From Haloprofundus halophilus (GTDB lineage: Archaea > Halobacteriota > Halobacteria > Halobacteriales > Haloferacaceae), in contig NZ_QQRR01000001.1 of the NCBI RefSeq assembly GCF_003439925.1, positions 1,240,001-1,304,000 on the forward strand: a stretch of DNA of 64,000 nucleotides. Reading direction: 5' to 3'. The notes beneath the pieces are model-generated. The model was not told the origin of the DNA. It was given only the letters and a program-made list of their open reading frames with translations, and made no database searches. The translations under genes were made by a program, and so were the position numbers. The number at the start of each line of letters is the position of its first letter. Position 1 is the first letter of the stretch. Positions 1 through 64,000 of the stretch are shown one piece after another.

Positions 1-668
1 TCGTCGTCACCGACGTCGACAGCCGCGGCGGCGAGGAGACGGTCGACCGAATCGAGAGCGACGGCGGGAGTGCGGCGTTTCACGAACTCGACGTGCGCGA
101 CCGCGAAGCGTTCGTCTCCGTGGTCGAAGCCGTCGACGAGGAGTCCGGTCTCGACGTGCTCGTCAACAACGCCGGCGTCGGTCACGTCCCGAAACCGGTC
201 GAAGACCTCACCGAAGCCGAGCGCGAGTTCGTCTTCGACGTGAACGTCACCGGCGTCTGGAACGGTTGTGCCGCCGCCTTGCCGACGATGAAGGCCCGCG
301 AGTCGGGCGCTATCGTCAACGTCGCGTCGCTCGCGGGCGTCATCGGGTCGCCGCACCTCGGCGCGTACTCGCTGTCGAAAGGCGCGGTCGTCAACTTCAC
401 TCGCACCGTCGCCGTCGAGGCAGGTCCCCACGGCGTCCGCGCGAACGCCGTCTGTCCGGGATTCGTCGAAGGCGGCCTCGGCGAGCAGTATTTCGACTCC
501 TTCGACGACCCCGAAGCGGCGCGCGAACGCTCCCGGCGGGGCTACGCGCTCCGCCGCCTCGGCGAACTCGACGAAGTCGCCGACGCCATCGCCTTCCTCG
601 CCAGCGACCAAGCCTCCTTCGTCACCGGCGAGTCGCTGATGGTCGACGGCGGCTTCTCGATTCAGTGA
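1..668 (+). CDS. SDR family oxidoreductase (5' truncated by window)
   Basis: C-terminal part of a classical short-chain dehydrogenase/reductase. The frame is open from base 3, so the true start lies upstream. Visible marks are the beta-2 acidic end VVTDVD (suggesting NAD preference), the NNAG motif, the active-site serine in NVASLAG, the YSLSK catalytic Tyr/Lys pair and the terminal VDGGFSIQ typical of 3-oxoacyl-ACP-reductase-like SDRs. The Rossmann glycine motif is outside the window. The substrate cannot be read from the sequence; many haloarchaeal members are annotated only as glucose or 3-oxoacyl reductase-like. Confidence 0.9.
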   Translation, partial: VVTDVDSRGGEETVDRIESDGGSAAFHELDVRDREAFVSVVEAVDEESGLDVLVNNAGVGHVPKPVEDLTEAEREFVFDVNVTGVWNGCAAALPTMKARESGAIVNVASLAGVIGSPHLGAYSLSKGAVVNFTRTVAVEAGPHGVRANAVCPGFVEGGLGEQYFDSFDDPEAARERSRRGYALRRLGELDEVADAIAFLASDQASFVTGESLMVDGGFSIQ

Positions 669-714
669 CCGCGTCACTCGACGGCCGCCTCCGGTTCGAG
701 AGCTCCAGACTCGC

Positions 715-885
715 TCACGCCTCCGTCGCGTCGTCCTCCAGCGACTTCCAGAAGAACGTCGCGGCGACGACGGCCGAGAAGCCCCACACGAGCGTCTGCG
801 CGGGTTTTCCCTCGATGACGAACAGTCCCGCGACGACGAGCGCGAGGAAGAACCAGACGACGTGGAGGAGACGCGTGACGTTCAT
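715..885 (-). CDS. Small two-helix membrane protein, unknown function
   Basis: 56 residues from the ATG at 885. An in-frame GTG at 918 would add 11 residues that look like leader sequence (TGGDSARTTA). Two hydrophobic stretches, roughly residues 5-22 and 30-45, are separated by a short polar turn with Glu-Gly-Lys. The C-terminus is acidic (SLEDDATEA). It reads toward the SDR gene and shares no operon with the cobalamin genes upstream. I do not recognise a family; short membrane proteins of this type are common in haloarchaea. Confidence 0.55.
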   Translation of the reverse strand: MNVTRLLHVVWFFLALVVAGLFVIEGKPAQTLVWGFSAVVAATFFWKSLEDDATEA

Positions 886-966
886 GGCGGTAGTCCGTGC
901 TGAGTCGCCGCCGGTCAAATCCGTTTCGCTGAGCGGTGACGACTCGGTGGACGTCCCGACCCGCGC

Positions 967-1704
967 TCACTCGATTTTCGAGACGCTCGCCCGTTCGTCG
1001 GTGACGACGCCGTAGGGTGCGTCGTCGACGCTCGTCGGCATCTCCTCGTCGGCGTAGCGCGACTGCAGCGACGCGACGACGGCGTCGCGCACGCAGGCCC
1101 GCGTCGCCGCGCCGACGTCGGTCGAACTGCCCGAGAACCGCGACGGGTCGCCCGACAGGTCGCAACCGACGACGACGGCGTCGCTGGTCGTACCCGGGAC
1201 ACCCGCCACCGCGAGCAGCGTCGCCGCCTTCGCCTCCGCGACGACCGTCAGGAGGTTGGTCAGCGCACCGGGTTCGAGCGCGCGCCTCGTCCCGACGAGG
1301 AGGTTCACCGTGCCGGGACGGGGCGGCGAGTCGGCGTCTGCGTCTCGGCCTGTCGTCGCATGAGTCGTCGCGGGAGTCGTCGCTTCCACCGGCAACGCCG
1401 CCGGATTCGACACGCCCGCAGTCGCCACGACGTCGACCGAACCGAGTCGGGCTCGCCGCGCGTGGCGCATCTCGACGCCCGTGAGAAGCGTCGGTCCGGG
1501 GTCGTCGAAGCCGACCGCATCGCGTCGCTCGCGGGCGAACGCCGCGAGGTCGGTCCGCGAGAAACCGTCGGGGACGGTGACGTTGTACGCGGCGGTGGCG
1601 CGCGACTCGCCGCCGTCGAAGCCCGACGAGAGCCAGCGCGCGTTCGGACGCGAGAAGCGGAGCACGCCGTCTCTGACCGTCGCCTCGAAACGGGGGTCAG
1701 ACAT
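967..1704 (-). CDS. cbiZ: Adenosylcobinamide amidohydrolase CbiZ
   Basis: 245-residue protein that hydrolyses the aminopropanol amide of adenosylcobinamide to give adenosylcobyric acid, the archaeal route for salvaging imported cobinamide. The family is recognised from the segment GVEMRHARRARLGSVDV followed by the conserved ATAGVSNP, and from the later RALEPGALTNLL and VAGVPGTTSDAVVVG stretches. It is the last gene of the seven-gene minus-strand operon; its ATG overlaps the stop of cobD by 8 bases, indicating translational coupling. The product feeds CbiB encoded upstream in the same operon. Confidence 0.9.
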   Translation of the reverse strand: MSDPRFEATVRDGVLRFSRPNARWLSSGFDGGESRATAAYNVTVPDGFSRTDLAAFARERRDAVGFDDPGPTLLTGVEMRHARRARLGSVDVVATAGVSNPAALPVEATTPATTHATTGRDADADSPPRPGTVNLLVGTRRALEPGALTNLLTVVAEAKAATLLAVAGVPGTTSDAVVVGCDLSGDPSRFSGSSTDVGAATRACVRDAVVASLQSRYADEEMPTSVDDAPYGVVTDERASVSKIE

Positions 1705-2713
1705 CCGCCAGCGCGTCGAGCAGTCGGTCGTTCTCGCGTTCGCGCTTGACCGCGACGCGGACGTGCGAGTCGAGGCCGCGGAACGTCGTCGCGTCGCGGA
1801 CGGCGATGCCCTCTGCGCGCGCGGCGTCGACGACGTCCGACACCTCGCGCCGCCCGACGTCGAAGAGGAGATACGGCGCGTCGGAGGGGTAGACGTCGAA
1901 CTGCCGAGAGAGCGCCGCGCGCATCCGTTCGCGCTCGCGCTCGACCCGTTCTCTCGTCTGCTCGACGAACTCGGTCTGTTCGAGGCAGTGCGCGCCGACT
2001 GCCGCGGCGGGCGTTCCGAGCGACCACGCCATCCGCGCGGTGTCGAGTCGCTCTCTGAGGTCGCCGGTCGCCGCCGCGAACCCGACGCGGAGCCCCGGAA
2101 GACCGTACATCTTCGTCAACGAGCGGGCGACGACGACGCCCGGTTCGCCGGCCATGCTCGAAAGCGAGGTGAAGTCGAGAAACGCCTCGTCGACCAGAAG
2201 CGTCGTGTCCGTCTCCCGACAGCGGGCGGCGAACGAGCGGAGTCGGTCGGGGTCGGCCGCCTCGCCGGTCGGATTGTTCGGCGTGCAGACGACGACGGCG
2301 GCGTAGTCGACGGGGTCGGCGTCGAGCAGTTCGTCGTGGTGCAGAAAGCGCGGGTCGCCGCCCTGCAGTCGCACCTCGCGGGCGTACTCGCCGAAACTCG
2401 GCGCGGGAATCAGCACCCGGTCGCCGGGGCGCACCGTCACCGAGAGCGCGAGTCGAATCGCCGCGAGCCCCCCCGGCGTCGGAATCACCGACCGCGGTTC
2501 GCAGCCGACGGTTTCGGCCGCCGCGGTGCGGAACTCGCAGTAATCGGAGGGGTAGCGCCGAGCGACCGACAGCGCCGCGTCGTAGACGCCGACGACGCCC
2601 GGCGGGCGCTCCGGGTTCGTGTTGGCGCTGAAATCCAGAACGGTCGGGTCGTCGACGCCGCCGTGCGGTACCCGACCGACGGTTTCGACGGCCTCAGGGT
2701 CCATGTGCACCAC
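1697..2713 (-). CDS. cobD: L-threonine-O-3-phosphate decarboxylase CobD (PLP enzyme)
   Basis: 338-residue class I/II aminotransferase-fold enzyme. In the cobalamin setting it makes (R)-1-amino-2-propanol phosphate from L-threonine phosphate. Supporting motifs are DFSANTNP near the N-terminus, the [10 protein letters not shown] loop, the [11 protein letters not shown]-binding Asp region and the Schiff-base lysine in [14 protein letters not shown]. The GTG at 2713 is followed three codons later by an ATG at 2704; either start overlaps the cobT end. Histidinol-phosphate aminotransferase is the closest alternative, but the DFSANTNP start and the gene context favour CobD. Confidence 0.88.
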
Positions 2714-3683
2714 CCGCGGCGTCGACCACCTTAACTGTTTTTTCGGCGACGCGTCTCAGCTCGCCCGCGCGGTCGGCGAGAAGCAGCGCGCCGCCCATCC
2801 CCGCTCCTTCCTTGCCTTCCCCCGCGGCGTACCGCGAGAGCGCGTCGTCGCGTTCGCCGAACCCCGGGTCGGTGACGACCAGTTCCGCGTCGAGCGAGTC
2901 CGCCGCGGCCGTCAGTGCGGGAACGTCGTCGGCGAGGTAGCTCGTCGTCGCCAGCGTCAGCGGGCCGGTGACGCCCTCGTGTCGGACCACGGCGGCGGCC
3001 GCGAGCATCTGGGTTCCGCCGCCGAGAGTCACGTCCTTCCCGGCGTCGAGCGCGCCCGCGACGAGTCCGGCGACGACGGCCAACACCGGGTCGCCCATCG
3101 CCCGCACCGCCAACAGCGGTTCGTAGGCGAACTCGCCGATGTCGATGCCGCTGGCGTCGAGTCCCTCCGCGACGACCGACGATTTGAGCTCCATCGGGTT
3201 CTCGGGGAACGACGATGAGACGGTCCACTCCTCGCCGAGCGCGCGGAGCGTTCCGAGTGCCGTCGTCGTCCCGCCGGGAATCGTCTCGCCGACGACGAGC
3301 TCCTCGTCGGGCAGCGTCCGGCCTAGCCGGCGGGCGGCGAGAAACGACCCGGGGGCGGTCGGCACCGGGTCGGCCTCGCGGACGTCGCGGCCGCGCTTCG
3401 CACCGACGCTCACCGTCGGCGCGCCCGTCGGCACCGAGAGCCCGGCGTCGACGGCGAGGAAGTCGAGGTCCAAAAGCTCCCGAACCGCCCGCGTCACGGC
3501 CGCCGGCGTGGGACACCCCGTCGGACTCACCGGCAGTTCGGGCGCGCGGACGAGCGAGCCGTACTCGACGAGTTCGAGGTCGGCGCTCGGCGTGTGCGCC
3601 AGAAGCTCCGAGTCGGCACCGGCGGCGCTGATGCCGTCGATCTTCGCGGTGTCGGTCGCGCCGGCGACGAGTATCAGTCGCAC
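2694..3683 (-). CDS. cobT: Archaeal CobT-type nicotinate-nucleotide-dependent phosphoribosyltransferase
   Basis: 329 residues from a GTG at 3683; the frame is open much further upstream, but that part overlaps cobY and is arginine-rich shadow sequence. The protein begins [19 protein letters not shown], typical of the archaeal CobT/UPF0284 family, and carries [28 protein letters not shown] and the glycine-rich [15 protein letters not shown]. It activates the lower-ligand base as alpha-ribazole phosphate for CobS. The start lies 10 bases inside the cobY end, consistent with coupled translation. Confidence 0.88.
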
Positions 3684-4297
3684 AGCGCCTCCGCGAGGGC
3701 GATGTCCGGCGGGCGGTTCACGTTCACGGCGAGTCGGGCGTCGTAGCTCACGTGTACAGTCTCCTCTCCGACCGCGACGACGTTTAGCCCCGTCGGAGCG
3801 AGATTTCGGCCGTCGGAGTCGAACGTCGTGTCCGCGCTCGCCCCCAGACGCCGTTTCAGCGCCTCGGGAACGCAGACCGTGACCGAGCGAGCGTCGCCGC
3901 TCGCTTCGTCGACCGTCGCGACTCCGAGCGCGTCGTCCACGTGCTCGGCGGCGAGAAGCGGCAGGTCGGCGGCGACGGTGACCACGGGTCTCCCGACGCG
4001 TTCGAGCGCGTACTGGAGGTCCTCGACGTAGCCGTCGCCGGGCGCGTCGAGAATTCGCAACTCGCCGGCGCCGGCGGCGTCGGAAGCGTCGGCGGCGGCC
4101 GCGAGGTGCTCGCGCGTCTCCGGCGCGTGCGGCGAGACGACGGCGCGAATCGCGTCGACGCGACTCGCCGACAGCGCCGCGAGCACGCGGTCGACCATCG
4201 GACTCCCCGCTATCTCGACGAGCGGCTTCTCCGTCTCGCCGCCGAGTCGCGAGCCTCGCCCGCCGCACATCAGAAGAGCGTCGAAGCGGCTGTCCAC
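3674..4297 (-). CDS. cobY: Adenosylcobinamide-phosphate guanylyltransferase CobY
   Basis: 207 residues from the GTG at 4297, chosen because it precedes the nucleotidyltransferase signature [21 protein letters not shown] at the expected distance. An upstream extension to 4393 is Arg/Gly-rich and overlaps cobS. CobY is the archaeal non-orthologous replacement of CobU, using GTP to make adenosylcobinamide-GDP for Cob[17 protein letters not shown] is the metal-binding Asp region and [14 protein letters not shown] closes the fold. The length fits the family (about 200 residues). Confidence 0.9.
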
Positions 4298-5049
4298 GCG
4301 ACCACCCCCGCGTGGAGGCCGACGACGCGCCCGAGTTCGTTCGTCGCGCCGAGGGCGTCGCCCGACACCCCGCCGACCGCACCCGTCGCCCACCGGCGGA
4401 CCAGCAGCGCGACGGCCGGTCCCGACAGCAGCGCGCAGACGAGTGCGGGCGTCGCCGACGACGGCGCGACCAGCACTGCGGGGAGCGCGACGGCGGCGAC
4501 GGGCAGCAGTCCGGCGGCGTCGTTCTCGGCGACGACGGCCGAACCCAGTCCCTCGTGAGCGGGCGTGCCGAGACAGACCAGAAGCGCCATCCCCGCTTTC
4601 GCGCCGACTTCCGCGGCGACGACGATGCGGAGGGCGACGGCCGGACTCCCCGTCGCGGTCGCGAGGCCGAACGCACCGAGCGCGAGCGCGACCACCGAGA
4701 GCGCGAGCGCGAGCGCGCCGCCGACGCCGGTCTGCGAGTCCTTCAGCGCGTCGAGGCGACGCGCTGTATCACCGTGGACGACCGCGGCGTCGCCGACGTC
4801 CGCGAGGCCGTCGGCGTGGGTGATTCCGGTCACGAGGTAGAGCGTCCCGAGATACATCGCGGCGACGGTGCCAGGTTGCGAAACTGCGGAGAGCAGGGTG
4901 AACGGGAGCGCCGCCAGCGCGCCGACGAGGTAACCGACGAGCGGAAATATCGCGGGCGTGGCCCGGAACGCGTCCCACTCGCGTTCGCCGCCGCCGACCG
5001 GCAGGCGCGTGAGGAACGCGACGCCGCCCCGCAGCGCGCTCAAACCCAC
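4270..5049 (-). CDS. cobS: Adenosylcobinamide-GDP ribazoletransferase (cobalamin synthase) CobS
   Basis: 259-residue integral membrane enzyme that joins adenosylcobinamide-GDP to alpha-ribazole (phosphate). The GTG at 5049 was chosen because GGAGGTG stands just upstream on the coding strand, an unusually clear Shine-Dalgarno site, and because the protein then starts [22 protein letters not shown] like known CobS proteins. The active-site motif [12 protein letters not shown] is intact and several hydrophobic helices follow. The start overlaps the cbiB end by 10 bases and the end overlaps cobY by 28. Confidence 0.92.
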
Positions 5050-5996
5050 GCTGCCACCTCCGATGCGAGGACGACGACGGGGACGCGGTCGGCCAACAGC
5101 GTCGCCGCGAGCGCGAGGCCCCAGGCGAACCCGCCCGCGACGGCGACGACGCGGATGCCGTAGTCGGCGTCGGCGGGCGTCGGGAGCGCGACGTTCCGGT
5201 TCAGCACGTAGACGTCCGGTTTGTCGAGGCGGACGTCCAGCACCGCCGCGAGCGTCGCCATCGGCCACCCCGAGTTCGGCGACGGAGGGGCCCGAGCCCA
5301 CTCGCGTGCACGCGAGAGCGCACCCACGTCGCCCGCGGCGGCGGCGACGAGAACTGCGCTGAGGCGGGCCGGGAGCCACATCACCGCGTCGTCGAGTCGC
5401 GCTGGCGCCCAACCGACCGGCTTGTGTCGATAGCCGAGCATCGAGTCGAGCGTGTTCACGGCCTTCACCCACGCCGCCCCGGCCGCCGCGAGCGGGAGCG
5501 ACAGCGGCGCGAGGAGCGCGAACGCCAGAAGCGGGGCGACGAGCCCGTCGGCGAGGTTCTCGGCGACGCTCTCGACGGCCGCGCTCCGCAGTTCGCCCGA
5601 GGAGAGGTCGGTCGGGTCGCGTCCGGCGAGCGCGCGAAGGTTCCGCCGAGCCGTCTCGGGGTCGGTGTCGCTGTCCTCGACGACGCCCCCCGCCGCGTCC
5701 AAGAGCATCCGGAGACTCGTCGTCGAGAAGAGCGCGAACCCGGCGGCGACGAGCGCGGCCGTCGACCCGACCAACGCCGCGAGACCGACGACGCCCGCCG
5801 TCGCCCCGGCGGCGACGAGCGGGAGCGCGAACGCCGCGGCGACGCCGACGAACTTCGGTCGCTGCCACCGTCGGTCGACCGGCGCGACGAGTCGACCGAA
5901 CAGCGCGACCGGATGGCCGCGGGACGGCGGTTCGCGGAGCGTCCAGTCGAGGGCGGCCGCGAGTACGACGGCGCCGCTCGCGGCCGACAGCATCAC
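5040..5996 (-). CDS. cbiB: Adenosylcobinamide-phosphate synthase CbiB
   Basis: 318-residue polytopic membrane protein that attaches aminopropanol (phosphate) to adenosylcobyric acid. Family marks are LDWTLREPPSRGHPVALFGRLV near the N-terminus, AVESVAENLADGLVAPLLAF, and VKAVNTLDSMLGYR. Two start codons are adjacent: GTG at 5996 and ATG at 5993. The second overlaps the upstream HAD stop by a single base in a TGATG junction and is equally likely. The gene takes the CbiZ product and supplies the CobY substrate. Confidence 0.9.
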   Translation of the reverse strand: MMLSAASGAVVLAAALDWTLREPPSRGHPVALFGRLVAPVDRRWQRPKFVGVAAAFALPLVAAGATAGVVGLAALVGSTAALVAAGFALFSTTSLRMLLDAAGGVVEDSDTDPETARRNLRALAGRDPTDLSSGELRSAAVESVAENLADGLVAPLLAFALLAPLSLPLAAAGAAWVKAVNTLDSMLGYRHKPVGWAPARLDDAVMWLPARLSAVLVAAAAGDVGALSRAREWARAPPSPNSGWPMATLAAVLDVRLDKPDVYVLNRNVALPTPADADYGIRVVAVAGGFAWGLALAATLLADRVPVVVLASEVAAWV

Positions 5997-6670
5997 TCCG
6001 CCCCCGTACTCGGGCCGTCGCCCGCGGGCGTTCGCTCACCGTCGCCCGTGGGCGTCCGTTGGAACCGTTCGACGAGCGCGGCGAGCGGCGTCTCGGCGAC
6101 GTCGACGAACTCGCCGCCGAGGGCTTCGACGCCGCCGTCGGTCCGGGCGTCGTCGCCGACGTGGAGGAGGCTCTCGGGGGACGCGTCGAGCGCCGACGCG
6201 ACGGTCTCGAACGCCCGCGCGTCGGGTTTTCGCCAGCCGCAGGCGACGCTCGTCACCGTCGCGTCGAAGGCGTCGTTCGGGACGGCCGACCGGATGAGCG
6301 TCCGGCGGACGAGTTCGGGGACGCTACAGTTCGACAGCAGACCGACGGGGCCGCGTTCGGCGGCGGCGGCGACGGCCTCGACCGCGTCCGGTCGGGTCCG
6401 CACCGCGGGGTCGAAGGCGTTGACGACGGCGCGGCGCGAGGCGTTGTTCGGCGCGTCGACGCCGCGGCTACCCAGCGCGGCGCTGACGTGCGCCGGGAGG
6501 GGAACCTCCGCGCCCTCGGGTGCGTCGATGTGGACCTCGCGGTACGCGTCGCCCCAGTCGTCGGGGACGGCGACGCCGGCGCGTTCGAGTTCGATGGCGA
6601 CGGCGGCCGCGGGGTCCGACGGGTACTCCGCCTCGACGAGCGTCCCGAAGAGGTCGAACGTGACTGCCAC
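5993..6670 (-). CDS. HAD superfamily hydrolase, first gene of cobalamin operon
   Basis: 225 residues from the GTG at 6670, which places FDLFGTLVE at the N-terminus; an ATG at 6751 would add 27 residues of no obvious homology. HAD motifs are motif I FDLFGTL (nucleophile Asp, but the usual second Asp is Phe), motif II LLSNCS, motif III Lys in GWRKPDARAF and motif IV HVGDDARTD. The C-terminal 20 residues are a low-complexity repeat of GDGE/TPAGDG. It overlaps cbiB at a TGATG junction. A phosphatase acting on alpha-ribazole phosphate or aminopropanol phosphate is a context guess only. Confidence 0.85.
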   Translation of the reverse strand: MAVTFDLFGTLVEAEYPSDPAAAVAIELERAGVAVPDDWGDAYREVHIDAPEGAEVPLPAHVSAALGSRGVDAPNNASRRAVVNAFDPAVRTRPDAVEAVAAAAERGPVGLLSNCSVPELVRRTLIRSAVPNDAFDATVTSVACGWRKPDARAFETVASALDASPESLLHVGDDARTDGGVEALGGEFVDVAETPLAALVERFQRTPTGDGERTPAGDGPSTGAE

Positions 6671-6842
6671 TGCACGGTGATTGGCCAAATCGAACTTGAA
6701 GATACTGGTGCGAGGGCCTCGACCCGTCCGACAGGAACGACTGACAGACACGAGACGGATACAGACTCACGCCGGACACAATATTCCGGGGCAGAGTATG
6801 TGAATCTTAATCAACAGCTGCGGTACTACGTTTACGAGACAG

Positions 6843-8447
6843 ATGTCCGGGAGAGCCAGGACGCGCCGGGTGGCGACGTGGGTCGTCGTCGCCGCGGTCG
6901 TTTTTTCGGCGGGGACGGTCGGAGCGACGACAGCGGAGACGCCGGACGGTTCCGGAGACGCGGTCGAACTCTCGGAGTGCACGTCGGTTTCGTCCGCCGG
7001 GACGTACGTAATCGGCGGAGACCTCCGAGCGAACGGGTCGGAGCCGTGTCTGCGCGTGACCGCCGACGACGTCCGAATCGTCGGCGACGGGCACGCGCTC
7101 TCGGGTGACGGCGACGGCGTCGGCGTCGTCGCCGACGGCGTGACGAACGTCACCGTCGAGAACCTCACCGTCACCGGGTTCGAGGCGGGCGTTCGCTTCC
7201 GCGGCGTCGACGGCGGGTCGCTCCGCGGCGTGGCCGCCGTCGCAAACGCCGACGACGGCGTCCAACTCCGTTCGACGACCGGCGTCCTCGTCGTCTCGAC
7301 GCGCGCCGACGGGAACGTCGACGACGGTATCGTCCTCGACGACGCGGACGACAACCGCATCGAGAGCAGCGCGTTCCGTCGCAACGGCGGCGATAACGGC
7401 GGCGACGGCGTCCTCCTCCGGAACGGGTCCGACGACAACGTGATTCGACTCAGCGTCGCCGACGAGAACGTCGACGACGGTATCGACCTGGACAACGCCA
7501 GCGGTAACCTGCTGGAGTCGAACCTCGTCCGCGAGAACGTCGGGTTGGAGAACGCCGACGGTATCGAACTGCGCGACGCCGACGACAACGTCATCCGCCG
7601 CAACACGGTCCGGAACAACCTCGACGACGGCATCGACCTGGCCCGCTCGGACGGCAACACCGTCTCCCGGAACACCGTCACCGGAAACCGGAACGACGGC
7701 ATCCCGGTCGGCGTCGCCGAGAACAACCGCATCGTCGGGAACGTCGTCCGCGACAGCGGCAGCGACGGCATCCTCCTCCGCGGGGAAGCGTCGAACAACC
7801 TCGTCCGGTCCAACACGGTGACCGACAGCGCCCGCGACGGGATTCTGCTCCGTCTCGGTGCCCGCGGGAACCGCATCGTCGGCAACACCGTCACCGACAG
7901 CGTCCGCGACGGCATCGTGCTCAGAAACGCGACGGCGAACGTCGTCCGCGGGAGCGTCGTCCGCGACAACGCCGACGACGGCATCGAGATCGACTACGGC
8001 GGCGACCGGAACCTCGTCCAGCGCAACGACGTGTTCGACAACGGGGCCGAGGGCATCAGACTCCACCGGTCGACGGGGACGCGGCTCCTCGACAACCGGG
8101 TGTGGCGCAACGGGGCCGACGGCATCAACGTGACCGACGCCCGCGGCGCGGTGCTCGTGCGCAACGTCGCCAACGGGAACGCCGACAACGGCGTCGAACT
8201 CACGCGCGTCACGGCGTCGGCCGTCGTCGAGAGCACGACCAGAGAGAACGGCGCGAACGGCATCAGACTCGACCACGTCCGGCGCGTCGTCGTCGCGCTG
8301 ACCGACGGCGACGACAACGGCGACGGCGACGTGACCGTCGTCGAATCCGCGAACGTGTGGACCATCGACCGCTCGGACCCGCGGTCGGAGCCGGCGGTGC
8401 TCGAAGCGCTGATTCGGCGGGTGACGGGGTTGGACGTGTCCGTGTAG
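6843..8447 (+). CDS. Secreted NosD-like parallel beta-helix repeat protein
   Basis: 534 residues. An N-terminal signal peptide (RARTRR then a hydrophobic run ending VGATTAE) directs export. From about residue 60 to 500 the protein is made of right-handed beta-helix rungs of about 22-25 residues, repeating the pattern DDGI-x-L-x-x-A-x-x-N-x-I-x-x-N-x-V-x-x-N. There is no C-terminal anchor or PGF-CTERM, so it is probably released or wall-bound. NosD and surface glycan lyases share this fold; no catalytic residue can be assigned. A TATA-like aatcttaatc at 6803-6812 gives a nearly leaderless message. Confidence 0.85.
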   Translation: MSGRARTRRVATWVVVAAVVFSAGTVGATTAETPDGSGDAVELSECTSVSSAGTYVIGGDLRANGSEPCLRVTADDVRIVGDGHALSGDGDGVGVVADGVTNVTVENLTVTGFEAGVRFRGVDGGSLRGVAAVANADDGVQLRSTTGVLVVSTRADGNVDDGIVLDDADDNRIESSAFRRNGGDNGGDGVLLRNGSDDNVIRLSVADENVDDGIDLDNASGNLLESNLVRENVGLENADGIELRDADDNVIRRNTVRNNLDDGIDLARSDGNTVSRNTVTGNRNDGIPVGVAENNRIVGNVVRDSGSDGILLRGEASNNLVRSNTVTDSARDGILLRLGARGNRIVGNTVTDSVRDGIVLRNATANVVRGSVVRDNADDGIEIDYGGDRNLVQRNDVFDNGAEGIRLHRSTGTRLLDNRVWRNGADGINVTDARGAVLVRNVANGNADNGVELTRVTASAVVESTTRENGANGIRLDHVRRVVVALTDGDDNGDGDVTVVESANVWTIDRSDPRSEPAVLEALIRRVTGLDVSV

Positions 8448-8471
8448 CGAGGGGAAGCGAACGCGACGCGG

Positions 8472-9653
8472 CTACCGGATGACGTTCGATTCGAGGTCCC
8501 GCGGGAAGAACGTCAGCCACTCGGTGCCGCGTTCGGTGACGGCGACGGTGTCGGAGTGGCGGTAGCCGAACTCGTCGGTGTAGATGCCGGGTTCGATGGT
8601 GTACACCTGTCCGGGGGCCATCTCGGCGTCGGCGGGGTCGTCCTGCGCCTCGTCCCAGCCGCGGTCGATGTACGGCGGTTCGTGGCCGCCGAGGCCGATG
8701 TTGTGGCCGACGTGGTGCTGGGCGAGGTCGGTCACGCCCTGCTCTTCGAAGTAGTCCCAGACGACCTGGTCGACGTGGCTGATGGAGACGCCCGGGCCGA
8801 GCGCCTCGATGGCGATGGTCTGCGCTTCGAGCATGAGTTCGAAGTAGTGCGCTTGCTCGTCGGTGGGCTCGCCGACGAACATCGTCCGCTCCAGTTCGGA
8901 GTGGTAGCCGTCGACGTTCGCCGACGCGCCGGTGATGAGCACGTCGCCCTCGGAGAGTCGCTCGTTCGGGGTGTGGCCGTGCGGGAGCGCCGTCTCGGCG
9001 CCGCTGATGTAGCCCGCGTGGACGGGGCCGTCGCCGCGGACCCGAACCGAGTAGCGGTCGCCGAGCGTGTCGAGCATCGCGCGGGAGGCGTCCGTCGACG
9101 CCCGCTGGCTGACCGTCGCCGGATGCGCGCCGACCTCGGTGTAGTCGGCCAGGTAGCGGTGGCCGAGGTTCGCCCACTTCGCCGACTCGCGGATGAGGTC
9201 GACCTCGGCGTCGGTCTTCTCCCAGCGCATCCGGTCGACCCAGCGCTGGGACTCGACGTCGAGGAACTCCGAGAGCTTCGGCCCCTCGTAGCCCATCACG
9301 CCGGGCGCGCCGTCTCCGTCGGCGGCGACGGCGTCGACGCCCATCCCGCGGAGCATCGAGACGGCCGTCTTCAGCGGTTCGCCGCCGGGGTAGTCGAAGT
9401 AGTGGTGGACGGCGTCGATTCGTGGATTGGGTTCGACGCGCTCGACTTCGAGTCGCGGCACCGTGATTTCGATCCGGTTCGGCGTCACCGCGAGGACGAC
9501 GGGTCGCTCCGTCTGGATGTGGTGGAACCCGGTGAGATACTCGATGCTCGTCGCGCCGAACCAGACGCCGGCGTCGGCGTCGGTGTCGGCGAGCGCGCCG
9601 CGGATGCTGTCGAGGCGCGCTTCGAACTCCGATGGAGGAAGTCTGGTCGCCAT
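8472..9653 (-). CDS. M24 family (pita-bread fold) protein with altered metal ligands
   Basis: 393 residues from ATG 9653, preceded on the coding strand by AGGTGG. Residues 1-150 form a creatinase/prolidase-type N-domain (WFGATSIEYLTGFHH) and 150-390 the pita-bread domain. Of the five usual metal ligands Asp-Asp-His-Glu-Glu, alignment by motif gives Thr241 (LITGAS), Glu253 (SELERT), His317 (GHNIGLGGHE), Glu354 (TIEPGIY) and Ser367 (RHSDTV). Two ligands are lost and one is changed, so a dinuclear metallopeptidase is doubtful. A creatinase-like or other non-peptidase hydrolase is possible. The gene is monocistronic by spacing. Confidence 0.85.
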   Translation of the reverse strand: MATRLPPSEFEARLDSIRGALADTDADAGVWFGATSIEYLTGFHHIQTERPVVLAVTPNRIEITVPRLEVERVEPNPRIDAVHHYFDYPGGEPLKTAVSMLRGMGVDAVAADGDGAPGVMGYEGPKLSEFLDVESQRWVDRMRWEKTDAEVDLIRESAKWANLGHRYLADYTEVGAHPATVSQRASTDASRAMLDTLGDRYSVRVRGDGPVHAGYISGAETALPHGHTPNERLSEGDVLITGASANVDGYHSELERTMFVGEPTDEQAHYFELMLEAQTIAIEALGPGVSISHVDQVVWDYFEEQGVTDLAQHHVGHNIGLGGHEPPYIDRGWDEAQDDPADAEMAPGQVYTIEPGIYTDEFGYRHSDTVAVTERGTEWLTFFPRDLESNVIR

Positions 9654-9721
9654 GCAGCCACCTTCTTTTCGGCCCTCAAAAGGGTGGGGATGGGTGACGC
9701 CGCCTTCCGGAATCTCCCGCC

Positions 9722-10126
9722 TCAGTTCGCGTTCGTGTTCGACTCGTCGTCGACGACGTCCTCGGCGATCTCCTGCAGTTCGCGGTCGGGGTTGTACTCG
9801 TTCTCGCCGCCGGCTTCGCCGGTGACCTCGCCGTAGACGGCCTCTCGGACCTCCTCTGCGGACTCGTACTCCTCGTCCTGTCCGAGTCGGTCGAAGACGC
9901 TTCCGAGCGACTCCGTCTCGTTCGGCATGTCGTCGGGCTGACCGCCGTACTCCTCGGCGAGCTCCTCGCCGCGAACCGGGAACTTCTGACCTTCGAGGTG
10001 ACGGTCCACCTCGTCCATGATGTTCTCGACGGTGTCCGCGCGCTCGTCTTTCCGCTGCCGGGAGCTCTCGATGACGCTCTCGTGGCTCGGGTCGGTCCGG
10101 GGGTTCTCGTCGGGTTCGTCGGCCAT
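9722..10126 (-). CDS. Conserved haloarchaeal small acidic protein (DUF5789-like)
   Basis: 134 residues, strongly acidic. The central part reads MDEVDRHLEGQKFPVRGEELAEEYG, then ETESLGSVFDRLG, then EYESAEEVREAVYGEV. This is the pattern I associate with haloarchaeal DUF5789 proteins (a helical domain with a lowered threshold helix near the end); the assignment is from memory, not from a search. The N- and C-terminal tails are disordered-looking. There are no membrane segments and no cysteines. It lies between the M24 gene and an oxidoreductase, with gaps of about 68 bases on each side. Confidence 0.7.
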   Translation of the reverse strand: MADEPDENPRTDPSHESVIESSRQRKDERADTVENIMDEVDRHLEGQKFPVRGEELAEEYGGQPDDMPNETESLGSVFDRLGQDEEYESAEEVREAVYGEVTGEAGGENEYNPDRELQEIAEDVVDDESNTNAN

Positions 10127-10191
10127 GGCTCACGGTACGGCGCGGAGTCAAAAAGGCGTAGTGGCGGGGGGCGGCGAGCCGACGTCGCGGG

Positions 10192-11214
10192 TTAGAGGTC
10201 GACGCTCACCCAGTCGCCGTCGCCGCGGGCGGACTCGTAGGCCGCCTCGGTGACCGCCGTGACGCGGAGGCCGTCCATCGGCGTCGCGGGCGGGGCCGTC
10301 CCCTCCCGGATGGCGCGGACGAACGACTCGGCTTTGTTCGGGTGCGACCGACCGCCGAGATACGGCGCGTGCGTCGTGCTATCGGCGTCTATCTCCGTGA
10401 GTTGGCGGTCCTCCCACTCGCGACCGTCGAGATACACCGCGCCCTCGTCGTCCCAGATGTGGATGTGTTCGCGCGTGCACGGGGTCTTCCCGTACACCGA
10501 GACGCTGGCGTTGGCTCCCTCCTCGAACTCGATCCACAGCTCTGCGCGCTCGTCGACGCGCTCCTCGTCGTCGACGAACGTCATGTCCGCGCGGACGGCC
10601 GTCGGCGTGAGGTCCGTCGTCCAGAGGATGGCGTCGAGGATGTGGCTCCCGGTGTCGTAGAGGTAGCCGCCGCCGCTGAGGTCGGGGTTCGCGCGCCAGG
10701 TCCCGCTGAAGCGGTCGACCCAGTCCTGGCTGATCTCGGCGGTTATCCACCGCGGCGTCCGCTCGGACTCCGTCCACAGCTCTCGCGCTTCGACGAACGC
10801 CGGATTGAGGTGGCGCTGGTAGCCGACCATCAGCACTTCGTCGGCGTCGAGCGTGCGCTCGTAGAGGTCCTTCGCCTGCTCGAAATCCGTCGTCAGCGGC
10901 TTGTCGCAGAGGACGTGGAGGCCGCGTTCGAGCGCGGCGACGACCTGGCCGTAGTGGAGCGTGTGCGGCGTGCCGATGAGAACTGCGTCGAGGTTCTCGC
11001 CGTCGAGCATCTCCTCGTACTGTTCGTAGCGCGCCTCCATCGGCACGGAGAACTGTTCGCCCGCGTCGGTGCGGGCGGACTCGGCCACGTCGCACACCGC
11101 CGCGACCCGGGCCTGCGGGTGGTGGTCGAACTCGTCGCCGACGGTCGTGCCGATGTAGCCGAGACCGACGATACCTACTCGAATCGGGACGTCGCTGTGT
11201 GTCTTCTCCGACAT
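10192..11214 (-). CDS. Gfo/Idh/MocA family NAD(P)-dependent oxidoreductase
   Basis: 340 residues. The Rossmann fold begins at residue 13 (VGIVGLGYIGTTVGDEF). The family lysine motif appears as LCDKPLTTDFEQA, and the C-terminal alpha/beta domain contains YLYDTGSHILDAILW with the conserved His. Members oxidise or reduce sugars and inositols; the exact sugar cannot be read. It is followed upstream by a divergent-looking 90-base gap and a same-strand aldo/keto reductase, a pairing seen in carbohydrate catabolism, but no transporter is adjacent. Confidence 0.88.
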   Translation of the reverse strand: MSEKTHSDVPIRVGIVGLGYIGTTVGDEFDHHPQARVAAVCDVAESARTDAGEQFSVPMEARYEQYEEMLDGENLDAVLIGTPHTLHYGQVVAALERGLHVLCDKPLTTDFEQAKDLYERTLDADEVLMVGYQRHLNPAFVEARELWTESERTPRWITAEISQDWVDRFSGTWRANPDLSGGGYLYDTGSHILDAILWTTDLTPTAVRADMTFVDDEERVDERAELWIEFEEGANASVSVYGKTPCTREHIHIWDDEGAVYLDGREWEDRQLTEIDADSTTHAPYLGGRSHPNKAESFVRAIREGTAPPATPMDGLRVTAVTEAAYESARGDGDWVSVDL

Positions 11215-11304
11215 CGTGACCTGACTGAGTACGACGACGAGTACGATAGTCGTTGGGACAGTTCCCGGAGTTGTCGGGACTCCGTGACGACACCGGCCGG
11301 CCGG

Positions 11305-12294
11305 CTACCAGCGGTGGTGGACGTGGTCGCGGACGTACGCGTCGTACACCTCGCGGACGCGTTCGTGCTGCCGGGCCGACGGTTCGGGGAGGTCGGCGGC
11401 GACGACGTTCTGGCGGACGTGTTCGGGACTGGTCGACCCGGGGATGACGGTGCTCACGGCGTCGAACGAGAGAATCCAGCGGAGCGTGAACTGCGCGAGC
11501 GTCGCGTCCTCCGGCACCGCCGGTTCGAGTTCGTCGGCGGCGCGAACGCCCGTCTCGAAGGGGACGCCGGCGAACGTCTCGCCCACGTCGAACGCGTCGC
11601 CGTCGCGGTTGTAGTTGCGGTGGTCGTCCTCGGGGAACTCGTCGTCGACGGAGAGCGTTCCGGTGAGCAGTCCCGACGCCAGCGGCACGCGGACGACGAC
11701 GCCGACGCTGCGTCGGGCGGCCTCTCGGAAGAACAGTTCGGCCGGTCGCTGTCGGAACGGGTTGAAGATTATCTGGACCGTCTCGACGCCGTCGTACTCG
11801 ATGGCTTTCAGCCCCTCTTCGACCCTCTCGACGCTGACGCCGTAGTGGTCGATCTTTCCGGCTCGCTTCAGGTCGTCGAGCGCCTCGAACACCTCGGGTC
11901 GATAGTACACCTCCGTCGGCGGGCAGTGCAACTGGAGCAGGTCGAGCGAGTCGACGCCGAGATTGTCGCGGCTCCGGTCGACGAACCGTTCGAGGTTCCC
12001 GTGCGTGTAGCCGTCGGCTCCGTGCGGGTCGAGACGCCGACCCGCTTTCGTGGCGACGGTCACGTCGTCGCGGGCGTCTGCTTCGTCCAGCACCTCGGCG
12101 ATGCGCCGCTCGCTCGCGCCGTCGCCGTACACGTCGGCGGTGTCGACGAAATCGACGCCGGCGTCGAGCGCCGCGCGGACGGCTTCGCGGCCCTCCTCCT
12201 CGCTCACGTCGCCCCAGTCGCTGCCGATGTTCCACGTTCCGAGTCCGATTTCGGTCACGTCGTAACCGGTGGTGCCGAGTTCGCGGTGTCGCAT
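11305..12294 (-). CDS. Aldo/keto reductase
   Basis: 329 residues from the ATG at 12294 (MRHRELGTTGYDVTEIGLGTW); a further upstream ATG at 12402 would add 36 residues not typical of the family. The catalytic tetrad is visible: Asp and Tyr in VDTADVYGDGASER, Lys in VATKAGRR and His in LLQLHCPP. The C-terminal NADPH-binding region includes VIPGSTSPEHVRQN. It reads in the same direction as the Gfo/Idh/MocA gene and may be co-transcribed with it. Confidence 0.9.
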   Translation of the reverse strand: MRHRELGTTGYDVTEIGLGTWNIGSDWGDVSEEEGREAVRAALDAGVDFVDTADVYGDGASERRIAEVLDEADARDDVTVATKAGRRLDPHGADGYTHGNLERFVDRSRDNLGVDSLDLLQLHCPPTEVYYRPEVFEALDDLKRAGKIDHYGVSVERVEEGLKAIEYDGVETVQIIFNPFRQRPAELFFREAARRSVGVVVRVPLASGLLTGTLSVDDEFPEDDHRNYNRDGDAFDVGETFAGVPFETGVRAADELEPAVPEDATLAQFTLRWILSFDAVSTVIPGSTSPEHVRQNVVAADLPEPSARQHERVREVYDAYVRDHVHHRW

Positions 12295-12418
12295 GGTGTA
12301 CCTGCGTGATAGTATCCGAACGCCGTAAGTGTCCGTACACCGGCATCGTCCGGCGTCGACTGGGTCCGACGGCGCGGCGGACGAACTGTCACGCTGAGGC
12401 ATCGAACCCAGTGCTCAG

Positions 12419-12742
12419 GTGTACACGGAGCTAACTGACGTCGTGGACCGATACGACACCGCCGAGGGCGACGAAGTTCGAGTGGAGTCCGAACACGGCG
12501 ACCGTGTCGTCGCCGAGGACCTCTCACTCACTGTTCGTCGTCGCCCGAGCGAGGGGTGGGTCGACGGCGTACTCACGACGAGTGCGCACGCCGACGTCGT
12601 TCACGAACTGTTCGCACTGGAGGAACCGTTCCGGATTCGGCTCGACCCCGCCGGGAGTGAGCGCCCGACGACGTTCGAGGGATGTCTCTTTCTGAGTTCG
12701 AGCGGTAAGTGGACGACCTCCGAGGGCGTTCGACGGAGATGA
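12419..12742 (+). CDS. Hypothetical small protein
   Basis: 107 residues from a GTG at 12419. Residues 1-70 have the acidic composition and third-position GC expected of a real haloarchaeal protein (VVDRYDTAEGDEVRVESEHG, DGVLTTSAHADVVHELF). The last 25 residues are more basic and serine-rich, and the frame ends just before the disturbed region next to tRNA-Tyr, so the 3' end may be eroded or the real protein shorter. No domain is recognised, and the start is uncertain. Confidence 0.5.
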   Translation: MYTELTDVVDRYDTAEGDEVRVESEHGDRVVAEDLSLTVRRRPSEGWVDGVLTTSAHADVVHELFALEEPFRIRLDPAGSERPTTFEGCLFLSSSGKWTTSEGVRRR

Positions 12743-12825
12743 CGCGTTCGAGAGCCGAGGAAAGGCTGCTCGCTCCTCCCTCGTGAGCGAATCGAGAACC
12801 CCAGTCTCGCACTGTTCGCGGGAAA

Positions 12826-12840
12826 AGTCCGCTCTCCCCG
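12826..12840 (-). repeat. Direct copy of tRNA-Tyr 3' end fragment
   Basis: The 15 bases agtccgctctccccg are identical to 13025-13039, which contain the 3' acceptor end and part of the T-arm of tRNA-Tyr. The same orientation and a 199-base spacing are what an eroded integration-site duplication would leave. No integrase gene is present in between or nearby. Confidence 0.6.
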
Positions 12841-12959
12841 TCCTTGTGAACGTAGTGAACGAGGGCTCGTGGCGAGCGAAAGCGAAGCCGCGGTGATTGA
12901 ACGAGCGAAGACGTTCCGGGCCGCTCACTACGTTCGCTCCCGGGCTGTGACTTCCGTGC

Positions 12960-13045
12960 TCAAATCGGGGAGAGCAGTCCTTCACATTCAGCACCGGTTC
13001 GCTCCGCTCTCGGCGCTGAAGTTCAGTCCGCTCTCCCCGATTTGA
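12960..13045. repeat. Imperfect inverted repeat containing tRNA-Tyr 3' end
   Basis: The left arm tcaaatcggggagagc (12960-12975) is the perfect 16-base reverse complement of 13030-13045, the T-arm and acceptor end of tRNA-Tyr. Inside these, attcagcaccg and cggcgctgaa extend the pairing imperfectly, leaving a short loop. The whole 86-base unit could fold into one long stem directly behind the tRNA, acting as a terminator or being a remnant of an inserted element. Confidence 0.6.
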
Positions 13046-13100
13046 ACGGGGGACAAGCCGATCTACAGTCGGCTGCTCTGCCAGGCTGAGCTAAGAGCGG
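13027..13100 (-). tRNA. tRNA-Tyr (GTA anticodon)
   Basis: The coding strand starts CCGCTCT and ends AGAGCGG plus discriminator A, giving a 7-bp acceptor stem. The D-arm is GCTC/GAGC around AGCCTGGCA, the anticodon arm is GCCGA/TCGGC with loop CTGTAGA (anticodon GTA), the variable loop is TTGTC and the T-arm is CCCCG/CGGGG with loop TTCAAAT. Total is 74 bases. CCA is not encoded and there is no intron. The 5' C at position 1 pairing with G72 is the archaeal/eukaryotic tRNA-Tyr identity pair. Confidence 0.95.
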
Positions 13101-13216
13101 TGCCCTGTCGTACCGCATTCTCGGGTATAACGATTGCTGTTCGGCGCGATGTACGTGAACGAATGACGAGGATTGGGCAAGATTGAAATAGTGTCGCATA
13201 ATTCCTCTCAACGAAG

Positions 13217-13735
13217 ATGAGTAAAGTCACGTTCCGCGCGGACGACGACCTCGTCGAGCGACTGGAGGCGTTAGACGCCTCCAAGAGCGAGGTCATGCGC
13301 GAGGCGCTTCGTGCGTACCTCGACGCGTCGGAGCGTGAGGCCGGTGCGGACGCGGGGTCGGTCGCACCGGTGTCCGAGCGTATCGACGAACTCGTCCGCG
13401 AGCGCGTCGACGAACTCGTCGGTGAGCGGCTCCGACAGGCCGAGAACCGTCGACCACAGGACGTCAACGTCAACATCAGCCTCGACGGTGCGAGCGACGA
13501 CGACGACTCGGAAGAACGTAAGACAACCGTCGACGGAGCGGAGACGGCGGACGAGAAGTCGTGCAGCCAGTGCGGCGAAGAGCTGTCCGACGGACAGATG
13601 TACTGCCCGAACTGCGGTGAGAAAGCGTCTCGCCGATTGTTCTGCGACTGCGGAGACGAGGTCCGTTCGGACTGGGCGTTCTGTCCGGGGTGCGGTCGAC
13701 GGACTCCGGCGGCGGACGTTCTCGAACGGCGGTGA
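13217..13735 (+). CDS. cdrL: RHH and double zinc-ribbon transcription regulator, CdrL-like
   Basis: 172 residues. Residues 1-38 form a ribbon-helix-helix DNA-binding domain (KVTFRADDDLVERLEAL, SKSEVMREALRAYLD). Residues 53-75 are likely coiled coil (SERIDELVRERVDELVGE). The C-terminus carries two zinc ribbons: Cys116/119 with Cys130/133, and Cys143/145 with Cys156/159. The position directly upstream of cdrS-ftsZ2 identifies it as the long cell-division regulator described in Halobacterium and Haloferax. It probably binds the GTCTTAC sites in the following gap. A TATA-like ttgaaatag lies about 30 bases before the ATG. Confidence 0.85.
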   Translation: MSKVTFRADDDLVERLEALDASKSEVMREALRAYLDASEREAGADAGSVAPVSERIDELVRERVDELVGERLRQAENRRPQDVNVNISLDGASDDDDSEERKTTVDGAETADEKSCSQCGEELSDGQMYCPNCGEKASRRLFCDCGDEVRSDWAFCPGCGRRTPAADVLERR

Positions 13736-13774
13736 CGGCTCGCTAGGACCGCGTAAACACCGTTCTACGGTCGT

Positions 13775-13930
13775 GTCTTACATTCGCCGTTACATTTATA
13801 TCCCATCGGTCTGTGCTTACGTTCGCGTAAGACGGTCGTCTTACGCTCCGGAATCGGTGGGGCAAAGTCGCCCTCCTCGTGCGATTTCGGCGCGTGATGA
13901 CACTGTCGGGCATGTGCCCGACCGTCTTAC
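13775..13930. promoter_or_regulatory. cdrS-ftsZ2 promoter with repeated GTCTTAC operator half-sites
   Basis: A TATA element tttatat at 13795-13801 predicts transcription start near 13825. Immediately there is a perfect 20-base palindrome, cgtaagacg-gt-cgtcttacg (13826-13845). A third arm cttacg at 13816-13821 forms an overlapping hairpin with the first. Further GTCTTAC copies lie at 13775-13781, upstream of the TATA box, and 13924-13930, just before cdrS. The spacing is that expected for cooperative binding of an RHH protein such as CdrL or CdrS. Confidence 0.7.
13905..13922. promoter_or_regulatory. Perfect 8-bp-arm inverted repeat in cdrS leader
   Basis: gtcgggca-tg-tgcccgac is a perfect inverted repeat located 24 bases before the cdrS ATG. 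It could be a second operator, or an RNA hairpin in the roughly 120-base leader predicted from the upstream TATA box. Confidence 0.55.
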
Positions 13931-13945
13931 CGGGGGAATGCAAAT

Positions 13946-14134
13946 ATGGAGCGTGTGACACTACGAATTCCGAAGCAGCAGATCGAGGAAGTCGAACAGA
14001 TGGTGGAAACGGGAGAGTTCCCGAACCGCAGCGAAGCCATCCGTTCGGCCGTCCGCGAGATGCTCAATGAGCAGGCCGAAGAACGCGACGCAAAACGTCC
14101 CGAGCGCACCAAGCGCAGCTGGGCGAAGGTGTAA
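13946..14134 (+). CDS. cdrS: CdrS, short ribbon-helix-helix cell division regulator
   Basis: 62-residue RHH protein: beta strand [19 protein letters not shown], then helix-turn [16 protein letters not shown] and a basic C-terminal tail ([13 protein letters not shown]). It matches the CdrS protein required for regulation of cell division in Haloferax and Halobacterium. The stop is 4 bases before the ftsZ2 ATG, so the two are co-transcribed and probably co-translated. Copies of a palindromic site in its own leader suggest autoregulation or control by CdrL. Confidence 0.92.
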
Positions 14135-14138
14135 TCGA

Positions 14139-15338
14139 ATGCAAGATATCGTTCAAGACGCACTCGAAAACGCCGAAGCCGAGCAGCGCGACATGGAGGC
14201 GCAGAGCGACGACGACGAGTTCGGCGAACCCCGTATCGTCATCGTCGGCTGCGGTGGTGCTGGGAACAACACCATCAACCGCCTCTACAACATCGGCGTC
14301 GAGGGCGCCGACACCGTCGCTATCAACACAGACAAACAGCACCTGAAGATGATCGAGGCCGACACGAAGATTCTCGTTGGCAAGTCGCTGACCTCCGGCC
14401 TCGGTGCCGGCGGCGACCCCTCGATGGGCGAACGGGCGACCGAGATGGCGCAGGGAACCATCAAAGAGGTTCTCGGCAAAGCCGACCTCGTGTTCGTCAC
14501 CGCCGGGATGGGCGGCGGCACCGGCACCGGTGCCGCTCCCGTCGTCGCGAAGATCGCCAAAGAACAGGGCGCCATCGTCGTCGGCATGGTCTCGACGCCG
14601 TTCAACGTCGAGCGTGCCCGGACGGTGAAAGCCGAAGAAGGGCTGGAGAAACTCCGCAACGAGGCGGACTCCATCATCGTCCTCGACAACAACCGCCTGC
14701 TCGACTACGTCCCGAACCTCCCGATCGGCAAGGCGTTCTCGGTGATGGACCAGATCATCGCCGAGACCGTCAAGGGGATTTCGGAGACCATCACTCAGCC
14801 GTCGCTCATCAACCTCGACTACGCCGACATGTCCACCATCATGAACCAGGGTGGCGTCGCCGTGATGCTGGTCGGGGAGACGCAGGACAAGAACAAGACC
14901 GAAGAAGTGGTTCGCGACGCGATGAACCACCCGCTTCTCGACGTGGACTACCGCGGGGCGTCCGGCGGGCTCGTCCACATCACCGGCGGCCCCGACCTCA
15001 CGCTCAAGGAGGCCGAGGGCATCGCCGACAACATCACCGAACGCCTCGAAGCGAGCGCCAACGTCATCTGGGGCGCGCGCATCCAGGAGGAGTACAAAGG
15101 GAAAGTCCGCGTCATGGCCATCATGACCGGCGTCCAGAGCGCGCAGGTGCTCGGCCCGACGACCCAGAAGCAGGCCGACCGCTCGCGCGCCAGTCTCGAC
15201 GGGAGTTCGGGCGGTTCGGAGTTCGAGACGAGTCAGAACCGACAGCGTCGGACGAGCACGAATCCGAACGGTTCGTGGCAGTCCGACGGCGGACAGGACG
15301 AGGTCGAACGCAACAACGGCCTCGACGTCATCCGCTAA
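14139..15338 (+). CDS. ftsZ2: Cell division protein FtsZ2
   Basis: 399 residues from ATG 14139, just after cdrS; a longer frame from 14067 reads back into cdrS and is rejected. The N-terminus [10 protein letters not shown] with the acidic linker [10 protein letters not shown] is characteristic of haloarchaeal FtsZ2 rather than FtsZ1. The GTPase fold starts [17 protein letters not shown], the tubulin signature GGGTGTG is at residues 125-131, and the catalytic T7 region is present. The C-terminal tail (residues 345-399) is Ser/Arg/Asn-rich and ends NNGLDVIR. In Haloferax FtsZ2 drives ring constriction, with FtsZ1 as scaffold. Confidence 0.95.
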
Positions 15339-15481
15339 CTGCTCGGCGACTTCGACCGTACGCTGTTCTCAGAAACCCGAATGTAGGTGGCGAGCGACGC
15401 CTCGTGAGCGGGAGAGAGCGGGAAGGGAGCGAACGTTTTCAGCGAGTTCCGCTCAGTCGTAGTTCGGGGCCGCGCCCGGTC

Positions 15482-16447
15482 TCAGACCGCCCGAACCGCT
15501 TCGACGAGTTTACACTTTCTACAGACCGTCCCGCCGGTCTTCGACCCGCAGCGCTCGCACTCGTTGAGTTCGACGTCCTCGTCGCCGCGGTACTGCTCGG
15601 CGGCCATCTGCGCGAGTTCCTCGTAGCCGGCCATGATAGAGTGTCGGGTGCCAGGGTGGTTCTCTTCGAGTTTCAACAGCAACTTTTGAATCTCGCCGCG
15701 GTAGGCTTCGCTCGCGTGCGGGCACTCGGTGATGTGCGCCGGGAGGTCCTTCAGGTGCGCGTACAGCGCGACTTCCTTCTCGGGGACGTCGCGCAGCGGT
15801 TTGGCTCGCGGGACGAAGTTCTCCGAGAGCGCGCGCTTCTCGAAGTCGCCGATGCTCGCGTCGAAGTGTTTCGCCACCTGGGTCACGTCGCCCTCGAGGA
15901 AGTTCATCAGCGCCGTCTGCGCCTCGTCGTCTAAGTTGTGGCCGGTGAGCAGTTTGTCCGCGCCGAGTTCCTCGGCGTACTGTTCGAGCAGGTCGCGTCG
16001 GAACACGCCGCAGTACGCGCAGGGAGCCATGTTCTCGGGGTCTTTCTCCACCACGTCGTCCATCCGAACGCCGAGTTCCTCCTCGTAGGAGACGACCTCG
16101 TGCTGCAGCGAGAGGTCCTCACAGAGTTCGACGCAGGCGTCGAGGCTCTTGTCGCGGTAGCCCTCGATGCCCTCGTGGATGGAGAGCGCGACGAGTTCGA
16201 TTCGGGGGTCCGGCCCGAACGTCTCGTCCAAGATGTGCGTGAGCACGACGCTGTCTTTGCCGCCCGAGAGACCGATAACCCACGTATCGGGGTCGTCGGG
16301 ACTGGCGTCGCGCGGGACGAGGCTATCCTCGCGGACGCGTCGCCGGACGCGTTTCTCGACCGAGGCGCAGAAGTGGTTCTCGCAGAGATGCGCCCCCGAG
16401 TAGTTCGCGACCATGACGGCGTCGCGGTCGCACTTGTCGCACTCCAT
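15482..16447 (-). CDS. ncsA: tRNA 2-thiolation protein NcsA (Ncs6/Ctu1/TtuA family)
   Basis: 321 residues from ATG 16447 (MECDKCDRDAVMV). It adenylates U34 of tRNAs and inserts sulfur carried by a SAMP thiocarboxylate. Visible are an N-terminal zinc finger (Cys3, Cys6, Cys22, Cys27), the PP-loop SGGKDS at residues 61-66, the catalytic/cluster cysteine region APCAYCGVFRR, TGHNLDDEAQT and a C-terminal zinc finger CERCG...CRKC. An upstream in-frame extension is arginine-rich shadow sequence. It works with the E1 enzyme UbaA, encoded at 46633-47448. Confidence 0.92.
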   Translation of the reverse strand: MECDKCDRDAVMVANYSGAHLCENHFCASVEKRVRRRVREDSLVPRDASPDDPDTWVIGLSGGKDSVVLTHILDETFGPDPRIELVALSIHEGIEGYRDKSLDACVELCEDLSLQHEVVSYEEELGVRMDDVVEKDPENMAPCAYCGVFRRDLLEQYAEELGADKLLTGHNLDDEAQTALMNFLEGDVTQVAKHFDASIGDFEKRALSENFVPRAKPLRDVPEKEVALYAHLKDLPAHITECPHASEAYRGEIQKLLLKLEENHPGTRHSIMAGYEELAQMAAEQYRGDEDVELNECERCGSKTGGTVCRKCKLVEAVRAV

Positions 16448-16561
16448 TTTCGTGTCTGTTGCCGTCTCGCGCGTATGACCGTTTCGTCTCCGCGGTCGAG
16501 GGGCGACGACTCGCCGAACCCACATCCGAACTGACTTCCCGCGACCCTCCGACCGACGCCC

Positions 16562-17017
16562 ATGAGCGAATCGCTCCGAACCCGCCTCGCGCGCCTCGGG
16601 TTCAACCTCCACCCGACGTATCGAAGCACCGGCGGGAGAGTCCGGTACATCGAGCGCGATTGGAGTCGCGTGCAGGTCGAACTCCCGCTGACGTGGCGGA
16701 CGAAGAACGTCTACGGCACCACCTTCGGCGGGAGCATGTACGCCGCCGTCGACCCGGTGTACGTCATCATGCTGAATCGCCGCCTCGGCGACGGCTTCAC
16801 CGTCTGGGACCGCGCCGCGAGTATCGAGTTCAAGAGACCGGGCGACCGGACGCTGTACGCCGACTTCCGCCTCCCCGACGAGGAAGTCGACGCGATTCGA
16901 GACACCCTCGACCCCGGCGAGTCGACCGACCGCGAGTACGACCTGCGGTTGTTCGACGCCGACGGCGACGTGTACGCCGAGGTCTCGAAGACGCTGTACG
17001 TCCGCCGCGACGAGTGA
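16562..17017 (+). CDS. DUF4442 hotdog-fold protein, putative acyl-CoA thioesterase
   Basis: 151 residues. The body TWRTKNVYGTTFGGSMYAAVDPVYVIML is the core of DUF4442 proteins, a branch of the hotdog fold related to YiiD/PaaI thioesterases. The central helix carries GGSMYAAVDP and the following strand IEFKRPGDRTLYADFRL. It is divergent from ncsA across a 114-base gap. The substrate is unknown. Confidence 0.8.
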   Translation: MSESLRTRLARLGFNLHPTYRSTGGRVRYIERDWSRVQVELPLTWRTKNVYGTTFGGSMYAAVDPVYVIMLNRRLGDGFTVWDRAASIEFKRPGDRTLYADFRLPDEEVDAIRDTLDPGESTDREYDLRLFDADGDVYAEVSKTLYVRRDE

Positions 17018-17086
17018 GGGCGCGTCGGACCGAAGCCCGCGAGGGACCGCCCCGAGCTATTTTGCGCTGACTGCGGTACACATCGT

Positions 17087-17881
17087 ATGACGAACGTCGC
17101 AATCACCGGAGCGGCGGGAAACGTCGGCAGAGAGGCGCTGCGCGCGTTCGAGGACACCGACCACGAGGTGACCGCGATAACCCACCGCGAGCACGACGAC
17201 CTCGACAGCGTCGTCCTCGACGTGACTGACGCCGAGGCGTTCTCGGATGCGCTCGCAGGACAGGACGTGCTCGTCCACCTCGCGGCGAACCCCTCGCCGA
17301 CCGCCGACTGGGAGGGTGTCTTCGAGACGAACATCGACGGGACGCGCAACGCCTACGAGGCGGCCGTCGAGAACAGCCTCGACCGCGTCGTCTTCGCCTC
17401 CTCGAACCACGCCGTCCACCAGTACAACGTCGACGACCCCGACGACCCGGAGTCGATGACCGACCGCGTGCGGACCGTCCGCCCGGACGACCCGACGCTG
17501 CCCGACTCCTTCTACGGCGTCTCGAAAGTCTCCGGCGAGGCGCTCGGGCAGTTGTACGCCGCGCGCCACGACGTAGACGTCGTCAACCTCCGCATCGGCT
17601 GGTTGCTCACCCCCGACGACCTGCGGGAGAAGGACGCCGACGACGGGGTCGACTCGCGGTTCCTCCGGGCGATGTGGCTCAGTCCCGACGACTGTCGGCG
17701 CGTCGTTCGCGACGCGGTGACGGCGTCGCTCGACGGCGACGGGCTCGGTGACACCGGCGGCGAGGCGGTGACCGCCCACGGCGTCTCCGCGAACGACGAC
17801 CGCTACCTCTCGCTAACCGAGACGCGGCACGCGCTCGACTACCGACCGCGGGACAACTCGGCGGCCGAACTCGACGGGTAG
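17087..17881 (+). CDS. Extended SDR, NAD-dependent epimerase/dehydratase (uronate or glucose-6-P dehydrogenase-like)
   Basis: 264 residues. It has the glycine motif TGAAGNVG near the N-terminus, HLAANPSPTADW, the serine-bearing VVFASSNHAVHQYN and the catalytic YGVSK. The FASSNHAV and DNSAE segments resemble uronate dehydrogenase and the haloarchaeal Azf-type NAD-dependent glucose-6-phosphate dehydrogenase, so it probably oxidises a sugar at C1. Azf itself is similar in length, but I cannot tell orthologue from paralogue. It is preceded by an 69-base gap after the DUF4442 gene. Confidence 0.82.
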   Translation: MTNVAITGAAGNVGREALRAFEDTDHEVTAITHREHDDLDSVVLDVTDAEAFSDALAGQDVLVHLAANPSPTADWEGVFETNIDGTRNAYEAAVENSLDRVVFASSNHAVHQYNVDDPDDPESMTDRVRTVRPDDPTLPDSFYGVSKVSGEALGQLYAARHDVDVVNLRIGWLLTPDDLREKDADDGVDSRFLRAMWLSPDDCRRVVRDAVTASLDGDGLGDTGGEAVTAHGVSANDDRYLSLTETRHALDYRPRDNSAAELDG

Positions 17882-17933
17882 GGCCTCGGGAAGTCGGAAA
17901 CCGTTTTCCCCGCGGCGCGCCGACGTTCCGGCG

Positions 17934-18584
17934 ATGGAGCGACAGGAAGCTCTCGACCGCGTCGAAGCGCTCGTCGACACGGTCGAGTCCGAACCGATGC
18001 CGGTGCCCGTCCGCGAGATTTGGGTGTACGGCGACGTGGCGCTCGGACTCGACCCCATCGACCGTCTCGACGTCTACCTCACGAAGGATATCATGATGCG
18101 CGGCGACGCGGACGCCGAGCGGGCGGCCGACCTCGAAACCCGATTCGGCGTGAAGGGAATCGGCAAGAGCGTCTCCGCCGACTGGGCCGAGCAGTTCCCC
18201 GAACACGTCCGCGCCAACGACAACGGCTACGCCGCCCCCGAGAAGTGTCTCGCCGCGCACCTGCTCGACGACGGCGAGCCGATTCACCTCGAAGTCTGTA
18301 ACGCGAGCTTCGACGACAACGTCACCCAGCGGTTGAGAGGTGCCGTCGCTCGCGGCGCCTACGAGGAGATTCTCGACCCCCGAGGCGTCTGTCTCTGGCT
18401 GGACGGTCAGCGCGGCGACGAGACCCTTGAAAAGCTCCGCGGCGGCGAACTCCCGTTCCCGACGCTCTCCGGTGCGCTGGAGATGCTCGGGATGGACGAC
18501 GAAGAGGCGCAGACCGCCGCGACGCGGATGCGCGAGTACCGCGCCGAACAGACCGGCACGACGGTCCGCGGCGACGTCGTCTGA
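17934..18584 (+). CDS. Conserved haloarchaeal protein with nucleotidyltransferase-like segment
   Basis: 216 residues. The N-terminal third reads VREIWVYGDVALGLDPIDRLDVYLTKD, which has the Gly-Asp...Leu-Asp-Val-Tyr arrangement of minimal nucleotidyltransferases, although the usual GS start is replaced by GD. The remainder (EKCLAAHLLDDGEPIHLEVCNASFDDNVTQRLRG, DPRGVCLWLDGQRG) is soluble and helical at the end. I recognise it as a haloarchaeal conserved hypothetical but cannot name a function. It sits between the SDR and a Tat lipoprotein on the same strand. Confidence 0.75.
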   Translation: MERQEALDRVEALVDTVESEPMPVPVREIWVYGDVALGLDPIDRLDVYLTKDIMMRGDADAERAADLETRFGVKGIGKSVSADWAEQFPEHVRANDNGYAAPEKCLAAHLLDDGEPIHLEVCNASFDDNVTQRLRGAVARGAYEEILDPRGVCLWLDGQRGDETLEKLRGGELPFPTLSGALEMLGMDDEEAQTAATRMREYRAEQTGTTVRGDVV

Positions 18585-18651
18585 GCGCTCGACCGGTCGA
18601 GAGAACTGACAGTCCGACGTTCTATTTCCCTCGGCGGTGACGTTTCGCTCG

Positions 18652-18888
18652 ATGAGTCGAGACCGCACGTCGAGACGACGGTTCGTCCGCATCGCAGGCG
18701 CAGCGAGCGTCGCAGCTACAGTCGGTCTGGCGGGGTGTTCGTCGCCGGGCGAGGAGGAAGACGACGAGGGCGGGGAGAACGGCGGTGGCGACGAAGGCGG
18801 AGAAAGCGGCGAGGGCGGAGAGAACGGCGGTGGCGACGAGGGCGGCGAAGAGGACGACTCGCTCACCGGACCGAACGCCGACGAGTAA
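18652..18888 (+). CDS. Short Tat-exported lipoprotein with Gly/Glu-rich repeats
   Basis: 78 residues from ATG 18652; an in-frame GTG at 18637 adds five. The signal has twin arginines in TSRRRFVRIAG, a hydrophobic stretch and lipobox VGLAGC, so the mature protein starts at Cys and is anchored in the membrane. The rest is only about 50 residues of low complexity: GGENGGGDEGGE occurs twice in tandem. There is no globular domain. It may be a spacer-type surface lipoprotein or the remnant of a larger one. Confidence 0.7.
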   Translation: MSRDRTSRRRFVRIAGAASVAATVGLAGCSSPGEEEDDEGGENGGGDEGGESGEGGENGGGDEGGEEDDSLTGPNADE

Positions 18889-18914
18889 ACCGACCTTCGG
18901 GTCCTGTTCCGCAC

Positions 18915-19715
18915 TCACACCCGTCCGACGGTCACGTCGAACGGGACGACCTCCGCGCGCCGGTAGCTCCCCTGCTGCATCTGGTCGACTACCGACCGCC
19001 CCATCTCGCGCCACTCGGCGCGGAGCGCGTCGAACTCGGCGTCCGAGAGCGTCCGCCGGAGCTCCGCCTCGTAACGGTCGAACCCCTCGCCGGTCGCCTT
19101 CAACCGGGCGCTCTCCACGTCGGCCTCGTCGTACGGCGGTTCGACGACTTTCCGCTGGTGGTGGCGGCGCGTCCGGATTTCGGAGAGCCCCGCGTCGGCG
19201 AACAGTTCCGAGACGCGGCTCCCGAGCGAAACGTCCGTCCGGACGCCGTCGAGATACGCCTCTCTGACGCTGCGTTCGAGCGTCACCTCGCGGTCGACGG
19301 TGGAGTCGACGCCGACCGAGGCGTTGTCCGGTTCGACCGCGGCGACGAGCTCCGACGACGCTCGTTCGAACTCCGAGACGGCCGCACTCGGGTCGGGGAG
19401 GTTGCTCAGCAGGGCTTGACAGACCACGAGGTCCGCGGCGTCGTCGACGACGGGGAGGCGCGTCGCGTCGCCGGCGACGACCGAGAGTTCGGTCTGTTCG
19501 CGGGCGACACGGAGTAACTGGGGGTCGGCGTCGACGCCGACGACCTGCGCGTCCGGCGCTTCGTCGGCGAGGACGCGCGCGAGTTCGCCGGTGCCGCAGC
19601 CGACGTCGAGAATCCGACGCCGGTTCGGCAAGTCGAGGTCGGCGAGCGCCTCGCGCGAGTCGCCCCACATTCCGTCGCGGGTACGTTCGAGGTACTCGGC
19701 TGAGAACCGGCGCAT
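18915..19715 (-). CDS. Class I SAM-dependent methyltransferase
   Basis: 266 residues. Motif I is ILDVGCGTGELARVLA at about residue 35, motif II ends VVGVDADPQLL, and LVVCQALLSNLPDPSAAV is the post-motif IV region. The C-terminal half contains VSELFADAGLSEIRTRRHHQ, typical of small-molecule methyltransferases of the UbiE/BioC type. The substrate is unknown. It faces the lipoprotein gene across a 26-base gap (convergent). Confidence 0.88.
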   Translation of the reverse strand: MRRFSAEYLERTRDGMWGDSREALADLDLPNRRRILDVGCGTGELARVLADEAPDAQVVGVDADPQLLRVAREQTELSVVAGDATRLPVVDDAADLVVCQALLSNLPDPSAAVSEFERASSELVAAVEPDNASVGVDSTVDREVTLERSVREAYLDGVRTDVSLGSRVSELFADAGLSEIRTRRHHQRKVVEPPYDEADVESARLKATGEGFDRYEAELRRTLSDAEFDALRAEWREMGRSVVDQMQQGSYRRAEVVPFDVTVGRV

Positions 19716-19778
19716 GCTCCGGTGTTCACGAGCGCCGGTGATAAGCGGGGGGATTCGGGGTGGAAAGTCGGCGGGAAG

Positions 19779-20609
19779 TCAGTTCTCGCGCAGTTCCTTC
19801 ACGCGGGCGATGTCCCACTCGAAGCCTTTCTCGGCCTCGTTCGGCGTCTCCAGCACCAGCGGCACCTCGGCGAGGTCCGGGTGGTTGACGAACGCGTTCA
19901 TGCCGTCTTCGCCGATGTAGCCCTCGCCGATGTGAGCGTGTTCGTCCTTGTTCGTCCCGCACTCGTGTTTCGAGTCGTTCAGGTGGACGCACTTCAGGTG
20001 TTCCAGACCGATTTCGTCGTCGAAGGCGGCGACGGTGTCGTCGACGCCCTCGGCCGTCGAGAGGTCGTAGCCCGCGGCGAACGCGTGGGCGGTGTCGAGA
20101 CAGACGTCGATGTCGAGGTCGGCCTTCTCGATGACGGTGGCGAGGTGTTCGAAGTCGCCGCCGAGTTTGGTGCCGCTTCCGGCGTCGCTCTCGACGAGCA
20201 CCGTCACGCCGTCGGGCACGTCGAGTTCGTCCAGCGCCGACGCCGCGTTTTCGAGGCCCTGCTCGACGCCCGCGCCGGTGTGCGCGCCGAGGTGGACGTT
20301 GACGTACTCGACGCCGAGTCGGGCCGCGGCGTCGACCTCCTTCTGCATCGAGTCGATGGATTTCTCGCGGAGTCCGTCCTTCGGCGTGCAGAGGTTGACG
20401 AGGTACGACGAGTGGATGACCCACGGGCCGTCCAACTCGGTTTCCGTCCCCTCGCGGAACGCCGCGGCGTCCTCGTCGCCTATCTCGCCGTGTTTCCACA
20501 CCTGCGGGGAGTGGGTGAAAATCTGTCCGCAGTTGCCGCCGACGGTCGTCTGTCGCTCGACGGCGTTGCCGACGCCGCCCGCAATCGAGACGTGTGCTCC
20601 AACTCGCAT
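19779..20609 (-). CDS. nfo: Endonuclease IV (AP endonuclease)
   Basis: 276 residues from ATG 20609 ([12 protein letters not shown]). This zinc-dependent TIM-barrel enzyme cleaves DNA at abasic sites in base excision repair. Metal-binding motifs are present in order: [64 protein letters not shown] and LETPN at the C-terminus. The length is typical. A frame extending nine codons further is unsupported. Confidence 0.93.
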
Positions 20610-20721
20610 ATCAGCGCGGAAGAATTGGACGGGCATAGGAACTTCGGAGTCGCGGTGTCGGCGCTCGTCGACCCGCTACCGAGACGCGAACAGCTAACGC
20701 ATTGGAATCTAAGAGAGTCGT

Positions 20722-21255
20722 ATGGCCGAACACGTAGGCGTCGAGGTGGGCGAGTCCGCCCCGGACGTCACCGGGCAACTCGTTCGACCCGACGGAGAGG
20801 TAGACGACGTGTCGCTCGCGGCGCTCGCGGCAGAGAAACCCGTGTTGCTGTCCTTCTACACGGCGGATTTCAGTCCCGACTGTATCGAAGAGTGGTGTTC
20901 GTTCCGCGACTTCGACTGGTTCTCGACCGGCGAGCGGGTGCAGGTCGTCGGCGTGAGCAAATCCGGCGTGCGGACGCACCGCCAGTTCATCAGCCGCCTG
21001 AACCTTGGCTTTCCGCTGTACTCCGACGGCGACCTCGACATCGCGGAGGCGTTCGACGTCGCGTACCGCGCGTTCGGCATCTCGCGCCGGGCGCGGCGCT
21101 CCTGTTTTCTCCTCGACGAGTCGATGACGGTTCGGTACAGGTGGGTCGGCGAACACTGGTTGGACCCGACGCGCGACACGCCGCCGGTCGGAGAGATTCA
21201 CGAGGCGATTCAGGCGGAACTCGGCGGCGACGAAGAACAGACGTTCGGGTTCTGA
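20722..21255 (+). CDS. Peroxiredoxin (AhpC/TSA, BCP-like)
   Basis: 177 residues of thioredoxin fold. The peroxidatic site reads FYTADFSPDCIEEWCSFRDF: Cys54 is the likely peroxidatic cysteine, with Ser in place of the more usual Thr, and Cys59 is a candidate resolving cysteine in a BCP/PrxQ-like C-x4-C spacing. VVGVSKSGVRTHRQF and DIAEAFDVAYRAFGI continue the fold. It reduces peroxides in the cytoplasm. It is convergent with the lipoate ligase gene, with only 3 bases between stops. Confidence 0.88.
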   Translation: MAEHVGVEVGESAPDVTGQLVRPDGEVDDVSLAALAAEKPVLLSFYTADFSPDCIEEWCSFRDFDWFSTGERVQVVGVSKSGVRTHRQFISRLNLGFPLYSDGDLDIAEAFDVAYRAFGISRRARRSCFLLDESMTVRYRWVGEHWLDPTRDTPPVGEIHEAIQAELGGDEEQTFGF

Positions 21256-21258
21256 GTC

Positions 21259-22086
21259 CTACTCCGACGACCGCGACTCGGCGCGCCGCCGAACCCAGTC
21301 GTCGGATTCGTACTTCTCGCGCGCACGTTCGCGGGCGCGCTCCAGTTCCTCGTCGGTCCACTCGCCTTCCTCGGCGTCGACCCACTCGCCGAGGGCGGCT
21401 TCGAGCGCCGAGACGGCCTCGTCGCGGGAGATTTCGGCCTGTTCGTCGATACCGGTGACCCGTTCGCGGAACGTCTCCGCGTCGATTCCGGGGTCGGCGA
21501 AGACGCCCAGATGCCGGTCGGCGAGCACGCTGTACGTCAACGAGCCGTGCTGGATGACGGCGTCCTTTCGGCGGTACTGGGCGTTGCCGCTGATTTTGCG
21601 GCCGCCGGCGACGACGTCGTGGGCGGGGTGCAGTTCCCGCAGGTAGCACGCCGGTTGGTGGATGGCCGGCAGCTGCTCGTCGGCGAAGTCGGCGTCGACG
21701 CCCATCCGCTCGAAGCCGTCGAGGACGGGCGCACAGAGCAGGTGATAGCAGTCGAGCAGTCGGCTCGGGAGCTCCTCGGCCGGCGCGGTGATGGAGTAGG
21801 AGATGTCGCCGAACTCGTCGTGGTAGATGCCGCCGCCGCCGGTCTGGCGGCGCGTGACGGTGATTCCCTCGCGTTCGCAGAACTCCCAGTCGACGGTGTC
21901 GGGCGCTTGTCGGTAGCCCAGAGAGAGCGTGCTCGGCTCCCACCGGTAGACCCGGACCGTTCTCGGGCCGCCGTCGGCGGCCGTCTCGGCCGCGATCTCG
22001 TCCAGCGCCATGTTCATCGGCCCCGACCGGGACTCCTCGCGGACGAGTCGCCACTGCCGGTCGGCCGACGGCGCGTCGTCGGTCAT
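21259..22086 (-). CDS. Lipoate-protein ligase/lipoyltransferase family protein
   Basis: 275 residues of the biotin/lipoate ligase (LplA) fold. Marks are PMNMALDEIAAE, YRWEPSTLSLGYRQ, the substrate-binding RRQTGGGGIYHD, and GRKISGNAQYRRKDAVIQHGSL with the catalytic lysine. The acidic, Arg-rich C-terminal extension (residues 235-275) replaces the usual LplA C-domain. The role is attachment or transfer of lipoyl groups to E2/GcvH proteins, none of which is in the window. Confidence 0.87.
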   Translation of the reverse strand: MTDDAPSADRQWRLVREESRSGPMNMALDEIAAETAADGGPRTVRVYRWEPSTLSLGYRQAPDTVDWEFCEREGITVTRRQTGGGGIYHDEFGDISYSITAPAEELPSRLLDCYHLLCAPVLDGFERMGVDADFADEQLPAIHQPACYLRELHPAHDVVAGGRKISGNAQYRRKDAVIQHGSLTYSVLADRHLGVFADPGIDAETFRERVTGIDEQAEISRDEAVSALEAALGEWVDAEEGEWTDEELERARERAREKYESDDWVRRRAESRSSE

Positions 22087-22159
22087 AGGCGGCGGTAGGC
22101 GGGAGTGAGAGAAAGTGGTTACGACGCGCGGTGAGGGAGAGAATCGTCGAGCGGCGAAC

Positions 22160-22825
22160 TCACGGCCCGAACTGTTCGGCTGCGTAGGCGGCGAGATGGC
22201 CGTGTGCGCGGCGGAGGCGCTCCGAGAGTGCCTGATGGCTGATGTCGAGGTCGGCGGCGAGCTCCGACAGTTCGGCTCCGCGCGGAACCTGGTAGTAACC
22301 GCCGTCGAGCGCCGCGCGGAGCGCCTCGCGCTGGGAGGCGGTGAGACCGAACGTGTCGTCGACGTCCGACCCGTTCCGGGCCGTGTCGAACTCGCGGATG
22401 CGCTGGACCGAGAAGCCGGCGGCCTCCTCCTCGGTGATGCGCAGCGTCCGCGAGAGCGAGTCGCGGTGCGGGAACAGGATGCGGAACGTCCACACGTCGT
22501 TGCGAGCGGAGGCGTTCATGATGGTCGCGCCCTCGTCGTCGAGCAGTCGGGCGACCGGTTCGAAGCCCTCGGCCCAGTCGAGTCGGTACAGTCGCCGTTC
22601 TCCCTGCTCTTTCAGGAGCGCGGCGTCGGTGAGCGTGTGGTCCGTGGCCAACGCCCGGTCGAGCGCCCCCCAGTCGTCGCAACGCATCCAGACGAACGCG
22701 AGCAGCCGGTCGGTTCCGTGGGCGGCGACGGACTCCGCTTCGATTTCGAGACCCGGGACGCTGGCGAGCGTGCTCCGGAGAGGAAACTGCTCTGTCGGAT
22801 GTTCGAGGGTTGCGACGACGCTCAT
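22160..22825 (-). CDS. Bacterio-opsin activator (Bat)-type HTH regulator
   Basis: 221 residues. The C-terminal 60 residues form the HTH-10 domain (LTASQREALRAALDGGYYQVPRGAELSELA, then DISHQALSERLRRAHG), found in haloarchaeal Bat family regulators. The N-terminal 150 residues are a beta-rich sensor-like domain without GAF or PAS motifs I can name. It is immediately downstream of the gas vesicle cluster on the same strand (109-base gap). It is unrelated to GvpE (a bZIP-like activator), so gas vesicle control is only a possibility. Confidence 0.87.
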   Translation of the reverse strand: MSVVATLEHPTEQFPLRSTLASVPGLEIEAESVAAHGTDRLLAFVWMRCDDWGALDRALATDHTLTDAALLKEQGERRLYRLDWAEGFEPVARLLDDEGATIMNASARNDVWTFRILFPHRDSLSRTLRITEEEAAGFSVQRIREFDTARNGSDVDDTFGLTASQREALRAALDGGYYQVPRGAELSELAADLDISHQALSERLRRAHGHLAAYAAEQFGP

Positions 22826-22934
22826 ACCGGTTTCGAACGCGCCGGAAGGGGATTAGTAATGGCTCAGAAATTCGGGACGGTTTCGATTACCGAGAGCTTT
22901 CGCCGCTGGAACAGTCACGCGTTCGAGTGTAATC

Positions 22935-23246
22935 TCAGCCTGTCCCGTCGTCTCCGGTCGGTGTCTCGGGCGTCGGCCGGACTCCCGAGTACGGCCGCGC
23001 CCCCCGCGAACCCCGTAGTTGCTCCTCTCGGCGGCGCGCTCGCTCGCGCGTCTTCTCGTCCCACTCCGAAAGGAGCCCGTACTCCAGCATCGTCTCCATG
23101 CCGGCGAGCGCCGCGCGCAGTTGGACGCCGAGAAGCGGGATGTCCGCCACGGTGACGATGAGGTCCGCCTGTATCATCACCCCCTCGGTGAGCAACACGT
23201 CCAGGAGGTCGACGACGGCGTCGTCGTCCCGGCGCGTCGGCCGCAC
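22935..23246 (-). CDS. gvpM: Gas vesicle protein GvpM
   Basis: 103 residues from a GTG at 23246, chosen because VRPTRRDDDAVVDLLDVLL matches the GvpM start and GGAGG precedes it on the coding strand. The GvpA-like core (IQADLIVTVADIPLLGVQLRAALAGM) is followed by a basic tail rich in Arg and Pro. GvpM is an accessory, aggregation-prone GvpA homologue thought to seed vesicle assembly. It starts two bases after the gvpL stop and is the last gene of the leftward gvp operon. Confidence 0.92.
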   Translation of the reverse strand: MRPTRRDDDAVVDLLDVLLTEGVMIQADLIVTVADIPLLGVQLRAALAGMETMLEYGLLSEWDEKTRERARRREEQLRGSRGARPYSGVRPTPETPTGDDGTG

Positions 23247-23248
23247 CG

Positions 23249-24136
23249 CTACCGGCCTCCCGCCTCGGATTCTCGACCGCCCGACCCGGAGCCGGCGTCG
23301 TCCGAACCCCCCTCGCCGAGCGACGGCGCGAACGTGTACGGCGGCCACGGGCCGGTGTACTGCACGCCGGTCGTCTCCGGGTTCGCCTCGACCTCGTCGA
23401 GCACGTCGCCGATGGGAATCTCGTTCTCCTCGGGCGCGAGCACGGCGACCCGAAACGAGGGGCCGGAGTCCGAACCGTCGTCGTCCTCCAGCGACACCGC
23501 CGGTCGACCGAGTTCCTCCATCTCCTCGACCAGCGGGTCGAGCCGCTCCGCGAGCGTCGCTACGCGCTCCTCGCGTTCGGCGTACACGAGGTCGGAGAGT
23601 CGCTTGTCGTACTGCTTCTGGACGAGAAACGACGTCCCCTCCGAGGAGTCGCCGAGCGTCTCGGCGAGTTCGGCCAGTCGGTCGTCGGACGACTCGACCG
23701 CCTCGGCCAGCGCCTCCTCGTCCCAGCCGACCTCGATTCGGTACTCCCACTTGCCCGCGAACGCGTCGAGATGTCGTCGCTGGGTCGCCGCGGTTTCGGC
23801 GAGCCACTCTCGGACCGCCGCGTCGCCGCCCTCGACGACGGTGCCGAACCGAAGCGGCAGCGGCGTCCCGAACGCGTCGCCCGCCGCGTCGACGACGTGC
23901 TGGTGGCGGAGCAGCGACCGCTTGACCGCCGAGAGGTCGTTCGGGTTCGGCGTCCGCTCGCAGCGGTGGACGACCGCCCCGATTCCGTCGGCCGTGACGA
24001 GGTACGCCTCCGCGCCGTCGACGGCGTTCGACTCGCTCCAGTCGGCGTCGGACTCGCCGTCGTCGACGCCGACGACGCAGTAGAGGTAGCGGCCGTCGTC
24101 GACGGTCGTCCCGGGGTCGGCGGCCGGCGCGCTCAT
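23249..24136 (-). CDS. gvpL: Gas vesicle protein GvpL
   Basis: 295 residues of the GvpF/GvpL family: N-terminal ferredoxin-like domain GRYLYCVVGVDD, middle segment TPLPLRFGTVVEG, and the family's closing motif VQYTGPWPPYTF, also present in GvpF here. The last 25 residues are a Gly/Ser-rich tail. GvpL is reported to contact several other accessory Gvp proteins during nucleation. It overlaps the gvpK stop by 4 bases. Confidence 0.93.
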   Translation of the reverse strand: MSAPAADPGTTVDDGRYLYCVVGVDDGESDADWSESNAVDGAEAYLVTADGIGAVVHRCERTPNPNDLSAVKRSLLRHQHVVDAAGDAFGTPLPLRFGTVVEGGDAAVREWLAETAATQRRHLDAFAGKWEYRIEVGWDEEALAEAVESSDDRLAELAETLGDSSEGTSFLVQKQYDKRLSDLVYAEREERVATLAERLDPLVEEMEELGRPAVSLEDDDGSDSGPSFRVAVLAPEENEIPIGDVLDEVEANPETTGVQYTGPWPPYTFAPSLGEGGSDDAGSGSGGRESEAGGR

Positions 24137-24444
24137 CGCGACTCGACCCCCAGTTCGCCGTCTCGGAGGTCGAGCAGCGCGTCGTTGACCAGCGCGTCGA
24201 GGTCGCCGCGCAGGCGGTCAACGTCGTCGCCGACGCCGATCTCCTCCTTCAGCCGGTCGATCTCGCTCTCCAGCTGCGCGAGGTGGCTGCCGAGGCGCTC
24301 TATCTCCTCGTCGGTGAGCGACCCGGACTCCATGCGCCGAATCGCCTCGCGTTCGAGCGCGTCGACCAGTATCTCGACGACGGCGACGACGAGCGCGAAC
24401 AGGCCGTCGGAGGCGTCCTCGCCGTCGATATCAACCGTCGGCAT
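24133..24444 (-). CDS. gvpK: Gas vesicle protein GvpK
   Basis: 103 residues from ATG 24444, which overlaps the gvpJ end by 14 bases. Family marks are VDIDGEDASDGLFALVVAVVEILVDALEREAIRRMESGSLTDEEIERLG, shown here as a single conserved block in residues 4-52. The rest is a helical region (LAQLESEIDRLKEE) likely to be coiled coil. It is one of the essential accessory proteins for vesicle formation. Confidence 0.93.
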   Translation of the reverse strand: MPTVDIDGEDASDGLFALVVAVVEILVDALEREAIRRMESGSLTDEEIERLGSHLAQLESEIDRLKEEIGVGDDVDRLRGDLDALVNDALLDLRDGELGVESR

Positions 24445-24889
24445 CGTCGCCCTCCGGTTCGACGGTCGCTTCGGTCGCTTCGCTCGTTTCGTCGGAGTCC
24501 TCCGCTTCGGTCGTTTCCTCGGCGTCGGCCTCGTCGTCGCCTGTTTCATTCGTTTCCTCGGCGTCGGCCTCGCTCACTTCCTCACTGTCGGCCTCGCTTC
24601 CGCCCGCTGCGTCGATGACCGGCGCGAGCGGACCTTCCTCCTCCTCGGGGAGCGCATCGCGACCGGACGCCGCTGCGACGCGCCGCATGTCGGTTCCCTC
24701 GGGGAACTGCAGGCCGTACTCGGCGGCCGTCTCGAACGAGGCGATGGCCGCCCGCAGTTCGATGCCGAGCAGTTCCGTCTGACCGACGGAGACGACGATG
24801 TCGGCGTTGATGACGATGCCCTTGTCGAGAAGCATCTCGACGACGTCGGCGAGACTGTCGCTCGTCCGCGTTGGGCCGGCGCTACTCAT
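24431..24889 (-). CDS. gvpJ: Gas vesicle protein GvpJ with long acidic tail
   Basis: 152 residues. Residues 10-62 are the GvpA-like fold (LADVVEMLLDKGIVINADIVV, LLGIELRAAIASFETAAEYGL). From about residue 80 the protein becomes a low-complexity Glu/Asp/Thr/Ala tail (repeats of EADAEET). This tail is longer than I expect for GvpJ and overlaps the gvpK start. GvpJ is a minor vesicle component needed for nucleation. Its start overlaps the upstream gene by 4 bases. Confidence 0.92.
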   Translation of the reverse strand: MSSAGPTRTSDSLADVVEMLLDKGIVINADIVVSVGQTELLGIELRAAIASFETAAEYGLQFPEGTDMRRVAAASGRDALPEEEEGPLAPVIDAAGGSEADSEEVSEADAEETNETGDDEADAEETTEAEDSDETSEATEATVEPEGDDADG

Positions 24890-25743
24890 TTTTCCACCTC
24901 CTCGTCGAACCGTCGCCCGTAGATTCGGTCGAGCCCCTCCATGTCGGAGTGTCGAACCCGCGTCGGCACCGTCGAGAACCGACTCGCCCCGGTGGCCGGT
25001 CGTGACGACGGGATGAACGACCGAGCGGTCGGGTTGCGCGAGGTCGACGTCGAACTCGCGCGCTGGCGGAACCGCTTCTCGTTGTACCTGCGCATCCGGT
25101 CGAGCTCTCTGTGGGCGACGAGGATACCCCGGCGGAACTCCTCGATGGCGTCCATCAGCTCCGACTGGATGACCGCCTGCGACACCTCCGTCTTCACCAT
25201 CGACGTCTCCTCGTCGCCGCCGAACAGCGAGTCTTCGAGGAACTCGTCGTCGCCGTCACCGTCGTCGCCGTTGCCGTCGCCTTCGTCGTCGGTCTGTACC
25301 AGTCCGTCGTCGGTGAACGCGTCGACGGCCTCCTCCAGTTCGGCGTACTCCTCGCGCGTGCGTTGGAGGTCCGTCTCGGTCAGGAGCGCGCTCAGATTGA
25401 CGAGTTGGACGAGCTTCGAGACGTTCACCGCCGCCTTCGGGTTGCCGTCGGCGAGCGCCTCCGGCAGTTCTTCGAACGAGACGGCCTCCGGTAGTTCCTC
25501 GACGTCGACGTTTTCGAAGAACGTCTCGACGTCTATCGCCGAGAGGAGTTCGACCGCTTCGACGGCGACGTCGACGAGCAGGTCGAGGTCGGTCGCTATC
25601 CGTTCGCCCGCGGCCGCCTCCTCGTCGCCGTCGTCGCCGGTGAGTCGGTCGAGAATCTCGACGGCCGTGTCGTAGAGGTCGTCGACGTCGGCGAGTGCGT
25701 CCACCGGGTCGGGCGCGGACACGGCGTCTGCCTCTTCGCTCAT
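24886..25743 (-). CDS. Unidentified acidic/basic protein in the gvpI position
   Basis: 285 residues from ATG 25743, overlapping the gvpH stop and the gvpJ start by 4 bases each. Residues 1-145 are acidic and helical (ATDLDLLVDVAVEAVELL, then VEELPEAVSFEELPEAL). Residues 146-180 are a Gly/Asp linker. Residues 183-220 are a new helical unit (QAVIQSELMDAIEEFRRGI). Residues 215-279 are basic and Ser/Arg-rich, ending LDRIYGRRFD. Known GvpI proteins are short and basic, so only the last quarter could correspond to GvpI. I cannot confirm homology. Confidence 0.8.
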   Translation of the reverse strand: MSEEADAVSAPDPVDALADVDDLYDTAVEILDRLTGDDGDEEAAAGERIATDLDLLVDVAVEAVELLSAIDVETFFENVDVEELPEAVSFEELPEALADGNPKAAVNVSKLVQLVNLSALLTETDLQRTREEYAELEEAVDAFTDDGLVQTDDEGDGNGDDGDGDDEFLEDSLFGGDEETSMVKTEVSQAVIQSELMDAIEEFRRGILVAHRELDRMRRYNEKRFRQRASSTSTSRNPTARSFIPSSRPATGASRFSTVPTRVRHSDMEGLDRIYGRRFDEEVEK

Positions 25744-26243
25744 GTTTCCTCCCGGAGTTCGAGTCGCGCGCGAAGGACGTGGTTTCGCACCGCCGTCTCG
25801 GCGAGTCGCATCGGCGCGTCGAACGCCACTCGGCCGACGAGTCGGTCGTCGACGGTGACGACGAGCGTCCGTCCCCCGCCGCGGAGCTCCGCGTCGATTC
25901 GCGACGCCGAGACGCCGGGAACGTCGGCGATGACGTGGTAGCCGTCGTCGTCGACGCGGCTGTCGAGGTGGACGTTCGAGGGGTCGAACGACTCCTCGGA
26001 AGGCGCGTGGTACGTTCGCTCCGTCCCGTCGTCGGGTCGGTCGGCGATACCCGTCCGAATCGAGTAGCCGAAGTCGAAGTCGGCCGGTCCGGAGCGGCCG
26101 CTTCCGGTGCCGACGCGTCGGCTCTCGCCGTTGCGGTCCATCGCCGCGAGCGTCTCCAAGAGCGACTGGACGCGCGCGACGATGCCGCGCGACGGCCACT
26201 CTTCGGGGTCGTCGCCGTGTCTGTCGACTGGGTCGTCGGTCAC
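25740..26243 (-). CDS. gvpH: Gas vesicle protein GvpH (small heat shock protein-like)
   Basis: 167 residues. The C-terminal half resembles an alpha-crystallin/Hsp20 domain (DDDGYHVIADVPGVSASRIDAELRGGGRTLVVTVDDRLVGRVAF), which defines GvpH. The N-terminal part includes MTDDPVDRHGDDPEEWPSRG and a short helix. GvpH stabilises aggregation-prone partners during vesicle assembly. It starts 4 bases inside gvpG. Confidence 0.9.
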   Translation of the reverse strand: MTDDPVDRHGDDPEEWPSRGIVARVQSLLETLAAMDRNGESRRVGTGSGRSGPADFDFGYSIRTGIADRPDDGTERTYHAPSEESFDPSNVHLDSRVDDDGYHVIADVPGVSASRIDAELRGGGRTLVVTVDDRLVGRVAFDAPMRLAETAVRNHVLRARLELREET

Positions 26244-26497
26244 GTCTGTGCCACCTGTACGTTGCCGCTGAGCAGTTTCTGTTGCATCTCTTCGGCCAGT
26301 TCGAGGTCCTCTCGGAGCCGTTCGCGCCGCGCTTCGTACGTCTCTCTGTCCAGTTCGCCGAGTTCGTACAGCAGCCGCGTCTCCTTCAGTTCGTCCTGAA
26401 TCGCGCCCACGTCGTACACTTCGTTGACCGCCATCGTGTGCAGCGTGTCCGCGATGGTCAGAAACGGCTTCATCAGCAGTCTGTCGAGGATGAACAT
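26240..26497 (-). CDS. gvpG: Gas vesicle protein GvpG
   Basis: 85 residues from ATG 26497. MFILDRLLMKPFLTIADTLH, then EVYDVGAIQDELKETRLLYELGELD and REDLELAEEMQQ match GvpG. It is mostly helical. It begins at a TGATG junction with the gvpF stop (one shared base). GvpG is an essential accessory protein that associates with GvpF. Confidence 0.93.
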   Translation of the reverse strand: MFILDRLLMKPFLTIADTLHTMAVNEVYDVGAIQDELKETRLLYELGELDRETYEARRERLREDLELAEEMQQKLLSGNVQVAQT

Positions 26498-27117
26498 CAC
26501 TGGGCCTCGATTTCGATGTCGACGAAGTTGTACGGGGCCCACGGCCCCGTGTACTGTACTTTCAGCTCTCCCTCGTACGCCTCCGTCAGGTCGCCCATCG
26601 TCTCGTTGAACGCCTCGCGGTCCTCGTGGGCGACGAGGTAGGAGTCGTTGACGACGAGGCGGTCGCTGAACAGGTCGTTCTCGGCGCGCTCGTCGCTGAC
26701 TCCGCCGAGGCGCTCGGTCACGTCCTCGCGGACGGCGTCGCGGTCCACGTCGACGCCCTCCTCGGTGACGAGTTTGACGCCGAGTTCGACTTTCCCGTCG
26801 ACGTTCATCAGCGCCCGGCGGAACGCGCGCTGGCCGCCGCGGAGGACGCCTTTCAGCGCGCGGCCGTTCTTGAACGTCATCCCGAAGCGCATCGGGACGA
26901 CGGTTCGGTCTTCGATGAGCGCCTGGAGGACGTCGTCGTGGAGGCGGGCGTTCTCGTCGGTCTGCTCGGGCTCCATCGTCTCGATGTCGGAGACGATGGC
27001 CGAGTACCGCCGGTAGTCGACGGTGTACACCGTGGTCGCGTCGTCGACGCCCGGGATGTCCTTCTCGAACGACCCGTCGTCTGTCACCCCGTACGTGTAG
27101 AGATACGTTCCGGTCAT
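26497..27117 (-). CDS. gvpF: Gas vesicle protein GvpF
   Basis: 206 residues from ATG 27117 (MTGTYLYTYGVTDDG); a longer in-frame start at 27156 reads into the promoter region. GvpF/L family features are VYTVDYRRYSAIVSD, VVPMRFGMTFKN and VQYTGPWAPYNF at the C-terminus. It is the first gene of the leftward operon. GvpF is the accessory protein reported to contact GvpA directly. No gvpD or gvpE gene lies beyond it. Confidence 0.93.
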   Translation of the reverse strand: MTGTYLYTYGVTDDGSFEKDIPGVDDATTVYTVDYRRYSAIVSDIETMEPEQTDENARLHDDVLQALIEDRTVVPMRFGMTFKNGRALKGVLRGGQRAFRRALMNVDGKVELGVKLVTEEGVDVDRDAVREDVTERLGGVSDERAENDLFSDRLVVNDSYLVAHEDREAFNETMGDLTEAYEGELKVQYTGPWAPYNFVDIEIEAQ

Positions 27118-27176
27118 GGGAAATTCGACTGCCGCTGCCGTCAGTATCGGTTCCAATCCAGTGTACCCTTGTGCCG

Positions 27177-27267
27177 GCAGGTGCAGGGTGTTTATACGCG
27201 GGCGACCGAGGGACGCGATGGACCGTAGACACCTTCAGCCAGACGGATATGTACACCCTGCATTTGC
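27177..27267. promoter_or_regulatory. Divergent gvpF/gvpA control region with 15-bp inverted repeat
   Basis: gcaggtgcagggtgt (27177-27191, + strand) and its near-identical copy gcaaatgcagggtgt (reverse complement of 27253-27267) face each other. Each is directly followed by a TATA-like element, ttatac on the + side and acatatc on the - side. Ten bases (tgcagggtgt) are identical. A common activator site upstream of each promoter is the simplest reading. The arrangement would make the two leaders cross in the middle of the gap. Confidence 0.5.
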
Positions 27268-27309
27268 AGGCCAAGTGGCTAACCGTGTCGTCACTGTTTC
27301 TTCGGTACG

Positions 27310-27582
27310 ATGCAGAATACTCCAGACAGTACGAGTCTCGCGGAAGTGCTCGACCGCATTCTCGACAAAGGAATCGTCATCGACATCTGGGCGCGGGTGT
27401 CGGTCGTCGGTATCGAGATTCTCACCGTCGAGGCTCGTATCGTCGCCGCTTCGGTGGACACGTTCCTGCACTACGCACACGAGATATCGAAGATAGAGCA
27501 AGCGACGTCCGGGGAGGGCGACTACGACATCAACGAGATCGAAGTCGACACGCCCACGCATCCGAACGAACCGACGACGTAA
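27310..27582 (+). CDS. gvpA: Gas vesicle major structural protein GvpA
   Basis: 90 residues. The core [48 protein letters not shown] is almost identical to Halobacterium GvpA over residues 9-57 and forms the ribbed wall. The C-terminal tail ([26 protein letters not shown]) is longer than in the 76-residue Halobacterium protein and rich in acidic and Pro/Thr residues. It is the first gene of the rightward unit, followed 75 bases later by gvpO. Confidence 0.96.
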
Positions 27583-27657
27583 GTCGGCGCAGCCGCGCCG
27601 ACGGACGGTCCGGGCAGGACCCACGGCGACGACTGAGGAATCCGACCGGAGCCACCG

Positions 27658-28200
27658 ATGCCAGAGCTAAACCCAACCGAACACACAGTCGACGAACTCG
27701 AAGACGAACTGCAGGAGATAGACGACCAGGCGGTGCTGCGCGACGCCTACGAGGCCGAACAGTCGGGGGACGACCGTTCGAGCGCCAAGGAAGCGATTCG
27801 TCGGCGGTTGGACGAAGTCGCCGAGGGAGAGCCACAGCCGAAGGCCGACGGCTCCGGAGACGGCGAAAACGACCAAAGCGACGAAAGCGACGAAAACGAC
27901 GAAGGGAACGAATCGTCGTCGAACGGCGGTGAAACCGCCGACATCATGTCGATCAAGGACTCGGTGCGAAACGTCGCCACCGAGCTCATCGGTCACGAAC
28001 TCGACGGCGTCACGGAACTCCGCCGAGTCGACGACGGCTGGGAGGGCGTCGTCGAGGTCGTCGAACGGCCGTCGGTGCCCGACACCCAGGACATCCTGGG
28101 CTCGTACGAAATTCAACTCGACGACGGGGGTACCGTGACAGGCTACCGCCGCGTCGACCGCTACCGCCGCGCCGACACCGACCGAGAGGAACAGGTCTAG
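27658..28200 (+). CDS. gvpO: Gas vesicle protein GvpO
   Basis: 180 residues. The C-terminal 85 residues are the GvpO domain (DGVTELRRVDDGWEGVVEVVE, PDTQDILGSYEIQLDDGG, GYRRVDRYRR). The N-terminal 95 residues begin with a helical domain (ELNPTEHTVDELEDEL) followed by an Asp/Ser/Asn-rich linker. GvpO is essential for vesicle formation in haloarchaea. It normally follows gvpC and gvpN, but here it follows gvpA directly. Confidence 0.93.
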   Translation: MPELNPTEHTVDELEDELQEIDDQAVLRDAYEAEQSGDDRSSAKEAIRRRLDEVAEGEPQPKADGSGDGENDQSDESDENDEGNESSSNGGETADIMSIKDSVRNVATELIGHELDGVTELRRVDDGWEGVVEVVERPSVPDTQDILGSYEIQLDDGGTVTGYRRVDRYRRADTDREEQV

Positions 28201-28204
28201 GCCG

Positions 28205-28474
28205 ATGGCGGATTCGGCGACGCTCGCGTTGTTCTGTTGCTGCGGACTCCTCTGTCTCGACGCCGCCCACGACGCGCAGGGCCGCTATCGACTCGGCTTT
28301 CTCGCCGGGGCGACGGCGATGTGGCTCGCCGCGCTGTCGGCGGCGGGCATCGACGCCGCCTTGACTCCTCTTTTCACGCACCTGCTCGTCGGAGGCGTCG
28401 TCGTCGGCACCGCAGTCGCCTCGGCGACGGGCGTCGCGTACGTCGTCCGCGGACGGCGAACGCGGACGGCGTGA
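28205..28474 (+). CDS. Small membrane protein downstream of gvpO
   Basis: 89 residues beginning 4 bases after the gvpO stop, so almost certainly co-transcribed. Three hydrophobic segments can be seen at about residues 5-18, 31-50 and 56-78, with a short basic C-terminus (RGRRTRTA). Cys-Cys-Cys occurs in the first segment (LFCCCGLLCLD). No known Gvp protein matches. It may be an accessory factor or an unrelated passenger. Confidence 0.65.
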   Translation: MADSATLALFCCCGLLCLDAAHDAQGRYRLGFLAGATAMWLAALSAAGIDAALTPLFTHLLVGGVVVGTAVASATGVAYVVRGRRTRTA

Positions 28475-28814
28475 CCGCACCCACGAACGGGGGCTCGCGA
28501 ACGAGGCGGCGACTCGCCGTTCGACGTCGGTTCGAGCGCCGTGTCGGACTGCCGTTTTCTCCCGTCGGCGGCGTCGTGTCGTCGAGCGGGTTCCGTCGGA
28601 ACGCGGCGGACGAACGTCCCGCGACCACCGACCGCGGGAATAAAATCGACTCTCCGTAACGACGCACGATCAGTCGGTGCCGACTGTCGGAACACCGGTG
28701 GAGCCCGGACCGGAGAGGACCGCGCCGCCCGTTTTGATATCGCGCTCAGAGGTTTATCAAACCGGGGTGCGCCGACACGTGGGCCTTTTAGGCGACGACA
28801 CCCCACCGAAGGGT
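28475..28814. other. Non-coding gap between gvp unit and rio2
   Basis: 340 bases without a convincing gene; open frames in it are arginine-rich composition effects. It holds a small palindrome ggtttatcaaacc (28751-28763). A TATA-like ccttttagg just upstream of the rio2 ATG would give a leaderless message. Confidence 0.5.
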
Positions 28815-29729
28815 ATGGTGAAGAACATCGCGGGCGTGATGGTGGACCTCGACCCCGAGGACTTCTATCTCCTCTCGGGTGTCGAGCAGGGGATGCGGTT
28901 CGGGAAGTGGGTCAACCGCGAGAAGCTACCCGAGTACTCGGGGCTCACCGCGGAGGAGGTCGACTACCGCCTCGACCGCTGCATGCGGCGGGACCTCGTC
29001 GAGAAGCGGACTATCCAGTACGAGGGGTACCGCCTCACCTTCGAGGGGTACGACGCCCTGGCGCTTCGGGCGTTCGCCGAGCGCGACACCGTCGACGGCG
29101 TCGGCTCGCCGCTCGGCGTCGGCAAGGAGAGCGACGTGTACGAGGTTCAGTCGTACAAGCCGCTGGCGCTGAAGTACCACCGCGAGGGGTACACGAACTT
29201 CCGGGAGGTGAACCGCGAACGCGACTACACCTCGGAGAACCAGCACGTTTCGTGGCTCTACACCGCCCGGAAAGCCGCCGAACGCGAACACGACGTGCTC
29301 CGCGATCTCTACCCCAGCGTCCCCGTGCCGCGACCCGTCGACCAGAACCGCCACGCGGTCGTGATGGAGAAACTCCCCGGAGTGGAACTCGCGCGCGCGA
29401 AGCTCCCGGACGAACAGGCCGTCGGCGTGCTCGACCTCGTCCTCCGGGAGCTCGTCGTCGCCTACGGACTCGGCTACGTCCACGCCGACATGAGCGAGTA
29501 CAACGTCTCGGTCAGCGAGGACGGCATCACCATCTTCGACTGGCCGCAAGCGGTCGACACCGACCACGACAACGCCGCCGAGTTCCTCGAACGCGACGTG
29601 CGAAATCTGGTCGGCTACTTCGAGCGAAAATACCCCCAATCGATGCCCGAATCGGTCGATATCGACTCTGTCGCCCGTGCTATCGCCGACGGCTCGTTCG
29701 AGACAGTACGGGAGTACAGCGGAGAGTAA
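28815..29729 (+). CDS. rio2: RIO2-type serine/threonine kinase
   Basis: 304 residues from ATG 28815; the frame is open 46 codons upstream but the conserved N-terminus is MVKNIAGVMVDLDPEDFYLL. Residues 1-92 are the Rio2 winged helix, then the kinase: flexible loop GVGKESDVYEV (101-111), ATP lysine 120, catalytic loop YVHADMSEYNV with Asp225 and Asn230, and metal-binding Asp242 in IFDWPQA. Rio2 acts as an ATPase in late 40S/30S subunit maturation. Confidence 0.93.
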   Translation: MVKNIAGVMVDLDPEDFYLLSGVEQGMRFGKWVNREKLPEYSGLTAEEVDYRLDRCMRRDLVEKRTIQYEGYRLTFEGYDALALRAFAERDTVDGVGSPLGVGKESDVYEVQSYKPLALKYHREGYTNFREVNRERDYTSENQHVSWLYTARKAAEREHDVLRDLYPSVPVPRPVDQNRHAVVMEKLPGVELARAKLPDEQAVGVLDLVLRELVVAYGLGYVHADMSEYNVSVSEDGITIFDWPQAVDTDHDNAAEFLERDVRNLVGYFERKYPQSMPESVDIDSVARAIADGSFETVREYSGE

Positions 29730-29875
29730 ACCGATTGCCGCGATATAGAATTGGTGCGTAGGAGAGAATCTCCGAAAGTCCCCTTCGAGAACGGAGAATC
29801 GGTGAGAGAGCATCGGCGGGTGGCCCAACCACCGGAATCCGTTTGTAGGGAAACACCGTAGAGTAGCCCCCAGAG

Positions 29876-30052
29876 GTGAGTTCTCTGTCGAGAGTTTCTG
29901 CACGTCGGTTCGGGACGAGGGCGCTGGGAGCGCTGCTGCTCGTCTTCTTGGCGATGACCCTACCGCTCCCGGAATCGCCGTTTCTGCTCGGTGCCGCGCT
30001 CGCAATCGTTCTCTGGCTGGCGAACGCGTATGCGAACTCGCAGCGCGAGTAA
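29876..30052 (+). CDS. Putative 58-residue membrane protein
   Basis: Short frame from a GTG at 29876 to TAA at 30052. Residues 1-14 are polar and basic (SSLSRVSARRFGTR), followed by a hydrophobic helix ALGALLLVFLAMTLPLP, a turn (ESPF) and a second helix LLGAALAIVLWLANAYA, ending NSQRE. Two membrane helices with positive-inside flanks suggest a real protein. The start is uncertain and no family is recognised. It lies between rio2 and the DedA gene. Confidence 0.5.
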   Translation: MSSLSRVSARRFGTRALGALLLVFLAMTLPLPESPFLLGAALAIVLWLANAYANSQRE

Positions 30053-30140
30053 GCGCAACCGACACTGCTTCGGGCGGGATTTCTACGGTTGGGTTCGCGT
30101 CGGCGACAAGAACGATGCGCCCGGCGCGCGTACGGAGCCT

Positions 30141-30806
30141 GTGCCCTCCGGACTCACCCAGACGGCGCTGGACCTCGTCGCCCAGTACGGCTACCTCGCC
30201 ATCTTCGTCTTCACGTTTCTGGAGTCCTCGATGCTGTTTCCGCTGCTGCCGAGCGAGGTAGTGCTCCCTGTGGGCGCGGGGCTGATAGTCACCGGGGCCG
30301 CCTCGTTCGCCCTGTTCGTCGCCGCGACGACCGCCGGCGTCGTCGTCGGTAGCGTCGTCGCGTACCGCTTTTTCGGCGAGAAGGGTCACGACGCCCTCGA
30401 AGCTCACGGCGGCGCAGTCGACGTCTCCGAGCGACGGCTGGCGTTCGCCCAGCGGTGGTTCGAGAAGTGGGGCGAGGGTTCGGTGCTGTGGGGGCGACTG
30501 CTTCCCGTCCTCCGGTCGGTCATCTCGCTGCCCGCCGGATTCGCCGGGATGCGGATGTGGAAGTTCCTCTTCTACACCGCCGTCGGCGGGTTGATGTTCA
30601 ACGTCGCAGTCGCCGCCGTCGTCTACTACGGGCGACAGCAGTCGGTGTACCACGTCGCGAGCGAGATACTCCGGACGCAGTTCGGTCGACTCCTCGGGGT
30701 CGCCAGCGCGAACCCGGCGCTGTCTGCCGTCTTCGTTCTCGCTGCCGTGACCGTGGCCGTCGTCACCTGGCGCACAGTCGAGCGAGCGGCGAACGGGACT
30801 CGGTGA
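30141..30806 (+). CDS. DedA family membrane protein
   Basis: 221 residues from a GTG at 30141 (VPSGLTQTALDLVAQYGYLAIFVFTFLESSM); the frame extends upstream over the small membrane ORF but that part is not DedA-like. Conserved features are the re-entrant loop LLPSEVVLPVGAGL, then YRFFGEKGH, WGRLLPVLRSVISLPAGFAGM with the family Arg, and several hydrophobic helices. DedA proteins are now linked to lipid scrambling/transport; the haloarchaeal substrate is unknown. Confidence 0.88.
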   Translation: MPSGLTQTALDLVAQYGYLAIFVFTFLESSMLFPLLPSEVVLPVGAGLIVTGAASFALFVAATTAGVVVGSVVAYRFFGEKGHDALEAHGGAVDVSERRLAFAQRWFEKWGEGSVLWGRLLPVLRSVISLPAGFAGMRMWKFLFYTAVGGLMFNVAVAAVVYYGRQQSVYHVASEILRTQFGRLLGVASANPALSAVFVLAAVTVAVVTWRTVERAANGTR

Positions 30807-30895
30807 GGGCTCCGTCCGGCCGGAATCTCGTGCCGGCCGGCGACGCGGACAGTTTGGTCAACGATTATGGGTACCGAGTCCATACACGGTAGCAC

Positions 30896-31471
30896 ATGAC
30901 GGACGTAGCAGTCATCGGCGGCGGTCCGGCGGGGCTGAGCGCGGCGCTCTTTACGGCGAAGAACGGCCTCGACACCGTCGTCTTCGACACCGACGAGACG
31001 TGGATGCACAAGGCGCACCTGTTCAACTACCTCGGCGTCCGAAGTCTGGCGGGCGACGAGTTCATGTCTATCGCGCGCGGGCAGACCGAGGACCGCGGCG
31101 CTGAGTTGCGCGAGGAGAAGGTCACCGGCGTCGAATCGACCGGCGAGGGCTTCACCGTCGCGACCGAGGACGACGACGTCGACGCGCGGTACGTCGTGTT
31201 CGCCACGGGCGCGAAGAGAGACCTCGCGGAGGAACTCGGCTGCGAGACGAGCGACAACGACACCATCGACGTCGATCTGAGCATGGAGACCAGCGTCGAG
31301 GGAGCGTACGCGACGGGCGCGATGGTTCGCGACCAGGAGTGGCAGGCGGTCATCTCGGCGGGCGACGGGGGCGCGGCGGCGCTGGACATCCTCTCGAAGG
31401 AGAAAGGCGAGCACTACCACGACTTCGACACGCCCGGTGACGTCCCGTCGTTGCGCGACGAAGAGGCGTAG
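30896..31471 (+). CDS. Minimal FAD-dependent (thioredoxin reductase-like) protein
   Basis: 191 residues. It starts VAVIGGGPAGLSAALFTAKNGLDTVVFD (FAD dinucleotide motif) and ends with the second FAD motif TSVEGAYATGAMV, ISAGDGGAAA. It lacks the NAD(P)H-binding insertion and CxxC of thioredoxin reductases (about 310 residues). The protein is thus a stand-alone FAD domain built from the two FAD-binding halves, perhaps needing a partner for electron delivery. A TATA-like gattatggg precedes it. Confidence 0.82.
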   Translation: MTDVAVIGGGPAGLSAALFTAKNGLDTVVFDTDETWMHKAHLFNYLGVRSLAGDEFMSIARGQTEDRGAELREEKVTGVESTGEGFTVATEDDDVDARYVVFATGAKRDLAEELGCETSDNDTIDVDLSMETSVEGAYATGAMVRDQEWQAVISAGDGGAAALDILSKEKGEHYHDFDTPGDVPSLRDEEA

Positions 31472-31489
31472 CGAGACGGCATCTCCGCC

Positions 31490-32191
31490 GTGCTGGACGC
31501 GCTCTCGGTGGTCGAGGTCGAGACGCTCGCGGCGTTCGTCCCGGCGTCGCTCGCGCTGATTCTCGCGCCCGGCCCCGACACGATCTACGTGCTGTCGCAG
31601 TCGGTCGGGGCCCGCCGACGCGTCGGCGTCGCCGCCGCCGCGGGCGTGAGCGTCGGCGTTCTCGTCCACACGGCGGCGGCGGCCGTCGGGCTCTCGGTGT
31701 TGCTCCGTGAGTCGACGCTCGCGTTCCGACTGGTGAAGTATCTCGGGGCGGCGTATCTGGTGTATCTCGGCGTCCGGACCCTCCGCGGAACCGACGCCGA
31801 ACGTTCGGAGCCGCCGAGTCACGACGTCGACGCCGGCCCCGTCGAGAGCGTGAGCGGCGTCGACGGTACTCGTCGCGATGCGCTGTCGACACGCGCCCAG
31901 AGCGGCTTCCTCCGAGGTGTCGCGGTCAACGTCTCGAACCCGAAAGTCGCGCTGTTCTTCTTGGCCTTCCTGCCCCAGTTCGTCGGTGGGAGCGGAACGA
32001 CGGCGCAGTTGGCCACGCTCGGGAGCGTGTACGCGACGTTGACGCTCGCGTATCTCGGCGGCGTCGCGCTGTTCGCCACGCGAGTCGGCGCGTTGGTCGG
32101 CGACGGCGGGGGTGGACGGGCGTTCCGGTGGCTCAGCGGCGGCGCGTTGCTCGCGCTGGGCGGGTCGTTGCTCGTCGAGACGAACGCCTGA
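31490..32191 (+). CDS. LysE/RhtB family amino acid exporter
   Basis: 233 residues from a GTG 18 bases after the FAD protein. Six hydrophobic segments are present. The N-terminal signature ALILAPGPDTIYVLSQSVGARRRVGVAAAAGVSVG is spread over residues 22-56, with LVKYLGAAYLVYLGVRTLRG after the third helix and VNVSNPKVALFFLAFLPQFV before the fifth. The central loop (residues 104-138) is acidic and longer than usual. It exports small amino acids or related metabolites; the specificity is unknown. Confidence 0.88.
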   Translation: MLDALSVVEVETLAAFVPASLALILAPGPDTIYVLSQSVGARRRVGVAAAAGVSVGVLVHTAAAAVGLSVLLRESTLAFRLVKYLGAAYLVYLGVRTLRGTDAERSEPPSHDVDAGPVESVSGVDGTRRDALSTRAQSGFLRGVAVNVSNPKVALFFLAFLPQFVGGSGTTAQLATLGSVYATLTLAYLGGVALFATRVGALVGDGGGGRAFRWLSGGALLALGGSLLVETNA

Positions 32192-32237
32192 GAACGGCGG
32201 GCACCCGCTCGAACCGCGCGGAAGCGCCGGGTCGCGC

Positions 32238-33311
32238 TTACCCGTCGTCCGCGTCCCGAACCTCCGCGCGTTCGAGCGTCACGCTCTCGGCTTCGACGTC
32301 TTCGACGAACGCCCCGCCGCCGCCGACGGTGACCAGCCCGTCGGCCGTCTCGACGACCAACGTGTTCTCGACCGGGAAGGAGTTGTTCGAGGGCGCGGCG
32401 AGCCCCTGCCGAACGTCGACGACGTGGCCGACGAGTTCGTCGGAGCCGTCCCGGCCGCGGGTGCGGCGGCCGCGGATTCTCGCGCGGAGGGGCGTGTTCG
32501 CACGCAGGTGCAGCGTCGTCTGGAGGACGGTCTGACGGAAGTTCGTGTACGTCGCCGGCAGCGACACCGGTTCGGTGACGTACACCTGCTGGGCCATCGG
32601 CCAGTAGTTGCCGAGAAACGAGCCGACGATGACCGGGCCGAGACGCGGTTCGGTGAAGGCGATGGCACGCGTGCCGCTGTTGGTCCGGGCGATCATCTCC
32701 GTCGGCGCGACGAGTCCGGCCCGCTGGTCGGCGGTGAGCATCGTCGGCATCGGTTCGGTCCACGCGCGCGCGACGCTGGCGACCCCTTCTAGCTCCGTCT
32801 GCAGGCTGCTATCGGCGTCGGCGACCACCAGCAACACGAGCACCCCGCGGTCGACGGCGGCGCGGAGCGAGTCGGCGACCTCGTCGAGGTTCGACGCCGG
32901 AATCGACAGCGTCACCTCCTCGTCGGCGTCGTCGATGAGCGAGCGAATCCGTTTGAGCACTGTCACGCGCGATTTGATGACCTCGAACCGCTCGGTCTGC
33001 GGGGCGACCTGCGAGTAGCGCGCCTCCAGCGCCGGGCGCATCGTCTCGATGTTCTTCGTCAACGACTCGATGACTTCCTCCGGCGGGTTCGCCCGAATCG
33101 TCGTCGGCACGACGTGGTCGTTCACCGAGACGAAACCGCGGTCTTCGAGTTTCTCGCTGATGCTGTAGACGTAGCGTTTCGAGACGCCGGCGGCGTCGGC
33201 GACGGTGCTCGCCTTCGCCTCCCCGTGTTCCAAGAGCGTGAGGTACGTGTCTATCTCCTTGTCCGAGAGACCGAACTGTTGGAGCACGTTTCCGAGTGCG
33301 GCGTCGTCCAT
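32238..33311 (-). CDS. TrmB family sugar-responsive transcription regulator
   Basis: 357 residues. The N-terminal winged helix (LQQFGLSDKEIDTYLTLLEHGEAKASTVADAAGVSKRYVYS) is followed by a short coiled linker and a large effector domain, ending in a TrmB C-terminal beta domain with TADGLVTVGGGGAFVEDVE. It lies next to intracellular alpha-glucan hydrolases and a sugar ABC importer, so control of that module is likely. I looked for the Halobacterium TACT-N7/8-GAGTA TrmB box in the nearby promoters and did not find a clear copy. Confidence 0.9.
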   Translation of the reverse strand: MDDAALGNVLQQFGLSDKEIDTYLTLLEHGEAKASTVADAAGVSKRYVYSISEKLEDRGFVSVNDHVVPTTIRANPPEEVIESLTKNIETMRPALEARYSQVAPQTERFEVIKSRVTVLKRIRSLIDDADEEVTLSIPASNLDEVADSLRAAVDRGVLVLLVVADADSSLQTELEGVASVARAWTEPMPTMLTADQRAGLVAPTEMIARTNSGTRAIAFTEPRLGPVIVGSFLGNYWPMAQQVYVTEPVSLPATYTNFRQTVLQTTLHLRANTPLRARIRGRRTRGRDGSDELVGHVVDVRQGLAAPSNNSFPVENTLVVETADGLVTVGGGGAFVEDVEAESVTLERAEVRDADDG

Positions 33312-33429
33312 ACGTGTATGAATCCGGGAGGGGTACTTAAGACACGGTGGTAGAATCGCCGCGAGAGAGTGGGTTTCGGGGGTTACCGCCGAAACCGGAG
33401 GTCGCGCGGGGACTGACCCCGAGTCGGAG

Positions 33430-35568
33430 TCACGCGGCGCGGAGAACGACGGCGTCGACGACGGTGAGGTCGTTGCCGGCGGCGACGGCTTCGCCGGTCA
33501 GGAGGTCCCTCGTCTCGACGGCCTCGTCCAACGAGACCGTCGCGGCGTCGGCGCCGAAGTTGAGCACGACCACGTACCGACCGTTCTCGTCTTCACGCGC
33601 GTAAGCGGTCACCGCGTCTGCGTCGCCGGCGACGACGTCGTACCCGACGGCTTCGACGCTGCCGTCGCGCAGCGCCGGCGTCTCCGCTCGGAGCGACGCG
33701 AGGGCGCGGTGGAACGCCGTGAGGTCGGCGTCGCCGTCGTGCCAGCGCATCGGGCCGCGCTGCTCGGGGACGCCGCGCTCCTGCCCGTAGTAGATCATCG
33801 GCGCGCCGGGGACGGTGAACGTCGCCGCGGCGGCCGCGCGCAGCGACGCTTCGCCGCACTCGTCGACGTAGCGGCCCTCGTCGTGGTTCTCGACGTAGCG
33901 GAGGTGAACCGCCGAGTCGGGAAAGCCCGCCCACGTCGCGTCGTCGAGCGCGTCGAGCACGGCGTCGGCGGTTCTCTCGCCCGAACCGATGGCGCGCAGC
34001 GTCTCGTACAGCGTCGTGTCGTAGTGCATGTGGAACTCGCCCTCGTGGTAGTCGGCGTCCCGCGGGATGGTCTCGTCCAGGAGCAGGAAGTCGTCGGGGA
34101 CGCGGTCGTTGACCTCCTTCCAGAAGGCGTGCGAGACGCCCCACGCCACGTCGCAGCGGAAGCCGTCGACGACGCCGGCCCACTCGTCGACGACGTCGAG
34201 CATCCACGAGCGGACGGAAAGCGAGTCGTAGTTCAGATTCGGGATGCGCTGCCAGTTGAAGTAGTACTCTGGAATATCGTCGCCGTCTCGGAGGCTAGCC
34301 CAGTCGACGTCGACGACGTTTCGGTCGGCGTCGACGCGGCGGAAGTGGTCGGCGTACTCCTCGACGCCCGCTGCGTGCAGCTGGAACGCGGGGTGGTCCC
34401 GCGAGGTGTGGTTGACGACGAGGTCGAAGACGACCCTGATATCCGCTTCGTGACAGCGGTCGACGAGCGACTCGAACGCCTCGCGCGACCCGAGGTCCGA
34501 GGCGGTGTCGAAGTAGTCGGTGATGTGATAGCCGTGCGTCGTCGGACTGGCGAGCACCGGCGTCAGCCAGAGACAGTCGACGTTCAAGGATTCGAGGTAC
34601 TCGACGCGGCGCTCTATCTCGGCGAACGTCGTCGGGAGCGTCTCGCCCGCGAACGAGCGGACGAATATCTCGTACACCGTCGGCGTCTCGGCCCACTCGG
34701 GCGGGTCGTTCGGCCGGGTGGCGGCGACGGACTCCGAACCGGTCGCGTCGAGGACGACGGTGTCGCCGATGCTGCGGCGTTCGCCGGCGGTGACGGCGTG
34801 GATTCGGGCGCGATGCGGAAGCGCGTCGATGGGGACGCGGAGCTCTCGGTCGTCGATTTCTACGTCGCCCTCCGTGAGCTCGTCGCGGCCGTCGAGGTGG
34901 AACTCGACGGGGAGGTCGCCGTCCGAAAAGTCGCTGTCGGGGGCGCTCCTCGGCGTCGCGGTGACGACCGCCTCGTCGCCGTCGACGCGCGCGTCGAGTC
35001 GGATACGCGGGCGTCCCGAGCCGTCGACCTCGACGCTGGTTCGGACGCCCTCCGCGAGGTCGTCCCCGACGGAGAAGGCGGCGGTGTGTTCGCCCGGCAG
35101 CAAGCGCGCGTCGAGCACGTAGTCGTCGCCGACGCGGCGCGGGCGCTCCGTCGCCATCAGGTGGTTGTTGAACGGTCCGCTAACCGAGATGGGAGTGTCG
35201 TCCAGTTCCGACTCGGGGAGCGGGAGGTCCTCGACGGCGACCGAGAACTGCGCGGCGCGGCGTTCGTCGGGGAACGCGCGAACCGTCAGTTCGTGGACGC
35301 CGTCGGGGGCGTCGAGTTCGACGGTGTACGCGCCGGGGGCGTCCGGGTGGAAGTGGACGACGGGGCCAGTCTCGTCGGCTTCGTCGCCGTCCGCCGCCGG
35401 ATAGCCCGCCGGCGTGCCGACGGGGATGCTCGCGCCCGCGTCGAACGCGCTCTCCTCGGGCGCGGCGGCGACGGTCCAGCGGTACGACGCCGTCGGGTCG
35501 GGGTTTCGCGGGGCGAGTTCGACGGATTCACCGACCGAGACGAAACGCGGCGGACCGGGATGGTGCAT
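33430..35568 (-). CDS. GH13 alpha-amylase family enzyme (neopullulanase/cyclomaltodextrinase-like)
   Basis: 712 residues without signal peptide, so intracellular. Residues 1-275 are beta-sandwich domains; the (beta/alpha)8 catalytic domain starts near TVYEIFVRSFAG. GH13 regions: DLVVNHTS (I), GFRCDVAWG with nucleophile Asp473 (II), LLLDET with acid Glu499 (III) and ENHDEGR with Asp563 (IV). The C-terminal domain contains RYVVVLNFGAD. It acts on imported maltodextrins. It is divergent from the GH15 gene across about 100 bases. Confidence 0.92.
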   Translation of the reverse strand: MHHPGPPRFVSVGESVELAPRNPDPTASYRWTVAAAPEESAFDAGASIPVGTPAGYPAADGDEADETGPVVHFHPDAPGAYTVELDAPDGVHELTVRAFPDERRAAQFSVAVEDLPLPESELDDTPISVSGPFNNHLMATERPRRVGDDYVLDARLLPGEHTAAFSVGDDLAEGVRTSVEVDGSGRPRIRLDARVDGDEAVVTATPRSAPDSDFSDGDLPVEFHLDGRDELTEGDVEIDDRELRVPIDALPHRARIHAVTAGERRSIGDTVVLDATGSESVAATRPNDPPEWAETPTVYEIFVRSFAGETLPTTFAEIERRVEYLESLNVDCLWLTPVLASPTTHGYHITDYFDTASDLGSREAFESLVDRCHEADIRVVFDLVVNHTSRDHPAFQLHAAGVEEYADHFRRVDADRNVVDVDWASLRDGDDIPEYYFNWQRIPNLNYDSLSVRSWMLDVVDEWAGVVDGFRCDVAWGVSHAFWKEVNDRVPDDFLLLDETIPRDADYHEGEFHMHYDTTLYETLRAIGSGERTADAVLDALDDATWAGFPDSAVHLRYVENHDEGRYVDECGEASLRAAAAATFTVPGAPMIYYGQERGVPEQRGPMRWHDGDADLTAFHRALASLRAETPALRDGSVEAVGYDVVAGDADAVTAYAREDENGRYVVVLNFGADAATVSLDEAVETRDLLTGEAVAAGNDLTVVDAVVLRAA

Positions 35569-35671
35569 ACAGGGGAGACGAGTGAGAGCGTATCACTGTT
35601 GCGCTTCGCTCGAAAACTGTGAACAACAATTACACCAAGAGTTATTACCCCGGCGCGGCGTCACACTCTCG

Positions 35672-37744
35672 ATGCAACTCCGCGACGCCCTCGACGACTA
35701 CAAACGACACGAGGGTCACGACACGCGATTTCCGGGCGAGCGCCGGTCGACGACGGGTCTGTTCTCCGGATTCGGCGGCCGGCTCGTCCACGTCGAGCGC
35801 GACGGGTCGCTCCGGGACTTCGGCTACCCGCTGACCGGGCGTAACGGAATCGACCGAAGTCGTCTCGGTCTCCGCGTCGACGACGAGGTCCACTGGTTCG
35901 CCGCCGACGCGACCGTCTCGCAGACGTATCACGACGGGACGGCGCTCGTCGTCACCGAGCGCGAGACGCCCGCCGGAACGCTCACGCAGTACGACCTCAC
36001 CATCGACGACGCGCACGTGACGCACCTCGAACTCGACGGGGAGGGTGAAAGCGTCGAACTCGTCGCCTACGTGGGTCTCGCGCCGAACGCGCAGGACACC
36101 CGAATCGGCCAACTCCGCCACGAGAACGCCGTCGAGCTGTACCACACGACCGAGCACGACTTCGTCGGCAGCGCGACCGGTTTCTCGGACCTCCACGGGC
36201 AGGTGCCCGCGCGCTTCGCCGAGGTACTGGACGAGGTGGCGGTCGACCTCCCCCGTCCGGTCTCCGAGGACCGCTACGAGGAGGACCGACTCAGCGGCGA
36301 CCTCGTCGCGTTCCTCCCGTTCGAGTCCGGCAGCACGACGCTCGTGACGCTTCTGACCGACGAGCACGCGACCGACCGCGAGGCGGCGCTCGGTCGGTTG
36401 GACGAACTCACGGCGGCGTACGTCGACGCCGACTCGCTCCGGCGGACCGCCGACGCGGAGGCGCTTCCGGTTCCCGACGACGCGCCGAACCCCGAGGCGG
36501 TGGCGGGGGACGTCCGCGTTCTCCGACTGCTCTCGGCGGAGACCGGCCTCCGCATCGCCGGCCCCGACTTCGACCCTTACTACGCCCACTCTGGAGGATA
36601 CGGCTACACCTGGTTCCGCGACGACGCCGAGATTTCGCTGTTCGTCGACGAGGCATCGGAGTACGTCGGACTGGACCTCGACTCGTGGACCGACCGCAGC
36701 GTCCGGGCGTACCTGCTCACCCAACAGCGCGACGGAACGTGGCCGCATCGCGTCTGGCCCCGCGACGGCACGCTCGCGCCCGGCTGGGCGAACGGCCGCC
36801 TCGAAGCGGGCGACGGCCTCGACTATCAGGCCGACCAGACCGGCAGCGTCGTCACGTTCCTGGCGTCGGTCGTCGACGACGTGGACGCCGACCTCCGCGA
36901 GGAGCTCGTGGCGGCGCTCGACGACGCCGTCGGCGGTCTCGACGACACGCTCGCGGCCGACGGCCGACCCATCGCTTGCCAGAACGCCTGGGAGGACGCG
37001 AGCGGCAGGTTCAGCCACACCGCGGCGACGTTCCTCGAAGCGTACGCTGCCGTCGCCGACGCCGACGCCGACCTCTCCGCGGAGACGACGGCGCACGCGA
37101 AGGAGCAGGCCGACCGCATCTACGAGGCGCTCGACGACCTCTGGGTCGAAAACCGCGACATCTACGCGCTCCGCGAGTGCGAGGAAGCCGACGAGGCGGA
37201 AGGGTTCGGGGCGGGCGACCTCGACCCCCGATACGACTCGGCGACGCTGGCGCTGGCGGCCGCACACCGCCAGTACGCCCGCGTCGGCGAGGTGGACGAG
37301 AAGCGGCTCGACCGCCTCGCCTCGCACGTCGAGAACACCGTCGAGGGACTCTGGTCGGACCCCGACGAGAGCGAAGTGCGCGGCCTCGTCCGCTACGAGG
37401 GCGACGGCTGGCGACAGCGCGAACAGGGTCACGAGAAGATCTGGTCGGTCTCGACGGCGTGGGGTGCACACGCCGCCGCGTGCACCGCGGCGCTGCTCGG
37501 TGCGTACGACGATAACCGGACGGAAGCGTTCGAGGCGATGACCGAGGAGTTGCTGTCGCTCGTCCTCCCGGACGGACCGCTCTGCATGGAGACGGGCTAC
37601 CTGCCCGAACAGGTGTTCGACGACGGCACGCCCGACAGCGCGACGCCGCTGGGGTGGCCCCACGCGCTCCGGCTGGCGACGGTTGCGCTGGCTGACCAAC
37701 TCGGCATCGACGTAGGTGCACCTGCGGCGACGCTCGCCGACTGA
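35672..37744 (+). CDS. GH15 glucoamylase-type glycoside hydrolase
   Basis: 690 residues from ATG 35672 (MQLRDALDDYKRHEGHDTRFPG); upstream in-frame sequence overlaps the divergent promoter. No signal peptide. Residues 1-270 form the beta-sandwich super-domain, residues 290-680 the (alpha/alpha)6 barrel. Likely catalytic residues are Glu441 in NAWEDASGRFSH and Glu584 in REQGHEKIW. It releases glucose from the non-reducing ends of maltodextrins, complementing the neighbouring GH13. Trehalase activity is known in some GH15 members and cannot be excluded. Confidence 0.9.
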   Translation: MQLRDALDDYKRHEGHDTRFPGERRSTTGLFSGFGGRLVHVERDGSLRDFGYPLTGRNGIDRSRLGLRVDDEVHWFAADATVSQTYHDGTALVVTERETPAGTLTQYDLTIDDAHVTHLELDGEGESVELVAYVGLAPNAQDTRIGQLRHENAVELYHTTEHDFVGSATGFSDLHGQVPARFAEVLDEVAVDLPRPVSEDRYEEDRLSGDLVAFLPFESGSTTLVTLLTDEHATDREAALGRLDELTAAYVDADSLRRTADAEALPVPDDAPNPEAVAGDVRVLRLLSAETGLRIAGPDFDPYYAHSGGYGYTWFRDDAEISLFVDEASEYVGLDLDSWTDRSVRAYLLTQQRDGTWPHRVWPRDGTLAPGWANGRLEAGDGLDYQADQTGSVVTFLASVVDDVDADLREELVAALDDAVGGLDDTLAADGRPIACQNAWEDASGRFSHTAATFLEAYAAVADADADLSAETTAHAKEQADRIYEALDDLWVENRDIYALRECEEADEAEGFGAGDLDPRYDSATLALAAAHRQYARVGEVDEKRLDRLASHVENTVEGLWSDPDESEVRGLVRYEGDGWRQREQGHEKIWSVSTAWGAHAAACTAALLGAYDDNRTEAFEAMTEELLSLVLPDGPLCMETGYLPEQVFDDGTPDSATPLGWPHALRLATVALADQLGIDVGAPAATLAD

Positions 37745-37869
37745 ACTACGGCTACGTTCGCTATCTGAACGTCGCAACTGCGTTCGCCGACCGAACGGCA
37801 CGGCTACGATAGGTTCTGTTTTTGCCGAGTCGAGAAACGAAGAGAACTGGACTCCGAGTACTTCCGAAG

Positions 37870-38997
37870 CTACGCCGACGGGGTCGTAACCGTCTCCGTC
37901 TGCTCCCGATACGTCAGCGATTCGCCGGTGCTGTCGTCGAAGAGATGGATGTCGTTCTCGTCGAATGTGATAGCGACGGTGTCGTCGGGTTCGGGTTCGA
38001 CGTCGGAGTCGACGCGGGCGATGAAGTCGGCCGCGAGGTCCAAGTAGAGGTAGTTGTCGCTGCCGATGGGTTCGACGACTTCGACGGTCGTCCGAATCCC
38101 CTCTGCGGCGTCGGCGACGTACACGTCCTCCGGGCGGATGCCGAACGAGAGTCGGTCGCCGTCGGCGACACTCGGGTAGTCGGCGGCGTCGAGGCGGTAG
38201 TCGAAGCGGCCCGACTCGTCTTCGAGACGGACGCTGTTGCCGGAGACGCTCGCGCGAACCTCGATGAAGTTCATCGACGGCGACCCGACGAACCCGCCGA
38301 CGAACTTGTTGGCGGGGTTCTCGTAGACGTCCTTCGGCGCACCGACCTGCTGGAGTCTGCCGTCCTTCAGGATGACGATACGGTCACCCATCGTCATCGC
38401 CTCCTCCTGGTCGTGGGTGACGTAGATGGAGGTGGTCGCGAGGTCGTTCTGGAGGCGCTGAATCTCGGTGCGCATCGTCGTTCGGAGTTTGGCGTCCAGG
38501 TTCGAAAGCGGTTCGTCGAAGAGGAACACGTCGGGTTCGCGGACGATGGCGCGACCGAGCGCGACCCGCTGTTTCTGCCCGCCCGAGAGCTCGTTCGGGC
38601 GGTCGTCTAGCAGTTCCTCGATGCCCATCATCTCGGCCGTCTCGCGGACGCGTTCGTGTCGCTCGTCCTTCGAGAGGTCGGTGCTCATCCGGAGGCCGAA
38701 CGCCATGTTCTGGCGGACGGTCTTGTGCGGGTAGAGCGCGTAGTTCTGGAACACCATCGCCACGTCGCGCTTGCGGGCGTGGACGTTCGTCACGTCCTCG
38801 TCGTCGATGGTGATTCGGCCCGAGGTCGGTCGCTCTAAGCCCGCGAGCATCCGCAGCGTCGTCGACTTCCCGCACCCCGAGGGGCCGACCACGGTGACGA
38901 ACTCGCCGTCCGAAACGTCGAGGGAGACGTCGTCGACGGCGACGATCTGGCCGCTGTCGAACTCCTTTCTGAGAGCGTCGAGCGTTACAGTTCCCAT
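37870..38997 (-). CDS. Sugar ABC transporter ATP-binding protein (MsmX/UgpC type)
   Basis: 375 residues from ATG 38997; the in-frame stretch up to 39060 is promoter DNA. Walker [11 protein letters not shown]-loop [11 protein letters not shown], signature [14 protein letters not shown], Walker [13 protein letters not shown] and the switch His in VTHDQEEAM are all intact. The C-terminal TOBE domains ([12 protein letters not shown]) identify a carbohydrate-importing, MalK-like ATPase. It is divergent from the binding protein and permease genes across a 245-base AT-richer promoter region. Confidence 0.93.
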
Positions 38998-39197
38998 TGT
39001 CTCCACGAGTGGAGAGCCGGCGGTATAGTTCTTACTCTCGAATCGGAATTTGTGACGCATAATTTCGTAGTAGATTAGGACCGGCCGGTGAGGCCGCCGC
39101 TATTTTTCCGCCGCCATGGTGGATACAATTTGGTGTTTTCCGAGTTTTCGCCCGGTTTGAAGCTTGTATAACGATTATGTTAACAGTCGCACCGCAT

Positions 39198-39210
39198 CCG
39201 AAGATTTAAG
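39198..39210 (+). promoter_or_regulatory. BRE/TATA promoter of the sugar importer operon
   Basis: ccgaag followed by atttaag is a classical haloarchaeal BRE plus TATA pair. Transcription would start about 25 bases later, near 39233, leaving a leader of roughly 10 bases before the ATG at 39243. Confidence 0.65.
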
Positions 39211-39242
39211 GTTTGAACTACTTATTCCTCTCATATTCATCC

Positions 39243-40535
39243 ATGACAATGGACCGCAGAACCATGCTGAAGAACCTCGGCGTCGCCGGCGGTATCGGCG
39301 CGCTCGCGGGTTGCGTCGGTGTACAGGAACAGGGCGAGACGGACTCCTCCGGCGGCGACGGAAACAGTTCGGGGGACGGGTCGTCTGACTCCTCGGGGTC
39401 GAGCGACTCGGGACCGTCGGGTGAGGCGACGGTCTGGTACTCGCTGCCGGAGTCCGAGAAGGACGAGCGCGAGGAGGCGATCCAGCAGTTCGAAGACCAG
39501 ACGAACCACAGCGTCAGCTACTCCGACATCTCCGACATGGAGCAGAAGACGACGAGCGCCATCCCGGCCGGACAGGGGCCGCACACGTTCGAGTGGGCCC
39601 ACGACTGGGTCGGCGACTACTCCGAGCGCGGGTTCATCGTCGACCAGAGCGACCAGTTGAACGTCGACCTCGGTCAGTTCACCGAGGCCGCCGCCGACGC
39701 CGCCCAGTTCGACGGCAACGTCTACGGCCTCCCGCACGACGCGGAGACGGTGACGCTCATCTACAACACCGACATCGTCGACGAAGCGCCCGAGACGGTC
39801 GCCGACATGACGTCGGTGATGGAGGAGTACCACGACCCGGCGAACAACCAGTACGGACTCGGTTACCCCTTCGCCGACCCGTACTTCCTCAGCGCGTGGC
39901 TGCAGGCGTTCGACGGCTACCTCTTCGACCCCGAGCAGGACGACCCGCTCGGCGTCGACAAGGCCGAGACCATCGAGGGTGCGCAGTTCGCCGTCGACAA
40001 CTTCGTCCCCTACATGCCGAACGACCCGGTGTACGAGCCGCAGGCCTCGGCGTTCGCGGAGGGTAACGCCGCCTTCGCTATCAACGGCCCGTGGTATCTC
40101 GCGACGCTCAACGAGAAGGGCGTCAACTACGAAGTCACGACGCTTCCGACCCCCGAAGGCGGCAGCCCCACCCCGTACACGGGTATCACGATGTGGTACT
40201 TCGCGTCGGGGATGGAAGACGGCGGCGACGACGCCGTCGCTGCGCGCGAGTTCATCGAGTGGTACGTCACGAACGAGGAGCTCCTCCTGGAGAACGCCGA
40301 AAACCAGGGCAGCATCCCGGTGCTCCAGAGCCTCGTCGAGGGCGACGAACTGCCCGCCACCGTGCAGGCGTTCTCCGAGGCGGTCCAGCAGGGCGTCCCG
40401 ATGCCGACCGACCCCCGGATGAACCAGGTGTGGGACCCCGTGAAGAACGCGCTCACGAAGATGTTCAACGGCGACGCCGAGCCGGAACCGGCGATGAACC
40501 AGGCGGCGAACGAGATCCGCAGTAACTGGGAGTAA
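39243..40535 (+). CDS. Tat-exported sugar-binding lipoprotein (ABC importer)
   Basis: 430 residues from ATG 39243 (a second ATG two codons later is also possible). The signal has DRRTMLKNLGVAGGIGALAGC: twin arginines, short hydrophobic core and lipobox, so it is a Tat lipoprotein anchored on the outer face of the membrane. A Ser/Gly/Asp linker (residues 24-55) precedes the MalE-like fold (EATVWYSLPESEKDEREEA, FEWAHDWVGDYSERGF). It delivers maltodextrin or a related sugar to the two permeases downstream. Confidence 0.92.
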   Translation: MTMDRRTMLKNLGVAGGIGALAGCVGVQEQGETDSSGGDGNSSGDGSSDSSGSSDSGPSGEATVWYSLPESEKDEREEAIQQFEDQTNHSVSYSDISDMEQKTTSAIPAGQGPHTFEWAHDWVGDYSERGFIVDQSDQLNVDLGQFTEAAADAAQFDGNVYGLPHDAETVTLIYNTDIVDEAPETVADMTSVMEEYHDPANNQYGLGYPFADPYFLSAWLQAFDGYLFDPEQDDPLGVDKAETIEGAQFAVDNFVPYMPNDPVYEPQASAFAEGNAAFAINGPWYLATLNEKGVNYEVTTLPTPEGGSPTPYTGITMWYFASGMEDGGDDAVAAREFIEWYVTNEELLLENAENQGSIPVLQSLVEGDELPATVQAFSEAVQQGVPMPTDPRMNQVWDPVKNALTKMFNGDAEPEPAMNQAANEIRSNWE

Positions 40536-40543
40536 CTGAACAG

Positions 40544-41509
40544 ATGAGCACCGTGTCACGCGTCGCCAGCCGCGTCGAGGACGTCCCGTTCCTCGACAAG
40601 CGAGACGCGTCGCTGCTGTTCGTGCTGCCGGGGCTGTTCGTCTTCTCGGCGTTCATGCTGTTCCCGGTGCTGTACCTCGTCGGCATCTCCTTCACGAACG
40701 CCGAACCGGGGAACCTCTTCGCGGGCGAGGGCGCCCTGGCGGTGTTGACGTTCGGCGAGGCGACGTTCGTCGGGCTGGAGAACTACGCGACAGTCCTCAC
40801 CGACCCGACGTTCTGGAACTCGTTCGGCATCACGTGGCTGTTCGTCGCGACGAGCGTCACGTTGAAACTCGTCTTGAGCATCAGCATCGCGCTCGTCGTC
40901 ACCGGCAAGCGCGTGCGGGGCAAGCGCTTCATGCGCTCGCTCATCATCCTGCCGATGGGCCTGCCGGCCATCTTCACCATCACGGTGTGGCGCGGCATCT
41001 TCAGCTCCGCGGAGTTCGGCCTCGCAAACCAGGTGCTTCGTTCGCTCGGCATGGGAACGGTCTCGTGGCTCAGCGAGCGGTGGATGGCGTTCGTCGCCTA
41101 CAACATCACCGAGGCGTGGCTCGCCTACCCGTTCATGGTCATCATCACCGTCAGCGCCCTGCAGGACGTGCCGGACGAACTGCACGAGGCGGCGATGGTC
41201 GACGGCGCGAGCTACCTCTCTCGGTTCTTCCACGTGACGCTCCCGTCGATAAAGCGACCGGTGCTCTTCGCGTCGATTCTGACGGCGGCGGCGTCGTTCC
41301 AGCAGTTCCTCATCCCCTACGTGTTCAACGAGGGCGGACCGGCGCGGGCGAACGAGCTCATCGTCGTCTACGGCTACCGTGAGGCGTTCTCCTTCGCCGC
41401 CTACGGCGAGGGGGCGGCCATCTCCATCATCGCCGTCGCGTTCATCGGCGCGTTCATGTGGCTGAACGTCAAGCGCGGCCGACTCGCAGACGGGGTGAGC
41501 GACTCGTGA
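40544..41509 (+). CDS. Sugar ABC transporter permease (MalF type)
   Basis: 321 residues, 8 bases after the binding protein. Six hydrophobic helices; the first reads LLFVLPGLFVFSAFMLFPVLYLVG. The cytoplasmic EAA loop, which contacts the ATPase, is present as DELHEAAMVDGASYLSRFFHVTLP. Its stop overlaps the next permease start in a GTGA junction, so the two are translationally coupled. Confidence 0.93.
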   Translation: MSTVSRVASRVEDVPFLDKRDASLLFVLPGLFVFSAFMLFPVLYLVGISFTNAEPGNLFAGEGALAVLTFGEATFVGLENYATVLTDPTFWNSFGITWLFVATSVTLKLVLSISIALVVTGKRVRGKRFMRSLIILPMGLPAIFTITVWRGIFSSAEFGLANQVLRSLGMGTVSWLSERWMAFVAYNITEAWLAYPFMVIITVSALQDVPDELHEAAMVDGASYLSRFFHVTLPSIKRPVLFASILTAAASFQQFLIPYVFNEGGPARANELIVVYGYREAFSFAAYGEGAAISIIAVAFIGAFMWLNVKRGRLADGVSDS

Positions 41510-42588
41510 GCCTCCTGAGCGGCATCGCCCGCAAACTGAAGGAGGACACCCGGAACGTCGCCATGACGCCGGTCGAGACGGCCCGCGACGCGAAGTACAC
41601 CGTCGAGGGCGTCCGCCGGGGGGAGATTCCGCCGTCGAAACCGCTGAAAACGGTCGGGTCGACGCTCGGCGCGCTCGTGCTCGTCGCCGGGCTGATGTTC
41701 CCCATCTACTGGATTCTGATGGCGGCGCTCTCCGGTTCGGGCGGCTCCATCTACTCGTCGGGCGGACTCCGGTTGCTCCCGGAGAACCCGTCGCTGCAGC
41801 CGTTCATCTGGGTCATCGGCGACCTCATCGTCCCCGGCTACTCCATCAGTCTCAACGTTCCGTTGAGCGACCTCGCGGTCGTGTTCAACACGCCGGAGAT
41901 AACGTTCCTCGACGCCTCCGACTACGGCGTCGACCGCCCGTCGGAGTTCAAGCAGTTCTTCTGGAACAGCCTCACCGTCTCGATTCCGACGGTCATCATC
42001 GCGATGTGTCTCATCGTGCCGGCGTCGTACGCGCTGTCGCGCCGCGAGTTCATCTTCCGCCGGAAGATTCTGTTCACCTACGTCCTGTTGACGCAGGTCG
42101 GCGGCGGACTCGGCATCGCGCTGCTCATCGGTCTGTACGCGGTGTACGTCCAGGTCGGACTCAACGACAGCAAACTCGCGCTCGCCGTCTACTACGCGGC
42201 GACGGCGGTGCCGTTCAACACGTGGCTCTTGAAGACGTACATGGACGGCATCCCCGTCTCCTACGAGGAGGCGGCCGTCGTCGACGGCGCGCCGCCGTGG
42301 CGCGTCGTCACGGAGGTCATCGTCCCGCTGTCGGCGGCGGGGCTGGCGACCGTGTTCATCTTCGTCTTCCTGACGGGGTGGACGGAGTTCGTCGTCGCGC
42401 AGACGCTGCTCGGCACGGACAACTACACGCTGCCGGTGGGACTGTTCTCGCTCATCAGCGAGTACTCCATCCCGTGGGCGCGGTTCTCGGCGTTCGCGCT
42501 GACGTTCGCCGCACCCATCATGCTCGTCTATCTGTTCGCCCAGCGCTACATCGAGGGCGGCCTGTCGTTCAGCGGCATGGAAGGGTAA
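41506..42588 (+). CDS. Sugar ABC transporter permease (MalG type)
   Basis: 360 residues from a GTG overlapping the upstream permease stop. There is a basic cytoplasmic N-terminus, first helix TLGALVLVAGLMFPIYWILMAAL, then an unusually long extracytoplasmic segment (about residues 85-150, including DLIVPGYSISLNVPLSDL) before the core five helices. The EAA loop is SYEEAAVVDGAPPWRVVTEVIVPLS. The C-terminus LFAQRYIEGGLSFSGMEG is typical of MalG proteins. Confidence 0.93.
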   Translation: MSLLSGIARKLKEDTRNVAMTPVETARDAKYTVEGVRRGEIPPSKPLKTVGSTLGALVLVAGLMFPIYWILMAALSGSGGSIYSSGGLRLLPENPSLQPFIWVIGDLIVPGYSISLNVPLSDLAVVFNTPEITFLDASDYGVDRPSEFKQFFWNSLTVSIPTVIIAMCLIVPASYALSRREFIFRRKILFTYVLLTQVGGGLGIALLIGLYAVYVQVGLNDSKLALAVYYAATAVPFNTWLLKTYMDGIPVSYEEAAVVDGAPPWRVVTEVIVPLSAAGLATVFIFVFLTGWTEFVVAQTLLGTDNYTLPVGLFSLISEYSIPWARFSAFALTFAAPIMLVYLFAQRYIEGGLSFSGMEG

Positions 42589-42690
42589 GCGGACGAATCC
42601 GCGGTCCACATTCGTTTTTCACGTTACGACGCCACGACACCGAGAAGCGACCGTGTCGGCTCTATCCGGGTGCTCGAAAACGGAACTCCG

Positions 42691-43513
42691 TCACCGGTCG
42701 CTCAGCAGGAACCGAAGCGCGTCGGGCAGTCTGTCGGCCCACGCGTCCTCGTGGTGAACCGCCTCGTCGTCGACGACGAAGCGGAGTTCGTCCTCGTCGT
42801 AGCCTTTTCTCGCGCAGCAGTTCGACCATCCGCTCGGCGTCCTCGACGTACTCTCGCGTCCGCTCGGGGTCGTCGGGTCGCTCGTCGCCACCGACGTCGA
42901 AGTACAGTTTCCCCGAAAAGTACGTCCGCGCGTCGACGTAGTCGAATATCTCGCGGTTCCACCAGAACGCGGGGCTCATCACGCCCGCGAAGCCGAACGT
43001 CTGAGCCTGCTCGAAGTAGCCGTAGAGGCTGACGAGGCCGCCGAGCGACGACCCCATCAGACCGGTGGAGTCGCGGTCGGTCCGGGTTCGGAACTCCCGG
43101 TCGATGGCGGGTTTGAGCTCCGAGACGAGAAAGTCGAGATACGCGTCGGCGTCGCCGCCGCCGAATTTCTCGTGTTCGTGCGGCGTGTACTCGTTACGCC
43201 GGTTATCAGTGCCGTGTGGAACCGCGACGACGATGACTTCGATTCCCTCCTCGCTCAGTCGCTGCATCGTCTCGTCGACGCGCCACTCGCCGTCGTTGCT
43301 CGTGCGTTCGTCGAAGAGGTTCTGCCCGTCGTGCATGTAGAGCACGGGGTAGTCGGCGTCGCTCCCGCGGTACGACGGCGGGAGGTAGGCGGAGACGCGC
43401 CGCGCCGGCAGTTTCGGCGAGTCGGGGTCGAGTTCCTCGGAGACGAGCACGTCGCCGACGACGGTGTGGTCGTCGGTCAGGTCGTACGAGTGCCACTCGG
43501 GGTCGGCGTTCAT
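42691..43513 (-). pseudogene. Esterase (enterochelin esterase-like alpha/beta hydrolase), frameshifted near 3' end
   Basis: The frame from ATG 43513 encodes a putative esterase domain: YPVLYMHDGQNLFDE, then nucleophile elbow GLMGSSLGGLVSLYGY and AGVMSPAFWWNREIF. After VELLREK it turns into an arginine-rich shadow ending at 42662. The natural ending (GYDEDELRFVVDDEAVHHEDAWADRLPDALRFLL, which supplies the catalytic His) is in another frame ending at 42691. An extra A in the tttt run at 42805-42808 (+ strand) explains the shift. This could be a sequencing error or a real inactivating mutation. Confidence 0.85.
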
Positions 43514-43640
43514 GCGCGGGGATTCGGCGGAGACTTCCTAACGAGTGTCGATGCGGCGAGAACTGTGAGCGACTCCAATGTGTCGAAACCACCGCCCGAG
43601 GGGTGTGACTCACCCGCACGCGGACCGCTCGGATTCGAAG

Positions 43641-43795
43641 TTCTTAAACGGCGATGACGGGAAGTACGGACAACTCGCTGGACGACGGGCCGCCAGCGGG
43701 CACCCGACCCCGCCGCACGGCGGACGGGACGAAATGTGGCTTCCGGGGCCTCGCGCCTCGAACGGCTGAATCGCAAGCGCCCGTGGTGATACACG
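43641..43795 (+). promoter_or_regulatory. Promoter and long structured leader of rpl15e
   Basis: ttcttaaac at 43641-43649, preceded by ttcgaag, is a strong haloarchaeal BRE/TATA. Predicted transcription start near 43671 leaves a leader of about 125 bases. It contains GC-rich hairpins such as ccgccgcacggcgg (43710-43723) and cgggcc...cccg pairs. No tRNA or known sRNA can be fitted. Confidence 0.5.
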
Positions 43796-44386
43796 ATGGC
43801 AAAAAGCTTCTACTCACACATCCGCGAAGCCTGGCAGACCCCCGGCGACGGCAAACTCGCCGAGCTCCAGTGGCAGCGAAAACAGGAATGGCGTCGACAG
43901 GGCGCTATCGAACGAATCGAGCGACCGACGCGACTCGACAAAGCCCGCGAACTCGGCTACAAGGCCAAGCAGGGTATCGTCGTCGTGCGCGTCTCGGTCC
44001 GCAAGGGTAACGCCCGCAAGCGCCGCCACAAGGCGGGTCGCCGCTCGAAGCGCCAGGGCGTCAACCGCATCGGTCGACGCAAGAGCATCCAGCGCATCGC
44101 CGAGGAGCGCGCCTCCCGGAAGTACGTCAACCTCCGCCTGCTCAACTCCTACTGGGTCGGCGAGGACGGGTCGCAGAAGTGGTTCGAGATGATCCTCGTG
44201 GACCCGAACCACCCCGCGATTCAGAACGACGACGACCTCAACTGGATCTGCTCGGACAAGCACAAAGGCCGCGCCTTCCGCGGCCTCTCCAACGAGGGCA
44301 AGAAGAACCGCGGCCTCAACAACCGCGGCAAAGGTACCGAGCACAACCGTCCCAGCGTCACCAGCGGCAAGAGCCGCGGCAAGTAA
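43796..44386 (+). CDS. rpl15e: 50S ribosomal protein L15e
   Basis: 196 residues, basic for a haloarchaeal protein. MAKSFYSHIREAWQTPGDGKLAELQWQRKQEWRRQ opens the conserved N-terminus, followed by ARELGYKAKQGIVVVRVSVRKG, RKRRHKAGRRSKRQG and LRLLNSYWVGEDGSQKWFE. The C-terminal GLNNRGKGTEHNRPS block is also family-typical. It is a large-subunit protein specific to archaea and eukaryotes. Confidence 0.96.
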   Translation: MAKSFYSHIREAWQTPGDGKLAELQWQRKQEWRRQGAIERIERPTRLDKARELGYKAKQGIVVVRVSVRKGNARKRRHKAGRRSKRQGVNRIGRRKSIQRIAEERASRKYVNLRLLNSYWVGEDGSQKWFEMILVDPNHPAIQNDDDLNWICSDKHKGRAFRGLSNEGKKNRGLNNRGKGTEHNRPSVTSGKSRGK

Positions 44387-44508
44387 CGCTCGCCCGCTCT
44401 CCGCCGGACGCGCAACCTCTCGATTCTCCCGTTTATCGCCGGTCGGAGCGACCGCTCTCGGGCCGTCGGCCCGCGAAGCGTCGACGCTCGGCGAAAAAGA
44501 GATGCCGG

Positions 44509-44988
44509 TTACTCGACCGTGTCGACCGTCTCGGCGGGTTCGGCCGCGTCGCCGGTTCGCGTCTCCTCCGTCGGGTCGGCGAGCGTCGACGCCGACGGGT
44601 GGGCCCGCTTTCCGCTCCCGAGAATCGCTAGCGCCGCGCCGAGCAGCGCCGCGTTCTTCAGGAACGCGTTTCGTTCGTTCGTGCGGTCGTCGTCTTCCAT
44701 GTTCCAGAAGTCGTGGATCGTCGGCGTGACGCCCGCGAGGAACGCGGCGACACCGGCCGCCGCCAGACGGGGGAACTTCCACAGTGCGATGCCGACGCCG
44801 CCGGCGACCAGTGCGCCGCTCGACGCCGGGACCAAAATATTCGCGTTCGGCACTTCTTTGGCCTCGGCGTAGGCGATGCGTCCGCTCATCTCCTGGAGGT
44901 TCTTCACGCCCATGTACGCCAGCAAGCCGCCGAACAGCGTCCGACCGAGGGCGAACACCAGTCGCCCGACCGCGCTACCGACGCTCAT
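44509..44988 (-). CDS. DoxX family membrane protein (paralogue 1)
   Basis: 159 residues with four hydrophobic helices. Shares with the protein at 46039-46497 the pattern G-R-x-L-F-G...ANN/KNLQ, VPNA...VP..SG..V.GG.GIALW and AAFLAGVTPTIHDFW...FLKNAALLGAA. The N-terminus lacks the acidic extension of the paralogue, but a 35-residue Thr/Glu-rich tail follows the last helix. DoxX-like proteins have been tied to thiosulfate:quinone oxidoreductase and redox stress; the role here is unknown. Confidence 0.85.
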   Translation of the reverse strand: MSVGSAVGRLVFALGRTLFGGLLAYMGVKNLQEMSGRIAYAEAKEVPNANILVPASSGALVAGGVGIALWKFPRLAAAGVAAFLAGVTPTIHDFWNMEDDDRTNERNAFLKNAALLGAALAILGSGKRAHPSASTLADPTEETRTGDAAEPAETVDTVE

Positions 44989-45019
44989 TCGTCGCCGCTC
45001 CTGTCGGAACCGATATCAC

Positions 45020-45046
45020 TTTCGTTAGTAATGTACATTTCGTTCA
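45020..45046. promoter_or_regulatory. Palindrome in the DoxX promoter region
   Basis: aatgtacatt (45030-45039) is a perfect 10-base palindrome flanked on both sides by tttcgtt. It lies 42-51 bases upstream of the DoxX ATG at 44988. It could be a repressor site overlapping the promoter. Confidence 0.35.
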
Positions 45047-45115
45047 TACATACGGGCCGCGGATGAATAACCGTTGCTTCGTCGGAAGGAAAGTCGGGTA
45101 CCGAAGGCGGTTCGT

Positions 45116-45976
45116 TCAGAGCAGAATCACCAGCAGCGACGACCCGACGAGGGCGACGTGCGAGGCGGCGTGACCGACCATCGCGGCTTCGAGGCTCTTT
45201 CGCCAGAACAGCCACCCGAACGCGACGCCGCCGACGGCGTTGAGCAGTACCGTTCGCGCGACGAGTCCGGCGCTCACCGGGATGCCGAGCGAATCGGCGG
45301 TTCCGAGAAGCGCCGGCAGGTGCCCGAGGCCGAAGGCGACGGCGGCGACGAGGATACCGGTCCAGACGACCCGCTCGGAGGGCCCGACACCGGTTCCGAG
45401 CACTCGCCACGCGAGGTAGACGAGAAGCGAGACGAACCCCCAGCGCAGCAGTAACTCCTCGACGATGCCGCCGTAGAGAAACCGGAGCGGCACCGTCGCC
45501 AGCAGCGCCCCGACGGAGGGCGTGCCGCCACCTCTCTGAAGTTGTGCGACTTCCGGGACGAACAGCGCAGCGACCGCGTCCAACCCGACGATACCGATTC
45601 CGACAGCGAGACCGACGACGACGGCAGTCGGTAGTTCGGGGCGGAGATTCGAGCGCACCGGCGTCCCGCGCGCGACGCGCTCGTCGACGTGCGAGCGAAA
45701 CCCGGCGCGAGGCGCGCAGTACGTCCCGACGACGACGGCCACGAGCAGCAACAGCGTGTTCGGAATCAGCGAAGCGACGACCAGAAGCGGAAGCGGCAGG
45801 TCGACACCGGGCGGCGACGGCGTCGTGCCCAACTGGGTCGCGACAGTCACCCCGAGCGCTGCGATACCGAGGAGACCGAGCGCGAACAGTGCGAGAGCGC
45901 GGCGGAGAAACGAACCGCGGCCGGAGTCGACGGGCGACGTGTCGTCGGCCGGCGCCGAGTCCGGTGGCGAGGACAT
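45116..45976 (-). CDS. CPBP (CAAX/Abi) family intramembrane metalloprotease-like protein
   Basis: 286 residues with about eight hydrophobic helices. The CPBP motifs are intact: GGIVEELLLRWGF (EExxxR), FGLGHLPALL (first His) and AMVGHAASH (second metal His). The N-terminus is Ser/Pro/Asp-rich. The family includes Rce1-type proteases and bacteriocin-immunity proteins. In haloarchaea no substrate is established. It sits between two DoxX paralogues on the same strand. Confidence 0.87.
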   Translation of the reverse strand: MSSPPDSAPADDTSPVDSGRGSFLRRALALFALGLLGIAALGVTVATQLGTTPSPPGVDLPLPLLVVASLIPNTLLLLVAVVVGTYCAPRAGFRSHVDERVARGTPVRSNLRPELPTAVVVGLAVGIGIVGLDAVAALFVPEVAQLQRGGGTPSVGALLATVPLRFLYGGIVEELLLRWGFVSLLVYLAWRVLGTGVGPSERVVWTGILVAAVAFGLGHLPALLGTADSLGIPVSAGLVARTVLLNAVGGVAFGWLFWRKSLEAAMVGHAASHVALVGSSLLVILL

Positions 45977-46038
45977 GCGCGACTGTGGTTCACCGTCGGT
46001 GATAAATGGGGAGGGACGGAGCGTCGACGGGAGGCGCG

Positions 46039-46497
46039 TTAGCCCCGAAGCGCGCGGACGAGGTAGCCGATAGCCGCGCCGAACAGCGCGAGGTTCTTCA
46101 TGAACTGGATCTGCTGGTCCTGTCTCCCCTCGTCTTCGTCGAGGGTCCAGAAGTCGTGCATCGTCGGCGTGACGCCCGCGAGGAACGCCGCCGCCGCGCC
46201 CGCGGCGAGCGCCGGCAGCCGCCAGAGCGCGATTCCAATCCCGCCGAAGACGGCCATCCCGCTGGCGAACGGCACCAGTTTCTCTGCGTTCGGCACGCCC
46301 TTCGACTCGGCGTACTGCACCGTCTCGTCGAGGCTCTGGAAGTTCGTCGCCGCCATGAAGCCGAGCGTGGCGCCGAACAGCAGACGGCCGAGCAGAAACG
46401 GCTTCTCGGTCGCCGTCGCCGACGACGCCCTCTCCGGTCGTTCGTCCCCCGACTCCGTCGTCGCCTCGTCGTGCGAGTGCAGTTCGAGCAGACTCAT
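46039..46497 (-). CDS. DoxX family membrane protein (paralogue 2)
   Basis: 152 residues with an acidic 30-residue N-terminal extension (LHSHDEATTESGDERPE), then helices FLLGRLLFGATLGFMAA, VPFASGMAVFGGIGIALW, LAAGAAAAFLAGVTPTMHDFW and FMKNLALFGAAIGYL. It is similar to the protein at 44509-44988 throughout the helices. The loop TMHDFWTLDEDEGRQDQQ carries the conserved His-Asp. The gene reads toward the CPBP protease with a 62-base gap. Confidence 0.85.
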   Translation of the reverse strand: MSLLELHSHDEATTESGDERPERASSATATEKPFLLGRLLFGATLGFMAATNFQSLDETVQYAESKGVPNAEKLVPFASGMAVFGGIGIALWRLPALAAGAAAAFLAGVTPTMHDFWTLDEDEGRQDQQIQFMKNLALFGAAIGYLVRALRG

Positions 46498-46632
46498 ACG
46501 GACGGTACCGCGTGCGTAGTGTTACCTACTGTCCGGTTGTGTGAGTTGCGCGTCAAACCGCCGGCGTCGAACGCCGAATCGCGTGCGACGGGCTCCCGCA
46601 CCCTTATGTCCGCCAACCGCAAATGCCCAGCT

Positions 46633-47448
46633 ATGAGCGACCTCTCTCTGGACGCGACGCAGTTGGACCGCTACTCGCGGCACATCATCATGGACGAGGT
46701 GGGTCCCGAGGGGCAGAAGAAACTGCTCGACGGGCGCGCGCTCGTCGTCGGCGCGGGCGGCCTCGGCGCGCCGGTCATCCAGTATCTCGCCGCCGCGGGC
46801 GTCGGCCACCTCGGCGTCGCCGACGACGACGTGGTCGAGCGGTCGAACCTCCAGCGGCAGGTCATCCACGCCGACGCCGACGTGGGCGTGCCGAAAGTCG
46901 AGAGCGCCGCGAACTTCGTCGAGCGCCTCAACCCCGATGTGACCGTCGAACGGCACCACCTGCGCGTCGGCCCCGACAACGTCGAGGGGCTCGTCGCCGA
47001 CTACGACGTGGTGGTCGACGCCTCCGACAACTTCCGGACGCGGTATCTCGTCAACGACGCCTGCCGCCTCGCCGGGATTCCGGTCGCCCACGGCGCCATC
47101 TACAAGTTCGAGGGACAGGCGACGACGCTCGTCCCCGGCGGCCCCTGCTACCGCTGTCTGTTCCCCGAAGCGCCCGAACCCGGCACCGTCCCCGACTGCG
47201 CGACGACGGGCGTCCTCGGCGTGCTCCCTGGAACGCTCGGCTGCATCCAGGCGACCGAGGCCGTCAAACTCCTCATCGACGCGGGCGAACCGCTCGCGGG
47301 GAGACTGCTGTTCTACGACGCGATGGAGATGAGCTTCGAGACGGTTCCCTACCGTCAGAACCCCGACTGTCCGGTCTGCGGCGACGACCCCATCGCCTCC
47401 GTCGACGAGGTGGAGTACACCGGCGGCTGTGCGGTGCAGGCGGACTGA
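46633..47448 (+). CDS. ubaA: SAMP-activating E1-like enzyme UbaA (ThiF/MoeB family)
   Basis: 271 residues from ATG 46633 (MSDLSLDATQLDRYSRHIIM); ATG 46606 is an alternative nine codons upstream. ATP-binding VVGAGGLGAPVIQYL, adenylation arginine in ERSNLQRQV, ASDNFRTRYLVND, and the thioester-forming Cys in VPDCATTGVLG are present. Zinc cysteines are CYRC and CPVC. UbaA activates the small archaeal ubiquitin-like modifiers for protein sampylation and for sulfur transfer to tRNA (with NcsA) and molybdopterin. Confidence 0.93.
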   Translation: MSDLSLDATQLDRYSRHIIMDEVGPEGQKKLLDGRALVVGAGGLGAPVIQYLAAAGVGHLGVADDDVVERSNLQRQVIHADADVGVPKVESAANFVERLNPDVTVERHHLRVGPDNVEGLVADYDVVVDASDNFRTRYLVNDACRLAGIPVAHGAIYKFEGQATTLVPGGPCYRCLFPEAPEPGTVPDCATTGVLGVLPGTLGCIQATEAVKLLIDAGEPLAGRLLFYDAMEMSFETVPYRQNPDCPVCGDDPIASVDEVEYTGGCAVQAD

Positions 47449-47467
47449 GCGCTCTGTTTCCCTCGCG

Positions 47468-48397
47468 TCACCCGAACCCGAGCAGCCAGCGGACCGCCTC
47501 CGACCCAACGAGCAAGCCGCCTTCCGGACGAGTGAGTCGTCGTCCCGTCCAGAGCGCAATCGCCAACAGCGCCGTCAGCCCCGCGAGCCACAGCGCCCCG
47601 TCGAACGCGGCGGCGCTGGACGCGAGCGGTTGAATCGTCGCCGCGAGACCGAGGACGACGAGGACGTTCAGGAGGTTGCTCCCGAGGACGTTGCCGACGG
47701 AGACGCCGCTTCGACCGCGGGTGAGCGCGACGACCGAGACGGCGAGTTCCGGCGTCGACGTACCGACGGCGACCACCGTCGCGCCGATGACGTAGTCGGA
47801 GACGCCCGCGAACTGCGCGAGCGTGACCGCCGCGTCGACGAGCACCTGTCCGGCGACGACGACGAGGACGAGACCCCCGACGAGACGGAGCGCGTCGAAG
47901 CGTTTCGGCGGGTCCGCGTCGAGGCGTTCGGACCCCGTGCTGTCGGCGTAGCGCACCAGTATCACGACGTAGGCGACGTACGCCGCGAGCAGGCCCAGAC
48001 CCTCGAGGCGGGAGACGGCACCGTCGAGGAGAACGAGCAGCAGCAGGGCGGTCGCACCCGAGACCGCCAGCACGTCGCGGTGGAGCACCCGCTGCGAGAC
48101 GCGAATCAGCCGGACCAGCGAGACGAGACCGAGCACGACGGCGATGTTGTAGATGTTGCTGCCGACGACGTTGCCGACGGCGAGCACCGACCGCCCGGCG
48201 AGCGACGCCTCGACGGTGACGGCGATCTCGGGCAGCGAGGTGCCGACGGCGACGACGGTCAGACCGACGACGGTCGCAGAGACGCCGAAGCGGCGCGCGA
48301 GTCGGATGGCCGCCTCGACGAACTGCTCGGCACCGACCCAGAGCACGGCGACGGCGACGACGAACAGGACGAGCGACGTGAGGACAGTCGCGTTCAC
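47468..48397 (-). CDS. Ca2+/cation antiporter (CaCA family), copy 1
   Basis: 309 residues, about ten helices. The two inverted alpha repeats are clear: VGLTVVAVGTSLPEIAVTVEA...GNVVGSNIYN and IGATVVAVGTSTPELAVSVVALTRG...GNVLGSNLLN, each with the GTS-x-PE cation-binding motif and GSN. Typical of prokaryotic YrbG-like sodium/calcium exchangers. Arranged in tandem with a second copy 34 bases upstream on the same strand. Confidence 0.92.
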   Translation of the reverse strand: MNATVLTSLVLFVVAVAVLWVGAEQFVEAAIRLARRFGVSATVVGLTVVAVGTSLPEIAVTVEASLAGRSVLAVGNVVGSNIYNIAVVLGLVSLVRLIRVSQRVLHRDVLAVSGATALLLLVLLDGAVSRLEGLGLLAAYVAYVVILVRYADSTGSERLDADPPKRFDALRLVGGLVLVVVAGQVLVDAAVTLAQFAGVSDYVIGATVVAVGTSTPELAVSVVALTRGRSGVSVGNVLGSNLLNVLVVLGLAATIQPLASSAAAFDGALWLAGLTALLAIALWTGRRLTRPEGGLLVGSEAVRWLLGFG

Positions 48398-48431
48398 GTC
48401 GGAGAGATGTGTCGACGACGGTATAAGCCTG

Positions 48432-49379
48432 TCACAGAATCGAACGCAGCCAGCGTACGACCTCCGACCCGACGAACAGCCCGCCCTCCAGCCGGGAGAG
48501 GCGGTGACCGCTCCACAGCGCCGCGACGAGCAGCGTCGACAGGCCGAACGACCACAGCGCGCCGTCGAACGCGGCTGGCCCGACCGACAGCGGCGCGACT
48601 GTCGCCGCGAGACCGAGCACGAAGAGGACGTTGAAGATGTTGCTCCCGAGGACGTTGCCGACGGAGACGCCGCTGCTCCCGCGCGTCAGCGCGACGACCG
48701 AGACGGCGAACTCCGGCGTCGACGTGCCGGCGGCGACGACGGTCGCGCCGATGACCCACTCGGAGACGCCGACGACGCGGGCGAGCGCCGTCGCCGAATC
48801 GATGAGAAACTGCCCGGCGACGACGACGAGGGCGAGACCGCCGACGAGTTCGAGCGCCTCGCGCGCACCGAAGTCGCTGCCGGCCGTGGCCCCCGCGGCC
48901 TCGCTGCCGTCGACCCCGGGCCCGTCGGGAGTAAGGCGGAACAGCGCGAAGAGGTACCCGCCGAACAGCGCGAGCAGGACGAGACCTTCGAGTCGGGTGA
49001 CGATGCCGTCGAAGAGCACGGCGAGGGCGAGGGCCGCCGAGGCCAGCACCGCGAGGCCGTCGCGGCGAACCAGTCCGCGCGAGACGGGGACCCAGCGGAC
49101 CAACGCGACGATACCGAGGATGACGGCGACGTTGAAGATGTTGCTGCCGATGACGTTGCCGACGGCGATGTCGGGACTCGACTCGAGCGCGGCCTCCAAC
49201 GAGACGGCGATTTCGGGCGAGGACGTCCCGACGGCGACGACGGTGAGGCCGATGGTGAGTTCCGACAGGCCGAACCGCCGGGCCGCGTGGACGGCCGAAT
49301 CGACGAACATGCGTGCTCCTATCCAGAGGACGGCGATACTGACGGCGATGACGGCGACGTCGACGGCGATACTCGTCAC
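48432..49379 (-). CDS. Ca2+/cation antiporter (CaCA family), copy 2
   Basis: 315 residues from a GTG at 49379 (VTSIAVDVAVIAVSIAVLWIG); the longer open frame upstream is composition. Alpha repeats GTSSPEIAVSLEA...GNVIGSNIFN and GTSTPEFAVSVVALTRG...GNVLGSNIFN. The cytoplasmic loop between repeats (about residues 150-180) is Gly/Ala/Asp-rich and longer than in copy 1. The second half is more alike between the two copies than the first. Confidence 0.92.
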   Translation of the reverse strand: MTSIAVDVAVIAVSIAVLWIGARMFVDSAVHAARRFGLSELTIGLTVVAVGTSSPEIAVSLEAALESSPDIAVGNVIGSNIFNVAVILGIVALVRWVPVSRGLVRRDGLAVLASAALALAVLFDGIVTRLEGLVLLALFGGYLFALFRLTPDGPGVDGSEAAGATAGSDFGAREALELVGGLALVVVAGQFLIDSATALARVVGVSEWVIGATVVAAGTSTPEFAVSVVALTRGSSGVSVGNVLGSNIFNVLFVLGLAATVAPLSVGPAAFDGALWSFGLSTLLVAALWSGHRLSRLEGGLFVGSEVVRWLRSIL

Positions 49380-49481
49380 ACGCTGACTACGGAGGCCCTC
49401 GGAATAAATCACGGTCCGGACACCGCCGACCTCCCGTCGGGTCGCCGCACGAACTATCACCCTCGCGGCCGACCGTCGAGT

Positions 49482-50123
49482 ATGCCGACCGAACCGCTCT
49501 CGGGCGTGTACGACATCACCGTGATGGAGGGAACCGACCGCCGACTGCGCGCGTATCTCTTCGACGGCGAGACGCCGACGCTCGTCGACACCGGTCTGGA
49601 GGCGACGACCGACCGCCTGTTTTCGGGCCTCGACGACCTCGGCGTCGAACCCGAGCGCGTGGTCGTCACCCACGGCGACGGCGACCACGTCGGCGGCCTC
49701 CCGGCCGTCGTCGACCGGTTCGACCCCGAGGTGTTCGTCCCCGAGCAGACCGACCTCTCGGGAGTCGACGGCGTCGAAGAGAGGAACGTGACCCGTTACG
49801 GCGACCAGGACGAGGTCGGGCCGTTCGAGGCGGTCCACGTGCCGGGTCACGAACCGGACAACCACGCGCTCGTCGACGTCGACCGCGGCGTCGTCGTCGC
49901 CGGCGACGCCGTCTCGGGCGCGGACCAGCGCGGCCTCCCCGAGGGGTACCTGATTCTGCCGCCCGCAGTGTTCTCCGACGACCTCAACGAGGCCGAGGAG
50001 AACCTCGAACGCCTGCTGGCGTTCGAGTTCGACGCCGTGCTCGTCTTCCACGGGTCGTCGGTGCTGGAGGGTGGCAAGGAGAAACTGGACCGGTTCGTGA
50101 ACTTCCCCGGTAAGCCGTCGTAG
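49482..50123 (+). CDS. MBL-fold metallo-hydrolase
   Basis: 213 residues from ATG 49482. The metallo-beta-lactamase motif reads VVTHGDGDHVGGL, in which the usual HxHxDH is HxDxDH; the other ligands are in VPGHEPDN (His), VVAGDAV (Asp) and VFHGSSV (His). RLRAYLFDGETPTLVDTGL opens the fold. Members hydrolyse thioesters such as hydroxyacylglutathione or lactones. The Asp in place of the second His may still bind metal. Divergent from the CaCA genes. Confidence 0.88.
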   Translation: MPTEPLSGVYDITVMEGTDRRLRAYLFDGETPTLVDTGLEATTDRLFSGLDDLGVEPERVVVTHGDGDHVGGLPAVVDRFDPEVFVPEQTDLSGVDGVEERNVTRYGDQDEVGPFEAVHVPGHEPDNHALVDVDRGVVVAGDAVSGADQRGLPEGYLILPPAVFSDDLNEAEENLERLLAFEFDAVLVFHGSSVLEGGKEKLDRFVNFPGKPS

Positions 50124-50229
50124 CGAGTCGCGTCGCCGTTCTCGACGCCGAGCGGGACGCACGCGAAAACCCCGTGACGGTTGTCTCGGGTTCCGACACG
50201 GGTTTACAGCGTCGCCGAGACGCTCGGCC

Positions 50230-50676
50230 ATGAGTCTGGAGTCGCTTCTGAACGGCCTCCCGTTCGTCGAGCATCTCGGCATCGAGATCGAGGCCATAGA
50301 GGAGGGCTACGCCAGGGGTCGCGTCGAACTGACGCCCGAACTCTCGTCGGTCCCGGGTCGGAAAATCGCCCACGGCGGCGTCGCGTACTCGTTGGCCGAC
50401 ACCGTCGGCGGTGCGTCCGTGATGTCGCTGCACTACGCGCCGACGCCGACCATCGACATGCGAATCGACTATCTCGCACCCGGACAGAACGACCTCGTCG
50501 CCGAGGCCGAGGTCGTGAGAGACGGCAACAGCGTCGCCGTCGCCGAAATCGAGATACGCGACGTGGAGGGTACCCACGTCGCGGACGCGCGCGGGGTGTT
50601 CAAAACCGGCGGCGGCGAGGGTGAGACGGCGTGGGGGCCGGGGTCGCCGGAGTCGACGAACGGAGGAACCGAGTGA
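50230..50676 (+). CDS. PaaI-type hotdog thioesterase
   Basis: 148 residues. FVEHLGIEIEAIEEGYARGRVEL, then the central helix KIAHGGVAYSLADTVGGASV and MRIDYLAPGQNDLVAEAEVV define the PaaI-type hotdog fold with catalytic Asp in the helix (LADTVGG). The family hydrolyses aromatic or short acyl-CoA esters. The last 25 residues are a disordered Gly/Glu-rich tail. It is convergent with the DsbA-family gene. Confidence 0.88.
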   Translation: MSLESLLNGLPFVEHLGIEIEAIEEGYARGRVELTPELSSVPGRKIAHGGVAYSLADTVGGASVMSLHYAPTPTIDMRIDYLAPGQNDLVAEAEVVRDGNSVAVAEIEIRDVEGTHVADARGVFKTGGGEGETAWGPGSPESTNGGTE

Positions 50677-50685
50677 GAGGGTCGG

Positions 50686-51324
50686 TCAGGCGCCTTCGAC
50701 GAGTCGCTTCAGTTGTTCGGGTGGCACCGCGCCGCGGGCACCGTAGCCGTCGTAGGCGAACGTCGGCACGCCGGTGACGCCCTGCTGCCGGGCTTCGGTG
50801 AACTTTCCGCGGAGTTCCTCGCGGAGCGCGTCGTCGTCGAGCGCCGACCGAATCTCGTCGGGGGCGATTCCGACGTTTTCGGCGAGGTCGGTGAGTACGT
50901 CCGGGTCGCCGATGTCGCGCGTGTCGTGCCACAGCGCCGCGAAGATGGCCTCGTCGAACTCGAGCCACGTCCCGTGGTCGTAGTGCTGCTCGACGTAGTA
51001 AGAGGCGACTTGCGCGGGTAACGAGTCGACCTCCCGAGCGATGTCGAGCGACATCTCGTCGGCGTCGTATCGCTCCTTGAGTCGCCGGACGTTCTGTTTT
51101 GCCTGTTCGAAGTACTCGTCGTCCTTCCCGTCGTCGACGCCGTGGTCTATCTCGCCGTCGGGACCGCGTTTCTGACTGCGGAGGTCGAACGGGTGCCAGT
51201 CGATTTCCAGCTCCTCCGCCCTGCTCTCCTGGTATCGGTCGAAGGAGCGTCGGCCCAGGTAGCAGAACGGGCAGACGTAGTCGGAGTAGATGGTCACCGT
51301 CTCGGCGTCGGCGCTGTCGTTCAT
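50686..51324 (-). CDS. DsbA family oxidoreductase (FrnE-like)
   Basis: 212 residues from ATG 51324. The thioredoxin fold starts VTIYSDYVCPFCYLGRRSFDRY with the CPFC redox pair; the helical insert and the cis-Pro segment GVTGVPTFAYDGYGARG follow. There is no signal peptide, so it is cytoplasmic, like FrnE and 2-hydroxychromene-2-carboxylate isomerase relatives. The partner protein is unknown. Confidence 0.9.
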   Translation of the reverse strand: MNDSADAETVTIYSDYVCPFCYLGRRSFDRYQESRAEELEIDWHPFDLRSQKRGPDGEIDHGVDDGKDDEYFEQAKQNVRRLKERYDADEMSLDIAREVDSLPAQVASYYVEQHYDHGTWLEFDEAIFAALWHDTRDIGDPDVLTDLAENVGIAPDEIRSALDDDALREELRGKFTEARQQGVTGVPTFAYDGYGARGAVPPEQLKRLVEGA

Positions 51325-51451
51325 GGTGTTGCGTGTTCGAGCGGGGGCCAGAAGAAGCCGACTCGGGTGTGAGCGGCCGACGCACCAGCGCCGAAGCCGA
51401 CGGGCGACCGGAGTCGACGAACGGCCGGAGTCGGCGGGCGGTGCGACCGTC

Positions 51452-53233
51452 TCAGCGGCGGAACTTCGTCCGCTCTTCGAGTTGCGTCTCGAACCACTGC
51501 CACTCGCGGGAGAACTGCCCGCTCTCGCGGAGGTTCCACACGTCGGCGTCGGTGACGATGGGACCGAGGCGGTACGACTGCACCAGGTTGGTGAGCCAGA
51601 TGAGCGCCCCGATGCCGATGATAACCGCACCGAACGTCGACACCTGTTGGAGCGCCTCGAACACGCCCGGGTACGACGCCGACCGGCGGGGGAGGCCGCC
51701 GTAGCCGATGAGGATCATCGGCATGAACGCGACGAACACGCCGACGATGCTGAGGTAGCCGTGGATGCGGCCGAGTCGACGGTTGAACATTCGTCCCGTG
51801 AGAAGCGGGAACCAGTAGTAGCTGGCGGCGAACGCGGCGAAGGTGATGACGCCCATCACGATGAAGTGGAAGTGGCCGACGACGTAGTACGTGTCGTGCA
51901 GCACCAAGTCGACGGGGATGGACGCGAGGAACACGCCCGTTACCCCGCCGACGATGAACGTCATGATACCGCCGACGCAGAAGATCTGCGGCGTGGCCCA
52001 ACGGACGTTACCGCCCCACAGCGTCGCCATCCAGTTGAACGTCTTGACGGCGCTGGGGATAGCGATGGCGAGCGAGACGGCCATGAACGAGGCGCGGAGT
52101 CGCGGGTCCATGCCGGTCGAGAACATGTGGTGCGCCCAGACGCCGAACGAGAGCACGCCGATGGCGAGCGTCGAGTAGACGATGAACTTGAATCCGAACA
52201 GCTTCCGTCCGGCGAACTTCGGGAGGATGAGACTCACGAGACCGAACGCCGGCAAGACGAGGATGTACACCTCGGGATGACCGAAGAACCAGAAGAGGTG
52301 CTGCCAGAGGATGGGGCCGCCGCCGTCGACGGCGAAGAACGTCGTCCCGAAGTTACGGTCGGCGATGAGCATCAGGAGCGCGCTCCCGAGCACGGGGAAC
52401 GCGAACAGGACGATGCCGCTCGTCGTCAGCAGCGTCCACGAGAAGATGTCGAGGTTTGCCCACGTGACTCCCTCGTCGCGTTCGGTGAAGATGGTGACGA
52501 TGATGTTGATAGAGGCCATGATGGTCGCCAGGCCGCTCAGATGCAACCCGAGAAGTACGAGGTCGACCTGCGGGTTCGTGACGATGATCGACCGCGGGGC
52601 GTACAGCGTCCACCCGATCGTCGGCGGCCGCAGCGAGAACAGCAGTTCCCAGTGGACGCCGACGGACGCGAGCATCTTCCCCATGACCTCCGTGATGAGT
52701 CCGCCGCGGACCAGGAAGAACGCCGGCGGCAGTAGCCAGAAGGCGATAGCGTTGATGCGCGGGAACGACATGTCGTCCGCGCCGACGAGAATCGGGATGA
52801 AGTAGTTCGCGAGACCCGTGAACGCGGGCGTCACGAAGAAAAACAGCATCGTCAGCCCGTGGGTCGTAAAGAGCGCGTTGTACGTCTCGGCGCTCCAGAC
52901 GTCGGTCCCGGCGGTGAACAGCTCGGTGCGGATCATCATCGCGTCCGTCGCGCCCCACAGCGCGGCGCCGGTGGCGAAGACGACGTAGAGAACGCCGATA
53001 TCCTTGTGGTCGACGGTGGTCAGCCACCGGAAGAGACCGGTCGGTTTCTCGGACTCGAAACCCAGTCCCGAGAGGTAGCCACCGTCGGCGGCGACGCTTC
53101 GCAACTGCCAGTTCTGTCTGTAGCCGGCGTATATCGCCAACCCGAGCAGCACCCAGGTGGCGACCAGCAGGCCAGGTATCTCTGTGAGCACACTAATCAC
53201 GTCCATCGACAGGGTCGAGGACCACGCGCTCAA
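51452..53233 (-). CDS. coxA: Haem-copper terminal oxidase subunit I (CoxA/cytochrome c oxidase-like)
   Basis: 593 residues with about twelve to thirteen helices. Ligands are in order: low-spin haem His in TTHGLTMLFFFV, CuB His and cross-linked Tyr in HLFWFFGHPEVYILVLP, the CuB pair in GVWAHHMFSTG, and haem a3/haem a His in HDTYYVVGHFHFIV. FWFFGHPEVYIL indicates an A-type oxidase with the K and D channel Tyr/Glu region. Subunit II is not adjacent. ATG 53206 is an alternative start. Confidence 0.93.
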   Translation of the reverse strand: MSAWSSTLSMDVISVLTEIPGLLVATWVLLGLAIYAGYRQNWQLRSVAADGGYLSGLGFESEKPTGLFRWLTTVDHKDIGVLYVVFATGAALWGATDAMMIRTELFTAGTDVWSAETYNALFTTHGLTMLFFFVTPAFTGLANYFIPILVGADDMSFPRINAIAFWLLPPAFFLVRGGLITEVMGKMLASVGVHWELLFSLRPPTIGWTLYAPRSIIVTNPQVDLVLLGLHLSGLATIMASINIIVTIFTERDEGVTWANLDIFSWTLLTTSGIVLFAFPVLGSALLMLIADRNFGTTFFAVDGGGPILWQHLFWFFGHPEVYILVLPAFGLVSLILPKFAGRKLFGFKFIVYSTLAIGVLSFGVWAHHMFSTGMDPRLRASFMAVSLAIAIPSAVKTFNWMATLWGGNVRWATPQIFCVGGIMTFIVGGVTGVFLASIPVDLVLHDTYYVVGHFHFIVMGVITFAAFAASYYWFPLLTGRMFNRRLGRIHGYLSIVGVFVAFMPMILIGYGGLPRRSASYPGVFEALQQVSTFGAVIIGIGALIWLTNLVQSYRLGPIVTDADVWNLRESGQFSREWQWFETQLEERTKFRR

Positions 53234-53350
53234 CTTAGGATTGTATCCAGATATAGATACGGTGGCGTTCTACGATCGTACCCGAATACAGAGACGGTGG
53301 CGTCCGCAGCACTCGGCGGATTCGGTCCCGTCTGCGAGGTCGAGTTGCAC

Positions 53351-53809
53351 TCACTGCGAAACGTCGGTCGGGTCGTACCGGTCGGCTTCCACGGGGCTTT
53401 CGCTCGTCAGGCGGCCGTACACCGCCCCGAGCAGGAAACCGTAGCAGAGGTGCGCCAAGAGCGTGAAGATGACGTAGATGGCGAGCAGGCCGCCCGAGAG
53501 GTCGCCGCGCCCGGTGAGGACGAACACGACCCACAGCGCGACGGCGAGCACCATCCCGCGCGTCGCCGGGTCCGGACCGCCGGGGATGTACTGCTCCAGC
53601 GCCATGAACGCCAGCGGCCAGGCGAAGACGCCCGCGAGGAGGAACAGCAGAAAGCCCAGGGTGACGTTTCCGGGCATGCCGGCGAAGCGAGCGACGGCCT
53701 CGAAGATGGCGAGATTCGAACGTGTCTCTACCTCCAGAAACAGCAGTAACAACGTCATCACGGCGATTCCGGTGACACCACCGGCGACGGCGCTGAGTGG
53801 ACGGTTCAT
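53351..53809 (-). CDS. DUF6789-like membrane protein next to oxidase subunit I
   Basis: 152 residues from ATG 53809 with four hydrophobic helices: LSAVAGGVTGIAVMTLLLLFL, LGFLLFLLAGVFAWPLAFMAL, MVLAVALWVVFVLTG and LLAIYVIFTLLAHLCYGFLLG. The turn EQYIPGGPDPATRGM is conserved-looking. I associate it with haloarchaeal DUF6789 proteins found beside cytochrome oxidase genes; this is from memory. Same direction as coxA, 117 bases upstream of it. Confidence 0.7.
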   Translation of the reverse strand: MNRPLSAVAGGVTGIAVMTLLLLFLEVETRSNLAIFEAVARFAGMPGNVTLGFLLFLLAGVFAWPLAFMALEQYIPGGPDPATRGMVLAVALWVVFVLTGRGDLSGGLLAIYVIFTLLAHLCYGFLLGAVYGRLTSESPVEADRYDPTDVSQ

Positions 53810-54123
53810 GGTGGACGGTAGTTCGTGACACTCGGTTAAAAGCCTCGCCCGTCGGCGCGTCGACGGGCAGCCGAGGCGCGTCGGCGGAGCAGTGAGTCGA
53901 ATCGGCGGAGCGGTGAACCGACCGCGGGGTCGCCCGTGCAGCGACGGGGCAGTGAGCCGACGCGCCGGCCGGAGACAAAAGACAAAACCGCTTCCGAACG
54001 CATCCTCCGGTGTCGCGGTGCCGGACCGAGGGTAGGGGCTTTCGGTCGGCAACCGCGACTTCTCTCGCGGCCGGCATCGGGAGAACCCGCAGCGTTTTAG
54101 CCGCGCACTGCCCGAGAAAACGT

Positions 54124-56790
54124 ATGACCGCACAGGGAATCGTCGGGGAGTTCCTCTCTCTCAAGGACCAGACGGACGCCGACCTGTTGGCGATGCAGTG
54201 CGGCGATTTCTACGAGTTCTTCGCCGACGACGCGGAGTTCGTCGGCGAGGAACTCGACCTGAAAGTGTCGCAGAAGTCCTCGCACGGGTCGTCGTACCCG
54301 ATGGCCGGCGTGCCGTTGAACGACCTCACGCCGTACCTGAAGGTACTGGTCGAGCGCGGCTACCGGGTCGCCGTCGCCGACCAGTACGAGACCGAGAACG
54401 GCCACGCCCGCGAAATCACGCGCGTCGTCACGCCGGGGACGCTGCTGGAGACGACCGACGCCGACGCGAAGTACATCGCCGCCGTCGTCCGCGGCGGCGG
54501 CGACGACGGATTCGGCCTCGCGTTCGCCGACGCCACCACCGGCCGGTTTCTCGTCACCGACACCGACGACGAGGCCGACGCGCACGCCGAACTCTACCGG
54601 TTCGCGCCGGTCGAGATTCTCCCCGGCCCCGAGATTCGCAACGACGACGGGTTCCTGAGTCGACTCCGCGAAGCGAGCGACGCGTCGCTGTCGCTGCACG
54701 ACACAGAGAGTTTCGCACCCGGCCGGGCGAGACACGCCCTCCGCGAGCAGTTCGGCCGCGAGGCGCTCGACAGCGTCGGTCTCGACGGAGACCGCGCGAT
54801 TCGCGCCGCGGGCGCGGTGCTGTCGTACGTCGAGGAGACGGGCGTCGGCGTCGCCCAGTCGATGACGCGCCTGCAGGCGTACCGCGTCGCCGACCACCTC
54901 GAACTCGACGCGACGACGCAGCGGAATCTGGAACTCACCGAGACGATGCACGGCGACCGCTCGGGGTCGCTTCTCGACACCGTCGACCACACGGTGACGA
55001 GTCCCGGCGGCCGCCTCCTGAAGGAGTGGCTCACACGCCCCCGACGCTCGCGGGCCGACATCGAACGCCGCCTCGACAGCGTCGAAGCGCTCGCGTCGGC
55101 GGCGCTCGACAGAGAGCGTGTCCGCGACACCCTCGACGGCGCGTACGACCTCGAACGGTTGACGAGTCGCACTGCCTCGGGTAGCGCGGGTGCGCACGAT
55201 TTGCTGTCGGTTCGGGACACGCTCGCGGTGCTTCCGGCGCTCCGGGAGGCGACCGAGGGGCGACTCGCCGACTCGCCGCTCGCCGACGTCGTCGCCCGGC
55301 CGGACCACGAGGCCGCCGCGGCGCTCCGCGCGGAACTGGCGGACGCGCTCGCCGAAGAGCCGCCGAAGACGCTGACGCAGGGCGGCCTCATCTGCCGCGG
55401 CTACGACGACGAACTCGACGAGCTCATCGACCGCCACGAGGAGGCGAAACGCTGGATAGACGGCCTCGCCGAGCGCGAGAAGTCGCGGCACGGCCTCCAT
55501 CACCTCTCGGTGTCGCGCAACAAGACCGACGGGTACTACATCCAGGTGGGGAAGTCGCAGACCGACGGCGTCCCCGACGAGTACCGCGAGATAAAGACGC
55601 TGAAGAACTCGAAGCGGTACGTCACGGACGAACTGGAGGAGAGAGAGCGCGACATCCTCCGCCTCGAAGAGGTCCGCGGGGAGTTGGAGTACGAACTGTT
55701 CAAAGAGCTTCGGCGACGCGTCGCCGACCACGCGTCGCTGCTACAGGACGTCGGCCGGACCATCGCGGAAGTCGACGCGCTCGCGTCGCTGGCGACGCAC
55801 GCCGCCGGAAACGACTGGGTCCGACCGGAGCTGACGGAGGCGGGCCCCCTCCGAATCGAGGCGGGACGGCACCCGGTGGTCGAGACGACAACCGACTTCG
55901 TGCCGAACGACCTCTACCTCGACCGCGAGCGCGCGTTCCTCATCGTCACCGGCCCGAACATGAGCGGCAAATCCACCTACATGCGGCAGTCGGCGCTCGT
56001 CACGCTGCTCGCGCAGGTCGGCAGTTTCGTCCCCGCGCGCTCGGCGACGGTCGGGCTCGTCGACGGCATCTACACCCGCGTCGGCGCGCTCGACGAACTC
56101 GCGCAGGGGCGGTCGACGTTCATGGTCGAGATGCAGGAGCTCTCGAACATCCTCCACTCGGCGACGGAGGACTCGCTCGTCATCCTCGACGAGGTCGGGA
56201 GGGGGACGGCGACGTACGACGGTATCTCCATCGCCTGGGCGGCGACCGAGTATCTGCACAACGAGGTGCGCGCGAAGACGCTGTTCGCGACGCACTATCA
56301 CGAGCTGACGGGACTGGCCGACTACCTCGACAGAGTAGAGAACGTCCACGTGGCGGCCGACGAACGCGACGGCGACGTGACGTTCCTCCGCACCGTCCGC
56401 GAGGGGCCGACGAATCGGTCGTACGGGATTCACGTCGCGGAGTTGGCGGGCGTCCCCGACCCGGTGGTGACGCGCGCGACCGACGTACTCGACAGACTCC
56501 GCACCGAGAAAGCCATCGAGGCGAAAGGCGGCGGGGGCGGCGAACCCGTGCAGGCGGTGTTCGACCTGTCGAGCGGCCAGTTCGCCGCCGGCGACGGCGG
56601 GTCGAAGACGACCGGGCCGGAGGCGACCGCCGCCGGGTCGACGGCGACCGGAGAGGACGGGGGCGAACCGGCCGTCGACCCGGAGATAGAAGCGGTGCTC
56701 GACGAACTCCGCGGGACGAACGTCGAGGAGACGTCGCCCGTCGAGTTGATGGCGAAAGTGCAGGCGTGGCAGCGGGAGTTAGACGAGTGA
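54124..56790 (+). CDS. mutS: DNA mismatch repair protein MutS
   Basis: 888 residues from ATG 54124 (MTAQGIVGEFLSLKDQTDADLL). The mismatch-binding Phe-x-Glu is in CGDFYEFF near residue 30. The connector, lever and clamp domains follow, then the ATPase with Walker A GPNMSGKST at residues 610-618 and Walker B VILDEVGRGT. The C-terminus (residues 800-888) is a Gly/Ala/Thr linker and a small helical domain ending SPVELMAKVQAWQRELDE. It recognises mismatches and recruits MutL, encoded downstream. Archaeal MutS1 is largely confined to haloarchaea and a few other groups. Confidence 0.95.
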   Translation: MTAQGIVGEFLSLKDQTDADLLAMQCGDFYEFFADDAEFVGEELDLKVSQKSSHGSSYPMAGVPLNDLTPYLKVLVERGYRVAVADQYETENGHAREITRVVTPGTLLETTDADAKYIAAVVRGGGDDGFGLAFADATTGRFLVTDTDDEADAHAELYRFAPVEILPGPEIRNDDGFLSRLREASDASLSLHDTESFAPGRARHALREQFGREALDSVGLDGDRAIRAAGAVLSYVEETGVGVAQSMTRLQAYRVADHLELDATTQRNLELTETMHGDRSGSLLDTVDHTVTSPGGRLLKEWLTRPRRSRADIERRLDSVEALASAALDRERVRDTLDGAYDLERLTSRTASGSAGAHDLLSVRDTLAVLPALREATEGRLADSPLADVVARPDHEAAAALRAELADALAEEPPKTLTQGGLICRGYDDELDELIDRHEEAKRWIDGLAEREKSRHGLHHLSVSRNKTDGYYIQVGKSQTDGVPDEYREIKTLKNSKRYVTDELEERERDILRLEEVRGELEYELFKELRRRVADHASLLQDVGRTIAEVDALASLATHAAGNDWVRPELTEAGPLRIEAGRHPVVETTTDFVPNDLYLDRERAFLIVTGPNMSGKSTYMRQSALVTLLAQVGSFVPARSATVGLVDGIYTRVGALDELAQGRSTFMVEMQELSNILHSATEDSLVILDEVGRGTATYDGISIAWAATEYLHNEVRAKTLFATHYHELTGLADYLDRVENVHVAADERDGDVTFLRTVREGPTNRSYGIHVAELAGVPDPVVTRATDVLDRLRTEKAIEAKGGGGGEPVQAVFDLSSGQFAAGDGGSKTTGPEATAAGSTATGEDGGEPAVDPEIEAVLDELRGTNVEETSPVELMAKVQAWQRELDE

Positions 56791-56931
56791 CGGCGCGCTC
56801 GGTCGCGAGCCGTCTCGCTTCGGAAGTACGACTCGGTTCCGTCGGCGGAGCCGACACCCCGTCGTCCGGAAAAGTACGTCCCGCCGGTGTCGACGGCGTA
56901 CGATACTCTCCGTCACACCCGGCAGTCCGCT

Positions 56932-56985
56932 GAACTGATGGCGAAAGTACAAGAGCAGCAAGCACACTTACACAGGGAGAGATGA
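56932..56985 (+). repeat. Duplicated remnant of mutS 3' end
   Basis: In the same reading frame as mutS, 142 bases after its stop, the sequence again encodes ELMAKVQ followed by Gln-rich residues and a TGA. tgatggcgaaagt is identical in the two places. Codons such as tta, gta and caa, rare in this genome, suggest decay after duplication. Confidence 0.55.
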
Positions 56986-57389
56986 CCGAGGAACCACTTC
57001 GGGCGACGGTGAGCCTGCGGGGCGTGCTGTTCGGTCCCGAGGGAGAGCTACTGGTAGTTCGCCGCGCGAGCGACGGCGGCTGGGAACTCCCCGGCGGTCG
57101 CCTCGGAGCGGGCGAACCCGTCGTCGAAGGGTTGCGGCGCGAAATCGAAGAGGAGACCAGTCTCGACCCGGACGTCGAGGAACCCGTCCACACGCACGCG
57201 TGGCTCAACGACTCGGGTCGCGGCCGCTTCGCTGTCTACTACTGCTGCACCGCCGACGGCAAGTCGGTGTCGCTGAGCGCCGAACACACCGACTACGACT
57301 GGGTCGTCGTCGAGACGGCCGCGGAGCGCCTGAGCGAGACTCAGACCGAGGCGGTCGTCTGCGCGTGGGAGGTTCACGGCGATGGGTGA
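56982..57389 (+). CDS. Nudix hydrolase between mutS and mutL
   Basis: 135 residues. The Nudix box spans residues 38-61: GGRLGAGEP, then catalytic REIEEETS, with Thr in place of the usual final Gly. ATVSLRGVLFGPEGELLVVRR is the strand before it. It could hydrolyse oxidised or non-canonical nucleotides like MutT, or ADP-ribose-type substrates; the specificity cannot be read. The mutL ATG lies 8 bases inside its 3' end, so the two are translationally coupled. Confidence 0.9.
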   Translation: MTEEPLRATVSLRGVLFGPEGELLVVRRASDGGWELPGGRLGAGEPVVEGLRREIEEETSLDPDVEEPVHTHAWLNDSGRGRFAVYYCCTADGKSVSLSAEHTDYDWVVVETAAERLSETQTEAVVCAWEVHGDG

Positions 57390-59628
57390 GCCGGACGGCC
57401 CCCACGAGGACGAAGCCCGGATTCGCGCGCTCGACGACGCGACGGTTCGCCAAATCGCGGCGGGTGAGGTCGTCGAGCGGCCCGCGTCGGTGGTGAAAGA
57501 GCTCGTCGAGAACAGCCTCGACGCCGACGCCACGCGCGTCTCAGTCGCCGTCGAGAACGGCGGGAAAGCGGGTATCCGCGTCCGCGACGACGGCGTCGGG
57601 ATGACCGAGTCGAACCTCGAACGCGCCGTCGAGAAACACACGACGAGCAAGATACGAGATATCTCGGACCTCGACGCCGGCGTCGGCACGCTCGGTTTCC
57701 GGGGCGAAGCGCTGCACACCGTCGGCGCGGTGTCGCGGCTCACGGTTCGCTCGAAGCCGCGAAACGGCGGTACCGGCGGCGCGGGCGCCGGGGCAGAACT
57801 CACCGTCGAGGGCGGCGACGCCGGCGAGACGCGACCCGCCGGGTGTCCAGCCGGGACGACCGTCGAAGTCGACGATCTCTTCTTCAACACGCCCGCCCGA
57901 AAGAAGTTCCTCAAGACCGACCCCACCGAGTTCGACCACGTCAACACCGTCGTCACGCAGTACGCGCTGGCGAACCCCGACGTGGCAGTCTCGCTCGAAC
58001 ACAACGGGAGGGAGGTGTTCGCCACCGAGGGCAACGGCGACCTGCCCTCCGCCGTGCTCGCGGTGTACGGCCGCGAGGTGGCCGAAGCGATGGTCCGCGT
58101 CGACTACGACGCCGAGGGTCCCGGCCCCGTGGAGTCGGTGTCGGGCGTCGTCAGCCACCCCGAGACGACCCGCGCCGGGCGCGAGTACCTCTCGACGTTC
58201 GTCAACGACCGCTACGTCACCGCCGCGACGCTCCGCGAGGCGGTGTTGGAGGCTTACGGCGGGCAGCTCGCGCCCGACCGCTACCCCTTCGCCGTCCTGT
58301 TCGTCGACGTGGAGCCCGACGCCGTCGACGTGAACGTCCACCCGCGAAAGATGGAGGTCCGATTCGACGACGAGTCGAGCGCCAAGCGCGCGGTCACCGA
58401 CGCCGTCGAAGCGGCGTTACTGGACCACGGCCTCGTCCGCTCGTCGGCCCCGCGTGGCCTCTCCGCGCCCGACGAGACGACGGTTCGACCCGGCGACGGC
58501 GGGGAGAGCCCGGACTCGGAGGTCGTCGGCGGCGCTGGCACCGCCCACGAGGCGGCGAGCGACGTCGCCGGGCGGACGAGTCGCGTCGACAGACGCCCGA
58601 CTCAGGTCGGTGACGAGGAAGGGAGCGCGACTCCCGAAACGGACGGGAGGACGAACTCGTCCGACGGCGGGTCGTCGCGGCCGCCTCGAAGCGCCGACTC
58701 GTCGTCCGAGGACGGGGTCTCGGAGACGGCGCACGCTCGCTCGGCGCAGTCGACACGGACTGGGAGCGAAACGAGCGCGTCCGAGACCAGCAGTTACACA
58801 GCAGAGACGCCGGCCGAGGCGGCGCGACCGTCTGCGGCCGATTCGACGGCCGAAACCCTCCGGGACGCGGAGCGCGAGCAGTCGTCGCTGACGGGGAGTC
58901 AGCCGGCGTCGGAGCCGGACGACGCCCGGCTCTCGGGCGTCGTCACCGCGCCGACGACGCAGCGAACACTCTCGGGCGACGACGCGACGCCGGAGACGAC
59001 GTTCGAGAGCCTGCCGCGGATGCGCGTGCTCGGCCAACTCCACGACACCTACGTCGTCGCCGAGGCGCCCGACGGGTTGGTGCTCGTCGACCAGCACGCC
59101 GCCGACGAACGCGTCAACTACGAGCGCCTGCAGAGCGAACTCGCGGGCGACACGCCGACGCAGGCGCTCGCAGATCCCGTCGAGTTGGAGTTGACCGCGC
59201 GCGAGGCGGCGCTGTTCGAGGAGTACTCCGACGCGCTGGCGCAGGTCGGTTTCCACGCCGGGCGCAGCGGCGAGCGGACCGTCGAGGTTCGGACGGTGCC
59301 GGCCGTCTTCGACGCGACGCTCGAACCGGAGTTGCTCCGCGACGTGGTGAGCGCGTTCGTCGCCGAGGAGGACGACGGCGGCGAGCGGACCGTCGACGCC
59401 GTCGCCGACTCGCTGCTCGCCGATTTGGCGTGCTACCCCTCCGTCACGGGCAACACGTCGCTCACCGAGGGGTCGGTCGTCGAACTGCTGGAGGCGCTCG
59501 ACGCCTGCGAGAACCCCTACGCCTGTCCGCACGGTCGACCGGTGATTATCGCGTTCGACCGCGACGACATCGAAGCGCGGTTCGAGCGCGACTATCCGGG
59601 TCACGCCGGACGGCGCGCCGAGGAGTAG
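57382..59628 (+). CDS. mutL: DNA mismatch repair protein MutL (endonuclease type)
   Basis: 748 residues. GHKL ATPase motifs are ELVENSLDADAT, RVRDDGVGM and LGFRGEALHT. The long linker (about residues 365-520) is Ser/Thr/Glu-rich and disordered. The C-terminal domain has the endonuclease metal motif DQHAADERVNYE at residues 570-581 and CPHGRPVI near the end, so it nicks DNA itself and no MutH is needed. It interacts with MutS, encoded two genes upstream. Confidence 0.95.
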   Translation: MGEPDGPHEDEARIRALDDATVRQIAAGEVVERPASVVKELVENSLDADATRVSVAVENGGKAGIRVRDDGVGMTESNLERAVEKHTTSKIRDISDLDAGVGTLGFRGEALHTVGAVSRLTVRSKPRNGGTGGAGAGAELTVEGGDAGETRPAGCPAGTTVEVDDLFFNTPARKKFLKTDPTEFDHVNTVVTQYALANPDVAVSLEHNGREVFATEGNGDLPSAVLAVYGREVAEAMVRVDYDAEGPGPVESVSGVVSHPETTRAGREYLSTFVNDRYVTAATLREAVLEAYGGQLAPDRYPFAVLFVDVEPDAVDVNVHPRKMEVRFDDESSAKRAVTDAVEAALLDHGLVRSSAPRGLSAPDETTVRPGDGGESPDSEVVGGAGTAHEAASDVAGRTSRVDRRPTQVGDEEGSATPETDGRTNSSDGGSSRPPRSADSSSEDGVSETAHARSAQSTRTGSETSASETSSYTAETPAEAARPSAADSTAETLRDAEREQSSLTGSQPASEPDDARLSGVVTAPTTQRTLSGDDATPETTFESLPRMRVLGQLHDTYVVAEAPDGLVLVDQHAADERVNYERLQSELAGDTPTQALADPVELELTAREAALFEEYSDALAQVGFHAGRSGERTVEVRTVPAVFDATLEPELLRDVVSAFVAEEDDGGERTVDAVADSLLADLACYPSVTGNTSLTEGSVVELLEALDACENPYACPHGRPVIIAFDRDDIEARFERDYPGHAGRRAEE

Positions 59629-59718
59629 TCGGAGGTCGCCGGAGGTCGGCCGGCGGCCCGACCGGTATATCCGCCGGAACTCCCCGAACTTATGTGACCC
59701 TCGCAAGAACCGGGGAGC

Positions 59719-60678
59719 ATGACCGACCTCGTTACGTTCGGCGAGACGATGCTTCGGCTCTCGCCGCCGCAGGGAGAGCGACTGGAGACGACCGACGAAC
59801 TGGACCTCCGCGTCGGCGGCGCGGAGAGCAACGTCGCCGCCGCGGTCTCGCGTCTCGGCTTCGAGTCGGCGTGGCTCTCGAAACTACCCGAGTCGCCGCT
59901 GGGTCGGCGCGTCGTCGTCGAACTGCAGAGCCACGGCGTCGAGACGCCCGTCGCGTGGACCGACGACGACGAGACGCGGATGGGCACCTACTACATCGAA
60001 CACGGCGGCGCGCCGCGCGGGACGAACGTCATCTACGACCGCGCCGACGCCGCCGTCACGACCGTCTCGGTCGACGAACTCCCGCTGGAGCGCGTCCGCG
60101 AGAGCGAGGCGTTCTACACGAGCGGCATCACGCCGGCGCTGTCGGACGCCGCGGCGGAAGCGACGGCGACGCTGCTGGAGACGGCGAACGACGCCGGGGC
60201 GACGACGGTGTTCGACCTCAACTACCGCTCGAAGCTCTGGAGCCACGAGGAGGCGGCCGAGGGCTACCGCGCGGTGTTCGACGCGGTAGACGTGCTCGTC
60301 GCCGCCGAGCGCGACACGCGCGAGGTGCTCGGCCGCGACGGCAGCCCCGAGGACCTCGTCCGCGGACTCGCCGACGACTACGACTTCGAGACGGTCATCC
60401 TCACTCGGGGGGAGGACGGCGCGCTCGCACTGCACGACGGCGAGACGCACGAGCAACCCGTCTACGAGGCGGAGACGGTCGACGCCGTGGGGACCGGCGA
60501 CGCCTTCGTCGGCGGTTTCCTCGCGGCGCGACTCGACGGCGAGAGCGTGGCGACCGGACTGGAGTACGCGGCGGCGACGGCGGCGCTGAAGCGGACCATC
60601 GACGGCGACATCGCCGTCGTCACGCGCGACGAAGTCGAGGCCGTCGTCGACGAGGACGGCGCGGGAATCTCGCGGTAG
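59719..60678 (+). CDS. kdgK: 2-keto-3-deoxygluconate kinase (PfkB family)
   Basis: 319 residues of the ribokinase/PfkB fold. [22 protein letters not shown] and [18 protein letters not shown] are the N-terminal sugar-binding signature; [12 protein letters not shown] is in the middle; the C-terminal anion-hole motif is [19 protein letters not shown] with the catalytic Asp. It closely resembles haloarchaeal KdgK proteins of the semi-phosphorylative Entner-Doudoroff pathway. It is upstream of, but not obviously linked to, the sugar importer genes. Confidence 0.9.
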
Positions 60679-60743
60679 TCTCGACGGAGAACCGACGCCG
60701 GGCCGAAGAACCGTACCTGGGGGAGAAGTATTCGACGCGCTCT

Positions 60744-60763
60744 AAGTCAGTTATTAGTGACTT
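60744..60763. promoter_or_regulatory. AT-rich inverted repeat upstream of PGF-CTERM gene
   Basis: aagtca-gttattag-tgactt has perfect 6-base arms around an AT-rich core that resembles a TATA element. It lies 52-71 bases before the ATG at 60815, where a promoter-overlapping regulator site would be expected. Confidence 0.4.
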
Positions 60764-60814
60764 TACACTCGGCCACAAGGTATTCCAAGGAGCCCCTAGT
60801 TAGGAGCGAACACG

Positions 60815-62023
60815 ATGAAACGAGTAGCGGCAGTGATGGCGGTACTGGTCGTACTGGCGGGCGCAGCACCGGCGGTTAGCGGGCAGTCCGGCGGTGCCGC
60901 GGAGAGCGAAGCGTACTCCGGAACGAACGTCTCCTTCGAGACGGGCGAGTCGGCCGTCGTCGACTACGCCGTCGGCGGCGACACGGTGTTCGAGTCGGTC
61001 GCGGTCCAGTCGCGGGAGGAGGCGCAAAGCGGCGCGGGCGTCGGTGCCGACGTGTCGATGTCGGTACTTACGTCGTTCGACGGGAGCGCGCTATCGCTGG
61101 AGTCGAGAGCGGAGACCAGCGCAAACGTCGAAGCCGACAGCGGCGCGAGCCTCGACGCCCACGACAACGAACACGGCATCCTTGTCGTCGACGCCGGCGG
61201 CGAGAAAGGACAGTTCGTTCGCGCGAACGTGAGCGGCGACACCGAGGCCGAGACGGAGGGCGACCGAGTCGTCGTGCGGACGGCGAACGGGACGACCGGC
61301 GCGTTCCTCGTCGTCGGCGACGGAAACGTGACCGTCACCGAGGAGGGCGACGTCGCGGCCGAACTCGGCGCAGACGACAGGCTCGTCTTCCGCTCGTACG
61401 ACGGCGAGCGCTCCGAGGACGACAAGGAGCAGGAGCGACTCGTCAGCGAGGGGAAGGCCGCCGCCGAGGTACACGTGATGCAGCGGGGCGGCGAGACGGT
61501 GACCGACGTCGTCTCGTACGCCGACGACACGACCGTCGAGACGGCCGAGCAGAGCGAGAACGCCGTCCGGATGACCGTCGACCGAGCCGGGGACGAGGGG
61601 ACGGTCCTCATCACGAGCGTCTCCCGGGCCGCGGGTAACGTCTCGGTGACCGTCGACGGCGAGGCGGCCGCCGAGGCCTCGTCGTACGGCGAACTCGAGA
61701 GCGCCGCGAACGGCGGCGACAACTCCGCCTACATGGTTACCAAGGGGAGCGCCGAAGCGAGCGCCGACGTGCTCGTCGCCGTGAACCACTTCTCCGAGCG
61801 CGAGGTCGAAATCGACGGAAGCGACGAGGAGACGACCGGCGACGGGAACGACGAGGAGACGACCGGCGACGGAAGCGGCGAGGAGACGGCCGGCGACGAA
61901 TCGACCGACGGCGAGACCGACGACGACGCCACGGCTTCGTCGACGGAGATGCCCGGCTTCGGCGTCGGTGCGGGGCTACTCGCGGTCGTTCTGAGCGCGC
62001 TCGCACTCGTCCGACGGGCGTAG
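60815..62023 (+). CDS. Secreted PGF-CTERM surface protein
   Basis: 402 residues. A Sec signal peptide (MKRVAAVMAVLVVLAGAAPAVSG) is followed by an acidic, beta-strand-rich ectodomain with several Asn-x-Ser/Thr sites (TNVSF, ANVSG, GNVTV, GNVSV). A Glu/Thr/Gly/Asp-rich spacer with repeats of DEETTGDG precedes EMPGFGVGAGLLAVVLSALALVRRA, the PGF-CTERM signal cut by archaeosortase A, after which the protein is lipid-anchored. No known enzymatic domain is present. Confidence 0.85.
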   Translation: MKRVAAVMAVLVVLAGAAPAVSGQSGGAAESEAYSGTNVSFETGESAVVDYAVGGDTVFESVAVQSREEAQSGAGVGADVSMSVLTSFDGSALSLESRAETSANVEADSGASLDAHDNEHGILVVDAGGEKGQFVRANVSGDTEAETEGDRVVVRTANGTTGAFLVVGDGNVTVTEEGDVAAELGADDRLVFRSYDGERSEDDKEQERLVSEGKAAAEVHVMQRGGETVTDVVSYADDTTVETAEQSENAVRMTVDRAGDEGTVLITSVSRAAGNVSVTVDGEAAAEASSYGELESAANGGDNSAYMVTKGSAEASADVLVAVNHFSEREVEIDGSDEETTGDGNDEETTGDGSGEETAGDESTDGETDDDATASSTEMPGFGVGAGLLAVVLSALALVRRA

Positions 62024-62224
62024 AACCGACGGGTGTAGAACCGCGCGAGGACGATCGCCGTCGATCGTCGATGGTTCGTCGACGACGCACGCGGCGAGCG
62101 AGCCCGTCGCCCGACGACTCGCACACCCTGTATGGGACTCTGTATCACGTGTTCTCGAAGTTACAATAATTGGTGCGCATGAATAGCCAAATACAAATGC
62201 GTCAGCCGCATACGTGGAGTGTAC

Positions 62225-63703
62225 ATGGCATCACTGTCGTTCGAACCGCTGGCGTACGACGACATCCCCGAGGACGAGCGCCCCTCGCTCGGACAGGCGC
62301 TCGTCCCGGTCGTCGGCATGCTGCTGTTTCTGAGCGTGGGCGCGATCTGGCTCGAACTCGACGCGCACATGCCGCTTCTGTGGGGAATCGTCCTGACCGG
62401 TCTCGTGGGTCGGTTCTGGTACGGAATCTCCTGGCAGCGGATGTACGAGGGCGTCGTCGACGGGCTCAGAATGGGGATGCAGGCGATTCTCATCCTGTTC
62501 GTCATCTACATGCTCATCGCGACGTGGACCGACGCCGGGACCATCCCGGGGCTCATCTACTACGGACTCGAACTGCTGTCGCCGGACATCTTCCTGCCGG
62601 TGACGGCGCTCTTGGCGACGGGCGTCGCCTTCGCCGTCGGGTCGTCGTGGACGACCGCCGGAACGCTCGGCGTCGCGTTCATCGGCATCGGCTCCGGTCT
62701 CGGCGTTCCCGCCCCGATGACCGCCGGTGCGGTGCTGACCGGGGCGTACACCGGCGACAAGATCTCGCCGCTGTCCGACACGACGAACCTCGCGTCGGCG
62801 GTGACGAACACCGACCTCTACACCCACATACGGACGATGCGCGTCGGGACGGGTATCGCGCTGCTCATCTCGCTCGTCCTCTACAGCTATCTCGGCCTCT
62901 CGGCGACGGGGTCGATTCCCGCCGGGCGCGTCGGCGAGATTCAGAGCGCCATCGTCGGCGCGTACTCGGTGAACCCCGTCGTCTTTCTGCCGCTCGTGGT
63001 GACGTTCGGCCTCGCGCTGTACGGCCTGCCGGCGCTTCCCTCGCTGACGGCGGGCGTTTTCGCCGGCGCGCTCACCAGCATGGTCGCGCAGGGACGGCTG
63101 AGCGTCGAGGGATTCATCCACGTCTGGGACGTCGCCCAGAACGGGACCGCGCCGGAGACGAACGTCGACCTGGTCAACAGTTTGCTGGAGACGGGTGGCC
63201 TCATCGGTTCGTCGTGGACCATCACTATCGTCGTCGCGGCGCTGGCGCTGGGCGGACTACTGGAGCGGACCGGCGTGCTCGCCGTCTTAGCATACCACCT
63301 GAGTAAGAGCCTCCACAGCGTCGCGGGCATCACGACCGGGACGGCCGTCTCGGCGTTCGGGATGAACGTCCTCGCCGCCGAGCAGTACATGTCCATCGTC
63401 GTCCCCGGCATGAGCCTCCGCGGTATCTACGAGGAGAAGAACCTCGACAGTCGGAACCTCTCGCGCGCCGTCGAAGCGGCCGGGACGACGACGAGCGCGC
63501 TCATCCCGTGGAACGCAGGCGGCGTCTACATGGCGGGCGTCCTGGGCGTCCCGACGCTGGAGTACGCGCCGTACTACTTCCTCGGCCTCATCTCACCGCT
63601 CATCCTCATCTTCATGGGCGTCACCGGCTGGCGTATCACGTATCAGGACGAGGAGACGACCGCCGGGATTCGAGGCGCGGTCGAGTCCATCGGCGACGAC
63701 TGA
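62225..63703 (+). CDS. nhaC: NhaC family Na+/H+ antiporter-like transporter
   Basis: 492 residues from ATG 62225 (a GTG two codons upstream is possible). About eleven helices are present; NhaC family marks are FAVGSSWTTAGTLGVAFIGIG, GAYTGDKISPLSDTTNLAS and LGGLLERTGVLAVLAYHL, with TSALIPWNAGGVYMAGVLGVP near the end. The family exchanges Na+ for H+, though arginine/ornithine or malate/lactate exchange has been shown for some members. A TATA-like ccaaatacaaatg precedes the start. Confidence 0.88.
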   Translation: MASLSFEPLAYDDIPEDERPSLGQALVPVVGMLLFLSVGAIWLELDAHMPLLWGIVLTGLVGRFWYGISWQRMYEGVVDGLRMGMQAILILFVIYMLIATWTDAGTIPGLIYYGLELLSPDIFLPVTALLATGVAFAVGSSWTTAGTLGVAFIGIGSGLGVPAPMTAGAVLTGAYTGDKISPLSDTTNLASAVTNTDLYTHIRTMRVGTGIALLISLVLYSYLGLSATGSIPAGRVGEIQSAIVGAYSVNPVVFLPLVVTFGLALYGLPALPSLTAGVFAGALTSMVAQGRLSVEGFIHVWDVAQNGTAPETNVDLVNSLLETGGLIGSSWTITIVVAALALGGLLERTGVLAVLAYHLSKSLHSVAGITTGTAVSAFGMNVLAAEQYMSIVVPGMSLRGIYEEKNLDSRNLSRAVEAAGTTTSALIPWNAGGVYMAGVLGVPTLEYAPYYFLGLISPLILIFMGVTGWRITYQDEETTAGIRGAVESIGDD

Positions 63704-63730
63704 CGACGACCATCGATAACTAATCGACGA

Positions 63731-63787
63731 CGACCAACCGACGATTGGCGACGACCAACCGACGATTGACGACGACCAACCGACGAC
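63731..63787. repeat. 21-bp tandem repeat, about 2.7 copies
   Basis: cgaccaaccgacga recurs at 63731, 63752 and 63773, a strict 21-base period, with one degenerate earlier unit. The unit is a multiple of three but no coding frame is convincing. It lies between the convergent nhaC and histidine kinase genes. Confidence 0.7.
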
Positions 63788-63833
63788 GTGGACCAGCGAG
63801 TGGCCGGTAACCCCGAACCCCGAGACGTCGCGG

Positions 63834-64000
63834 TCAGCGGCGGACGAGTTTCGGTGCGTCGACGTCGGTCTCGTCGACGACCGGCAGCGAGACGCGAACG
63901 ACCGTTCCGCGGGGGCTCCGGCCGTTGAAGTCGACGGTGCCGTCGGAGTCGTCGATAATCCAGTTGACGAGCCAGAGGCCGATGCCGCTGGCGTGAGCGA
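63834..64000 (-). CDS. Histidine kinase C-terminal fragment (GHKL ATPase end)
   Basis: Only the last 55 residues are in the window. HASGIGLWLVNWIIDDSDG is the G2 box of a histidine kinase ATP-binding domain, followed by FNGRSPRGTVVRVSLPVV, the usual final strand, and a short acidic/basic tail ending KLVRR. The sensor domains lie beyond the window, so the type cannot be given. Confidence 0.85.
   Translation of the reverse strand, partial: AHASGIGLWLVNWIIDDSDGTVDFNGRSPRGTVVRVSLPVVDETDVDAPKLVRR

Follow-up and report, generated by a model that had tools for sequence, protein, structure and literature searches.

A conserved GTCTTAC array at the haloarchaeal cdrS–ftsZ2 promoter is a probable operator for RHH regulators

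In the stretch of Haloprofundus halophilus DNA analysed here (64,000 nucleotides, termed the window; all positions refer to it), the division tubulin gene ftsZ2 follows two genes for ribbon-helix-helix (RHH) proteins, cdrL and cdrS. CdrL has Pfam matches to PF01402 (26.8 bits; cut-off 20.5), PF24252 and PF12773, and CdrS scores 34.6 bits against PF01402 (cut-off 20.5), so both RHH proteins encoded at the locus lie above the PF01402 cut-off. FtsZ2 of the window is 98% identical to that of H. marisrubri, the nearest named relative. On the strand opposite to cdrL, a tRNA-Tyr gene (gta; 13026–13100, − strand) lies directly upstream of it. From cdrL to ftsZ2, the window contains the following features:

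13217–13735, + strand: cdrL, encoding an N-terminal RHH_1 domain, a CdrL_M middle region and a C-terminal double zinc ribbon
13518–13524, − strand (GTAAGAC on the + strand): half-site inside cdrL, about 318 bp before the palindrome
13775–13781, + strand: GTCTTAC, the half-site on the upstream side of the TATA box, at about −50 from the predicted start
13795–13800, + strand: TATA box with the sequence TTTATA, starting 32 bp ahead of the palindrome core
13816–13831, + strand: third arm, CTTACG-TTCG-CGTAAG
13825–13846, strand-neutral: main inverted repeat, located where transcription is predicted to start; sequence GCGTAAGACG-GT-CGTCTTACGC
13847–13945, + strand: predicted transcribed leader
13894–13901, + strand: GTGATGAC, degenerate counterpart of a leader GTAAGAC found in relatives
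13905–13922, + strand: hairpin GTCGGGC-ATGT-GCCCGAC, between the two leader half-sites
13924–13930, + strand: half-site GTCTTAC at the end of the leader, 16 to 22 bases upstream of the ATG of cdrS
13946–14134, + strand: cdrS, encoding a 62-amino-acid RHH protein with ribbon residues R3-T5-R7
14139–15338, + strand: ftsZ2

The word GTCTTAC occurs five times in the 64-kb window, and all five copies lie inside 413 bp of cdrL–cdrS. Two of them form the arms of the conserved core GTAAGAC-N4-GTCTTAC (13827–13844; GTAAGAC at 13827–13833 and GTCTTAC at 13838–13844, + strand). A preliminary description of this DNA had reported a perfect 20-base palindrome at the predicted start; the 20 paired bases are there, but they form two 10-base arms split by a non-palindromic GT centre, giving an inverted repeat of 22 bases. 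From the position of the TATA box, transcription is predicted to start at the palindrome's 5′ edge, which gives a predicted leader of about 120 bases. The half-sites that had been noted upstream of the TATA box and at the end of the leader are both present, and the fifth copy, inside cdrL, had been overlooked. The overlapping hairpin made by a third arm also exists, but its upstream CTTAC arm recurs in only 5/148 relatives, and we therefore regard it as incidental. A scan of the whole 3.47-Mb genome found the exact palindrome once; the closest other matches have three mismatches.

We collected the sequence upstream of cdrS at about 170 loci of Halobacteria, which gave 152 distinct regions. GTAAGAC-N4/N5-GTCTTAC is present in 148 of these 152 regions, with the paired subsites one helical turn apart, that is, 11 bp (N4, 118 regions) or 12 bp (N5, 30 regions); the other four keep one arm and have a degenerate, GTCATAC-like partner. 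All 152 distinct regions thus carry the array, and the loss of the palindrome from close relatives, which would have counted against the preliminary proposal, was not seen. The spacing to the TATA box is also kept: wherever the hexamer TTTATW was found (119 regions), it begins 32 bp (84 regions) or 33 bp (35 regions) before the palindrome. Among the 148 relatives with both arms, 130 have a half-site, in either orientation, that precedes the TATA box and lies mostly 62–65 or 73–74 bp from the palindrome, the leader-end GTCTTAC near the cdrS start codon is exact in 145, and the leader GTAAGAC is exact in 109. In a position profile of the relatives, both 7-mers are invariant and the spacer (GGTY) and the flanking C and A are strongly conserved; conservation does not extend to the third arm or to the longer arms seen in the window. 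Across whole genomes, the N4 palindrome was found in 309/391 Halobacteria and in exactly one copy in 308 of these 309, whereas a reversed-pattern control matched in one genome. Given the unique palindrome, the 413-bp clustering and the single copy per genome relative to this control, we rejected a chance origin of the array.

The half-site inside cdrL falls on the tripeptide RKT, which is written CGT-AAG-ACA or CGT-AAG-ACG (CGT-AAG-ACR) in 83/87 sequences. Its arginine codon is CGT in 87/87, compared with 15% of the other arginine codons in cdrL (binomial figure about 1e-95, which is overstated because the species are related, although many genera are involved). As judged from these sequences, the intragenic word is kept at the nucleic-acid level, under synonymous-codon constraint, and is an unusual example of a regulatory word retained within a coding sequence.

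Chromatin immunoprecipitation data exist for both proteins. In Halobacterium salinarum, CdrL ChIP yielded a single reproducible genome site, upstream of cdrS–ftsZ2 (Darnell et al. 2020, PMC7439475), in agreement with the one N4 palindrome per genome in 308/309 genomes. In Haloferax volcanii, CdrS ChIP yielded 18 sites, including the upstream regions of ftsZ1, dacZ and psmB; the cdrS promoter is absent from these 18 sites (Liao et al. 2021, PMC8406309). From alignments of the Haloferax target upstream regions, rather than from the published logo, we deduced the CdrS word to be GTCNGAC: it occurs as GTCNGAC-N4-GTCNGAC upstream of ftsZ1 in 14/14 sequences, and as GTCNGAC upstream of dacZ in 15/15 and of psmB in 14/15. 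Six Haloferax genomes contain 3–7 GTCNGAC palindromes each, with no match to a control pattern. GTCTTAC was not found upstream of Haloferax ftsZ1, dacZ or psmB, and we rejected it as the CdrS word for these genes. The window has no GTCNGAC in the cdrL–cdrS interval (promoter and leader), and 91/148 relatives have none within 230 bp.

The promoter word thus differs from the deduced CdrS word by one base, which points to CdrL as its reader. The ribbons of the two proteins, with polar residues at alternating N-terminal positions, differ at position 3: R3-T5-R7 is found in all CdrS sequences (171/171 in Halobacteria), and CdrL has K3 in 165/168, T5 in 165/168 and R7 in 166/168. Taken together, the universal conservation, the fixed TATA spacing, the single palindrome per genome, the 11-bp pitch and the CdrL ChIP site lend good support to an RHH operator, and the array very probably docks small RHH regulators (CdrL, perhaps CdrS) that set the amount of the division tubulin. 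The preliminary description had named CdrL and CdrS alike as obvious binders; an operator for the RHH proteins encoded nearby fits the data well, but the two are not equally likely, because the CdrS targets carry GTCNGAC and the CdrS ChIP omits the cdrS promoter. We therefore consider it likely that GTCTTAC is a DNA operator for RHH dimers, with CdrL as its chief haloarchaeal reader, setting transcription of cdrS–ftsZ2.

In the mechanism that we propose, each 7-bp word would be the subsite of one RHH dimer. The palindrome, with word starts 11–12 bp apart, would hold two adjacent dimers on the transcription start and so hinder RNA polymerase, and the half-site before the TATA box would occupy a position used by archaeal activators; these positions are our guide to the sign of regulation. 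The cdrL-internal and leader-end half-sites may join through looping or cooperative contacts. Reported effects of CdrS establish no strong sign of regulation: cdrS loss lowers ftsZ2 RNA 1.3- to 2.2-fold, and CdrS overexpression hardly alters FtsZ2 (about 0.7-fold).

GTCNGAC also immediately precedes the TATA box of cdrL in 85/143 haloarchaeal regions (the 120 bp before cdrL; for example, L137 and L147), with 94 sites compared with 1.8 expected and pairs that favour 11-bp spacing. It was not found upstream of cdrL in the window (13097–13216) and is lacking in Haloprofundus. The presence of the CdrS word at many cdrL promoters suggests a circuit in which CdrS would act on cdrL and CdrL on cdrS, linked to the CdrS sites at ftsZ1, dacZ and psmB.

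The array is also kept where cdrL was not found. A whole-genome profile search detected no cdrL in five genomes (G001, G007, G025, G311 and Salinarchaeum laminariae), which represent three lineages (two genomes in genus g5, two in g24, and Salinarchaeum), and all five retain an intact palindrome and leader site. We therefore rejected CdrL as the sole reader; another reader is possible in these lineages, CdrS being the obvious candidate. Outside Halobacteria but within the same phylum, we analysed 20 genomes in which cdrS precedes ftsZ2. Full-length CdrL was not found in these 20 genomes, which gave only weak zinc-ribbon matches, and their 180-bp regions before cdrS contain 42 copies of GTCNGAC compared with 0.36 expected, 41 of 46 spacings being multiples of 11 bp. 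These regions resemble a cooperative RHH array, written in the word that marks Haloferax CdrS targets. The simplest history would be an ancestral CdrS autoregulatory array at cdrS, the word of which changed in Halobacteria.

These observations bear on the strongest alternative, in which GTCTTAC is read mainly by CdrS, as plain autoregulation inherited from the common ancestor, with CdrL in an accessory role as partner or competitor. Persistence of the array where cdrL is undetected, the use of the CdrS word in the outgroup arrays, a CdrS ribbon that is invariant in both groups (20/20 in the outgroups) and the fall in ftsZ2 RNA upon cdrS loss would all suit it. We nonetheless think it rather unlikely: the cdrS promoter is not a CdrS ChIP site, CdrS targets bear GTCNGAC and not GTCTTAC, and the promoter and leader of the window have no GTCNGAC. 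With CdrL as chief reader, the combined data can be accommodated in a broader scheme, which we advance tentatively: the two RHH paralogs may split a code differing by one base, CdrS reading GTCNGAC at division genes and the cdrL promoter and CdrL reading GTCTTAC at cdrS–ftsZ2 and at the half-site in its own coding sequence. This interlocked division circuit would be conserved across Halobacteria and would have evolved from an 11-bp-pitch CdrS autoregulatory array that is still seen in archaea without cdrL.

The words could also be conserved as RNA, in which case a 5′ GUAAGAC/GUCUUAC hairpin and a second at the leader end would control stability, processing or translation of cdrS–ftsZ2. Post-transcriptional control of ftsZ2 has been proposed (PMC8303175), and the whole predicted leader of the window (13825–13945) folds better than its shuffles (z −3.9), as do leader segments of relatives, whereas a control region does not. 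Alignments of leaders at the genus level fold, and their consensus mostly beats that of column-shuffled alignments, but most double changes fall inside the range seen after shuffling; for the upper leader, aligning the whole class yielded no consensus fold. The leader pair always has inverted (hairpin) order with variable spacing, and its covariation is uninformative because one arm is invariant, leaving no compensatory changes. The only Rfam match was a chance-level frameshift-site hit (E 4) outside the leader. Since the leader can fold as RNA, its two sites are ambiguous between DNA and RNA roles. However, the upstream half-site precedes the promoter, and so lies outside the transcript, and it is found in both orientations, as a site on DNA would be; the outgroup sites hold helical multiples of 11 bp; and the CdrL ChIP signal is on DNA. 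We therefore keep DNA as the main reading and consider conservation as RNA improbable. As further observations on the leaders, the RNA of 13825–13945 has two mutually exclusive folds, one made of local hairpins and one in which the word at the 5′ end pairs with that at the end of the leader, and Natrialbaceae cdrS leaders (for example, L043 and L053) have a conserved GCGTCTGACAGGGGCGC stretch between the leader half-sites, out of 11-bp phase and probably a hairpin.

That another conserved haloarchaeal DNA-binding protein, neither CdrL nor CdrS, reads GTCTTAC would explain why the array persists without detectable cdrL and is absent from the CdrS ChIP sites, but this seems very improbable for a palindrome that occurs once per genome beside two RHH genes, coincides with CdrL ChIP at the same promoter and is related to the word marking CdrS targets.

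Operators of Arc, MetJ, CopG and NikR bind two or more RHH dimers at subsites about one helical turn apart, through an N-terminal β-ribbon with K/R-x-T contacts. The array and its neighbouring proteins share the helical-turn spacing and the K/R-x-T ribbon; they differ in being archaeal, in serving a tubulin operon, in carrying one half-site within the coding region for the upstream paralog and in the one-base distance between the words of neighbouring paralogs. The Haloferax CdrS motif is similar in its symmetric 7-mers 11 bp apart, placed about 50 bp ahead of the ftsZ1 start, and in its RHH reader, but that regulon uses GTCNGAC (as deduced here) at many sites per genome and excludes the cdrS promoter (PMC8406309), whereas GTCTTAC marks one locus per genome. 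The H. salinarum CdrL ChIP peak covers the same region upstream of cdrS–ftsZ2; the text of that paper (PMC7439475) contains no motif or palindrome, and the present analysis adds the half-sites, the spacing to the TATA box, the site within cdrL and the phylogenetic depth. We found no earlier report of a cdrS–ftsZ2 GTCTTAC operator in the literature searched, in line with the preliminary suggestion that its architecture may not have been described.

The array bears on how archaea control the amount of division tubulin, as it provides a candidate operator, at base-pair level, for the most conserved haloarchaeal division operon. The CdrL–GTCTTAC contact that we infer and the CdrS word together assign each word to a predicted reader, and the outgroup arrays carry the element beyond Halobacteria, so that the published CdrL and CdrS ChIP data can be re-read and the circuit tested with few base changes. 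In the genome of the window, a CdrS-type palindrome, GTCAGACGACCGTCCGAC, precedes the ftsZ1 coding sequence by about 50 bp, as in Haloferax (C1:935772-935789; L274:1501-1518), and another lies upstream of a gene resembling replication protein A (L276:1501-1518). A CdrS-type word with one mismatch precedes a PRC-barrel-like gene (L279:1501-1518), and a PRC-domain gene is among the published CdrS targets.
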